Shown here one piece after another: positions 1-48,682 of a stretch of DNA of 48,682 nt. The position numbers and the translations under genes are program-made. The DNA lies in assembly GCA_903922465.1 (NCBI GenBank), contig CAIXTV010000167.1, positions 1-48,682 on the forward strand, written 5' to 3'. The notes beneath the pieces were generated by a model. The model was not told the origin of the DNA, ran no database searches, and saw only the letters and a list, made by a program, of their open reading frames with translations. Source of the stretch: an uncultured bacterium (GTDB lineage: Bacteria > Bacteroidota > Bacteroidia > Bacteroidales > CAIXTV01). Each line of letters starts with the position of its first letter. The stretch's first letter is position 1.

Positions 1-96
1 AATATTGCAATAATAGGTTTATACAGGGAAGACAAGAAAAAATAAATATTAGACCAAGAAAATAACTTAAGTTCACAGCACCAATTCAAGTATTTA

Positions 97-255
97 TTAA
101 TTTAGTGGCATGAAATATTGCATTTGCGAGTTGAATCTGCCCTTATAGTATGAATTTAAAATAGCACATAAGTCCGGATGCAATTTTATTTGTTGAAGTT
201 GAGTACGTGACTCTTCATCTGCTATTTGCTCAAAAAGAAAATCTAGAATATTCAT
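97..255 (-). CDS. small ORF, 52 aa, unknown
   Basis: An ATG-started frame of 52 codons encodes a mixed helical sequence that begins MNILDFLFEQ and ends QYFMPLN. It has no signal peptide and no recognisable domain. It lies downstream of the T9SS protein on the same strand. Its composition looks protein-like rather than random, but it is short and could be a remnant or chance. I do not recognise it. Confidence 0.3.
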   Translation of the reverse strand: MNILDFLFEQIADEESRTQLQQIKLHPDLCAILNSYYKGRFNSQMQYFMPLN

Positions 256-422
256 AGGATTTCGATTTGAGATTATACGATTTATTTTTTATCTACAAAA
301 ATACAAAATTAATTCGAATTAATTCATTGCAATAATTAAATTCATATCTGAAATTTGTAGTGAATAATCATGTTAAACGCAATGTTTCGGAAATGTTTAT
401 TAAAGACCTATTGCTATTTATT

Positions 423-1484
423 TCATTTTATCACCAACTTAATGGTTTGTGCCTCCTCATTGCTGATGGTTTTAATAAAATAAATCCCTTTAGGAGCAAA
501 GGAAAGGTCAATTTCATCGAAAGGCTTGAGTTGAAATTGCGAATAAACTTTTTTTCCAATAACATTATATACTTCCAATAAATCGATAGTGTTTTGAGAT
601 TGAATGTTTCTTATAAAGAACTTTCCATCTGATGGATTAGGATACACCTCAAAGCTTTCTTTTTCGATATTTGATATGGCTGTTGAGCTTGAAACTATGG
701 GTTGATAACGAAGCACAGGGGTTTGAGGAGTTCCATCACTTGAAGTCACTCCATAAACCATAATGGGCTGAAAAATGGTATCGACAAACCAATAATAATA
801 ATCGTCTGAAATTACATTATCGGTAGCAGGCACTCCAACAATATAAGATACAATATGAAAACTTTCAACCACATGCACTCTAAGTGCCTTATTAAATGCA
901 CCAGTGGGTAAAATCAATTGTCCCTGCATGTCTGCATTTATCGAAACCGAACCACTAGTGATTCTCATCGAATCTTCTCCTACATTAAAAGGAGCATAAT
1001 CTCCACTATAGCTTGAAGTGAAGGTTTCGCCTGCAGTTATAGGGAAATGAAATTCGGTGGCAAAGGTTCCATTCTTGTAAATGCCGTAATTGGTATAACT
1101 TGCAAACCAACCAAGCCTCTTTATATCATTGGCTGTGTTTTGATAGTAAAAATAACCCGTAGCTCCACTTTCACTACGAGCAATGCTTGCTGTTGGAAAA
1201 GAATCTTTGCCTAAACTTGCAGGCACAGTGGCAGGATTGACAAACACAAAATCATATGTTGTTCCTGCATTCATTAAAGCCGATTCGTCCCACACTTTCG
1301 AAGTCACAGTTCCAACTCCAGTTGCATCAAAACCAAAAGTATTGGCATTGATATAATGAACCGTGTCGCCAATAGTAGGCATTTGATGAGTGTTTGAAAT
1401 GGTGACTAATTGGGCATTGGAATTCATTGCAATAAAAAGAAACAATACTGCAATATAGATTGAAATAGTAAATTGTTTTTTCAT
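423..1484 (-). CDS. T9SS type A sorting domain-containing secreted protein
   Basis: A 353-residue exported protein. I chose the start at MKKQFTISIY because it gives a classical signal peptide ending near NSNAQ; an in-frame ATG seven codons upstream would put a polar tail in front of it. The middle is beta-rich with no named domain (repeated Tyr/Thr/Gly-rich strands). The last 75 or so residues are a Por secretion C-terminal domain: the YPNPSDGKF motif, then VYNVIGKKVY, then a KGIYFIKT strand and a basic end (KLVIK). By family knowledge such domains direct proteins through the type IX system to the outside of the cell. Substrate and role are unknown. Confidence 0.85.
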   Translation of the reverse strand: MKKQFTISIYIAVLFLFIAMNSNAQLVTISNTHQMPTIGDTVHYINANTFGFDATGVGTVTSKVWDESALMNAGTTYDFVFVNPATVPASLGKDSFPTASIARSESGATGYFYYQNTANDIKRLGWFASYTNYGIYKNGTFATEFHFPITAGETFTSSYSGDYAPFNVGEDSMRITSGSVSINADMQGQLILPTGAFNKALRVHVVESFHIVSYIVGVPATDNVISDDYYYWFVDTIFQPIMVYGVTSSDGTPQTPVLRYQPIVSSSTAISNIEKESFEVYPNPSDGKFFIRNIQSQNTIDLLEVYNVIGKKVYSQFQLKPFDEIDLSFAPKGIYFIKTISNEEAQTIKLVIK

Positions 1485-1795
1485 TTTCAAGGATATTAAA
1501 TTCATTATAAGGTTGGCTTACCATTACTAAAGTGAAATGGTATTGCAATATTAATCATTTTTCAAATAATATCGAAAATTTAGAATGATTATTTGAGATA
1601 AAAAATGGAATTGAATTTTCCCCCACCATTCTTAATCATGAGAAATCATTTAAGAAATAAATGTATTTCGAAAGGGATATTGCCACAAATTCGCAACGAC
1701 AATAAGTTTCACAGAGATATGAAATGATATAAATGAAGAAGATTACAGCATTAGCTTATTATTCTGAAGACCTACTGCCTACCGCCTACTGCCTA
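1485..1795. other. intergenic, contains short CCTACTGCC repeat
   Basis: No gene is seen. The distal end (1771-1796) holds the phrase cctactgcctaccgcctactgcctat, a short degenerate repeat of a 7-9 bp word of the kind scattered between genes in Bacteroidota. No clear terminator hairpin or promoter was found. Confidence 0.5.
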
Positions 1796-1796
1796 T
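1771..1796. repeat. short CCTACTGCC/CCTACCGCC tandem word
   Basis: The words cctactg, cctaccg and cctactg follow one another immediately after the stop of the neighbouring exported protein. It is a short low-complexity repeat with no assigned function. Confidence 0.6.
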
Positions 1797-2308
1797 TACT
1801 CTTTTAAAGTTTTTGATAAGGCTATAAAATCTTTTTTAAGCTTATCCTTATATTCAAGAATAGTCCAGCACATGATTTTATAAAAATGAGTTTTAGTTTC
1901 AACTATGGTAATCAGCATATAGAAATTGGTGCCGGTTTCTGTCCAACTCATCTCAACTTGTGAATGTTTGTTGCCATTTGCTTCGAATTGGCTAATAGTC
2001 CCCAGTTTTCTATTGTTCGAATCAATTTTATAGTCTTTTGTGAAATCTTCTAAAAAATCATTTGAATTTACGAATTTGGCTCCCAAGTTAATTAGGTCTT
2101 CTTTTGAATCTTCGATGACTACAATATAAGCCTCTTTATTTGTGTTTTGATATTGTAAGGAAGCTGCGCTGTTTAAATCAAAAGCTTTGGTCATATAATC
2201 GGGAAGGTCTATTGTGAAACAGTTTCCTCCTTTTGTAGGGCTTAGACTTTGAGCATTAGCACATAGCGAACTAATAATTGCAATACAGATTATAAGTGTT
2301 TTTTTCAT
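1796..2308 (-). CDS. small exported protein of unknown function
   Basis: A 170-residue protein with a signal peptide from MKKTLIICIA to about CANAQ. The start is placed at that ATG rather than at the in-frame ATG eleven codons upstream because the lipophobic MEIYVSF extension would spoil the signal. The mature part alternates strands and helices, including KHSQVEMSWTE and a C-terminal basic helix (YKDKLKKDF). This loosely resembles small periplasmic proteins of Bacteroidota with no named function. It lies 90 bases downstream of the TonB-dependent receptor and may be cotranscribed with it. I do not recognise a family. Confidence 0.75.
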   Translation of the reverse strand: MKKTLIICIAIISSLCANAQSLSPTKGGNCFTIDLPDYMTKAFDLNSAASLQYQNTNKEAYIVVIEDSKEDLINLGAKFVNSNDFLEDFTKDYKIDSNNRKLGTISQFEANGNKHSQVEMSWTETGTNFYMLITIVETKTHFYKIMCWTILEYKDKLKKDFIALSKTLKE

Positions 2309-2398
2309 GATTTTGTTTTTAAATGATACATAAATCTCCATCAGGGAAAATGTATTCCTTTATAGATTTAAGATTGAAAAATGAAATTACCGAATCTT

Positions 2399-4714
2399 TT
2401 AGAAAGTCAATCCCATACCAAAATTCCACATCAATGGCAATTGATTTACGCGTTCGTTTTTAATACGGTCGTAATAGAAAATATTTTCACGATTATATGC
2501 ATTGGTCACGCCGGCGTTTATTTCAAGAATAACGGTTTCTGAGAAACGGATTTTACGCTTCAAATTTACATCTAAACGATGATACCATGGCAAACGTGCC
2601 TGATTATAATCGGCATATTGTATGCCAATGCTCTCGTTAACGGTGGTGTAATCGGTGCTAACACCTCCCGTGAAAGGGATAATTCCATAAAACCCTTGTG
2701 TTTGAGTAAAGGGAAAACCTGAGCCCAAATTCCAACGTGCACTTGCTTCCCAACAATTAAACTTACCCCATTGATAGGTAGCAACAATGTTGATGTTGTG
2801 ACGACGGTCGTAATGAGTGACATAAGTCACATAACCATCGTAACGATTCACGAAGCCTAAAGAATACACAGCCCAGAAATAAATGTTTTTATATTCATAT
2901 TTCAAGGAAAAATCAACACCTTCAGCATCACCGTTTTCAATAATGAAATCTTTCTTGAAATAATCGGGTTTAGTGGAATAATCGGCATTATCATCGAAAA
3001 TCTTATTTCGGTTTATTTCGCTTAGCTGGGAGAAGAACTTATAATAACCTTCGATGTTAATGTTCAGATTCTTATTGATATCCCATTCCATTCCAACAAT
3101 AATATGTTGCGATTTCTGTAACTTATGAGTAACTTCTTTTCCATCGAATTTTTCAGGTAAATTATCAGGACCCGATAGGAATCCGTAAAACAAGTTCACG
3201 ATATCACGGTCGGAAGTTGCACTAATGAGGTTTTGCGAATACCAACCTCCTGCAAACTTAAACCTAATTTTATTAGAAGCATTGAATTTTATAGCCAAAC
3301 GGGGTTCAAGAGATGCATTTGAAAGAGATGCATAATATTGTAATCGCAAACCGGGTTCTAAAACAAAATTACCTAAAACCCATTTGTATTTCATGAAACC
3401 GGAAATTTCGGTAGTGTTTTCTTTTTGAGCAATCTTACGGTTAAGATTATTAAAATAATCGAAATTTGTTGTAAATCCGTTCAATTCGAAACCATATTTC
3501 CATTGGTTTTTCCCTGAAAAGGTAGTGAAATACATTCCAATGTTAAAACCGTTTATTTCACTCGTACGAGGAGCTAGAGAAGCTTCTTTCAGTGCAATAT
3601 TATATCGTGAGTAGGAGACAATGCCTTCGATAAGTGAAGATGAATTAGCAGGTACCACAACAAAGTTAGTTCCTAAACCAAAACTTTTCCAGTTAAACTC
3701 TGAAACAGCTTTGTAATTCACATTATCAGAGAAATTAAAACCGAAGAAGTTTATTTTACTCCCACTTGTAGTATTGAAAGAAAGCTTTGCATAAAAGTCG
3801 CTAAAGTTAAAAGGGAGTCCTGCAGTGTCGATATAATTGTAAAACAATTTCGAACTTTCCTTTAAATAGGAGTTTTTGAAGGAAAGAATGAATGAAGAAC
3901 TTCCTCTACTCGAATCAGTTTGCTTTACAATAGGTCCTTCAAGAAGTATCTTGGCTCCAAAAGTAGAAGCATCAAACTTACCTGAATAACGTTTTTTATT
4001 ACCATCACGGGTTTTAATGTCCATTACCGAAGAAATCCTTCCACCATATTCAGCGCCAAAGCCACCGGTATAAACATCGGCATTACGTAAGATATCGGTG
4101 TCAAATACCGAGAATAATCCAATAGAATGGAAAGGATTATAAATTACCATTCCGTCAAGCAACACCTTATTCTGAATTGGCGAACCCCCTCTGATATATA
4201 ATTGACCTCCCTGATCACCTGTAAAAATAACTCCTGGCAACACTTGTAAATATTGTGCAAGGTCAGCTTGTCCTCCAACAGTTGGCAATGATTTTACTTG
4301 TTTAGGACTTATCTTTACCACTGAGGTTTTGGTTTCGGTTTTCGATTCTTGTTTCTCGGCCGAAACGTTAAATGTCTTAAGGTTATACATTGTTTTGGTC
4401 AGAAATAATTTTTTCGAAAGAACTTCCCCTCCTTGCAAAACAATAGGTTGTACAATTGAATCGTATCCTAAACTGGTAATCATTAAAGTGTAATTCCCCG
4501 GTGGAACCATACTAATGGCGAAATATCCATTCACATCTGTGGAAGCTCCATAAGTGGTTTTCTTTAGATATACATTCGTGAAGATGACGGGTTCACCATT
4601 TTCTTTTTCATAAACAAACCCCCTGATAGTGGCGTTTTGAGCATGACTGTTTTGAATTGAAACTAAAGAAATGAAAATTGAGAAAAATAAAAATACTGAG
4701 TAGCGAAATTTCAT
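2399..4714 (-). CDS. TonB-dependent receptor, carboxypeptidase-regulatory-like N-terminus
   Basis: A 771-residue outer-membrane receptor. A signal peptide (1-26, ending NSHAQ) is followed by a CarboxypepD_reg-like beta-sandwich at about 28-110 (GFVYEKENGEPV, TDVNGYF, MVPPGNYTL). The plug domain is at about 130-245 (LPTVGGQADL, QVLPGVIFTGDQGG, YIRGGSP, LLDGMVIYNP, GGFGAEYGGRIS). The rest is a 22-strand-type barrel ending in an aromatic residue (GMGLTF), as is usual for outer-membrane proteins. Receptors of this build import ligands using TonB energy. No SusD partner is adjacent, so a polysaccharide-utilisation role is not indicated and the ligand is unknown. A TATTTTTG element lies about 60 bases upstream of the start. 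Confidence 0.93.
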   Translation of the reverse strand: MKFRYSVFLFFSIFISLVSIQNSHAQNATIRGFVYEKENGEPVIFTNVYLKKTTYGASTDVNGYFAISMVPPGNYTLMITSLGYDSIVQPIVLQGGEVLSKKLFLTKTMYNLKTFNVSAEKQESKTETKTSVVKISPKQVKSLPTVGGQADLAQYLQVLPGVIFTGDQGGQLYIRGGSPIQNKVLLDGMVIYNPFHSIGLFSVFDTDILRNADVYTGGFGAEYGGRISSVMDIKTRDGNKKRYSGKFDASTFGAKILLEGPIVKQTDSSRGSSSFILSFKNSYLKESSKLFYNYIDTAGLPFNFSDFYAKLSFNTTSGSKINFFGFNFSDNVNYKAVSEFNWKSFGLGTNFVVVPANSSSLIEGIVSYSRYNIALKEASLAPRTSEINGFNIGMYFTTFSGKNQWKYGFELNGFTTNFDYFNNLNRKIAQKENTTEISGFMKYKWVLGNFVLEPGLRLQYYASLSNASLEPRLAIKFNASNKIRFKFAGGWYSQNLISATSDRDIVNLFYGFLSGPDNLPEKFDGKEVTHKLQKSQHIIVGMEWDINKNLNINIEGYYKFFSQLSEINRNKIFDDNADYSTKPDYFKKDFIIENGDAEGVDFSLKYEYKNIYFWAVYSLGFVNRYDGYVTYVTHYDRRHNINIVATYQWGKFNCWEASARWNLGSGFPFTQTQGFYGIIPFTGGVSTDYTTVNESIGIQYADYNQARLPWYHRLDVNLKRKIRFSETVILEINAGVTNAYNRENIFYYDRIKNERVNQLPLMWNFGMGLTF

Positions 4715-4774
4715 AAATGATGGAGAATAAGATTCTTTAAATAGGATGTAAAATTAGATGATTTTTCTTATCAG

Positions 4775-4782
4775 CAAAAATA
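4775..4782 (-). promoter_or_regulatory. Bacteroidota -7 element for the TonB receptor
   Basis: On the minus strand the bases read TATTTTTG, a full match to the TAnnTTTG -7 consensus known from Bacteroidota. It lies about 60 bases upstream of the receptor start. In such AT-rich DNA a chance match is possible. Confidence 0.4.
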
Positions 4783-5397
4783 AATTTCGAATTAGGCTTG
4801 TATTCAATACAAATAAAGGCCATCATAGCTTTGTAGCTGTGAATGATATGTTATATTTAGATTTTTTATTTGCCATAAATTCAAATATGTATTTTTTAGA
4901 ATTTTAATTTAAATCCGACCCAAAGCAATACCATTTAAATGGAATTTATTCAAGAATGGAATAGCACATTTAATCAATTTTATGCGATGAATTGAATTAA
5001 CGAAAGTGAGTAGGGACGATAAAGGACCCAAACCATTATTGAATCAAAATTTTAAACTTTTATTTTGCTATGATTGGGAATCACTAAATAGTTTTTTTTG
5101 GCAAAATTCAATGAAGAAATGGAATTAGCTTAAAAATGATTACTTCCAAAATGAAAAAGGACAAAAACGTATAGTCTAAGGAGAAAAATGATGTTTTAAA
5201 TAGACTTTTTATACTAATACTAGCACTACAGTAAATTCAATTTAATATTACATCTTTTCTGAAAATTGTTCTCAATTGACGTATAATCAATTCAAAAACC
5301 ATAATAATGCTTTTGAAATTTAATCAATTCCATATTGTTAACAGTTTTTATATGATAAGTTGAAGAATATAAATGAAGATTTTACACTAAAAATGCT

Positions 5398-5405
5398 TTA
5401 CTTTG
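5398..5405 (+). promoter_or_regulatory. candidate -7 element for the ABC/BtrH operon
   Basis: The bases TTACTTTG match the TAnnTTTG consensus at seven of eight positions and lie 47 bases upstream of the first gene of the block. No convincing -33 TTTG is seen at the right distance, so this is tentative. Confidence 0.3.
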
Positions 5406-5452
5406 CACTATAATTAAAATAAAATTACAAGGTCGAATTGAAGGGATATTGA

Positions 5453-6208
5453 ATGAGTGAACTTCTGAACATAATAGAAATAAAAGGTTTACGAAAAAAG
5501 TATAAAGGAGCTGAAGATGAAGCCTTAAAAGGAATAGATTTAAATATTCCTAAAGGAGCCTTTTATGGTTTATTAGGGCCAAACTCAGCAGGGAAAACTA
5601 CCTTGATTTCTATCTTATGTGGATTGTTGAAAATTTCTGAAGGGGAAGTTTATCTCGATGGAATAGATGTAAAAAAAGAATCGGGTAGAATTAAAAATTT
5701 AATTGGTCTAATCCCTCAAGAAATAGCACTTTATCATAACTTAAGTATCCGCGAAAACCTTAAATTCTTTGGGCAAATGCAGGGAATATTCGGAAAGGAT
5801 TTGAAGAAAAGAGTTGAAGAATGTCTCGATGTGGTTAAACTTCAATCTCATGCTAATAAGCTAGTATCTAAATGTTCGGGAGGGATTAAAAGAAGGGCAA
5901 ATTTGGTAGCAGGTTTAATACATAAACCTCAAATAATATTTTTGGATGAACCAACGCTAGGAGTTGATGCTCAATCGCGTAATTTAATTTTCGAATATCT
6001 TCAAACATTAAACTCAGCAGGAGCAACTCTAATCTATACTACTCATTATATGAAAGAAGCCGAAACCCTTTGTTCTTGGGTGAATATTATTGATAATGGA
6101 AATATTATAGTACAGGGAGCTCCACAGGAACTCATAACGAACCATCCTAATTGTAATGATTTGGGACAGGTTTTTATTTCTTTAACAGGTAGAGATTTAA
6201 GAGATTAA
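5453..6208 (+). CDS. ABC transporter ATP-binding protein
   Basis: A 251-residue nucleotide-binding subunit. Walker A is GPNSAGKTT (42-50), with Ser at the position that is usually Gly. The Q-loop is around Q89. The signature is CSGGIKRR (141-148), Walker B is IIFLDEP (161-167) with the D-loop after it, and the switch His is H198 in YTTHYMKEAE. The KRR after the signature is typical of the ABC-2 exporter class (DrrA/CcmA/NatA type). The ABC-2 permease starts three bases downstream, so the two surely form one exporter at the inner membrane. It is the first gene of a tight plus-strand block containing a BtrH-like enzyme, an ACP and a sulfotransferase, which suggests export of their product. Confidence 0.95.
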   Translation: MSELLNIIEIKGLRKKYKGAEDEALKGIDLNIPKGAFYGLLGPNSAGKTTLISILCGLLKISEGEVYLDGIDVKKESGRIKNLIGLIPQEIALYHNLSIRENLKFFGQMQGIFGKDLKKRVEECLDVVKLQSHANKLVSKCSGGIKRRANLVAGLIHKPQIIFLDEPTLGVDAQSRNLIFEYLQTLNSAGATLIYTTHYMKEAETLCSWVNIIDNGNIIVQGAPQELITNHPNCNDLGQVFISLTGRDLRD

Positions 6209-6211
6209 TCT

Positions 6212-7627
6212 ATGAAGAAACTTTGGGCAGTAATTATAAAAGAAGCATTGGTGTTAATCCGGGATATACCGGGTTTGCTATTGCTTTTTCTTATGCCGAT
6301 GTTGTTGGTTATAGTAGTAACTCTAACTCAGGAAAAAGCACTCAATCAAAAAGACAATCGAATCGACATTCTATTAATCGATCACGATACAAGTGATATT
6401 AGCAGAACGATAGAAAAAGGCCTCATCGAATCGAAATATTTTAATGTTATTAAATATAGTCAACCTGATGAAGCAGAAGAACAAGAAATTAAAAACTCTA
6501 TTGCCTCAGGTCAATACCAAATAGGGATTTTCTTGCCTAAAGGTGCTTCACAATTAGCAGTTTTACGTTCTCAAAGGTTAATACAGCTTACTGTAGATAA
6601 TCCTAAAAGTATAAAAGATTCTATTAAATCGAAAAGTGGGATTTCAGGATTAACCATATTCTTTGATCCTGCAATTAAAGAGGCCTATAAAAATTCTGTT
6701 TTGAGTTCACTGAGAATGTTAATTCAGGGAGCCGAAATAAAAATTATGGTAAGCAATTTCTTTGGTGTTCTTCAAACTGAAATCAATAAGCAGTTTAAAG
6801 AGAAAATGCTTTCATACACTAAGAAAGACATAAAGATTAATATTCCTGATTTTGCGTGGAATCAAGAGTTGAATAAACAACTTAAAGAAACTATTCAGGG
6901 ATATGCTAAAGAAGATGTTGAAGTTAAGATGCCTGAATTTCCCTGGGAACCTGAAAGCTTAGTTCAAGTTCAGGAAAAATATGCTCACAAAGAAGTTTCA
7001 ATGATTAAGCCCAGTGTAGTTCAAAATAATGTTCCGGGTTTCGCTTTGTTCGCTATGTTTTTTATTGTTATTCCACTTGCAGGAAGCATTATAAGTGAAC
7101 GTAACGAAGGTGCTTATAATCGTTTACGAACACTTCCAGTTAATTATACTACTTTTTGGATAGGAAAAATTGTTGTTTATCAATTAGTGTGTTTATTGCA
7201 GTTTGCATTTATGCTTGTGGTAGGCTTATATATAATTCCTCTATTTAATGATATGCCAGCATTGGTGATTGGTAATAGTTATTTTAGCATATTTATCACT
7301 GCGTTTACCTCTGCTTTAGCTGCAATCGGTTTTGGAATGCTTATCGGAACTTTAGCTAGTACTCACGGACAAGCCGCTACATTTGGTTCGGTAATGATTG
7401 TTATACTTGCGATACTTGGAGGTAGCTTTATTCCAGTGTATTTAATGTCCCCTAATTTTAAAATCATAAGTCAAATCTCACCTCTACGTTGGGGAATAGA
7501 AGCTTTTCTTGACTTATTTGTTAGAAATGGTAATTTTACCACCGTGTTCCCAAGTTTATTGAAACTATTTGGGTTTTTTACTGTTTCTGTTATCATTGCC
7601 TCTTTTAATTATGTACGACGCAATTAG
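6212..7627 (+). CDS. ABC-2 type transporter permease
   Basis: A 471-residue membrane subunit. One N-terminal membrane helix (about 18-39) is followed by a large extracytoplasmic segment (40-280). The ABC2_membrane domain with five or so helices lies at 280-468, including an SEERNEG-like turn (SERNEGAYNRL) and GGSFIPVYLMSP near the end. Residues 191-219 and 220-248 are a tandem duplication (INKQFKEK...DFAW against LNKQLKET...EFPW). It partners with the ATPase just upstream. The family exports drugs, lipids or polysaccharide precursors; here the cargo is inferred from the neighbouring biosynthetic genes. Confidence 0.93.
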   Translation: MKKLWAVIIKEALVLIRDIPGLLLLFLMPMLLVIVVTLTQEKALNQKDNRIDILLIDHDTSDISRTIEKGLIESKYFNVIKYSQPDEAEEQEIKNSIASGQYQIGIFLPKGASQLAVLRSQRLIQLTVDNPKSIKDSIKSKSGISGLTIFFDPAIKEAYKNSVLSSLRMLIQGAEIKIMVSNFFGVLQTEINKQFKEKMLSYTKKDIKINIPDFAWNQELNKQLKETIQGYAKEDVEVKMPEFPWEPESLVQVQEKYAHKEVSMIKPSVVQNNVPGFALFAMFFIVIPLAGSIISERNEGAYNRLRTLPVNYTTFWIGKIVVYQLVCLLQFAFMLVVGLYIIPLFNDMPALVIGNSYFSIFITAFTSALAAIGFGMLIGTLASTHGQAATFGSVMIVILAILGGSFIPVYLMSPNFKIISQISPLRWGIEAFLDLFVRNGNFTTVFPSLLKLFGFFTVSVIIASFNYVRRN

Positions 7628-7651
7628 TTTTTTAAATAGGATTGTAAATTT

Positions 7652-8164
7652 ATGAAAGAAAAAGATATTCAAGTTGATTACAAAGAGCAACAGATGATAC
7701 TGTATGCTGAAAAAGATGATAACTCATATGGTCCTACACAAACAGGGTCTTATATGTCGAAGAATTATCTTGATGATTTTCAACTCAAACAAAAACATCT
7801 TGAAGAAAATGTTTCTCAAAAAGTTTTGAATGCAGAAAACAGTATGGTATACTACTATATGATGATAGAAGATATTACCTTAACTGAATTAGCAATAAGG
7901 GTTGGACTTAAACGCTCAGATGTTGAAAAACATATTACAGTGGAAGGACTTAAAAAAGCCACAATGAAAACAGTGCTTAAATATGCTGAAGTTTTCAATA
8001 TTCCTGTTGCAAATCTCTTTCAAATAGTTGCAACTCATCAGGATCGTTATTGGAAATCACATTATATTGAAAACGAAGAAATTGAAAATGGACTTTATAT
8101 TGAGCAACGAAAAACTCAAAATCCATTTGTTGTTAAAACTACAATCGAACACACTACATCATGA
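7652..8164 (+). CDS. Xre-like helix-turn-helix protein
   Basis: A 170-residue soluble protein. Residues 77-127 look like a Cro/C1-type helix-turn-helix: LTELAIRVGLKRSDVEKHI (turn and recognition helix) followed by MKTVLKYAEVFNIPVANLF, the usual last helices of that fold. The N-terminal 60 residues and the C-terminal tail are charged and not recognised. The stop overlaps the start of the BtrH-like gene (ATGA at 8161-8164), so the two are probably translationally coupled. It may be a cluster-specific regulator, or a non-DNA-binding accessory protein. Confidence 0.75.
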   Translation: MKEKDIQVDYKEQQMILYAEKDDNSYGPTQTGSYMSKNYLDDFQLKQKHLEENVSQKVLNAENSMVYYYMMIEDITLTELAIRVGLKRSDVEKHITVEGLKKATMKTVLKYAEVFNIPVANLFQIVATHQDRYWKSHYIENEEIENGLYIEQRKTQNPFVVKTTIEHTTS

Positions 8165-9171
8165 ATCATACAATAACTGACTTTCAACATAAAATGGCGG
8201 CTCATTGTGAGTCGGGAACACTAAGTGGTATTTTAAACTATAATGGTTTGGAAATAACTGAACCCATGGTTTTTGGTTTGGCTAATGGTATTTTCTTTGG
8301 ATATATGAAGATGAAGAATTTTAATTTCCCCACATTTTTTGTACGCATACAACCCGGGAAATTACGCACCAACATTGGCAAACGTTTGGGCGTAAAATAT
8401 TATTCTAAGACATATAAAAATCAGGAAGAAGCTACCCAAGAATTAGATGCATTATTATTGAAGAATATTCCGGTAGCAGTTCAGGTTGATTTTTTCTATA
8501 TGGATTATTTGCCTTCATGGTACAGGGTTCACAATAATGTTCATTTCATTACAGTTGTTGGGAAAGAGGGTAGCCAATATTTGGTTAGTGATTGTTACTT
8601 CCCTGAACTTGCCCGAATTGAACAGGATTCGCTAATTAAAGGAAGATTTGCAGGTGGTTTATCGGCACCCAAAGGTTTTATGTATTATCCAACCTTGGTC
8701 CCACAAGACCCTGACCTAAAAAAACAACTTAAGATTGGTATAAAAAAAGCCTCATTTAACATGATTAAGCTGCCAATTCCTTTTGTTGGAATTAAGGGGA
8801 TTCGCAAGTTTGGAAATAAAATCACCGAATGGCCCAGCTTTGCGCGAGATATAGAAAACCTTTCTCATGAAGTAATGAAAATAAATGTTTTGCTCGAAGA
8901 CCAAGGGACAGGTGGTGCAGGTTTTAGATATATGTATGCAACATTTCTTCGTCAAGCTTCCGAAATATTAAATAGCGAAGAGATAAAAGAAATGTCGAAG
9001 CGCTTAATGGAAATAGGGGATGGGTGGAGAGAAATTTCAGTCTTTGCTGCACGTATGGGGAAAAATAGGGATCTTGGAGTTGACAAATTAAGGGTACTAG
9101 GTGATATGATTTTAAAAAGAGCTGATGTAGAAAAAGAATTCTTCACCGATTTATATAAAATAGTTAAATAA
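8161..9171 (+). CDS. BtrH N-terminal / DUF4872 domain protein, putative ACP-dependent acyltransferase
   Basis: A 336-residue protein matching the BtrH family architecture. The N-terminal domain (about 10-180) has a papain/C39-like set of residues: C16 in AAHCESGTL, H128 in NNVHFITVVG and D144 in YLVSDCYF. The conserved EPMVFGLANG (34-43) follows the first helix. The DUF4872-like C-terminal domain (about 190-330) has the hallmark GTGGAGFRYMYATFLRQA. In butirosin synthesis BtrH moves an acyl group from the carrier protein BtrI to an amine of the aminoglycoside. An acyl carrier protein lies 19 bases downstream here, which fits that chemistry. The acceptor is unknown. The catalytic triad is read by eye. 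Confidence 0.88.
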   Translation: MNHTITDFQHKMAAHCESGTLSGILNYNGLEITEPMVFGLANGIFFGYMKMKNFNFPTFFVRIQPGKLRTNIGKRLGVKYYSKTYKNQEEATQELDALLLKNIPVAVQVDFFYMDYLPSWYRVHNNVHFITVVGKEGSQYLVSDCYFPELARIEQDSLIKGRFAGGLSAPKGFMYYPTLVPQDPDLKKQLKIGIKKASFNMIKLPIPFVGIKGIRKFGNKITEWPSFARDIENLSHEVMKINVLLEDQGTGGAGFRYMYATFLRQASEILNSEEIKEMSKRLMEIGDGWREISVFAARMGKNRDLGVDKLRVLGDMILKRADVEKEFFTDLYKIVK

Positions 9172-9190
9172 CAACAAAATATTATTCAAA

Positions 9191-9475
9191 ATGGAAAGTT
9201 TACAAGCTGAAGCATTAAAAAAAGAAATCAAAGAACTGATTTTAGACACACTTAAAATAATCGATGTTAAACCTGAAGACATCAAAAATGACGCTCCTTT
9301 ATTTGGAGAGGGCAATAGCATTGGCCTTGATTCAATTGACTCTATAGAAATAATAATGGCCTTACAGCGCAAATATGAGGTGAGAATTGATGACCAAAAT
9401 TTGGCTCGTTTTGTTTTACAGTCTATCAATTCGATAGCGGACTTTATTATTAAGGAAAAAGAAAAACAAGATTAA
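9191..9475 (+). CDS. acyl carrier protein
   Basis: A 94-residue four-helix carrier protein. The phosphopantetheine attachment serine is S48 in the motif GLDSIDSIEI, where Ile replaces the usual Leu of DSL. Helix III/IV residues (MALQRKYEVRI) and the C-terminal helix (SINSIADFIIKE) are typical. Such a protein holds an acyl thioester for transfer. It sits between the BtrH-like acyltransferase and the sulfotransferase, so it is a dedicated carrier rather than the fatty-acid ACP, which is normally next to fabF. No phosphopantetheinyl transferase is in the window. Confidence 0.92.
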   Translation: MESLQAEALKKEIKELILDTLKIIDVKPEDIKNDAPLFGEGNSIGLDSIDSIEIIMALQRKYEVRIDDQNLARFVLQSINSIADFIIKEKEKQD

Positions 9476-9516
9476 TCACTTTGCCTTTACATCCTGAAAA
9501 TAACTTAATTTATTAG

Positions 9517-10632
9517 ATGAAGTCTGCTTATATTTTAGTTGGGGTAACCTTTGGGAAGTTTCGGCAGATTTTGTCTGAAAATAAACTTAGGTATACCTAT
9601 GGAACTCGATTCCTGTTTAGGGGGTTTTTTATTTCATTTAATTCAATTTTCGCTTCCTTTTTAAGCTTCATTGAAAAGAAACGCTATTCTCATTCTATTT
9701 CGAATACAGTTCCCATTAAATCCCCAATTTTCATTATAGGTCACTGGCGAACAGGAAGCACTTTACTTCATCAGTATTTCCAACAGGATACTGAGCTCAC
9801 AACTCCAACTCATTATCAGGTTGTACTGCCTGAGTTTTTTATTTCTGGAGCGCCATATTACCGGCCTGTTTTAAAAAGAGCAATGGGGAAAACACGTCCA
9901 ATGGATTCAATGAAAATTGGACTCGATGTACCTCAGGAAGATGAATATGCTTTGTATAAAATGACAGGGATTTCGCCATTTAATCATTTGGTTTTCCCTA
10001 ATGATTCGACTTACTTTTTAAATAGATATGCTGATTTTAATCCTGAAGCACATCAATTAAGTAGATGGAAGGATGCCTTTATTTACTTCTATCGTAAGAT
10101 TTCTTTCATTAGTAAGAAGCAGGTGGTTTTTAAGAACCCTTTCCATACTCTAAGAATTGACACTTTAAGAGAAATGTTTCCGGGTGCGAAATTTGTTCAT
10201 ATCTATCGTCATCCTTATAATGTCGTTCCTTCCACTATAAGTATGTGGAAGACTGTTGGGAAACAAAATGCCATGAATTCTATTAATCATGACCCTGAAG
10301 TGTCTGATGTAGCTACTTTTTATGATCGTATGTTGACTTATGTGAAAAAGAAAGAAATTTCCTTTCCCTCCGATAGTTTTATTAATGTTAGTTATGAGGA
10401 ACTTGAAAATAATCCCGTTGAAGTCATGCATAAGATATATAAGCAATTAGAGATGAATTTTAGCGCTAATTTTAAATTTAATCTTACGAAGTTTGTCAAT
10501 GCGAATTCAAGCTATAAGAAAAACTCTTATTCTTTAAGCGAACAAGATAAATTAATAATTGATGCTTATTGTTCACATCACTATGAGTCATTAGGTTATT
10601 CGCTGATTTCAAAACAAAGTGTGCCATGCTAG
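9517..10632 (+). CDS. PAPS-dependent sulfotransferase family protein
   Basis: A 371-residue protein with the two PAPS-binding motifs of the sulfotransferase fold. The 5'-phosphosulfate loop is FIIGHWRTGSTLLH (72-85) and the 3'-phosphate motif is FVHIYRHPYNVVPSTISMW (226-244), with R231 and S239. The spacing and WRTGST motif resemble the Sulfotransfer_3 group. The family moves a sulfuryl group from PAPS to a hydroxyl or amine. The N-terminal 65 residues are partly hydrophobic (FLFRGFFISFNSIFASFLSF) and may associate with the membrane. The stop overlaps the next gene by seven bases, a sign of coupling. The substrate is unknown. Confidence 0.9.
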   Translation: MKSAYILVGVTFGKFRQILSENKLRYTYGTRFLFRGFFISFNSIFASFLSFIEKKRYSHSISNTVPIKSPIFIIGHWRTGSTLLHQYFQQDTELTTPTHYQVVLPEFFISGAPYYRPVLKRAMGKTRPMDSMKIGLDVPQEDEYALYKMTGISPFNHLVFPNDSTYFLNRYADFNPEAHQLSRWKDAFIYFYRKISFISKKQVVFKNPFHTLRIDTLREMFPGAKFVHIYRHPYNVVPSTISMWKTVGKQNAMNSINHDPEVSDVATFYDRMLTYVKKKEISFPSDSFINVSYEELENNPVEVMHKIYKQLEMNFSANFKFNLTKFVNANSSYKKNSYSLSEQDKLIIDAYCSHHYESLGYSLISKQSVPC

Positions 10633-11978
10633 CGTCTTATAAAAATATATTTAATACTAGTGGTAAACTTAAAGGCTTTATTCCTGAAATTGAGAAATCT
10701 TCTCAAGCTAAAATTAAAGCCTTTCAGGAGAACAAATTAAAAGAACAACTTCGCTATCTTCATGCAAAATCGCCTTATTATCAAGGTGTATTTAAAAATC
10801 ATAATATTTTAATCGATAAAATTAAAACCTTAGAAGATTTAAGGAATATCCCATTTACTACAAAAGACGATTTGCAATTGCATGGGCAAGAGATGATTTG
10901 CGTTGATAAGTCGAAGATAATTGATTACGTAACCACCTCGGGTACTTTAGGCGAACCTGTAACTTTTGCATTAACCGACCATGATTTAGAACGACTTGCA
11001 TATTGCGAATACATTTCGTTTTGTTGTGCAGACGGCAGTGCGGATGATATTTACCAACTTATCACAACAATTGATAGACGCTTTATGGCTGGTTTGGCTT
11101 ATTTCTTAGGGATACGTAAAATGGGAGCAGGGCTTGTGCGTGTTGGTTCAGGTATATCTGAATTGCAATGGGACACAATCCATCGCATTCAAACAAACAC
11201 TTTGATAACGGTGCCATCTTTTATTTTGAAAATGATTGATTATGCTGAAGAAAATGGAATAGATTTTCGGAATTCTTCTGTGAAAAAAGCAGTTTGTATT
11301 GGTGAATCATTACGTAATCCTGATTTTTCCCTTAATACTCTTGCTGAACGTATTCTTGAAAAGTGGAATATTAAACTGTATTCAACTTATGCCTCTACTG
11401 AGATGGAAGGTGGTTTCACTGAATGTGGTCAAGGACTTGGAGGTCATCATCATCCAGAACTACTCATTACCGAATTTGTTGATGAGAATGATCTACAAGT
11501 AGCAGAAGGTGAGATGGGCGAATTGGTTATAACTACACTAGGAGTTGAAGGTATGCCTTTATTAAGATTTAAAACTGGCGATATTTGCAATTTTCATTCT
11601 GCTCCTTGCTTATGTGGAAGAACTACTTTGCGAATAGGTCCAATCATTGGAAGGAAGAAACAAATGATAAAATTTAAAGGAACGACATTATATCCTCCAG
11701 CACTTTTCGACATCTTGAACAACATTAAAGAAGTTTCAAGTTATTTGGTGGAAGTGTATACTAATGAAATCGGTACCGATGAAATATTGTTGCACATTGG
11801 ATGTGAATCGCCTTCTGGAAATTTAGAAAAAAAGATAAAAGACTATTTTAGAGCAAAATTGCGTGTAGCTCCCGTCATTAAATTCGAAAGTGTTGAGGCT
11901 GTTTTGAAAATGCAATTTGCCGAAATGAGTAGAAAGGCAATAACTTTTATTGATAATCGAATTAATAAAGGTGAATAA
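10626..11978 (+). CDS. PaaK-like adenylate-forming enzyme (AMP-binding ligase)
   Basis: A 450-residue protein like phenylacetate-CoA ligase. It has the early YHAKSPYYQ-type segment (LHAKSPYYQGVF, 45-56), the P-loop TTSGTLGEP (103-111), the A5-like core LYSTYASTEMEGG, and GELVITTLGVEGMPLLRFKT followed by GD, the adenylate-binding Asp region. A CLCGRTTLR segment and GPIIGRKKQMIKFKG lead into a PaaK-type C-terminal domain. It would activate a carboxylic acid as acyl-AMP, with transfer to CoA or to the adjacent ACP. It overlaps the sulfotransferase gene. The acid cannot be told from sequence. Confidence 0.9.
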   Translation: MLASYKNIFNTSGKLKGFIPEIEKSSQAKIKAFQENKLKEQLRYLHAKSPYYQGVFKNHNILIDKIKTLEDLRNIPFTTKDDLQLHGQEMICVDKSKIIDYVTTSGTLGEPVTFALTDHDLERLAYCEYISFCCADGSADDIYQLITTIDRRFMAGLAYFLGIRKMGAGLVRVGSGISELQWDTIHRIQTNTLITVPSFILKMIDYAEENGIDFRNSSVKKAVCIGESLRNPDFSLNTLAERILEKWNIKLYSTYASTEMEGGFTECGQGLGGHHHPELLITEFVDENDLQVAEGEMGELVITTLGVEGMPLLRFKTGDICNFHSAPCLCGRTTLRIGPIIGRKKQMIKFKGTTLYPPALFDILNNIKEVSSYLVEVYTNEIGTDEILLHIGCESPSGNLEKKIKDYFRAKLRVAPVIKFESVEAVLKMQFAEMSRKAITFIDNRINKGE

Positions 11979-12022
11979 ATAATTATTTTTTTTACTTTTA
12001 CACCCTATATTGAAAAGTTGAA

Positions 12023-13159
12023 ATGAGTATGAATTATGACGATATAAGACCCTACAATTTGCAAGAAGTTTACGAAGTGTTTCGTAAATTATCGAAATTG
12101 CAAACCATACGACGGATGTATGAAATCTTCATGCCAGGAGTGTCCATGTCTACTCTAGAGGCACAGGCTTCCATGCTTACCTCAATTGATGAATTTCAAA
12201 GACTCTTTATTCTACCTGGGGTTAATAAGATTATTGATGATACTACTTCAGGAATCACATTCTCAGGCTTTGAAAAACTAAAGCAAACTCAATCGTATTT
12301 ATTTATTTCTAATCATAGGGATATAGTGCTGGATTCAACTTTTTTTGAAACCATACTTCACAACCTAGGATTTAATACTACTGAAACGGCTATTGGTGAT
12401 AATTTGTTAAAGTCAAAAGTAATAAAAGAGGTAGCGAAAATAAATAAGACCATAACGGTGATGCGTGATGGTAGTGTGAAAGACTTATATAAGAGTGCAT
12501 TAAAGCTTTCAGCATATATTAGAGAAACCATTTCTACTAACCGTTCTTCGATTTGGATTGCTCAACGCAATGGAAGAACAAAAGATGGAAACGACCTCAC
12601 TCAGCCAGGTTTATTGAAGATGTTGTTTATTAATTGCGATTCAGTTATTGATTTTGCTAATCTAAACATTGTGCCTCTTTCTATTAATTATGAATTCGAA
12701 CCATGTGATCATTTAAAAGTTCTTGAGACTTTTAAAAGTATTAAAGGAAACTATATCAAACAGCCTGGCGAAGACCTCAATAGCATCATTACGGGGGTTA
12801 AACAATTTAAGGGTAGAATTCATTTGGCTGTTGGGAATTTAATGAATACTAAACTGAAAAAAATTAAAAAATCACTTTCGGTTAATGATAAGCTTAAAGA
12901 ATTAGCCCGATTGATTGACTTTGAAATCTATCGCAATTACAGACTTTTCCCGAATAATTATATTGCATACGATTTACTTTACGAGGATAATACTTTCAAT
13001 TCATATTATACCGAATCGGATAAAGACTCATTTATTCAATACTTTCATAAAAAAATTGCTTTAACAGGAGAAAAAAATCCACTCATAAAACAATTCTTCT
13101 TACAGCTTTATGCCAATCCGGTGATTAATCAACTTGCTATTTTAAAAAGCGAGCTTTAA
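12023..13159 (+). CDS. PlsC-like glycerophosphate acyltransferase family protein
   Basis: A 378-residue acyltransferase of the long form common in Bacteroidota. The catalytic block is FISNHRDIVLD (94-104), an NH-x5-D variant of the usual NH-x4-D. It is followed by AIGDNLL and the later acceptor block WIAQRNGRTKDG, which replaces the short EGTR motif of classical PlsC. Homologues are annotated 1-acyl-glycerol-3-phosphate acyltransferase and are often single genes. Here it lies 44 bases after the PaaK-like gene on the same strand, so it may belong to the block (adding a lipid tail) or simply be next to it. Confidence 0.85.
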   Translation: MSMNYDDIRPYNLQEVYEVFRKLSKLQTIRRMYEIFMPGVSMSTLEAQASMLTSIDEFQRLFILPGVNKIIDDTTSGITFSGFEKLKQTQSYLFISNHRDIVLDSTFFETILHNLGFNTTETAIGDNLLKSKVIKEVAKINKTITVMRDGSVKDLYKSALKLSAYIRETISTNRSSIWIAQRNGRTKDGNDLTQPGLLKMLFINCDSVIDFANLNIVPLSINYEFEPCDHLKVLETFKSIKGNYIKQPGEDLNSIITGVKQFKGRIHLAVGNLMNTKLKKIKKSLSVNDKLKELARLIDFEIYRNYRLFPNNYIAYDLLYEDNTFNSYYTESDKDSFIQYFHKKIALTGEKNPLIKQFFLQLYANPVINQLAILKSEL

Positions 13160-13172
13160 TACAGATCACTTA

Positions 13173-13191
13173 ATTTTCATTTAATGAAAAT
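13173..13191. terminator. possible weak hairpin after the BtrH block
   Basis: A perfect 8-base inverted repeat (attttcat, loop tta, atgaaaat) lies 14 bases after the PlsC-like stop. The stem is AT-only but for one pair and no strong T-run follows, so a terminator role is uncertain. Confidence 0.25.
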
Positions 13192-13312
13192 ATCGTATTT
13201 ATTCCTTCTTTAAGGATGACTTTTAGTTTAAGTTATGAGAACAATGCTTAGTTTTCTCAAGCTAATTTTCAATACATAAAACTCAAATATTTGATAGCTT
13301 AATGTTTAATAA

Positions 13313-15091
13313 ATGAAAAACATTTCGATTACTGAGAAACTAATATTTTACTTCGTATTAATCGGAACTGTTTCGATTATTTTAGTGGGTTCATATTCCT
13401 ATTACTTTGCTAAAAAAGCCTTATTAAACCGTACGTTTGACCAATTGATTTCGCTTCGATTGGAAAAGAAAAATCGAATTGAGCAGTTTTTTCTCGATCG
13501 CGAGAGAGATATTAATCTTATTTCGAAGTCGAAGGAGATAAAAAGTATCATCAATGATTTAAATCCGAAAAAGACTATTCTTGTAAGCATAAGTCAGGAC
13601 CAAATTGATTCTTATCTTAAGCTTTTTATAAGTCCTTATGGCTATTTTCAGAATTTATATGTTGTAAACTCAAGTGGAATAATTTATAATTTTAATTTAA
13701 ATCCCTCTAAGACGGATTCTAATTCAGTAGGAAAACAATCGTATTACGAAAACATTCAAGGGATTTGCAGGGAAATAGAATCTTCGAAAAAAACAGTAAT
13801 TCAAGACATCTCCATATCAAATAAGAACATTCATATTGGGAATCCTGTTCTGAATGAGTTTAATGAAACAATTGGTTTTATTGTGCTTGAAATTCCAATA
13901 GCAGCAATAAATAAGATTATGTTTGAGCATACTGAAAATAACGGTCTTGGAAATACAGGAGAAACGTATTTGGTAAGTAACGATTCATTGATGAGAAGCA
14001 ATTCAAGATTTAAGATTGATGCTGTTCTTAATATTAAAGTATCTTCCGAATCGGTTATCAATGCTTTTAGTGGCAAAACTGGAGTTGAAATCGTTCAAGA
14101 TTATCGTGATATTAAATGTTTAAGTTCTTTCAGCAAGGTTAATATACAGGGTTTGCAATGGGCAATTATAGCCGAAATTGATGAAATTGAGGCAATGACC
14201 CCTGTGTATTCTATTCGAAACAGTATTTTGCTTATAAGTATTATTATTGCGGCAAGTGTTTTTGTATTAGCCTTTTTGCTGTCAATAAGAATTACAGCTC
14301 CTCTGAAAAAACTACAAAAAGCAAGTGAGCAAATAGGGGATGGGAAGTATGATGTGGCGCTAAAAGTGAGCTCTCAGGATGAATTGGGGATGCTAACCGA
14401 TACCTTTAACAATATGGTTGTCCGATTGAAGAAACAATCGGAAGAAATTGAAGATGCAAAAACTAAAAGGATAAGTTCGCTGCTCGACGGACAGGAAATG
14501 GAAAGGCAACGATTGGCAAGAGATCTTCATGATAGTTTGGGGCAATCTATTTTAACTGCAAACATTAAGCTTGAGCAAACTAAGACCGCCAACGATGAAA
14601 AGAAACAAATCATTATTACCGAAACTCAGGAGCTTTTAAAACAAATTATTCAAGAAATCAGAAATATTTCAAATGATTTGATGCCACCAATTCTCGCCAC
14701 TTTTGGCATAGAAAAGGGATTGAGAAACTTTTGCGAGGAAACAAGCAAAAACACGGGCATTGAAATAAGATTCACTAGTGATAACATTCCCGAAACACTG
14801 CCTTCAAGTTTACAGATATATTTGTTTAGAATAAGTCAGGAAGCTATCAATAATATCATCAAACATTCGGCGGCTAATAATGTTTTGATAAGTATGTTTT
14901 ATAGTCAAAACTCCGTTTTTCTTACTATCGAAGATGATGGAAAGGGCTTTGATTTTGAGAAAACTGATACAAACGGTAATGGAATTATGAATATTAAAGA
15001 AAGAGTGAAGTTTTTGAAAGGCGAATGCCGGTTTTACTCCAAATTGGGAAAAGGAACTCAAATAGAAATTGCAATACCCCTTATGATATGA
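13313..15091 (+). CDS. Cache/HAMP sensor histidine kinase (HisKA_3 type)
   Basis: A 592-residue membrane kinase. TM1 is at about 11-31. A 270-residue extracytoplasmic Cache-like sensor (YFQNLYVVNSSG, GLGNTGETYLVS) is followed by TM2 at about 302-325. HAMP (ITAPLKKL, DELGMLTDTFNNM) spans about 326-380. The HisKA_3 dimerisation segment carries RQRLARDLHDSLGQ with phospho-acceptor H406. The HATPase domain is at about 495-592 (QEAINNIIKHS, EDDGKGFD, GNGIMNIKER, KGTQIEIAIP). It phosphorylates the LuxR-type regulator whose start overlaps its stop (ATGA, 15088-15091). The stimulus is unknown; Cache domains usually bind small molecules. It is 153 bases from the biosynthetic block. Confidence 0.94.
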   Translation: MKNISITEKLIFYFVLIGTVSIILVGSYSYYFAKKALLNRTFDQLISLRLEKKNRIEQFFLDRERDINLISKSKEIKSIINDLNPKKTILVSISQDQIDSYLKLFISPYGYFQNLYVVNSSGIIYNFNLNPSKTDSNSVGKQSYYENIQGICREIESSKKTVIQDISISNKNIHIGNPVLNEFNETIGFIVLEIPIAAINKIMFEHTENNGLGNTGETYLVSNDSLMRSNSRFKIDAVLNIKVSSESVINAFSGKTGVEIVQDYRDIKCLSSFSKVNIQGLQWAIIAEIDEIEAMTPVYSIRNSILLISIIIAASVFVLAFLLSIRITAPLKKLQKASEQIGDGKYDVALKVSSQDELGMLTDTFNNMVVRLKKQSEEIEDAKTKRISSLLDGQEMERQRLARDLHDSLGQSILTANIKLEQTKTANDEKKQIIITETQELLKQIIQEIRNISNDLMPPILATFGIEKGLRNFCEETSKNTGIEIRFTSDNIPETLPSSLQIYLFRISQEAINNIIKHSAANNVLISMFYSQNSVFLTIEDDGKGFDFEKTDTNGNGIMNIKERVKFLKGECRFYSKLGKGTQIEIAIPLMI

Positions 15092-15741
15092 CTAAAATTA
15101 AATTAGTGTTGGTTGATGATCACCGGATTTTTCGCGATGGCATTAAATCATTGCTATCCGATGTGGAATTCATCGATATAATTGGTGAAGCATCGTGTGG
15201 GCTTGAGCTATTAGAGATGCTTAAATCGCAGCAAACCGATGTTATTATGGTAGATATTACAATGCCAGGTATATCGGGCATAGATGTTTGCAGGCAAATA
15301 TCTGAATTATATCCCGATGTTAGGATTATGATTTTATCGATGCATACCAACGAGGAGTTTGTTATTAATGCTATTAAAGCAGGCGCCAAGGCATACTTGC
15401 CAAAGGATACTTCAAAAGAAGAATTGCTCGAAGCCATTGAAATAATTTATAATGGAGGGGAGTATTACAGCAAATCGGTTTCTGATAATTTCATGAAGAA
15501 CTATATCCGCAATTATAAAACAGACCATGATTTGATGGAGAATAAATCACTAACTCAAAGGGAAATTGAAATTCTCAAAAATGCTTCAATTGGTTTAAGC
15601 AATAAGGAAATTGCCGATAAATTATTTATTAGCACAAAAACTGTCGATTGCCATAAAAACAACATCATGCAAAAGTTAAAACTAAAGAACACTGCCGAAA
15701 TGGTTTTATATGCAGTTAAAAACAAGATTATTGAAGTGTAA
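15088..15741 (+). CDS. NarL/LuxR-family response regulator
   Basis: A 217-residue regulator. The receiver domain has the acidic pair D10/D11, the phospho-acceptor D56 in VIMVDITMPG, a Ser in MILSMHTN and the conserved K in AYLPKDTS. The LuxR-type HTH is at about 150-210 (LTQREIEILKNAS, LSNKEIADKLFISTKTVDCH, LKLKNTAEMVLYA). I use the ATG that overlaps the kinase stop in the ATGA arrangement. A longer frame starting upstream inside the kinase gene would add about 21 residues unlike any receiver domain. It forms a two-component pair with the upstream kinase. Target genes are unknown. Confidence 0.95.
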   Translation: MTKIKLVLVDDHRIFRDGIKSLLSDVEFIDIIGEASCGLELLEMLKSQQTDVIMVDITMPGISGIDVCRQISELYPDVRIMILSMHTNEEFVINAIKAGAKAYLPKDTSKEELLEAIEIIYNGGEYYSKSVSDNFMKNYIRNYKTDHDLMENKSLTQREIEILKNASIGLSNKEIADKLFISTKTVDCHKNNIMQKLKLKNTAEMVLYAVKNKIIEV

Positions 15742-15933
15742 AGTGAATAGTAACTTTAAGGTGCATGCAAGAGTCGATTCAATTGTCAAATGCACTATAT
15801 CCTTCCTTAAATTAAACCACATATTGATTAATAAGCATTAATAAGCTTTCTTGTTTTCCTATTTTAATTTCAATTATTAATCTTGCTTAATTTACTAAAA
15901 TAAGCTGGTGATAAAGAAAGTGTTTTATTTTCG

Positions 15934-16345
15934 GTTGTGACTGGTACCACAATGCATACATGTGTTTTTACTAAGGTTGCGATTGGCACCACTATCCAAA
16001 CAGGTGTTTTTACTAAGGTTGCGATTGGCACCGCAATAGAATGGACTTGTTTTGCCAAGGTTACGATTGGCACCGCAATAGAATGGACTTGTTTTGCCAA
16101 GGTTGCGATTGGCACCGCTATCAAAACAGTTGTTTTTACTAAGGTTGCGATTGGCACCGCTATCAAAACAGTTGTTTTTACTAAGGTTGCCATTGGCACC
16201 GCTATCCAAACAGTTGTTTTTACTAAGGTTGCCATTGGCACCGCTATCCAAACAGTTGTTTTTACTAAGGTTGCGATTGGCACCGCTATCAAAACAGTTG
16301 TTTTTACTAAGGTTGCGATTGGCACCGCAATGCAAACACGTGTTT
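15934..16345. repeat. 42-bp minisatellite, about 10 tandem copies
   Basis: Ten head-to-tail copies of a 42-base unit (consensus start gttgcgattggcaccgctat, end tttttactaag) begin at 15934, 15976, 16018, 16060, 16102, 16144, 16186, 16228, 16270 and 16312, the last partial. Copies differ by a few bases. Copies 3 and 4 share a variant (gaatggacttgttttgcc), copies 7 and 8 share another (gttgcc, atccaaac). Because 42 is a multiple of three, more than one frame on each strand stays open and yields 14-residue repeats such as TAIKTVVFTKVAIG (plus) or GANRNLSKNNCFDS (minus). No frame has a convincing start or signal, so I treat it as a repeat, not a gene. Confidence 0.9.
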
Positions 16346-16695
16346 CATCCTTATCTGCGATTGTAGATTGAGTGAAAATACTTACATCATACTTAACTGT
16401 AATAGCTGTATTGGGTATTTAATAAATCTCTAATTCATTTTAATTCAAGGTCTTTTAATGATGGCTTATAATTTTAAAAGGGAAGTTTGTCATCTTTTAT
16501 TATGCAAGCTTCTAAAATGAAAACTAGTTTATCGAAATTATCAAATCAATTTTTACAACTCCTTTCTAATTAAAATCAATTAGGTAAATTACCTATTCTC
16601 TCGAAATATTCCCTAATAAAATTTCAAGTTTTATCCTATTGCAAGCATTATAATACGGGTCTACTTTTGCCTCAAATTTAAATACCGATAATTCA
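16346..16695. other. intergenic region upstream of the ammonium-transport genes
   Basis: No gene is seen between the minisatellite and the TorF-like gene. A TACTTTTG promoter element lies at 16662-16669. The rest is AT-rich with stops in all frames. Confidence 0.5.
16662..16669 (+). promoter_or_regulatory. Bacteroidota -7 promoter element
   Basis: TACTTTTG is a full TAnnTTTG match 26 bases before the ATG of the TorF-like gene. A TTG that could serve as the -33 element lies about 20 bases upstream, at 16639-16641. Confidence 0.5.
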
Positions 16696-17484
16696 ATGAC
16701 AAAAACAATTCGATTTTCCTTATTTTTTCTATTTCTTTTTTTATCAAGCTTTAATTCGAAATCGCAAAACAACATAGCGAGCGATTCAATCAAAAGTAAA
16801 GAAACATGCTGTTCGCAAGTAAAGTTAAATGTTGGTGCTGACATTATGAGCCGGTATATTTTCAGAGGAACTGACTTTGGAAATTCTCCTGCAATTCAGC
16901 CTTATGTTTCACTTTCTATTTCTAATTTCGAATTGGGTTGCTGGGGTTCAATCGCAACCAATAGTTTTTATCAAGAAGTGGATTTGTATGCTAAATACAC
17001 TATTAAGAAATTTTCGTTGATGCTTACTGATTATTACATTCCTTCACTTAATGGGAGTGCTTCAGCACCCGATACCCGTTATTTTATATATGATGATAAG
17101 AAAACGGCTCATACCTTCGAAGGATGCTTAATGTATAAAGGTGGAGATAAATTTCCACTTTGGTTAATGGGATGTGCATTCGTTTATGGCAACGATAAGC
17201 GTTGGGGATATGATCTTAAAAAAGACACTACCGACCAAAGTTATTATTCCTCTTATTTCGAAGCGGGTTACACAATTAAAATTCATGAAAATAGCCTTGA
17301 TTTATTTGCAGGTTTCACTCCTACAGCTGGTGCATATGGTGATGGCGCAGGAATAGTAAACTTAGGAATAACCGGATATCGCAAAATTAAACTTACCAAC
17401 GACTTCGAATTGCCATTGAAAGCTTCATTAATCTTTAATCCTCAAATCTCCAATGTGTATTTTGTATTAGGAGTTACCCTTTAA
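16696..17484 (+). CDS. TorF-like putative porin / outer-membrane protein
   Basis: A 262-residue protein with a signal peptide (MTKTIRFSLFFLFLFLSSFN, cleavage near SKSQ). Alternating beta strands follow: LNVGADIMSRYIFRGTDFG, AIQPYVSLSISNFELGCWGS, YQEVDLYAKYTIKKFSLML, and a final strand NVYFVLGVTL. The SRYIFRG...PAIQP opening is characteristic of the TorF (Gcw_chp) putative porin family. An Amt channel gene starts 42 bases downstream, an arrangement that suggests a role in letting ammonium or a related solute through the outer membrane. Function is inferred; the family has little biochemistry. Confidence 0.8.
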   Translation: MTKTIRFSLFFLFLFLSSFNSKSQNNIASDSIKSKETCCSQVKLNVGADIMSRYIFRGTDFGNSPAIQPYVSLSISNFELGCWGSIATNSFYQEVDLYAKYTIKKFSLMLTDYYIPSLNGSASAPDTRYFIYDDKKTAHTFEGCLMYKGGDKFPLWLMGCAFVYGNDKRWGYDLKKDTTDQSYYSSYFEAGYTIKIHENSLDLFAGFTPTAGAYGDGAGIVNLGITGYRKIKLTNDFELPLKASLIFNPQISNVYFVLGVTL

Positions 17485-17526
17485 ACACAAATCAATCTTT
17501 TTATATTCATTTAATAATTAAACATT

Positions 17527-18747
17527 ATGTTAGACACAGGTTCAACAGGTTTTATGCTCTTAGCCACAAGCTTAGTTATGCTTATGACTCCGGGCTTAGC
17601 ATTTTTCTATGGTGGCTTAGCCACAAAACGAAACATCTTAGGTATTATGATTCAAAGTTTTTTCTCTTTGGGTTGGACTACCGTATTATGGGTGATTTTC
17701 GGTTATTCTCTTTGCTTTAGTGGCGGCGAAGGCGCAGTTATTGGCGATCTTCAAAAAGCTTTTCTAAATGGCATTACTCCAACTTCTATGTATTCGAATG
17801 GAAAGATACCAGAGTTTGTATTTTTAGCTTATCAAATGATGTTTGCTATTATTACTCCTGCTCTTATAACAGGTGCTTTTGTAAACCGTATTAACTTTAA
17901 AGCTTACATTATCTTCCTGACTTTTTGGCAGATATTTGTTTATTACCCATTCGTTCATATGATTTGGGGTGGTGGACTTCTCGCTGAATGGGGTGTTCTT
18001 GACTTTGCTGGAGGTATTGTTGTTCATGCCACAGCCGGTTTTGCTGCTTTAGCTTCAGTGTTTTATGTGAAAGGTCGTGTTGATAGGAAATCAACTCCAA
18101 ATAGTATTCCTCTTGTTGCAATTGGTAGTGGATTATTATGGTTTGGATGGTATGGATTTAATGCCGGAAGTGAAGTTGCAGTTGATTTTGTTACTTCCAT
18201 AGCGTTTATTAATACAGACATTGCTGCTTCATTTGCAACTATTGCCTGGTTGATTGTCGAATGGTCGCACGAACGAAAGCCCAAGTTTGTTGGATTGCTA
18301 ACAGGGTCTATTGCGGGTTTGGCAACAATTACGCCATGTGCCGGTTTTGTGCCGGTGTGGGCATCGCCAATAATCGGAACGGCCGCAGGTTTACTATGCT
18401 ATTATGCAGTATATTTTAAAAACAAAATGAAATGGGATGATGCACTCGATGTATGGGGTGTCCATGGAATTGGAGGCGTGTTAGGTTCTATTTTATTGGG
18501 TGTGTTTGCATCAAAAGCTGTGAATTCAGCAGGTGCTGATGGTTTGCTATTTGGTGGAGGCTCATCTTTCTTATTAAAACAAATAGTTGCTGTTGCTGCT
18601 GCTTCAATTTATGCATTCATTTTTACCTATTTGATGTTGATAATCATAAACATGATTACTCCAGTTAAAGTAAGTGAAGAAACAGAATTAATGGGTCTCG
18701 ATGAAGGCCTACATGGTGAAAAAGCTTACGACGACGGAGTTGTTTAA
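17527..18747 (+). CDS. amt: ammonium transporter, Amt family
   Basis: A 406-residue channel with 11 predicted membrane helices. It begins directly with the first helix (STGFMLLATSLVMLMTPGLA) and lacks a signal peptide. Key residues are the recruitment-site D159 in VLDFAGG, the twin histidines H167 (GGIVVHATAG) and H313 (DVWGVHGIGG), and the FYGGL motif. Amt proteins conduct ammonium/ammonia across the inner membrane. No PII (GlnK) gene is beside it, unlike in many bacteria. It is probably cotranscribed with the TorF-like gene. A strong hairpin terminator follows, shared with the convergent Rh-type gene. Confidence 0.95.
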   Translation: MLDTGSTGFMLLATSLVMLMTPGLAFFYGGLATKRNILGIMIQSFFSLGWTTVLWVIFGYSLCFSGGEGAVIGDLQKAFLNGITPTSMYSNGKIPEFVFLAYQMMFAIITPALITGAFVNRINFKAYIIFLTFWQIFVYYPFVHMIWGGGLLAEWGVLDFAGGIVVHATAGFAALASVFYVKGRVDRKSTPNSIPLVAIGSGLLWFGWYGFNAGSEVAVDFVTSIAFINTDIAASFATIAWLIVEWSHERKPKFVGLLTGSIAGLATITPCAGFVPVWASPIIGTAAGLLCYYAVYFKNKMKWDDALDVWGVHGIGGVLGSILLGVFASKAVNSAGADGLLFGGGSSFLLKQIVAVAAASIYAFIFTYLMLIIINMITPVKVSEETELMGLDEGLHGEKAYDDGVV

Positions 18748-18761
18748 GCTATAAAATAAAT

Positions 18762-18807
18762 AAAAAAAAATCTCCATTAGATATTATTTCTAATGGAGAT
18801 TTTTTTT
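18762..18807. terminator. bidirectional rho-independent terminator
   Basis: A perfect inverted repeat pairs aatctccattag with ctaatggagatt over a 9-base loop. It is flanked by an A-run on the left and a T-run on the right, so it can end transcripts from both sides. It sits exactly between the convergent amt and Rh-type genes. Confidence 0.92.
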
Positions 18808-18825
18808 GAATATCATATTGGGGAA

Positions 18826-19998
18826 TTAATCTTCAACATCCATAAACTCATCAGAATCTTCATAAGCTTCTGTTTTGCGACCTAGAATAGGTAATATTTT
18901 TCCTGTAATTAAACCTGTAATAAAAGCTAATACAATAGTAATGAGAATTCCAAGCATTTGTCCTTGCATATCAATGCCCTTCACAATAAATACTGCGGCA
19001 ACACCACCCATTAAACCTGGGAGTCCATGAAGATTGGTAACACCACAAGTGTCGATCAATTTCATCCATTTTTGTTGTTTCGATTGTATAACTGCAAAGC
19101 CGAAAGTTGAAAGTCCACCAGCCATTATGCCAATAATAGCCGCCATTGAATGAGAAGCCGTAGCACAAGTAGAGCCAATGGCAACACCTCCTGCAAGTGC
19201 TGCATTAGCGATGTCGGCAATGTTTATCTTTTTACGCAATGAAACAGAGAAAATATAAGTAGTTAGAGTAGAACCACACAATGCAAGGATTACGTTCACA
19301 ACAGTGTGTGGCATTTGTGCTGGAGTTACTAAAGCTGCACAGAAGCTGGGCCAAAAAATCCAAAGCATCATACTTCCCAACATCGAGTATCTATCGCTTG
19401 TAGCATCTGCCTCTATGGTTTTTTCAAATTCTTGTTTGGTGGTCATGGTTAGTGCAACCCCCAAGCCAAAGATGGCTCCAAAGGCATGAATAACAATAGA
19501 CCCGCCTGTGTCTACTACGGTTCCTGCATCAATGAGTCCAAAGCCTCCCCCCAAAACTATCCATTCGTTCAACATATAAAAAGGAACAAAAATCAAACCT
19601 AATAAAATATATTGCGGCATTTTTAATCGTCCTAAAACAGCCCCTGCAGTAATAAGTAAACTGGCTGCTGCAAATTCTGCCAATATCAAAGCTGTCATTT
19701 CATCTTCAGCAAACCCAGTAATACCTGTGCTTTTAAGAAGTAAATACATAGGTAGGGCAGTGCTTACAAGCAAGAAGGTAGCAGTTAGAGCCGAACGGCC
19801 ATATTTTCTAACAAAAACCATTAAGAAACCGAAGCCAACCAAGAGCATTACCATAATATGAATTGCACGGTTGTAGCGTTGATCGTCGATAATAGCCGAA
19901 GGAATGTTTTCTGCAAGTCCCTGAGCAAAAATGAGAGATGAAAAGAGCATAAGTAGAAGGGTGATGGGTAAGAATTTACTTAAAGTTCGTGCATTCAT
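18826..19998 (-). CDS. Rh-type ammonium channel
   Basis: A 390-residue membrane protein of the Amt/Rh superfamily. It shows Rh rather than Amt hallmarks: SMMLWIFWPSF, ANAALAGGVAIGS, and IDTCGVTNLHGLPGLMGG instead of the Amt WGVHG. The twin histidines are H171 (GGSIVIHAFGAIFGLG) and H324. An N-terminal signal-like helix (about 8-26, ending IFAQG) precedes the channel. The acidic tail (EDSDEFMDVED) is unusual for a bacterial Amt. Bacterial Rh proteins pass ammonia or CO2. It converges with an Amt gene, so the genome has both types side by side. Confidence 0.88.
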   Translation of the reverse strand: MNARTLSKFLPITLLLMLFSSLIFAQGLAENIPSAIIDDQRYNRAIHIMVMLLVGFGFLMVFVRKYGRSALTATFLLVSTALPMYLLLKSTGITGFAEDEMTALILAEFAAASLLITAGAVLGRLKMPQYILLGLIFVPFYMLNEWIVLGGGFGLIDAGTVVDTGGSIVIHAFGAIFGLGVALTMTTKQEFEKTIEADATSDRYSMLGSMMLWIFWPSFCAALVTPAQMPHTVVNVILALCGSTLTTYIFSVSLRKKINIADIANAALAGGVAIGSTCATASHSMAAIIGIMAGGLSTFGFAVIQSKQQKWMKLIDTCGVTNLHGLPGLMGGVAAVFIVKGIDMQGQMLGILITIVLAFITGLITGKILPILGRKTEAYEDSDEFMDVED

Positions 19999-20038
19999 GT
20001 TTGATTGATTTTAGTTTAAAATGTTTATTATTTGGCGA

Positions 20039-20046
20039 CAAATATA
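20039..20046 (-). promoter_or_regulatory. Bacteroidota -7 element for the Rh gene
   Basis: Read on the minus strand, TATATTTG is a full TAnnTTTG match about 40 bases before the Rh start. A -33 element is not obvious. Confidence 0.45.
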
Positions 20047-20124
20047 TTGTTTTTTCATTTTAAACAAAGAAATAAATATTTTGATGAAATATCTCTTCTT
20101 GGGAGAGAAGTTGAACCGCGGAGA

Positions 20125-20703
20125 TTACAATGTGGCAACAAAGCGATATGGAAGGAGGGCGTCTTCCTTCGCGTAATCAATGCCAATGCGTGGACTTGTA
20201 ATAATTTGAGAGTCGTTCAGACGAAGGTTGTTATCTTCAATCCAAATGCTGTTCCCTGCCAAAGAAATTCCACTATGTGAGTAATGAATACCTAATACCC
20301 TGCTTAGTTTACCTGGTCCTTGGGTAGTTTTATCAGATTTGATTGTTTTATTGATTCGTCTTTCCATTTCTGCTATTCCTTCTACAGGTTTAATAGCCCT
20401 TATTAAAATGGCATGAGGAACACCTTCTATATTTGTTACGACATTAAATAAAGAATACATTCCATAACATAGATACACATAAGCTTCGCCACCTGCATGA
20501 TACATGATTTCTGTTCTTTTCGTGCGACGATTGCCATAGGCATGGGAAGCTTTGTCGGTGATTCCAGCATAAGCTTCTGTTTCGGTGATAATACCACCAG
20601 TTAATTGGCTATCGAATAAGGTAAAAAGAGTTTTTCCAAGTAAATCTTTTGCAAGATAAACCACATCGGTTTGCAGATAATAGTCTTTAGAAAGCTTTGG
20701 CAT
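20125..20703 (-). CDS. 3-methyladenine DNA glycosylase (AAG/MPG family)
   Basis: A 192-residue base-excision repair enzyme that removes alkylated purines. Residues VVYLAKDLLGKTL, the catalytic-glutamate motif ITETEAYAG (39-47), KASHAYGNRRTKR, YVYLCYGMYSLFNVV and TQGPGKLSRVLGI are the family blocks, and the length is typical. It is the last gene of a minus-strand group: rsmE, DUF4159 and this gene, six bases after the DUF4159 stop. No regulatory site was seen at its start. Confidence 0.95.
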   Translation of the reverse strand: MPKLSKDYYLQTDVVYLAKDLLGKTLFTLFDSQLTGGIITETEAYAGITDKASHAYGNRRTKRTEIMYHAGGEAYVYLCYGMYSLFNVVTNIEGVPHAILIRAIKPVEGIAEMERRINKTIKSDKTTQGPGKLSRVLGIHYSHSGISLAGNSIWIEDNNLRLNDSQIITSPRIGIDYAKEDALLPYRFVATL

Positions 20704-20709
20704 TAAGTT

Positions 20710-21384
20710 TTATTCACTACCTGTGAAAACATATTGAAGTAAATTACTTCCCATCTGAAAGGCCTTTAGACGAGTGGCTTCCGAATCTTTATGCACAGCA
20801 TAATCTTCCCAGCCATCTCCTAAATCACATTCATATGAATAAAAACAAATCAGTTTGCCTTCATAAAACAAACCGAAACCCTGTGCGGGCTTACCATCAT
20901 GCTCATGAATTTTAGGTAATCCGTTTGGAAAAGGATACTTTTGATGATAAATAGGATGACTGAATGGCAATTCAACAAATTCGAGTTCGGGAAAAACTTT
21001 TTTCATCTCGCGACGAATGAATTTATCGAGACCATAATTATCATCAATATGTAGAAATCCGCCTGCTAATAAGTAATTTCTCATGTTTGAAGCTTCTTTT
21101 GCAGTGAAATTTACATTTCCATGGCCTGTCATATGCACGAAAGGATAATTGAATATTTCGTTGCTACCAGGCTCAACTGTTGCATAATTGGGTTTGATGC
21201 TGGTGTTGTTGTTTTTGTTGGAAAAGGCAATAAGGTTGGTGAGAGAAGTTGGATTTGCATACCAATCGCCCCCTCCATTATATTTTAAAAGAGCAATCTG
21301 AAAACTTCCCTGCGATTTTGATAATAATGGAAAGATAAGAAGCAGGAAAACAATAATATTTAGGGTTTTTATAAGAAATTTCAC
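20710..21384 (-). CDS. DUF4159 domain-containing exported protein
   Basis: A 224-residue protein. I place the start at the GTG at 21384, which overlaps the rsmE stop by four bases (GTGA) and gives a signal peptide (VKFLIKTLNIIVFLLLIFPL, then SKSQG). The ATG upstream lies inside rsmE. The mature part matches DUF4159: IALLKYNGGGDWYANPTSL, FPFVHMTGHGN-type FVHMTGHGNVNF, LLAGGFLHIDDNYG, LPFSHPIYH and YSYECDLGDGWED. The fold resembles a glutamine-amidotransferase-like domain but no catalytic function is known. Coupling to rsmE suggests only shared expression. Confidence 0.88.
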   Translation of the reverse strand: MKFLIKTLNIIVFLLLIFPLLSKSQGSFQIALLKYNGGGDWYANPTSLTNLIAFSNKNNNTSIKPNYATVEPGSNEIFNYPFVHMTGHGNVNFTAKEASNMRNYLLAGGFLHIDDNYGLDKFIRREMKKVFPELEFVELPFSHPIYHQKYPFPNGLPKIHEHDGKPAQGFGLFYEGKLICFYSYECDLGDGWEDYAVHKDSEATRLKAFQMGSNLLQYVFTGSE

Positions 21385-22094
21385 TTCATTTGATTTAAAA
21401 GATTGATACAAGTACAAGCATATAAAGCTGCAGTTTCGGTACGCAAACGGTTATTGCCAAGACTGATGGGTTTATATTGATTTTCTATTGCAAAATTAAT
21501 CTCTTTTTCGGTAAAGTCACCCTCAGGACCAATTAAAATTATTAGATCACTGCCAGCGGGATATAGTTTGCTTAAGTGTTGAATAGAATCGGTGTCGTTG
21601 CAATAAGCAATATATCTGTTACTTGTGGCTTCTTTGTTGCCGACGAACGAAAGAAATGTTTCGGCTTGGTGGAGTGTTGGAAGGTAGGTTTGATGCGATT
21701 GCTTCAAAGCAGCAATTAAGAGTTTTTCAAGCCTTTCGGTTTTGATTTTTATACGTTCGGTGCGTTCGCATAGGAGGGGAGTGATGTGTTGAATGCCAAT
21801 CTCGGTAGCTTTTTCAACAAACCATTCAAAGCGATCGGGGTTTTTGGTATAGGATACGGCAATATGCAGGCTAAAACTACTTTGGTTTTGTTGCGAATGA
21901 ACTTTAATAATGTCCAATCTGCATTGTTTAATATTATTATCGGTAATTGTAGATTCAAATAAATTGCCTTTACCGTCGGTAAGCCAAACGGTGTCTCCTT
22001 TTTCGAGTCGCAGAACTTTTATGCAATGCCTCGATTCGGCTTCGTTGAGAAAGTATTCGCCGTAACCAATATCTGAAGAAAAAAATAGGTGCAT
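21381..22094 (-). CDS. rsmE: 16S rRNA (uracil-1498-N3)-methyltransferase
   Basis: A 237-residue SPOUT methyltransferase. An N-terminal PUA-like part (ESRHCIKVLRLEKGDTV, DGKGNLFES) precedes the knot domain with ATEIGIQHITPL, ILIGPEGDF and SLGNNRLRTETAAL, the S-adenosylmethionine-binding trefoil knot. It methylates U1498 of 16S rRNA. Gly is replaced by Asp in the usual GPEGGF. It is the first gene of the rsmE - DUF4159 - glycosylase group. Confidence 0.95.
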   Translation of the reverse strand: MHLFFSSDIGYGEYFLNEAESRHCIKVLRLEKGDTVWLTDGKGNLFESTITDNNIKQCRLDIIKVHSQQNQSSFSLHIAVSYTKNPDRFEWFVEKATEIGIQHITPLLCERTERIKIKTERLEKLLIAALKQSHQTYLPTLHQAETFLSFVGNKEATSNRYIAYCNDTDSIQHLSKLYPAGSDLIILIGPEGDFTEKEINFAIENQYKPISLGNNRLRTETAALYACTCINLLNQMK

Positions 22095-22361
22095 GGGTCT
22101 TAATTTTGGAGTGTAAAATTAACATTATTAACTGATATCTGGCGTATGAGTGAGATAATGTCCAATAGGTACGGGCGTTTTGAAAAGAGTAGTTGGCTTG
22201 GTAATTTCATTTTGGCATTGTAATCAATAGCTTTTGTATCAATTTAATATTTCAAAAGGCTTTATCCTACATATTATGGTTTTTAATTTAATGACATTTT
22301 CGTGAGAGATAGTTGAAATAGGTTTTTCATTAAAAAAATGTTCAGCAAATTAAATATTATA

Positions 22362-22369
22362 TATCTTTG
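22362..22369 (+). promoter_or_regulatory. Bacteroidota -7 promoter element
   Basis: TATCTTTG is a full TAnnTTTG match with the ATG of the following gene 17 bases after it. Confidence 0.55.
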
Positions 22370-22386
22370 AACACAAATAAAACTTT

Positions 22387-23367
22387 ATGAAATCTAAAAC
22401 TCTTACTGTTGTTACTGTTGCTCTGTTTTGCATTACATTTCTGTATAAGGCACAAGGTCAGGTTTCAATAACTAATATTGAAGACTTTGCCAAGATTAAA
22501 AATGGGACTACTTATGTTGCCATGAAAGATCCGAATGCTGTAAAAGCCCAGCCTTTTATTGATGCTATTAAGAGTTGCTGGACACTTTCGAAAATCGAGT
22601 TTATCAAATTCTCAGAAATTGAGAATCATTTTGAACCCAATAGTTCTTTTCTGACATATGGCGATATTGAAAAGAATTATTACCGTGAATCTTGGAGTAA
22701 TTCGGGATACAGCAGAGGAGTTAATCATCAATCTACTCATGTGTATTTTGAATTTTGGACCATTGTAGATAAGTTTTTTAAAGGGGATAAGAAGAGAGTG
22801 AGACTGGGGCCAGGAGATAAAATACAATTAGCACGAATTGAATTATTTACTGATTTCTCAACGACACAAGTTCCCGATAAACTTCTGAAAGTAGATTTTG
22901 ATGGCATGGGGCACATCAATAATTGGAGTCCGGGGATATTGAAAAACTATCTTTTGCTCATGACCGACCTTTTGAATAAAGGAAAAGAACGCAAACTTTA
23001 TTCTGAAACTTATAATATGAAAGAGATTAAAGAATTATCTAATCAAACTCTGTATGTTCCACATTATGTGTTGAATAAATTCAATAATTTCACTGGAGAT
23101 GAATCGAATGAGTTTGATGAAAAGGATATTTTTGAGGATTATAAAGCTAAATATAAACTCTTAAGCACTTCCGAATTAAATGATAAGATTTTAAATGAAA
23201 GTTCTCCTTTTTATTATTTGATTTATGTGAAAAGTTGCACCGATAAATTCATTAGTGTGATAAACTCACAGACAGGCGAAATGATATATTCAACCTATGC
23301 TGGGATATCTTATAATTTTAAATCGGGTGACTTAAAAGATCTTCAAAAAAAGATAAATTCGAAATAA
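22387..23367 (+). CDS. exported protein of unknown function
   Basis: A 326-residue protein with a signal peptide (MKSKTLTVVTVALFCITFLY, cleavage near AQGQ). The mature part is an alpha/beta mix rich in Asn, Lys and Phe, with features such as GTTYVAMKDPNAVKAQPF, STHVYFEFWTIVDKFFKGD and a C-terminal YLIYVKSCTDKFISVINSQ followed by TGEMIYSTYAG. The C-terminal strand pattern could be a small sensor-like fold. I do not recognise a family. It stands alone between rsmE and tamB with its own -7 element. Confidence 0.82.
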   Translation: MKSKTLTVVTVALFCITFLYKAQGQVSITNIEDFAKIKNGTTYVAMKDPNAVKAQPFIDAIKSCWTLSKIEFIKFSEIENHFEPNSSFLTYGDIEKNYYRESWSNSGYSRGVNHQSTHVYFEFWTIVDKFFKGDKKRVRLGPGDKIQLARIELFTDFSTTQVPDKLLKVDFDGMGHINNWSPGILKNYLLLMTDLLNKGKERKLYSETYNMKEIKELSNQTLYVPHYVLNKFNNFTGDESNEFDEKDIFEDYKAKYKLLSTSELNDKILNESSPFYYLIYVKSCTDKFISVINSQTGEMIYSTYAGISYNFKSGDLKDLQKKINSK

Positions 23368-23803
23368 AATATTTAGTTGAAATAAGTAATCATATATATA
23401 CTGAATATTAAATGATAAAATATGTTTATTCAAAGTCATTTTAAGGTTCAAATTGAAATTCAAATAAGTAAATATATATTCTGTATCCGAAGTTCTAACA
23501 TATTGTTTTGAATTTTTTTTTGATATGTCTAAGGAATACTGAAAAGAAGGCCACTTAGTTTTGATTCGCCATTGCAGGCTGAAGTGCAATATTCCAACAA
23601 TTAAGATTGTCCTTCGTTTTTCTTAGAGAAATTAGCAACCATTTTGTCAATTATACTCTAGGGCAGTATGAAATCAACATTAAATTAACCAATGTAAGAT
23701 GTTTTAATTTTGCAGATTATAAAAACAATGAAAGTTTTTATTTCTTTCTTAGGAGGAAAAGGCACTTAGCCTTAAAATATCTTCTGAGCAAATAATAAAT
23801 CAG
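23368..23803. other. intergenic, 436 bp, no gene seen
   Basis: Convergent spacer between the exported protein and tamB. A plus-strand 62-codon frame at 23607-23795 lacks any recognisable start context or domain and is not called. No T-run hairpin was seen. Confidence 0.5.
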
Positions 23804-26800
23804 TTATTCGTCCTGAATTTTTATTTGTTTCTGACTTTTCCTGAATAGTTCACTCAGGCGATTAAACTCTCTCCGATAAAAAAGTCCCACACCTTGAGTA
23901 TATAGCGAAGTATTGTAATTCAATAAATTGTTATTTGCGCGGTTAAACACAATAACCCTAAACCTTCCGTCCTGAGTAATCTTGACTTCCACTTGAACAT
24001 CACCAACAATTTGACTTGTTGTTTGTTTTCCAGGCAGGGTAGCGGTGGTTCCCCCTCCAAAACCCACATTGCCATCCACTATCACCCTGTCGTTAAACAA
24101 CTGAGTGGAAAGAGCCACCTGAAGTTCCTCGTTAGAAAGTTTATCGCCACTCTGATATTTAACCCCTATGTCGAAATCCTTACTGATTTGCGAAAGCCAG
24201 TTACTTAGTTGGTTAGAAATTATTTCGGTAGACGTAACTTCCATCCCTGTACCCAAAGCATTGGTAGTTTTACTGTTGGCAGTGGGCATAAAACGATTCA
24301 TTACTAATAAGGAAAAGGTCTGACGTAACATCTCCTGATCGTTTGTGGTGTCGATGGCATCGAAAACAAAAGATTTCACGGTATTATCGCTATTTGGCAA
24401 GTTGAAACTGAACTTAATGGTCGGATTCGATAGCTTTCCACTGAGGGCAAGCACACTTTCAAGAGGAATACGTTTCGAATAAATGCTTGAATCTTCTCCC
24501 TTAGCGATATCACTCAAGGAAACTTTGGTGCGATATTTAGCCCTTATATTGATATCAGCATCATAAGGGTCGCCATTCCACTTAATAGAGCCTCCCTTTT
24601 CGATTTTAAACCTTTTATTGATGATATTTTGAAGGTTAAAGTAGTAATCGCCATCATTTATCACATATTCGCCTGACATTTGAAAAGGTCCTTTCTTGGG
24701 AACTTCAATTTTTATATCTCCTTCACCATTTGCTTTCAAAGTTCCCCCCGATTGAGGGTCGAAATTTATTTGAATACTCGCATCTTCATTCACCAGCAAA
24801 TCGAAAAACATACTAATGTCGGAAGTGTTAATGTATTCACTGTCAATTTCTACGGGCATTTGCTTATTGACAAATGAAATGAAATTGTTTTCCTTTAGCG
24901 AACCATCACTTCCAATGGGAATTACAAACAAAGTTCCTTTGTTGGGATAGCCTGTTGCCTGAATAACCAAATCTTCTACTGGACCTTTAATTTTTAGTTT
25001 ACCTGATGCAAACACTTTGCCATAAAAACTTGAATTTAATGAACTATTGGTGTTTAAAGCTAAAAACTTTTGAGGTTCAATGGTAAGATCTAAGGCGAAA
25101 TTTGTGAACCCATTATGCAATACTTTCCCGTTTACAGTGGCTTTATTGCCAAAATCGTCGCTAACTACAATATTATTGAAATTAATGCTGTTCGGCGAAA
25201 GACTTATTTCATCTGCAAAGTTATATTCTGTGTTCGTATAGTCAATTTTCATAATAGTCCTCTGAAGCATAACCTTTCCAGTCAATTCAGGGTGGCTTGT
25301 TTTACCGCCTAAATGCAATTTACCACTCGCTTTCCCAACAAGAGACGAACTAAAGCTTCTAACATAATGCTGAATAGCTTTAAGTTTGAAGTTTTCGAGA
25401 TAAATATCGAAATCAAAGTTCTCTCCTTCTGAATTAGGATAAAAATAACCTTGAGCTTTAATTGGTTTATTTTCAGTATAATTACCCATATATATGATTT
25501 CGAGATTTGCAAAGATTGCATTTTTTTGATTATCCCATTTTGAGTTGATAATAGCATCGCCAAGTCTGTCTCCATTAAACCCAAAGTTTTTTATTCGCAA
25601 ATTAGAAATAAAATCGGGGGTTGCGTAGAGCTTATACATTTCCAAAGTTCCATTCATAATTCCATCTAAGTCAGCGCTTTCCTGACTTATTACTTTATCA
25701 AAGTCAGATAAATCAAAATTAGTGAAACTTACTTTAAGAGCTTTGTCAGGATTGTGTGAGATTTCTCCGAAAAGGCTTAATTTTTGATTATTATGCGATA
25801 AATTCACATTGTTAAAAAGGATGGAATTGCTATCGATGCTGATGAAATTGTCGTTGTTAGTAATCCAAATACTGTCTTTAAGCGTAATAGCCGAATTATT
25901 GAGACTAAAAACATACTTACCAGAGGCAGGAAACACAATATTGCCATTTATTTTGCCAATATTTCTGTCGATAGTATCCATGTCAGTCCAATTAATGCCA
26001 AAACTCACACTATCTGTCTTCACTAAAGCAGCGATTTGAATGCTGTCGAATAAAACATTTTTATTAAGTAATAAGCGTTCTCCATTAGTTTTTATAGAAA
26101 AGCAACTGGAAAGCGTATTGCCGCTAAGTTGCAGATTATCGATGAGATAGTTGTTGAACTTTATATATTTACATACTAAATTAAATGAGAAGTTTGAGTC
26201 AGTCGAATTAAATTTCCCGCCAAGCTCTGTATTAGGTGCTATGGTCAGGCTTGGAATAAACAGTTTGCACAAGGAATCGGTGTTCTTTAACAGAACATTG
26301 AATTTTAGATGCTGTTCAACACCATTTTGCAAGGCAATTGAGCGATTAACCATAAAAGAAGGGATATAACCGTCTATAAACTTAATAAAAGAATTAAATA
26401 AGTCCTTGAAAATGAATTTTCCCATGAAATCAGCATCCACATAATCAGATCTTACCTTAAAGTTCTTATTAGTATCGAGGTCGTATGACGAATTTACAAC
26501 AAACTTATTCATATAATAAGTGTTAGCAACTTTCTTATAAGAGGTATTTAATATCTGTGCTTCGCCAACAAGGTTATCTAAATTGCTGCCTGATAAATCA
26601 AACTTAAACTCCGTGTTTAATACAGAGTTAGAGTCATTATTAATGAAATTGAGTTTTCCTAAATGGGTGTTTTTAATAAATGCATTAAAGTTGTAATCGG
26701 GGATTTTTTCCTTAAAATTGATGCTTCCATTGAAGTTTAAGTCAGCATTTGGATCTTTTAAAACAATGTTACCTCTAAATATTTTTTGATTAAGCTCTCC

Positions 26801-28246
26801 TTCAATGTCGAAATGGGAATAGCAGTAATTATTAAAATTAAGAGAGTCGATATTGCCCTTGAATTTAATAACGGCATTATTCTCATTAAGCCCAGAACCG
26901 TTGACATTTAAACTAAAATCGAGGGTTCCAAACTTACTTCCCTCAATCAATAACTTACCTGCCTGCACTTTCCTTGCATCAAGTTTTCCATTATATTCAA
27001 TTAGGCCGTTTTTCTTGTTACGCTTTAAGGAAATGTCAGTTTTAAAGTTACCTGCATCGGTATTGAAGTTACCATAGGCAACAAAATCATTATAAAATCC
27101 TGTAAAATTAGCATCAACAACAATATTTCCAAAGCTACTAAGCTCTTTGGGGATATTAAGCGTTTTATTAATTCCTGGAAGATGAAAATGATCGATGTCG
27201 TACATTGAAGTGAAAAACTCTTTAACTTTAAGATTGATATAAGTCTCTTCAATATTGGGCAAACCGGTAAGTTGTACCTTGCCTGAAAAGAAAGTAGACT
27301 TCCCATACCTCAATTTTAAATCAGCAATTTTTAATTTACTGATAGTTCCTGTTACATTGCCTTCAACAGCTAAATTATTATCCATTCCCCAAAGATCTTT
27401 TGAGAAAAATGAGATGTCTTTAAGATTGATTTTTGCAGATTCAATATGAGCTTCCAATGAAATTTTATTCAGAAAATCATTAAAGTCTTTAGTTGAATTA
27501 TATTTCATAGCATAAGAGCCAGAATAGTAAGAGTTATGTGTGGATAATTTCAAGGAATTTAAGGAAATACCCGTTTTATCTAAAAGAAAACCTGAAGATA
27601 ATTTTACTATTGAAAATCCAGAGCGCTCATTAAACGAAAAAAATTGAATAATTGCTTGAATTGAATCGTTACTAAAGCTTAAATCACTGATGGTTGTGTT
27701 AATATTTTGAAGAGAAAGATTGTTGAAATCAATAGATTTTGGGACAGGAAGTATTTGAAGGTTTTTATCTTGTAAAAGGAATGAAGAATTTCTGATTGAA
27801 ATAGCACTACATTTAATTTCCCATGGCTTTTGTGTAGTTGTATCTTTTGAAGAAAAATAGTCGCTCAGTAATTGAAAGTTAAAAGTAGAATCGTTAACGT
27901 ATTTAATAGCTGAAATCGAAATTTTATCAAACGAAAGTCTTCTGATATTAAGCTGTTTTTTATTTATCGAAATTGAAGATAGGTTTAAATATATTTTATC
28001 GGCTTTTATCATGTTTTGATAGTGCCTGTCTTTGATATATATATCCTCTAGAGCAATTTCGAGTCCCCAAGTGAGCTTAAATTTGCCAACATGGACTTCT
28101 GTTTTAAGTTCAGAAGAAAGATAGGAAGCAAATTTTTGGGCAATCCATGTTTGCACTGAGCTGAAACTCAATAAAATAAATAATATTATCAGCAGCCCGA
28201 TGAAGACTGAAATAATATAAATCGTTATTCTGGCGAAATTTTTAAT
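23804..28246 (-). CDS. tamB: translocation and assembly module subunit TamB
   Basis: A protein of about 1480 residues with the long beta-helical repeats and C-terminal DUF490 domain of TamB (end blocks: FQMSGEYVINDGDYYFNLQN, LQVALSTQLFND, VQVEVKITQDGRFRVIVFNR). TamB spans the periplasm and helps outer-membrane protein assembly or lipid transport. The start is uncertain. A TTG at 28171 would leave out the membrane anchor, whereas the frame continues upstream through IYIISVFIGLLIILFILL, the typical TamB N-terminal helix. No ATG, GTG or TTG precedes it before the divergent tsaD; ATT at 28246 (then KNFARITIY) is my best guess. Divergent pairing with tsaD is common in Bacteroidota. Confidence 0.9.
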   Translation of the reverse strand: MKNFARITIYIISVFIGLLIILFILLSFSSVQTWIAQKFASYLSSELKTEVHVGKFKLTWGLEIALEDIYIKDRHYQNMIKADKIYLNLSSISINKKQLNIRRLSFDKISISAIKYVNDSTFNFQLLSDYFSSKDTTTQKPWEIKCSAISIRNSSFLLQDKNLQILPVPKSIDFNNLSLQNINTTISDLSFSNDSIQAIIQFFSFNERSGFSIVKLSSGFLLDKTGISLNSLKLSTHNSYYSGSYAMKYNSTKDFNDFLNKISLEAHIESAKINLKDISFFSKDLWGMDNNLAVEGNVTGTISKLKIADLKLRYGKSTFFSGKVQLTGLPNIEETYINLKVKEFFTSMYDIDHFHLPGINKTLNIPKELSSFGNIVVDANFTGFYNDFVAYGNFNTDAGNFKTDISLKRNKKNGLIEYNGKLDARKVQAGKLLIEGSKFGTLDFSLNVNGSGLNENNAVIKFKGNIDSLNFNNYCYSHFDIEGELNQKIFRGNIVLKDPNADLNFNGSINFKEKIPDYNFNAFIKNTHLGKLNFINNDSNSVLNTEFKFDLSGSNLDNLVGEAQILNTSYKKVANTYYMNKFVVNSSYDLDTNKNFKVRSDYVDADFMGKFIFKDLFNSFIKFIDGYIPSFMVNRSIALQNGVEQHLKFNVLLKNTDSLCKLFIPSLTIAPNTELGGKFNSTDSNFSFNLVCKYIKFNNYLIDNLQLSGNTLSSCFSIKTNGERLLLNKNVLFDSIQIAALVKTDSVSFGINWTDMDTIDRNIGKINGNIVFPASGKYVFSLNNSAITLKDSIWITNNDNFISIDSNSILFNNVNLSHNNQKLSLFGEISHNPDKALKVSFTNFDLSDFDKVISQESADLDGIMNGTLEMYKLYATPDFISNLRIKNFGFNGDRLGDAIINSKWDNQKNAIFANLEIIYMGNYTENKPIKAQGYFYPNSEGENFDFDIYLENFKLKAIQHYVRSFSSSLVGKASGKLHLGGKTSHPELTGKVMLQRTIMKIDYTNTEYNFADEISLSPNSINFNNIVVSDDFGNKATVNGKVLHNGFTNFALDLTIEPQKFLALNTNSSLNSSFYGKVFASGKLKIKGPVEDLVIQATGYPNKGTLFVIPIGSDGSLKENNFISFVNKQMPVEIDSEYINTSDISMFFDLLVNEDASIQINFDPQSGGTLKANGEGDIKIEVPKKGPFQMSGEYVINDGDYYFNLQNIINKRFKIEKGGSIKWNGDPYDADINIRAKYRTKVSLSDIAKGEDSSIYSKRIPLESVLALSGKLSNPTIKFSFNLPNSDNTVKSFVFDAIDTTNDQEMLRQTFSLLVMNRFMPTANSKTTNALGTGMEVTSTEIISNQLSNWLSQISKDFDIGVKYQSGDKLSNEELQVALSTQLFNDRVIVDGNVGFGGGTTATLPGKQTTSQIVGDVQVEVKITQDGRFRVIVFNRANNNLLNYNTSLYTQGVGLFYRREFNRLSELFRKSQKQIKIQDE

Positions 28247-28270
28247 ACTTTTGATATTTAGTACAAAAAT

Positions 28271-29290
28271 ATGAATATTCTTACACTTGGCATCGAATCT
28301 TCTTGCGATGATACTTCTGCAGCGGTTTTACTTAACAACAAATTGCTTGCCAATGTTATTGCAAACCAAAAAGTTCATGAGAAATATGGGGGTGTAGTCC
28401 CCGAACTTGCTTCTCGTGCTCATCAGCAAAACATTATACCTGTGGTAGATACAGCAATGAAGGAAGCTGGAATTGATAAAAAGGATTTAAATGTAATTGC
28501 TTACACAAGAGGACCAGGATTATTGGGGTCATTATTAATTGGAAGTACATTTGCAAAGACAATGTCGTTGGGTTTAGGCCTGCCTTTGATAGAAGTTGAC
28601 CATTTACAAGCACATATTTTATCTCATTTTATACAAAAAGATGATATTGTTCCCGATTTTCCAACTTTCCCATTTCTTTGTCTTTTAGTTTCGGGTGGAC
28701 ATACTCAAATAATGCAGGTAAACGACTATTTTGAGATGAAGCTTATCGGTAAAACAATTGATGATGCGGCAGGAGAAGCCTTCGATAAGGCTGCAAAAAT
28801 ACTTGGTTTACCTTATCCTGGAGGTCCTTTAGTTGATAAATATGGCGCTATGGGTGATTCAAAGCGTTTTGGTTTTCCTAAGCCTCAAATTAAGAATCTT
28901 GATTTTAGCTTTAGTGGCCTGAAAACCTCATTTTTATATTTTATCAGAGATCATTTAAAGACTGATGCTGATTTTATAACTTCAAACTTAAATGATTTAT
29001 GCGCTTCAATGCAATTTGCTATTGTAGGAGTATTAATGCACAAAATTGAGAAGGCAATTAATGAAACAGGCGTTAATAAAATTGCTTTAGCAGGGGGAGT
29101 TTCTGCTAATTCTGCTTTGAGGAAAGCTTTATTGGATAAGGGCAACCAAATGGGTTGGAAGGTCTATATTCCTCCTTTCGAATTTACCACCGACAATGCT
29201 GCTATGATCGCTATTACAGGTTACCTTAAATTTGAAAAGGGAGATTATTCTACAATAGAACAATCTCCCTATTCAAACAGTAAATTTTAG
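28271..29290 (+). CDS. tsaD: tRNA threonylcarbamoyladenosine synthase subunit TsaD
   Basis: A 339-residue ASKHA-fold protein that, with TsaB and TsaE, attaches threonylcarbamoyl to A37 of ANN-reading tRNAs. Family blocks are ILTLGIESSCDDTSAAVL, YGGVVPELASRAH, RGPGLLGSLLIG, the metal-binding EVDHLQAHILSH (H111, H115), LLVSGGHTQI, DDAAGEAFDKAAKILGLPYP, LAGGVSANSALR and TTDNAAMIAI. The length is typical. It starts 24 bases from the inferred tamB start on the other strand. Confidence 0.98.
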   Translation: MNILTLGIESSCDDTSAAVLLNNKLLANVIANQKVHEKYGGVVPELASRAHQQNIIPVVDTAMKEAGIDKKDLNVIAYTRGPGLLGSLLIGSTFAKTMSLGLGLPLIEVDHLQAHILSHFIQKDDIVPDFPTFPFLCLLVSGGHTQIMQVNDYFEMKLIGKTIDDAAGEAFDKAAKILGLPYPGGPLVDKYGAMGDSKRFGFPKPQIKNLDFSFSGLKTSFLYFIRDHLKTDADFITSNLNDLCASMQFAIVGVLMHKIEKAINETGVNKIALAGGVSANSALRKALLDKGNQMGWKVYIPPFEFTTDNAAMIAITGYLKFEKGDYSTIEQSPYSNSKF

Positions 29291-29314
29291 TCAAATACTG
29301 AAAATCTTTCCATA

Positions 29315-32300
29315 CTAGTTCTTAATAATCTTTAGCACAGTGGTGTTTTGTTTACCTTGTATTTTTATAAAATACACCCCTTGCTGAATGGTAGTACTAT
29401 TAAAAATAAAAGCATTATGCCCAAAGGTTGCTTCACGTTTTTCAAAAGAAACAAGTCTGCCACTCACATCTGTTATTGCAATATCTAAAGTTTGTTTTCC
29501 TTTACTTTCCATATTAATCATATACCAATCGGTAAATGGATTAGGAAAAACTTCAGCAAGAAATTCTGAAGAAACATTGTCATCAATTCCTTCAAAACCC
29601 TGAGGATGCTCCGTAATGCAAATGTTATCGAGATAAACATTGTCCATCTTCATAGGAAACCCCATAACAGTTGTGTCTTTTGAGACGCATCGACTTTCAA
29701 ATTCAAGATTAAACTGTGTTCCTGCATATGTATTTAGACTTACATAATGGGTTTTAAAAGGATCACTTCCTGATGTAAGAGGTTTAAAGCCTGGTCCCAT
29801 TTGAGTTCCATTTGCTAAAACACGAAGATTACTGCAATTGGTATAATCTCCAGCCCCGATGTATTGAGTGTAAATTGTTCCCCCATCGGTTTGTTTAAGA
29901 TCGAAACGAAGACTGGCTTCAGTCCAGGAGGAAGCGTTCACACAAAACCCTATTTTTGCAGAAAGGAAATCATTCACCTGCCAATTGTTAGTCCCATCTG
30001 GAAATTCCAAGATATTTAAATAATCGAATGCATTTCCTCCTGTCATCAGAAAACCTTTCACTCCTGTATTGTGCGCTGTTGTTGAAACTAAAGCGTGAGA
30101 GTAGTTTGTTGTTAAAACATAAAACAAATCGGTGGGATTGGTTTCTTCAAAAGTGATAGTATCTTCCAGCATAAAAACAGGATTGCTGATTGAAGTCTGG
30201 AGGGTGTTGTTCGTTAGAAAAGTATCGAGGGGGAAAGCAGTTTTAACTTGTACCGTAATTAAACCATTCTCTGCGCTTAAGTTTGCCTGTGTGATAAAAG
30301 TATAAGTTATCGTGTCATAAGGAAACATGGTAGCATTGAGGATGTAATTTTCTGTAACAATAGGTTGGAGGTTAACCTTGTAACTTAAAGGAATAGTGTC
30401 ACCTGCCGGAAGAGAATCGCAACCAAAGAAACTAAACTTCATTGAAACACTTTCGTTTTGCAAACCACAACCTGATATTGGAGAGAGAATCTTTATTGGT
30501 CCAACATCTACGTTTTGTAGCAGAATATTAGTGAATTGATATTGGATGATACTGTCAGTAAATACAGTTGTATTGGCGTCTAATTTGGCCCAACAATTCA
30601 AAGTATGGATTCCTACGGTGGAAACATTAAAAGGTAAAGAACTGATGTGCTGAAGCGTGTCGCCACCATACCAATTTGCAGTAAGGCTTAAGGTGTCATA
30701 AATAATAGGATTGCTATCCATTTTATATGCTAATACAATTTTTTTTCCTGGAGTGAGAATTGAATCACATCCTGCATAATACATATCGAGACCAACATTT
30801 ACATTGTTCAAACCACAAGCTGTGGTTGGAGAAGTAACATTCAGTAGGAAAATTTCAGTATTGCTAAGTGGATATCCAACCCCTGCAGCATACCAAGCTA
30901 AGGCTGTTTCCTTGACAGCAGCAGAACAACTTCCATATAGGTCAGTTGCAGCTTCTACCGCAGCAAAATACCAATCAAGATATTGGGAAGAGGGAGTGAG
31001 ATAAGTTGTTAATGAACGATAAGCAATTGCTTGAGCTGTATCCATGCCAAGCCCATGAATATTATAATGAAATCCATTGTCATTAGTTCCTGTATCTCCT
31101 TTTGCTAACATATAAAACCAATAATTACCAACTCCATCGTTATCATGAACCCCACCATTATCACTATTAGGATCGAAATTCCAATTCTGACCATGATAAG
31201 TGTCGGGTTGTGAAAAGAGCTTAGGGTTTTGAAGTGAGCGCATGGCTGTTGAATTAAGATCTTCGCCAAGTGTCCAGTTTGCTGCAGTGTCGGCAAAAAA
31301 CTCAATGCAAGTACCAAAGATATCACTATGTGATTCGCTTAAGGCTCCAGGCTCATCCTGATATACAAATCCTGCTTCATTTTCGCTCACCCCGTGAGTA
31401 ATTTCATGACCACATACATCAAGTGATGTAAAAGGGCCATATCCACTAGTTCCGCCATCTCCGTACGTCATTCTGGTGCCGTCCCAGAAGGCATTGAGAT
31501 AATTAGTTCCATAATGTACATAACTATATAATGCAGCACCTGCATTATCATAACTATTGCGTCCATGTTTCTGGAAATAATAATCATATGTCATTTCACT
31601 TGCCCAATGAGCCTCGTTTGCAACCTTGTCGGTGCTAAAGTAAGGGGAAGTACTAGTAATTTCAAGGGCATTGGTATAAACTTGTGTGTGATTTAAACTG
31701 AAAGTGTACAGGCCATTACCTCTGCTGTTTTCGCGTAAACGGTAAGAAGTAGAATTTACTGAATCCATCATAATTGTTTTGGTTCCATCATATTGAGTAA
31801 GCGCTGTGCCAGGCTTATCAGAATTTTTCAGCATGTTGAGGCTATGATAAATGGCTCCGGTTTGAGCATCTACAAATATTAAAAGTTTTTTAAGGGGTTG
31901 TGAAGCGTAAACCTCTAACTTATAAGCTAAGCGATACAGCTTTGCATCATGTGAATATTTCTTGTCAACAATTACCAATTCAGCTTTAGGATAGTAGCTT
32001 GCATTAGGATCGTTTTTAATTGATTTAAGTTGTGCTTCAGAGCCAGCATCTTGCCACATATATTTTTCCGCATTTACGAAGGTAAGGGCATTGTTTATGG
32101 CTTTTTGCTTTGAAACTGTAGGTTGGATGTTAATAGCAAGGTTTGTGATGAGTTTTCCATTACAACTTTTTGCTAGGCCATCAATAGAGTGAACAATGTA
32201 GACTGCTCCTTCAACAACAATTCCTTTATAAGTTTGCTGATATTTGTCGTGTCTTTGTCCAAGTTTGTCACTAGTAGTTTTGATAAGTTTCATCACATCA

Positions 32301-32494
32301 ACATTGCTCCTAAGTCCGAACAATTGAAGATAGGAATTCATTAAAGCATCAGCTTTAATTTTTGTAGAGGTTTTAAACTTAACCCAATCGGTTCCGTTTT
32401 TGCTTGTAGCAATAGAATTAAGCTGATTAAGGTTCTGATTAAAACCTTCAAATGCAAAAAGCATTATGAATAAAAGAATAGAAATTTTTTTCAT
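29315..32494 (-). CDS. M4 (thermolysin-like) metallopeptidase with T9SS sorting domain
   Basis: A 1059-residue secreted peptidase. I chose the start at MKKISILLFIMLFAFEG, because 18 extra upstream codons would precede the signal. The FTP-type propeptide covers about 30-230. The M4 catalytic domain holds the zinc site GHEITHG (H363, H367) and the third ligand E387 in GALSESHSD. Two CARDB-like repeats follow (about 580-770, ACGLNNVNVGLDMYYAGCDS and SGCGLQNESVSMKFSFFGCDS), then a MAM-like beta domain. A Por C-terminal sorting domain ends the protein (VFPNPFTDWY, TDVSGRLVSFEK, QQGVYFIKIQG). It degrades external protein. It stands alone behind a candidate promoter. Confidence 0.95.
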   Translation of the reverse strand: MKKISILLFIMLFAFEGFNQNLNQLNSIATSKNGTDWVKFKTSTKIKADALMNSYLQLFGLRSNVDVMKLIKTTSDKLGQRHDKYQQTYKGIVVEGAVYIVHSIDGLAKSCNGKLITNLAINIQPTVSKQKAINNALTFVNAEKYMWQDAGSEAQLKSIKNDPNASYYPKAELVIVDKKYSHDAKLYRLAYKLEVYASQPLKKLLIFVDAQTGAIYHSLNMLKNSDKPGTALTQYDGTKTIMMDSVNSTSYRLRENSRGNGLYTFSLNHTQVYTNALEITSTSPYFSTDKVANEAHWASEMTYDYYFQKHGRNSYDNAGAALYSYVHYGTNYLNAFWDGTRMTYGDGGTSGYGPFTSLDVCGHEITHGVSENEAGFVYQDEPGALSESHSDIFGTCIEFFADTAANWTLGEDLNSTAMRSLQNPKLFSQPDTYHGQNWNFDPNSDNGGVHDNDGVGNYWFYMLAKGDTGTNDNGFHYNIHGLGMDTAQAIAYRSLTTYLTPSSQYLDWYFAAVEAATDLYGSCSAAVKETALAWYAAGVGYPLSNTEIFLLNVTSPTTACGLNNVNVGLDMYYAGCDSILTPGKKIVLAYKMDSNPIIYDTLSLTANWYGGDTLQHISSLPFNVSTVGIHTLNCWAKLDANTTVFTDSIIQYQFTNILLQNVDVGPIKILSPISGCGLQNESVSMKFSFFGCDSLPAGDTIPLSYKVNLQPIVTENYILNATMFPYDTITYTFITQANLSAENGLITVQVKTAFPLDTFLTNNTLQTSISNPVFMLEDTITFEETNPTDLFYVLTTNYSHALVSTTAHNTGVKGFLMTGGNAFDYLNILEFPDGTNNWQVNDFLSAKIGFCVNASSWTEASLRFDLKQTDGGTIYTQYIGAGDYTNCSNLRVLANGTQMGPGFKPLTSGSDPFKTHYVSLNTYAGTQFNLEFESRCVSKDTTVMGFPMKMDNVYLDNICITEHPQGFEGIDDNVSSEFLAEVFPNPFTDWYMINMESKGKQTLDIAITDVSGRLVSFEKREATFGHNAFIFNSTTIQQGVYFIKIQGKQNTTVLKIIKN

Positions 32495-32516
32495 GGAATT
32501 GATTTTTATTAAGCCG

Positions 32517-32524
32517 TAAAAATA
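32517..32524 (-). promoter_or_regulatory. candidate -7 element for the M4 peptidase
   Basis: Read on the minus strand the bases are TATTTTTA (seven of eight to TAnnTTTG). A TTTTG in the -33 region (minus strand, about 32539-32543) lies upstream. The start codon is 23 bases downstream. Confidence 0.4.
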
Positions 32525-32776
32525 GTTTTTTTTTGGGACAAAAGACATTTTAGGAAAAGGAGTTTAAAAGTTTATACTTTTATGAATTCGGGTAGAATTG
32601 AAAAAATGGGTGCTAATTTTAAGTCCATAATATGTCAGTTAAGATTGGCTGATCTAAAAAGGTAAATTTAATTTAAATTGTTTAGCCTTGAATACATTCT
32701 AAGTTCCACAGTAGGATTTAAAGGTTGAGTGCAATTTGAATATAATAAAAATCGTTTTTAAATTAAGACTATAAAA

Positions 32777-35700
32777 TTAAGGGTATTGAGAGGTTACTCC
32801 TGAAGTCAGTCTGGGTTCAAATAGATTGAAATCTTCAGAATCAACCCAACCTCCTCCATTAAAGTCGGAGCTTAAGAAGCCAGTGGTACCTAATATTAAA
32901 TTAGGTTCAAATAAGTTGAAATCGTCAGTATCCACCCAGCCTCCCTGGTCAATATCACCAAGATAGAATGCGTATTTCCCAGGCACTGGCTGCATCTGAG
33001 GATCAGTTCCAAAAGCCTGCAACATATCGCTGCTGAAATTATAATAAACAGTTTCTGTATTAAAAGGAATAGCAATTGCCGACCATGTGGCTAAGTGGTT
33101 ACGGTTGCTCACTTTCATAAAGTAATTGCCATTATGTGACGAGGATATTTGAAAAGTAGCAGAACCATTCGTATTTAAATCAATACCGCTGATACTTACT
33201 CCTATTGGAGTGTAGGGGTAATTTTCCTGAAAAAGATCGATTTGGATTTTGTCTGCTATTCCAGAAGCCCATTGGGGTTGATTCGTATTACCATCCATAG
33301 CTTCTATCATAGTAGAAGTGCTCTTATTAAACAAACCTTCTAAATACAAGTGAAGATTGACAGTTTTATAAAGTGAAATACTCACGGTAACAGCAGATCT
33401 ATTTTGGCTTTCGCAACCAGAAAGTGTTTGACTTGCATAATAGGTAAATGCATTAGTCAGTAAGACTGTTGATAAAAGTAAATTTCCTCCTGCAGGAGCA
33501 TCGTACCATTTAAGGTTAGTGCCTGAAGCAAGAAGGTTGGCAACACTAGCTGCATAATTAAAACTTTGAGTTGAATTGGCTGTAGGGGCAGGGGTTGTAT
33601 TTATAGTTGCTGTCACATCAAGTCGGGCAGTGCTTTCACAGGAGCTAATTGTTTGAGTAGCCCAATAATGATTCCCATTTTGCAAGGTTGTAGCACTTGC
33701 CAATGCAGTACCTCCTGTTGCACTTGCATACCATTTTATCGCATTTCCTGTTGCTGATAAATTAGCCACTGTTGGAGAAATATTTGAGCAAAAAACCTGC
33801 AAAGCTGCACCTGTTGGTGCGGCAGGAGTTGAAGGTTGCGTATTGATTAATGCATTTGCTGAAGCTAAAGAAGTGCATAATGCAGGATAGGTGACAGTGA
33901 ATGAATAGGTCCCTGAAGAAAGTCCGCTTATTGTAGTAGAAGTTCCAGCGCCTGATGTAGTTGTTCCTCCAGGAGTTCTAGTTAATGTCCAGCTTCCGCC
34001 TGAAGGCAACCCATTTAATTGGACACTTCCGGTTGAGGTTGTGCAAGTAGGTTGAAGGATGGTTCCAATTAATGGAGCCGAAGGGGGAGTGCAAGAAGAT
34101 AATACATTTATTGTATAGTCTTCTACTTCGCCATAATTGGAAATTCCACATGGGGAGGTTGGCTCTTCATTATAATGAACCCTGACTCTCATACGCTTTA
34201 ATCCTGCTAAAGCATTTGCAGGACATGATACAATAGCTGAATAGGGTCCGCCACCGGGACTTCCACTAACCGTAATTGCTAGATCATCAGTAAAATCTCC
34301 ATTGTTATTCCAATCTACCCATATTCCACAATGGTCTTGAGCATAAGGCATGGGGTTAGCAATATTAATTGGGAGAGAAGTTCCTTGAGTAATATTTGTT
34401 GAAATGGCTGTATAGTCTGCATATCCATTTGTTGAGCAAGCAGAAGTGTTGTTGATGCTTCCAATGCTAACATTCGAAATATATTCATCACAAATATTGG
34501 AACCTGCATTACAATAGGTCACGGCAATCTGACGGTTTCCTATAGGATTCGATATGGTAGGGGTTCTAACTGTTCCGATGGTTAATGCAGTGCATTGGCC
34601 GTCAAGGAAATTATTCAGGGTAGCGGTTATTGGAACATCATAGGTTAGCCAAAAGTAATTTATTCCATCGCTTAATGTTTGAGTTCCTGTGATTATGAAT
34701 GTTCCGTTTGGGGAAATGTAGGTGCTCCCAAACTGAGTCCCTGTTGAGAAGCTATTGTTTAAGCCGGAATAAAAAAGTTTTGCATTAGAGATGTCTGTTG
34801 CTGGATTTGTACTTCCCAGTGTATTAAAAGTAAATGAAGTTGCACTGAAAGGAGATAAGCTTCCACTAACTACAACTTGAACTCCGATTATCTCCTGATT
34901 GTTAAGGGTAGGAGCAAGGGCAGCTATATTGTTTTGAGTTGTGGTGCTTGAAATATAGCTCATTGGAATAGCTGTGTAATAAACAGGTGTTTCCCAAAGT
35001 CCTCTTCCAAAGGTAGCTGCTCTTAGCTTACTTGCCTGAGGATTTGATGCATAATAAATTTCAAGTTCTCCTATAGTGACATTGGGTAAGCCTAAGTTGA
35101 ATGCTACCCAATTATCAGTTCCTTTTTTGAAATAAACGCCCAACTCAGTTCCGAGATAAAGTTGAACTTCGGGGGAGGATTGTTTATTCTGAATTATTGA
35201 ATATGCGGGAATCTGGGGTAATCCTGCTGAAATATTAGTCCATGTTGTACCTCCATTAGTAGACTGATATACTTTGTCAGAATTGAAACCTCCAATAGTG
35301 ACCCAAAGGGTATTGGCATCATCATTTTTAACTGCAATTGAAGTAATATCTCCATTGTTTGAAGGCAAGGTGCCTGTGATATCCGTCCAAGATGTGCCTC
35401 CATTTGAAGTTTTCCAAATGGTTAATGGTGCAGCCACATACAATACCTGAGTATTGGAAGGGGCAATTGCCATCGAACGAATTTTTGAGGAAGCATTGAT
35501 AGAAGATATTTGTGTCCAAGTGCTGCCTCTGTCGATTGTTTTCCAAACATCAGCATAACCTGCATATAAGATTAAAGGATTTGTAGGGTCGATGATGTAG
35601 GGTGTTACCCATGCTCCATCACCTGAGCCTGAAGGCTGAATATTGGTAGCGCTGTTCCAGTGATTAGTGGTTCGGTCGATTTGACCATTTACATAGGTCC

Positions 35701-37288
35701 CATATTGAATATTAGCATCCGTATAATCTATTAAACTTTCAGTGCCATCACCTCCTTTAACATCATACCAAGCACCTCCTGATAAGAGTTTGGTGCCATT
35801 ATCCTGTAAGCCTGTGATTACTTCGTTTGATAAGGTTTGTGATACTCCAAGTTTATACATTTGACTAATCACCATTCCATTGGTTTTGTCAATCCAGGAG
35901 GTTCCATTGTCAGTTGAAATGTATATGCCACCATCGTTGCATTCAAACAAACTACCATTTGAGCGGAATTTTAGTGTGTGCTTATCGGCATGAGCTGCCG
36001 GGGCTCCAAAGCCACCATACCAATGATTAACCATGCTCCAACTTGCCCCTCCATCTAATGATCGCCAGGTATTTATTCCTCCAACCAAAAGGGTATTTGC
36101 ATTAGAGGGGGAGGCGGCAAGGCATAAGTCGTACCAGCCCTGACCACTGTCATCATTACCCGGAATTCCATCATACCATCCTAATAAGTTTTTAGTTGTT
36201 CCATTAAAAACCTGAGTAAAGGTAGCTCCGCTATTTGTTGATTTATAAATGCCATATAATCCACTGTTTGAGTTTACGGCAACAGCATACAAATAGGCAG
36301 ATTGATTTGGCGAAACTGCAAGTTCCATTCTTTGGGCATTTACATCACTAAAAGTTTGGGTCCAGGTGCTTCCTCCATTTGTTGAAATAGAAATGCTTCC
36401 GGATGTGGTGGCACCATATAGGGTGTTAAAGTCGCCGGGTTTAAATTCCATATCAATAAAAGAAGCTGTGCTCAGTAGAGTATTCCATGTGGTGCCACCG
36501 TTAGTAGTTTTAAATACTCCGTTGGAGGTGGCTGCAATTAAAATTTGGTTGTTGTTGGGATCCAACAAAAGTCGGTAGACCATTGAACCACTGGCTAAGC
36601 TATAGTTAATGCCTGTTGTGTTCCAAGTAGAGCCTCCATCTGTAGATTTTAGCACCCCAACACTTCGGTTGTCCCAATGATCTTTATCGCCCGTGGCTAT
36701 ATAAATAGTATTTGAAGTGGCAAAATCGGAAGGAATAACGATATCGCTGACGGCAAGAGCATTATTGTTGTCGGTAAGGCATGTCCAGGAAGTGCCATTA
36801 TTGGTAGTTACCCATAAGCCACCCGACGCAGCACCTACCCAATAGGTATTTAGATTTGTGGGATGAAAGGCAGTGCAATTTAAACGGCCTACGCCTGCAT
36901 ATCCTCCTGTGGAGCTATTTGTGCCTAAGGATGTCCAATTGGAAATACTTTTGGATTTTAATTTTGGGATGGTTTTTAGATAGGTTTCATATACTTGCTG
37001 AGCAGATTTTTCGGGGAAAGCACCTGTTGTGGGGTTTATTTGGCTTTCCATTTGATATTCCCATCTTTTAAATTGTTTCCAACCGGGGGCTTTTTTCTTA
37101 TTTCCATTTTCAAAATAAAAACCCTTATCTACCTTAAATGGAGCCCAGTAATCGTAAAAAGCTTTTTGATAATCGAAAAGGCTTAGCTTTTTGTTGGATT
37201 TGCCTTGAGGTAAATTTTTCATCCATGCTTGTGAGTATATTACTGATGTGGTAAGTATTAGAATTAATAGAAGGAAAATCTTTTTCAT
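32777..37288 (-). CDS. large secreted beta-propeller / GEVED / Ig-like protein with dockerin-like C-terminus
   Basis: A 1503-residue exported protein (signal 1-19, ending VIYSQ). Residues about 110-750 hold BNR/VPS10-like propeller repeats ([39 protein letters not shown]). A beta domain lies at about 770-910. A GEVED domain follows (about 930-1070: [27 protein letters not shown]). Two or three Ig-like CHU_C repeats occupy about 1075-1300 ([26 protein letters not shown]). The last 195 residues (1308-1503) end in two EF-hand-like repeats ([32 protein letters not shown]). No type A or B T9SS domain is seen. The C-terminal module recurs in the protein at 40593-41402. Confidence 0.85.
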
Positions 37289-37326
37289 TACTGAAGAATT
37301 AAATTTAGTTGTGTTTTTTGTAACAG

Positions 37327-37334
37327 CAAAAATA
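37327..37334 (-). promoter_or_regulatory. Bacteroidota -7 element for the propeller protein
   Basis: Read on the minus strand, TATTTTTG is a full TAnnTTTG match about 38 bases upstream of the start of the 1503-residue protein. Confidence 0.45.
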
Positions 37335-37696
37335 ATGATAATAGAGCAATTAGTGCATATAAAAACATAGATTATTTTTATTCTATCCTGATAATTATAA
37401 ATCTAAAGAAAGCCTTTATGCTTGTATGGTTTAACTTAGAAGGATAATTGCGCTCATTTTATGAAAATAAATTATGCTTAAAGATTCGTTATTGTGAGTC
37501 AGAATTACTTTGGTAAAGCAAGTTTTATGACGATAGGTGAAGCTTTGAGGTTATTGGCGACTCATTTTCGGTTCTGCTTAATAAGAATATTAAACGCAAA
37601 GGGCCGCAAAGGTTTTCGCAAACAGCCGCAGAGAGTGTGTTTGAGTTTAACGAGATTAGTTTCATGTTTCTAATTATCTGGCACTTACGAAATGTT

Positions 37697-37764
37697 GTCA
37701 TTAGTTGCGCAGCCAAGCAATCTAAATTAAGGGAGATTGCTTCGAGAGGCATCCTACTAATGAC
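37697..37764. repeat. 68-bp imperfect inverted-repeat element (MITE-like)
   Basis: The outer words gtcattagt (37697-37705) and actaatgac (37756-37764) are exact reverse complements. So are the inner words aagcaatct and agattgctt, which flank a short spacer aaattaaggg. The middle of the arms (tgcgcagcc against cctctcg-type) has diverged. The words GTCATTnG...AAGCAATCT are familiar from dispersed hairpin elements in many bacteria. No target-site duplication was checked. Confidence 0.6.
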
Positions 37765-37930
37765 TAGCTTGGAGGAATTAAATTTAAACACAAGAAGCAC
37801 TGTGTTTTTTCACAAAAGTCGCTATGAGATTTACGGTTATATTAAAGGAGTCCCTCTTAGTGAGCTTTGTGGATTTTCTTAGTGTCCCTTGTGCTAAAAT
37901 CCGAAAATTAGTGAACGATTAATGCATGAT
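37750..37930. repeat. 181-bp direct repeat, copy A
   Basis: Starts catcctactaatgactagcttggagg and ends near acgattaatgcatgat. It is closely matched by copy B at 38083-38263. Internal words such as gtgagctttgtggattttcttag belong to the CACAAAG/CTAAG family of dispersed Bacteroidota intergenic repeats. It overlaps the right arm of the inverted-repeat element. Confidence 0.8.
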
Positions 37931-38082
37931 GGTTATAAGAAATGCTGTGCCTAAGGAGTAGTTCCTTGCAATGCCGTGTCGAATATGCGATTCCCCCCTT
38001 GGGACTAGGCATTTGAAATTTGGGTCATGGGTCTTTCCCATCCTAAAAATCTAAATTTCTAAACAGCTAAATGCCTTTTCCC

Positions 38083-38263
38083 CATCCTACTAATCACTAG
38101 CTTGGAGGAATTAAATTTAAACACAAGAAGCTCTATGTTTTTCCACAAAGGTCGCTAAGCGATTTACGGTTATATTAAAGGAATTCATCTTAGTGAGCTT
38201 TGTGGATTTTCTTAGCGTCCCTTTTGTTAAAATCAGAAACTTAATGAACGATTAATTCATGAT
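38083..38263. repeat. 181-bp direct repeat, copy B
   Basis: It has the same length and near-identical sequence to copy A, with scattered substitutions (for example ctctatgtttttccacaaagg against cactgtgttttttcacaaaag). A remnant of the inverted-repeat right arm (actaatcac) is kept at its start, so the duplication took in the end of that element. Confidence 0.8.
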
Positions 38264-38588
38264 TATCATATTAATATTGTACCTTAAAAATAGTCACTTG
38301 CAATGATATTACCCATGCAGAGTGTCTATTAATTATGCCGAGTGAGGTTTATAACCTAACAAATTTTAATCCCCACCCAAAAAATCAAAACTGATGCCTT
38401 GCGCTTTTCAATTTTCATCAGAAAACAGATTATTTGCACTAGGCATTTATCAGTTTTTATCAGAAATAAATCAATATAAAAATTGCGAATATTTGTCATT
38501 ACTAAAACACATAATATCCTTCCTAAATATAAGTTTTACCGCACCTTACCAAATATCCTCCGCATCATAATAATAAAAAGGAAATTAG

Positions 38589-38798
38589 GTGCGGACGACC
38601 GGAAATCTAGTGCGGACGAAGTATTTTTTAGTGCGGACGAAGTATATTTTAGTACGGACAAAGATATTTTTAGTGCGGACGAAATATTTTTTAGTGCGGA
38701 GAATATTTCCTTTAGTGCTGACGAAGATATTTTTAGTGCTGACGAAGTATTTTTTAGTACGGACGAAGTTTTTTTAAGTGCTGACGAAGTTTTTTTAG
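38589..38798. repeat. 21-bp minisatellite, 10 tandem copies
   Basis: Ten head-to-tail copies of a 21-base unit (gtgcggacgaagtattttt then ta) begin at 38589 and repeat every 21 bases to 38798. Each copy differs slightly (gtgctgacgaag, gtacggacaaag). The plus frame running through it reads SADEVFF seven-residue repeats as the end of a 108-codon frame (38483-38809) that starts with TTG and has an unconvincing N-terminus. Translation is therefore doubtful, and it is recorded as a repeat only. Confidence 0.9.
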
Positions 38799-38944
38799 GT
38801 GAGGATTAGGATAATCAAGGTTTATGAATGATTTAGGCTTAATTTTTTATCACTCCAAACTATGCTCAAATTAAGTTACAATTAAAAATATTAAATCAGA
38901 ATAAAATAAATGAATATAAATGACAATCGTTAAGATCTTTTTTA

Positions 38945-38952
38945 TAACTTTG
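38945..38952 (+). promoter_or_regulatory. Bacteroidota -7 promoter element
   Basis: TAACTTTG is a full TAnnTTTG match, with the ATG of the 317-residue protein 22 bases after it. Confidence 0.6.
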
Positions 38953-38974
38953 CCGAATCTAATCTTAAATTGTC

Positions 38975-39928
38975 ATGAGAAAAACAACATTAACAACACT
39001 TTTTAATTTTTCATTTTCAGTTTTAACACAACTTGCCGAAAATGTTTTAGTACTTATCAACCGCGATGGCACAGTGCTTGCCGTCTATGGCGTAGATAAC
39101 GGAATGGTGACTTTCATCTCAACACAGAAAGACACTCTCATTAATTTTCCAACCGATGTAGAATTGCTACAAGATGTGAGCGATGCCACCGAAGCCAAGG
39201 ATAAACTTGCCGATGATGTTAAAGAAGGTATTCGCGATATTATGGTACGCGCAAGAAATGCTTTCGGCAATCAATCAGCAAAATTTCGCAAATTCGGCAC
39301 AAAAGACATTAAAGACATGTCCGATTTCGAGCTTTTTTTCTGTGCCGAAAGAGTGGTTCGCGTGGCTACCGGCTATTTAAGCCTTCTTACAGACAAAGGA
39401 TTAACCCAACAAATCATCGACGATTTTGAAACCCTGGCCGGAGATTTCAAAACAGCCATCGTGGCAAAAAAAGATGCCGTATATTTGCGAGATAATGCTA
39501 CCGAAGATCGCATAGAAATTGCCAACGAATTATATTCAAAACTCGTTGAAGTATGCGATTACGGAAAAACTTATTGGGCTGGGAAAAGTGAAGCTAATTA
39601 TAATGATTATGTAATTTACAACACCCCCGATGGTCAGCTTCCCGACCCAACTTTATACGGAGCTGCTCATGGCAATGTATCAATTGGCTCAACTGCAGCC
39701 CCAGTTGTGAATGGGAAAATCTATTTCGACGGAGTGGCAGCACCTGTAAATGTGAATGCTGACAAATTATGGGCCTATAATCTCATACCCATAGCTTGCA
39801 CAAAAATACGTGCCACTGCCGATTCGTGTCACGATTACGAAGCCGACATCAGTGTTGTTGCCGGTCAGGATATCATTATTAATATTGTTCTAACTGCTCT
39901 AGAAATCCTCCCACCTAATCCATCTTAA
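38975..39928 (+). CDS. hypothetical protein with helical domain, 317 aa
   Basis: A cytoplasmic-looking protein without a clear signal peptide. The stretch MRKTTLTTLFNFSFSVLTQL is only mildly hydrophobic. Residues about 60-210 are mostly helical and charged (TEAKDKLADDVKEGIRDIM, GTKDIKDMSDFELFFCAERV, DRIEIANELYSKLVEVCDYG). The last 100 residues are beta-rich (NVSIGSTAAPVVNGKIYFDG, SCHDYEADISVVAGQDIIIN). The codons look more GC-rich than in the neighbours. It lies isolated inside a repeat-rich stretch with its own promoter element and a stem-loop behind it. I do not recognise a family. Confidence 0.82.
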   Translation: MRKTTLTTLFNFSFSVLTQLAENVLVLINRDGTVLAVYGVDNGMVTFISTQKDTLINFPTDVELLQDVSDATEAKDKLADDVKEGIRDIMVRARNAFGNQSAKFRKFGTKDIKDMSDFELFFCAERVVRVATGYLSLLTDKGLTQQIIDDFETLAGDFKTAIVAKKDAVYLRDNATEDRIEIANELYSKLVEVCDYGKTYWAGKSEANYNDYVIYNTPDGQLPDPTLYGAAHGNVSIGSTAAPVVNGKIYFDGVAAPVNVNADKLWAYNLIPIACTKIRATADSCHDYEADISVVAGQDIIINIVLTALEILPPNPS

Positions 39929-39983
39929 AATAAAAATTTAGATTTAGGAGGTATGATTTTGATAAATCTATAAAACGAAAAAA

Positions 39984-40076
39984 GAAGCGTCTTTGCAGGG
40001 GATATTTTTTGATAATTTAATGTTTAATTGATGAAACAGTGTTTTCCCAAACCTTGCACTGACGCTTCTTTTTTTT
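39984..40076. terminator. large stem-loop with T-run after the hypothetical gene
   Basis: gaagcgtctttgcaggg (39984-40000) pairs, with three mismatches, with ccttgcactgacgcttc (40052-40068), followed by a run of Ts to 40076. The loop is about 50 bases, larger than a usual terminator, so it could be a structured RNA as well as the end of the 317-residue gene's transcript. Confidence 0.5.
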
Positions 40077-40353
40077 CTTAAGCTTAAAAGCCGTAACCTT
40101 AAACTGCCACCAAAACCCACCTCCCAGAAATGAATTTCGGGAATTAATAATATTTTGTTGGCATAGCAAACACCAATTGCAATTCCTTAAAAGACCCCAA
40201 CAATTAAATCATAAAAAATCAGCATTTCCAAATCAGCGTCATCAGCGTTCTGATTTCCTCTGCTCCCCCTTGGGATTTGGAATTTGGGTCTTCTTCCAAA
40301 AAGCCTATTGGACTATTCGTCTTTATTTATTCACTTACGACCTAACTATAGCC

Positions 40354-40388
40354 AAAACCTAACAGGTTTTTGAAACCTGTTAGGTTTT
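40354..40388. repeat. 35-base perfect palindrome (AACCTAACAGG type)
   Basis: Arms of 16 bases (aaaacctaacaggttt and aaacctgttaggtttt) flank a 3-base loop (ttg). The word AACCTAACAGGTTT is common as a dispersed hairpin in Bacteroidota genomes. It could act as a terminator or be a decayed mobile hairpin. Confidence 0.75.
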
Positions 40389-40526
40389 CCCCATTAAATA
40401 AATTCCAAAAAGCTAAAAGTCTAATAGCCTAAAAGTCTAATATCCTACCCCTTGGGATTTGGAATTTGAGACTTGAGTCTTGGGTCTTTTTTCTTCCTGC
40501 CGAGATTAGTGAAGATGTTCAGGAAA

Positions 40527-40546
40527 GGGCACAAAATTTTGTGCCC
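40527..40546. terminator. 20-base perfect palindrome downstream of the dockerin-like gene
   Basis: gggcacaaaattttgtgccc is a perfect palindrome. Read on the minus strand it lies about 47 bases after the stop of the dockerin-like gene. With flanking ttcagg/ctgaa it may form a longer stem with a bulge, but the T-run is weak. Confidence 0.4.
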
Positions 40547-40592
40547 CTGAAAATCGTGGTATTCTGCTTAAATATCTATTTTTAATATAGTG

Positions 40593-41402
40593 TTAAAAGG
40601 GAAGGGTTTGGGAGGCTACTCCTGAAGTTAATCGGGGTTCGAATATGTTGAAATCGTCGGCATCAACCCATCCGCTGCCATTGAAGTCGGAGGGAAGAAA
40701 GCCTATAGCTCCAATAGTTAATGCGGGTTCGAAAAGATTGAAGTCGTCGGCATCAACCCATCCGTTTTGGTCTAAATCGCCAGCATAAAAGGCGTATTTT
40801 CCGGGTTCAACCATAACTTGAGCATCGGTGCCGAAAGCTTGTAGCATACTGGTTGTGAAGTTGTAATTTACGGAAGAGGTATTAAATGGAACCGCAATAG
40901 ACGACCAAGTTTCTAAATGGTTGCGATTGTGAACCCTAATATAATAATTGCCATTATGCGAAGAAGAAATTTGAAAAGAAGCTAAGCCATCGGTTGACAA
41001 ATCAATTCCGCTAATGCTAACCCCAAGAGGATTGTAAGGGGGGATTTCTTCAAATAAATCGACCTGAATTCTGTCGGCAATGTTGTAGCCCCATTGAGGT
41101 ACACCCGTATTGCCATCCATTGCTTCATTCATTTTATGGGTAGATAAATCGAATAGGCCTTCAAGGTACAGATTAAGGGAAATGTTTCGGGCGAGCGACT
41201 GCCAAGTTTGCAAAAACCCTTGTGTTATGGTTGAGTTTGTACCCACTGCGGTTCCAACAACAGCTTCGCCAACCGAATAGGCAAGATAACCACCGCTGTA
41301 TTGTGCGCTTCCTCCAACTGAATTTATTACGTTGGGTTTTACTTGAGCTTTCAAGCACAAGGATATACTTATCAAGCTAATAAATATGATTAGTTGTTTC
41401 AT
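40593..41402 (-). CDS. small secreted protein with dockerin-like C-terminal module
   Basis: A 269-residue protein. Signal 1-20 (MKQLIIFISLISISLCLKAQ) is followed by a segment (25-65) of the VxSxGGSAxxSxGYLxYSVGEA type often found just before C-terminal regions in T9SS proteins, ending TQGFLQTW. Residues 74-264 match the last 195 residues of the 1503-residue protein: [52 protein letters not shown], then the calcium-type repeats [16 protein letters not shown] and NGSGWVDADDFNIFEP. It starts 25 bases after the M4 peptidase stop, so it is cotranscribed. Its function is not known; calcium-dependent binding or surface anchoring is inferred. Confidence 0.85.
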   Translation of the reverse strand: MKQLIIFISLISISLCLKAQVKPNVINSVGGSAQYSGGYLAYSVGEAVVGTAVGTNSTITQGFLQTWQSLARNISLNLYLEGLFDLSTHKMNEAMDGNTGVPQWGYNIADRIQVDLFEEIPPYNPLGVSISGIDLSTDGLASFQISSSHNGNYYIRVHNRNHLETWSSIAVPFNTSSVNYNFTTSMLQAFGTDAQVMVEPGKYAFYAGDLDQNGWVDADDFNLFEPALTIGAIGFLPSDFNGSGWVDADDFNIFEPRLTSGVASQTLPF

Positions 41403-41427
41403 GGTTTTATTGTTTTATGTTTATTTT

Positions 41428-43371
41428 TTAAGGTAATTGGGGTTGGTTTTCTATTGATAAACAACAAGGGTTTATTTTAAATATGGAATATGAACCTGCA
41501 TTAGCATTAAATGGAGGTTTGACACTTACTTTTTTCCCTGCTTGAAATATGGGGGTTTGCGGAGCATTTACAATACCATCTTGAATGGTAAGGATGTTAG
41601 CAGCTTCATAGGTTCCACCATATGGGCCAGGGTAGGTTCTATTGTAATAGGATTGATTACTTCCCACTCCCACAGCATACCATGCTTCTGCAGTTTGAAT
41701 AACCTCGTTAGAACACTCTCCATATAAATCTTTTGCAGCTTGTATGGAACCCTCGCGAGATAAAGCATAATCGGAAAACTGAATGAGATAAGTGCTGAGA
41801 TTACGATATGCAATTTGAGCAGCTTTTTCAATTCCTATTCCATTGACCTCATAATAATCACCATTGTCATTTTTCCCGGAGCCTCCTACTGAAAGTAGAT
41901 AGAACCAATAGTTTTGAACACCGCTGTTAGTATGAACTCCATAATTGTCAGTTGCAGAGAAACTCCATAATGTATCTAGATAGGTTGTGGGCTGTCGGTA
42001 GAGCTTGGGGTTAGAGAAACTGCGTATAATAGGATTTATAGCTACTCTGTCTTCGTTTATCGTCCAATCTGGTGGATATAAAACTGTATCGGGTTCTGCA
42101 TACCGTTCAATCATGGAGCCAAAAATATCTGCAAAGGACTCATTGAGTGCCCCGGGTTCGCTTTGATAAATAAGGTGGGCGGTTGTTTGCACCACGCCAT
42201 GTGTAAACTCGTGACCAATAGCATCAATGGTGTTCCAGTCGTCATCGGGGGAATTAAATGCAGCTCCACCACCTAAGGTCATTACATTCCCCTCACATGC
42301 CCAACATGCGTTATTCCATGTGGTTCCGCCTGCTGTTGTTAACATAGAATTATTAAGGGCAATAATGGGAGCGCCATTACCGTCCCAACTGTTTCGATTA
42401 TGTTTTTCCAAGTAGTAATGCCATATTCGGTCAATAGCCCACATGCTTTCAACTGCTGGTTGTTGTAATCCATTCAATGAGTCCCAAGTATTATCATTGT
42501 CATAATAATTAGTCAGTGCGCCATTTCCATGGTGGTCAAAAACAGAATAGAATGGGAAGGAGCAATCGTTTTGCATGACAAATAAATTGTTACTTACGCT
42601 TGTGTTAAATGTAACATTTCCATGCCATGTAGAAGTGCCTGACCCGGGGTTGCACGACATAGATAAAGACAGGGTTTTAAAAACTATGCCCAGTTTGGCA
42701 TCGATATATATTCGATTGGCATCCATGGGGGTTTTAGCGTGAATATCAAATGCCCAACACAAGTGCATTTCAGATGGAATAAAAGAATTGTCTGCAGATT
42801 CGCTAATTAATACTAACTCGCCTTTAGGATACCAGCTTGCCTTTCCGTCCTTTTTTTGCTGTTTCAGCAGGGCTTCTGCTTCTGGACTTTGCCATAGATA
42901 TATTTGTGCATCTACATATTCTAAAGCTGTATTTAGGGCTTGTTCTTCGGTAAAGAGTGGGGTTACTCCAATATTAATACCAGGTATTATTATTCCATTT
43001 GCTTTTTCAATTAGGCCATCCTTTTCATGAACAATATATTCGGCACCTTCAACCTTTACTCCATTATAATATTGATTAAATCGGGTGTGAGTGTAACCTA
43101 ATTTATCTTTTTCGGTTCTAACAACTTTCATGTCGTCGTAGTTGCTTAGGTGGAATCTTTCTTTTTGCTTAATAAAAAGATCAACTGCACTTATACCAAT
43201 TCCAGGTTTAAAGTGTACCCATTCGGTTTTGCTTTTTCTGTTTGTTGTTTCGGGTGATTTTTGGTTCTGAACTTTGGTTTGTTGAGCCAAAGAAAAATCA
43301 GAATACAATAAAAACATCAAAAGAGACATTAACTTTAAAACCTCTGAAAGTTTTAATAATAGCTTTTTCAT
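41428..43371 (-). CDS. M4 (thermolysin-like) metallopeptidase without sorting domain
   Basis: A 647-residue secreted peptidase (signal about 1-30, ending FSLAQQ). The FTP/PepSY propeptide covers about 45-240. The M4 domain carries the zinc motif GHEFTHG (H387, H391) and the third ligand E411 in GALNESFAD. The C-terminal half includes AWYAVGVG, as usual for the family. The last 60 residues (GGTYEAANILTIQDGIVN, VKPPFNANAGSYSIFKI) resemble the short strand before a T9SS domain, but no sorting domain follows. The dockerin-like gene starts 25 bases downstream. It is the third gene of the four-gene minus-strand group. Confidence 0.93.
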   Translation of the reverse strand: MKKLLLKLSEVLKLMSLLMFLLYSDFSLAQQTKVQNQKSPETTNRKSKTEWVHFKPGIGISAVDLFIKQKERFHLSNYDDMKVVRTEKDKLGYTHTRFNQYYNGVKVEGAEYIVHEKDGLIEKANGIIIPGINIGVTPLFTEEQALNTALEYVDAQIYLWQSPEAEALLKQQKKDGKASWYPKGELVLISESADNSFIPSEMHLCWAFDIHAKTPMDANRIYIDAKLGIVFKTLSLSMSCNPGSGTSTWHGNVTFNTSVSNNLFVMQNDCSFPFYSVFDHHGNGALTNYYDNDNTWDSLNGLQQPAVESMWAIDRIWHYYLEKHNRNSWDGNGAPIIALNNSMLTTAGGTTWNNACWACEGNVMTLGGGAAFNSPDDDWNTIDAIGHEFTHGVVQTTAHLIYQSEPGALNESFADIFGSMIERYAEPDTVLYPPDWTINEDRVAINPIIRSFSNPKLYRQPTTYLDTLWSFSATDNYGVHTNSGVQNYWFYLLSVGGSGKNDNGDYYEVNGIGIEKAAQIAYRNLSTYLIQFSDYALSREGSIQAAKDLYGECSNEVIQTAEAWYAVGVGSNQSYYNRTYPGPYGGTYEAANILTIQDGIVNAPQTPIFQAGKKVSVKPPFNANAGSYSIFKINPCCLSIENQPQLP

Positions 43372-43389
43372 AATTTTCGTTTTATGATA

Positions 43390-46300
43390 CTATTTCATTT
43401 TTAATAATTCAATTTCCTTTTGAATCCTTTGATTCTCTTTATTGAGTTCAATAACATAAAGGCTGAGTTCTTCAATCTTTTGATTCTTTTTATTGAGTTC
43501 AATAACATAAAGGGTGAGTTCTTCGATTTTCTCCATCATAAGTTTTTGCATGTCACCTAATTTTAAGCCATTATCGCTAACATCTTTGGCTGAAGGGATT
43601 CCGGGTAAATGCTTGTTCTCTTTAATCTGTTTCTCTAAATCAAACAAGGGGGTAAGTTTGTATTTGTCAGTGAAAACATAATCGGGCCAGCTGGCTTTTA
43701 ATTGAACTGTTAATTCTTCACATATTATCTTGCCATTAACTGCAAGCACATAACCAAGAGGAAGATAGTTTGTTCCGATGGACATTCCGTTAGCTCCCAT
43801 TTTAGCAATGGGCCAAGTGTAAGGTGTGCCAGAACTACCTTCAGTAAAGAAAATTCCATTACGGCCAGCTACTACAGAAAATGGCTCCATGGATTCTTGC
43901 CAATCATGCCCTGAATTAATAGCTGTGTAATCGCCAAAGATTGCATTCCACCCTGATTCAAAGATTGACCTAGGTGTTGATTGATCATTATAAATATGAA
44001 AGTCGCTTGGAACAAAAATATTTGCTGAAGTTTTTATATCTCCATTCACATCGAGTCTTTTAGTAGGGGAGGTGTTATCTATTCCAACATTTACATTGTT
44101 TCCCAGATTCATTGCATTGCTTATCGCAATTTTTGTATTATAACCAATTGCGGTTGCATTGGTAAGATTAGCTGAAGAAACATCGGCTTGATAACCAATA
44201 GCTGTGTTAAAGAAACCTGTTGAATTTAAAAATAAAGAAGCATATCCAATAGCAATGTTAGAGCCACCTGTAGTGTTGTGCATAAGTGCATGAAAGCCAT
44301 TTGCTGTGTTATAGGAACCGGTTGTATTTTCAGTTAGTGTTTGATATCCTAATGCGGTGTTTCCATTGCCAGTATTACCTGAAGCAGGTTGAGTTCCTTT
44401 TAATGCTTCGAAGCCCATGGCTACATTATTATTGATAAAATCGACTGAGGAATTATTTGCATACAACATTGCTCCACTTCCGATGGCTGTTGCTCTGTTT
44501 CCTGCAACATTACTATAAAGTGCATCGTATCCAACTGCTGTATTATCGCTACCTGTTGTGTTTAAATAAAGAGCACCCCGCCCTGATGCAGCATTGTAAT
44601 TGCCAGTAGTATTCCAATATAGTGAAGCAGATCCATTCGCTGCATTTTCATTCCCAGTTAAGTTGTGCAAAAGAGCTTGTGATCCATTTGCTGTATTGTT
44701 ATTTCCTTCAGTGTTTGCATTAAGTGCGTTTTTCCCCAAGGCCGTATTTGAATAACCAATTGTATTGGAATTTAATGATTGAGCACCGGCTGATGTATTA
44801 TCGTATCCTTCAGTATTAGACATGAGTGCGCTTCGTCCAATTGCAACGTTTGAGGTTCCAATTGAATTTGATGACAATGCACTGGCTCCAAGTGCAGTGT
44901 TATCATACCCAGTTGTATTTGTAGCAAGTGCCGAATAACCATTAGCAGTATTAAAAGAACCACCTATATTGGCTCCTAATGCGTTCATCCCTGTTGCAGT
45001 ATTTGAGCCTCCTGTGGTGTTAAAGTGTAATGCATTCATACCAAGGGCAGTGTTATATCCTCCAAATGTATTTGACATTAATGCATTCATCCCAAAAGCT
45101 GAGTTATTAGTTCCAAAGGAATTTAATGAAAGAGCGGCATAACCAAAAGCCGAATTAAAACTTCCATTGGTATTGGCATTTAAAGCATTCATCCCAGTTG
45201 CGGTATTAGAACCACCATAAGTATTCGAATAAAGAGCATAAGCGCCACTTGCCGTGTTATTGCTACCTGAAACATTGCTCCATAAAGTTTGATAACCTAA
45301 AGCCGTATTATTGTTCCCTGTATTGGAAGAAGCAGTAGCGGAACCACGTAAAGCTTCATAACCTAATGCAACGTTGTAATTTGTGAAATCCATAGTTGAA
45401 CTATTAGAATATAACATGGCGTTATAGCCAACTGCTGTTGCATTGCTCCCTGCTACATTGCTAAAGAGTGCATTTAGACCAAAAGCAGCATTATAACTTC
45501 CTGAGATATTGTGCGAAAGTGCTAAGTTTCCATTTGCTGTGTTCTGATTTCCTGTTGTATTTGCATTTAAGGCCCAATAACCATTAGCGGTATTTTGTCC
45601 CCCAGAAGTGTTTCCCCAAAGGGTTTGATAGCCAATGGCAGTATTATTATTTCCGCTATTTGCTGAAGCTGTCAATGAACCACGAAGCGCTTCGAAACCA
45701 ACAGCAACATTATAATTTGTAAAAGCCATAGTGTAATTACTGGCATATTGCATGGCATTATATCCAATGGCAGTACCATTGCTTCCACTAACGTTTGAAT
45801 TTAACGCACGCATTCCAATAGCAGTATTGCTGTTTCCACTCATGTTAGAATATAAAGCATTCCAGCCAAGAGCTGAATTACTATTTCCGGATGAATTAGT
45901 TTTGCCCGCCTGATAACCAAAAAAACTATTGAATAAAAATTGATCTACCCTTCCTGCCATTTGGTTATTTGCACGAAAAGTTAAAGGAACATTATCGCTC
46001 GTTCCTAAATAATTTGTCCCATCAGTGGTGCCTGAGTTTCCTAAACGCGACCAGGCAGTTAATCCTCCATCAGCTCCTGTTGAACCAGTAGCTCCTGTTT
46101 TACCTGTTAAACCTGTAACTCCTGCTAATCCTTGAGCTCCTGTTGCTCCTGTAGCGCCAGATAATCCTTGCAAACCTTGAGTCCCTGTTGCTCCTATGTT
46201 TCCAGAAAGCCCCTGAATTCCTTGAATACCTGGGGTTCCTTGGATACCTTGGGTTCCTTGAGCCCCAGTGTTGCCTGTTGCTCCTGCTGTCCCGCTTTGA

Positions 46301-46692
46301 TTGGCATACAATGCATAAGGAACTGATAAAAACTGATTGCTTCCAACCAATGAATAATTATTTCCTCCCGTGGGGTCTATTTCTACTTTTAAAAAATAAG
46401 AATTTGCGCCCCAACTGATTGAATTGAAAGAACCCGAAACGATATTTCCTTGTCCAATCTTTAAGGTGAAAAGTCCGAATCCATCGGTAGTTTGTTGGTG
46501 GGTTTCTACATACGTTGCCGTTCCCACAGCGCTTTCGCTAAGAATGCTTAGACGGAGGGAAACGTTTTGATTGACAAGTACGTTCCCATTAGTGTCGCGG
46601 GCTACGCCCTGATAATTGATTGATTGAGGTGATTGTGCTAAAAGAGCACTGCCGAATAATACGGACAAGATTAAGGTATAAAGCTTTTTCAT
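43390..46692 (-). CDS. collagen-like / NTAxG-repeat fibre protein with coiled-coil end
   Basis: A 1100-residue exported protein (signal [20 protein letters not shown]). A conserved N-terminal domain ([24 protein letters not shown], 20-135) is followed by a Gly-x-x collagen-like stretch (about 137-205). About 40 copies of a 17-residue left-handed beta-roll repeat follow (pattern TTGxxNTAxGxxALxxN). A C-terminal domain ([16 protein letters not shown]) leads to a coiled coil with a 17-residue tandem duplication ([17 protein letters not shown] then [17 protein letters not shown]). No S74 chaperone domain is seen. It resembles trimeric surface fibres and is 12 bases from the fibre gene upstream. 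Confidence 0.88.
43428..43529 (-). repeat. 51-bp tandem duplication inside the coiled coil
   Basis: Two 51-base copies begin at 43428 and 43479 and are nearly identical. They encode the 17-residue coiled-coil repeat, the same length as the beta-roll unit upstream in the protein. Confidence 0.85.
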
Positions 46693-46704
46693 ATTAATAT
46701 TATT

Positions 46705-48682
46705 TTATTTGTTTATGGTGTTTTCTATTTTTTCTATTTTAGTAAGTAATTCTGAATTTTGTTGGGAGAGATTTTCAATGGCTTTTTGAAGAAGTCCTAT
46801 ATTGCTATTTTGTTTTTCTATTAGGCTTTGTTGACTTTCAATTATGGATTGCTGCTCTTGCACTGATTTTACCAGAGGAGCAATGAAATCGTTATAGCGA
46901 ACACTGTACATTCCATCATCGTCTTTTGTTATGATGCCACTATTGCTAGCTCCGGCTTTTAATAAGGCATCTTCTATTTCCTGGGCAAGGAAACCATATT
47001 CTGTTCTATTGCTTTCGTCGTTATTGCGGATGTAGGAAACAGGGTTTAGTGTTTTAATAAAATCGAGGCCGAGCTTGGATTTTGTAATATCCGATTTAAG
47101 CCTTTTATCAGAAGTGATAGACCAAGCCACCTGAACACCGGCATAGGTGACGGCTGTATTGCCAATGCGCACTTGGTTGCTTCCTGTAGCAGTGGGCACT
47201 TGAGCATAATAGCCGATGGCTGTGTTGTTGCTTCCTGTAGTGACAAAGCGAAGAGCATCTACACCGCTGGCTGTGTTTGAACCTCCTGTTGCAAGATAAA
47301 GTGCTCCACTCCCGTTGGCTGTATTATAAAAACTAGTAGAATTCGAATAAAGTGATTGTATCCCATTGGCGGTATTATAACCTCCCGTGGTGTTTGAGTA
47401 TAGCGCCTGTTGGCCATCAGCAACGTTAAAACTACCAGTTGAGTTTGAATAAAGTGATTGAGACCCATTTGCCGAATTATTAATACCAAATGTGTTAGAG
47501 TTAAGAGAATAAACGCCATTGGCCGTATTATTATTCCCTGTTGTGTTTGAGAATAGCGCTCTAGTTCCAGTTGCAGTATTATAATTTGCTGTGGTATTGT
47601 TGAAAAGAGCACTATCTCCATTAGCAGTGTTGCTGTTTCCTATTGAATTGTGAAAAAGAGCATAAGCACCATTGGATGTGTTAGAATTCCCACTGCTATT
47701 CCAAAAAAGAGAATAATAGCCATTGGATGTGTTTTCAATTCCAACTGTATTATAAGCTAGAGAATAAACACCATTTGCTGTGTTGTAGCTTCCTGCAGTG
47801 TTCCAATTAAGAGCATATGATCCATTGGCAGTATTATCATCTCCTGTTGAATTCCAAAACAGGGATTGACTACCATTAGCTGTATTCCCGTTTCCAGTTG
47901 TATTACCCCCAAGTGCCGAAGCTCCGGTTGCAGTGTTTCCTCCCCCAGTTGTATTATGAGCAAGAGCATCAACTCCGATAGCGCTGTTATAAGTTCCTGT
48001 TGTATTTTGAAGGAGAGCATCCGCACCAATAGCGGTATTATCATATCCTGTTGTATTTTTAAATAAAGCTAAGAATCCATTTGCAGTATTGCCATTTCCT
48101 GTAGTGTTAGCTGCTAAGGTGTAATTGCCATTCGCTGTATTTTCGCTTCCAGTTTGATTTGCAGCTAAAGAAAAATACCCATTTGCAGTATTATCATCTC
48201 CTGTTGTGTTTGAAAACAGTGTCCTATTTCCAATACCCGTATTGTGATTTCCTGTCGTATTTGAATAAAGGGAGCTATTCCCATTTGCAGAATTGCCATT
48301 ACCAGTCGTATTTGAAAACAATGCTTTACTGCCAGTTGCAGTATTAGCATTTGCTGTTGTGTTTGAAAACAATGCGCTATCTCCAACAGCAGCGTTATTA
48401 CTTCCTGTTGTATTAGATAACAATGCAGAAACTCCGAGGGCTGAATTAGAATTTCCTGTAGTGTTGTTAAATAAGGAGTGAACCCCAATACCGGTATTAA
48501 AGTTTCCTATTGTATTGCTTTGTAATGCATAGTTACCATTAGCTGTATTGCTGTTTCCTGTTGTGCTAAAGGTTAATGCCCAGGAACCAACAGCTGTGTT
48601 TTCTGCCCCTGTAGTGTTAGCTGCTAAGGTGTAATTGCCATTCGCTGTATTTCCGCTTCCAGTTTGATTTGCCGCTAATGAA
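46705..48682 (-). CDS. tail-fibre-like protein with S74 intramolecular chaperone, 5' end beyond window
   Basis: A partial protein of about 659 residues; its frame stays open to the last base of the window, so the start lies outside. About 30 units of the 17-residue NTAxG beta-roll repeat are followed by RIGNTAVTYAG and an S74-type C-terminal chaperone domain (ITSDKRLKSDITKSKLGLDF, TLNPVSYI, EYGFLAQEIEDAL, YSVRYNDFIAPLVKSVQEQQ). In phage and bacterial fibres this domain helps trimerise and may cleave itself off. A long coiled coil ends the protein. It is the first visible gene of the minus-strand operon. There are no other phage genes here, so it is a cell-surface protein rather than prophage. 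Confidence 0.9.
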   Translation of the reverse strand, partial: SLAANQTGSGNTANGNYTLAANTTGAENTAVGSWALTFSTTGNSNTANGNYALQSNTIGNFNTGIGVHSLFNNTTGNSNSALGVSALLSNTTGSNNAAVGDSALFSNTTANANTATGSKALFSNTTGNGNSANGNSSLYSNTTGNHNTGIGNRTLFSNTTGDDNTANGYFSLAANQTGSENTANGNYTLAANTTGNGNTANGFLALFKNTTGYDNTAIGADALLQNTTGTYNSAIGVDALAHNTTGGGNTATGASALGGNTTGNGNTANGSQSLFWNSTGDDNTANGSYALNWNTAGSYNTANGVYSLAYNTVGIENTSNGYYSLFWNSSGNSNTSNGAYALFHNSIGNSNTANGDSALFNNTTANYNTATGTRALFSNTTGNNNTANGVYSLNSNTFGINNSANGSQSLYSNSTGSFNVADGQQALYSNTTGGYNTANGIQSLYSNSTSFYNTANGSGALYLATGGSNTASGVDALRFVTTGSNNTAIGYYAQVPTATGSNQVRIGNTAVTYAGVQVAWSITSDKRLKSDITKSKLGLDFIKTLNPVSYIRNNDESNRTEYGFLAQEIEDALLKAGASNSGIITKDDDGMYSVRYNDFIAPLVKSVQEQQSIIESQQSLIEKQNSNIGLLQKAIENLSQQNSELLTKIEKIENTINK
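48101..48172 (-). repeat. near-identical 70-base block inside the fibre repeat, copy 1
   Basis: About 70 bases starting gtagtgttagctgctaaggt closely match the block starting at 48611, exactly 510 bases (ten 51-bp units) away. This points to recent unit duplication or gene conversion within the gene. Confidence 0.75.
48611..48682 (-). repeat. near-identical 70-base block inside the fibre repeat, copy 2
   Basis: It matches the block at 48101 with only a few differences near the end. It runs into the window edge and may continue beyond it. Confidence 0.75.

Follow-up and report, generated by a model that had tools for sequence, protein, structure and literature searches.

The C-terminal module described here has its closest known counterpart in the type II X-module-dockerin (XDoc) dyad found in clostridial scaffoldins (CipA and CipB of C. 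thermocellum and ScaA of A. cellulolyticus; PDB 2b59, 3kcp, 5g5d, 5m0y, 4wi0, and 4u3s), in which an Ig-like beta-sandwich is packed on a two-repeat calcium-loop dockerin at the extreme C terminus of the protein, sometimes after cohesins. In clostridia, near-identical dockerin repeats permit cohesin binding in two orientations; the type II dockerins of C. thermocellum are asymmetric, and the type II XDoc of A. cellulolyticus has nearly identical repeats and a dual binding mode (PMC5141474). In the CipB XDoc, the Asn-Leu-Phe of the second repeat dominates binding to one cohesin. Type I dockerins (PF00404) and noncellulosomal dockerins are likewise built on a duplicated D-x-D/N-x-x-G-x-[VI]-D-x-x-D loop followed by a helix. 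Among sorting domains, T9SS C-terminal domains of types A (TIGR04183), B (TIGR04131), and C (cl41395) have been described (PMC10202324). For the Cloacimonadota member Ca. Stygibacter, a cellulosome-like complex in which a T9SS-type CTD anchors a cohesin scaffoldin and other proteins bear C-terminal dockerins has been proposed from genome data (PMC8542988).

The window analyzed in this study, a stretch of 48,682 nucleotides corresponding to positions 1 to 48,682 of contig CAIXTV010000167.1 from an uncultured member of the Bacteroidales (GCA_903922465.1), encodes two copies of a C-terminal module which, in its predicted architecture, its extreme C-terminal position, and its occasional location after cohesins, resembles the type II XDoc dyad and, in its near-symmetric repeats, that of A. 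cellulolyticus. It differs from type II XDoc in sharing only 12 to 18% identity with it, in belonging to a T9SS-bearing Gram-negative phylum, in being carried by tens of different passengers per genome, on which it takes the place of the T9SS sorting domain, and in that its binding to cohesins is putative. From type I dockerins, with which it shares the duplicated loop and helix, it is set apart by scores under the Pfam cut-off in the representatives scanned, by its constant coupling here to a beta-sandwich, and by a loop position 5 that in this genome is mostly Gly. The module shares with the T9SS sorting domains the same terminal place on homologous passengers and, in our sample, a restriction to SprA-positive genomes, but it has no detectable sequence homology to type A tails, is about twice as long, and contains two calcium-loop repeats. 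While the dockerins of Ca. Stygibacter are ordinary ones located on enzymes, the XDoc-like dyad considered here is found on adhesin- and propeller-like passengers.

We consider it somewhat probable that this is an XDoc-type docking module which is used instead of a sorting domain and which most likely binds the cohesins of type A-tailed surface proteins. A preliminary description of the window had already suggested that an anchoring or docking module substitutes for a sorting domain, a suggestion that is supported by the C-terminal position of the module, the substitution of a type A tail on a paralogous passenger, and the predicted XDoc fold, to which the symmetry of the repeats and the presence of cohesins add further computed support. 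The same description held that the module was possibly not described as such, in agreement with which no model of Pfam or NCBIfam covers it at cut-off and literature searches found no description of it. With 41 secreted proteins of this genome ending in it, the module is probably a means of cell surface attachment that has not been described before. Because surveys of T9SS cargo rely on TIGR04183 and TIGR04131, module proteins, whose export by the T9SS is presumed, escape detection as such cargo, and 41 secreted proteins in this one genome would be missed. If the tail docks on cohesins, Bacteroidota would possess a cellulosome-style assembly principle serving surface proteins that are not carbohydrate-degrading enzymes. 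Should it instead be a secretion signal, another class of T9SS C-terminal domain would be represented.

The module and its passengers

The first copy of the module (33370..32777, minus strand) constitutes the last 197 residues (1307-1503) of a 1503-aa ORF, P0001 (32777..37288, minus strand), in which it is preceded by a signal peptide, a Sortilin-Vps10-type propeller, BNR_assoc_N and GEVED domains, and two Ig_7 domains. Translation of 33370..32777 on the minus strand bore out both the coordinates and the two calcium loops given for this copy in the preliminary description, and the stop codon follows immediately after ...SQYP. Residues 1-137 of the module (32960..33370, minus strand) form an X-module-like beta-sandwich half, in which the motifs LEG, DKI/DWV, and YY..V.(H)RNH are conserved, followed by dockerin-like repeat 1 (32885..32956, minus strand), comprising a calcium-loop consensus and a helix, and by dockerin-like repeat 2 (32795..32866, minus strand), the second such loop and helix. 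A 269-aa ORF (40593..41402, minus strand) encodes a signal peptide, a short YSVGE..TITQGF passenger, and the second module copy (40605..41189, minus strand), which is 70% identical to the first.

Homology of the module to T9SS type A tails (TIGR04183/PF18962) was considered and rejected, as the Por_Secre_tail match to the 1503-aa protein scored 13.2 bits against a cut-off of 27 (E 0.11) and was internal, the hhalign probability was 11.8%, and a home-made type A profile gave at most 15.6 bits on module proteins compared to 22 to 73 bits on real tails. No NCBIfam match to T9SS type B (TIGR04131) was found over cut-off for P0001. The claim that no T9SS domain follows the module of the 1503-aa protein is thereby upheld. 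For type C (cl41395), the NCBIfam scan of P0001 likewise gave no match, to the extent that this library includes the type.

The propeller of the 1503-aa protein (residues 1-776) has a paralog, located on contig C212, which is 66% identical over 785 aligned positions and which belongs to a 1124-aa frame ending in a type A tail, GVYVIKLENGKTCEFKKLVKE. Most propeller homologs in the order with a readable C terminus end in a type A-like YPNP...G.Y tail, and two 165-aa proteins ending in type A tails weakly share the short passenger present in the 269-aa protein. The alternation of module and type A tail on related passengers reflects natural domain swaps, and the module occupies the place of the sorting domain, as had been supposed.

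Two M4 thermolysin-like peptidases encoded in the window (29315-32548 and 41428-43371, minus strand) also have different C termini, one bearing a type A T9SS tail and the other matching GCX_COOH ("3-coathanger stack") with a score slightly below the cut-off, and provide another example of alternative C-terminal modules on related passengers.

The genome, a draft assembly of 5.02 Mb in 312 contigs whose analysis was computational throughout, contains 39 copies of the module according to a single-sequence search and 41 according to a profile, numbers which show that the module is not due to chance. One of the 41 copies is cut by a contig end, and all 40 with a known end are C-terminal: 38 of them leave 0 to 6 residues after the module, and two C233 copies with divergent loops leave 44 to 52 residues by the profile's count. 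No type A tail was detected on any of the 41 proteins, and in none of them was the module found to be followed by a T9SS sorting domain; the same genome encodes at least 150 type A tails over the cut-off, together with SprA. A signal peptide was obvious, by a simple hydropathy look, in most module proteins with a complete 5' end.

The module is almost strictly C-terminal and replaces type A tails on passengers that are homologous, and both observations would also be expected if it were a T9SS secretion signal of a new class, additional to types A, B, and C. In that case the T9SS would recognize the C-terminal beta-sandwich, the calcium loops would serve only to stabilize it, and cohesin binding would be unnecessary. 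The final residue is Lys in 23 of the 41 copies, which is likewise consistent with such a signal. The lack of detectable homology to type A tails argues against this explanation, which we consider unlikely.

With respect to passenger composition, Pfam identified Ig_7 in 23 of the 41 module proteins, PKD_6 in 10, fn3 in 6, and cohesin in 4, in addition to reelin-like, lectin, FG-GAP, LRR, and propeller domains. Such a composition is difficult to reconcile with a true cellulosome, in which the module would assemble polysaccharide-degrading enzymes on scaffoldins. Although the XDoc fold and the presence of cohesins within one genome would fit such a complex, the module is joined to Ig_7, PKD, fn3, lectin, reelin-like, and propeller domains, and the 25 Pfam families most frequent in the 41 proteins include no glycoside hydrolase family; this explanation, already disfavored, is highly improbable. 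One 229-aa protein (L039:363-1049, minus strand) consists of a signal peptide and the module only, and represents a free secreted module that may act as a competitor or plug.

Predicted fold and calcium-loop repeats

Structure prediction with 17 own-genome rows was confident for the N-terminal sandwich only, the dockerin half having a pLDDT of <50, and the AlphaFold model obtained from the 30-row alignment A2, in which distant homologs are included, was confident for the whole module (pLDDT 97.1, pTM 0.91). Foldseek matched this model at E <0.001 to ten chains only, all of which contain the type II X-module-dockerin dyad (E 7e-6 to 1.7e-4). VIA-align to XDoc chains gave Z scores of 10.7 to 12.4 over 142 to 150 residues (rmsd 3.4 to 3.7; model range 1 to 190-197), compared to a Z score of 5.7 for the next-best match, and the A. 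cellulolyticus XDoc was among the top fold matches; the VIA list contains no T9SS CTD structures and has no bearing either way in that regard. According to the model, module residues 1-137 correspond to the X-module and residues 138-197 to the dockerin. Profile comparison yielded matches to the dockerins 5lxv (E 1.9e-6) and 2vn5 (E 4e-6), and the A2 profile matched the CipA XDoc 2b59 with an E of 0.002 in an alignment confined to the dockerin and the last part of the X half.

We predict the 197-residue segment to be an XDoc dyad, with an X-module-like beta-sandwich packed on a calcium-loop dockerin of two near-symmetric repeats. Judged by its fold and by the symmetry of its repeats, the module may work like a dockerin, its status as a functional XDoc being putative. 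Assignment as a plain type I dockerin was rejected on account of its sub-cut-off Pfam score and because the beta-sandwich is integral to the module. Dockerin_1 (PF00404) did not match P0001, scored 13.7 bits on the second copy, and reached at most 19.7 bits in distant homologs, against a gathering cut-off of 22.9; a single one of the 41 full-length module proteins had a Dockerin_1 match, at 1.6e-7.

In an alignment of 38 own-genome copies, Asp occupies loop positions 1, 9, and 12 in 38/38 copies each for repeat 1 and in 38/38, 37/38, and 38/38 copies, respectively, for repeat 2, and the loops are presumed to bind calcium. At position 5, Gly predominates in this genome (25/38 copies for repeat 1 and 18/38 for repeat 2), in contrast to canonical dockerins, a feature which counts against the docking interpretation. 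Both repeat helices open in this genome with FN[L/I/M]FEP, a motif whose apparent resemblance to the Asn-Leu-Phe of CipB is suggestive.

Across 21 modules from different genomes (1 own and 20 distant), the identity between the helices of repeat 1 and repeat 2 was 48% within a protein, compared to 22% when repeat 1 was compared between genomes and 19% when different repeats were, a within-protein match that was not attained in any of 20,000 permutations. The helices thus co-vary inside each protein while differing from one lineage to another, which is the behavior expected if a symmetric docking surface has a partner specific to each lineage; the same pattern would result from gene conversion. 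A pattern unlike that of the symmetric majority was observed in the distant homologs L082, L086, L089, L090, L097, and L098, in which repeat 2 (GIVTTRD.N.SWNNR) is constant between genomes and repeat 1 varies.

Ig-like and EF-hand-like domains are common stabilizers, and the module may accordingly be viewed as a calcium-stabilized cap or adhesive domain with no dedicated partner, situated on periplasmic or passively released proteins, a role to which the 229-aa copy, with little in it besides signal peptide and module, would be suited. However, the repeat helices are strongly conserved across paralogs (0.79, compared to 0.63 for the beta half), which suggests a partner, as does the matched evolution of the repeats across genomes, and we regard a cap or adhesive domain as improbable. 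The matched helices, taken together with the XDoc fold, also suggest a docking surface rather than a signal for secretion.

Candidate cohesin partners and distribution across Bacteroidota

PF00963 cohesins are encoded in the same genome, some of them on scaffoldin-like proteins with T9SS tails and others on proteins terminating in the module. A 2253-aa protein of contig C64 bears three N-terminal cohesins (E 9e-31), has a long Ig_7 stalk, and ends in a type A tail, and proteins of C106 (1841 aa) and C233 (1538 aa) each combine one cohesin with a type A tail. Two or three cohesins precede a terminal module in proteins of C106 (863 aa), C148 (1223 aa), and C233 (786 and 834 aa), a layout which is that of a clostridial adaptor scaffoldin. 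A cohesin match in C291 was left out of the count, as hmmscan of the same stretch gave none. Two adjacent same-strand cohesin ORFs are located at the end of contig C143 (L147), one of 691 aa with a weak type A tail and one of 324 aa whose 5' end is open.

It is proposed that the two repeat helices of the module bind the cohesins of surface proteins bearing T9SS type A tails, whereby the passenger would be held on the surface in a noncovalent and calcium-dependent manner, and that proteins with both cohesins and the module would act as adaptors. Since a passenger without any T9SS signal must still cross the outer membrane, an obstacle for the docking interpretation, the docking and secretion-signal interpretations, with which the same data are compatible, may both hold. 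The tail would then serve a dual purpose, acting as a fourth class of T9SS signal and subsequently plugging into cohesins on T9SS-anchored scaffoldins, such that the surface would be assembled by docking and not by covalent anchoring, a scenario which we view as speculative and rather unlikely.

The profile search across Bacteroidota that the preliminary description had proposed was performed with A2. Of 296 genomes, 44 gave a match to the module, which was strong in 42, and distant homologs are thus present in about 42/296 genomes. SprA was present in 44/44 module-positive genomes and the module in 0/67 SprA-negative genomes (Fisher p 7e-6), and within the order the module was found in 8 of 60 genomes, all 8 of which are SprA positive. 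These figures favor a secretion signal, although the SprA-negative genomes listed belong mostly to one family, a relatedness which renders the association between SprA and the module phylogenetically weak.

Cohesins (PF00963, E<=1e-4) were found in 22 of the 42 strong module-positive genomes compared to 60 of 187 other SprA-positive genomes, an association which, among SprA-positive genomes, is modest (p 0.02, ignoring relatedness). The 20 of 42 module-positive genomes with no PF00963 cohesin at E<=1e-4, some of which have 4 to 6 modules, count against docking, and the existence of several module-rich genomes without clear cohesins is in keeping with a secretion signal. For three such genomes (G088, G156, and G236), the explanation is either divergent cohesins or another role for the module. 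A relaxed cohesin search gave weak matches in 13 of the 20 module-positive, cohesin-negative genomes and in 2 of 16 controls, but no conclusion is drawn from this difference, all of the controls being from one class. Two relatives in the order, G298 and G342, harbor many dockerin-only matches without the beta-sandwich (13 in G298).

Two repetitive features were also observed elsewhere in the window. A 21-bp tandem repeat of about 9 copies (38608-38798) lies within a short ORF reading SADEVFF repeats, and two adjacent long repetitive proteins (43390-48423, minus strand) are both rich in SNTTGNxNTAxG repeats of ~17 residues, one of them with collagen repeats and the other ending in a Peptidase_S74 intramolecular chaperone.
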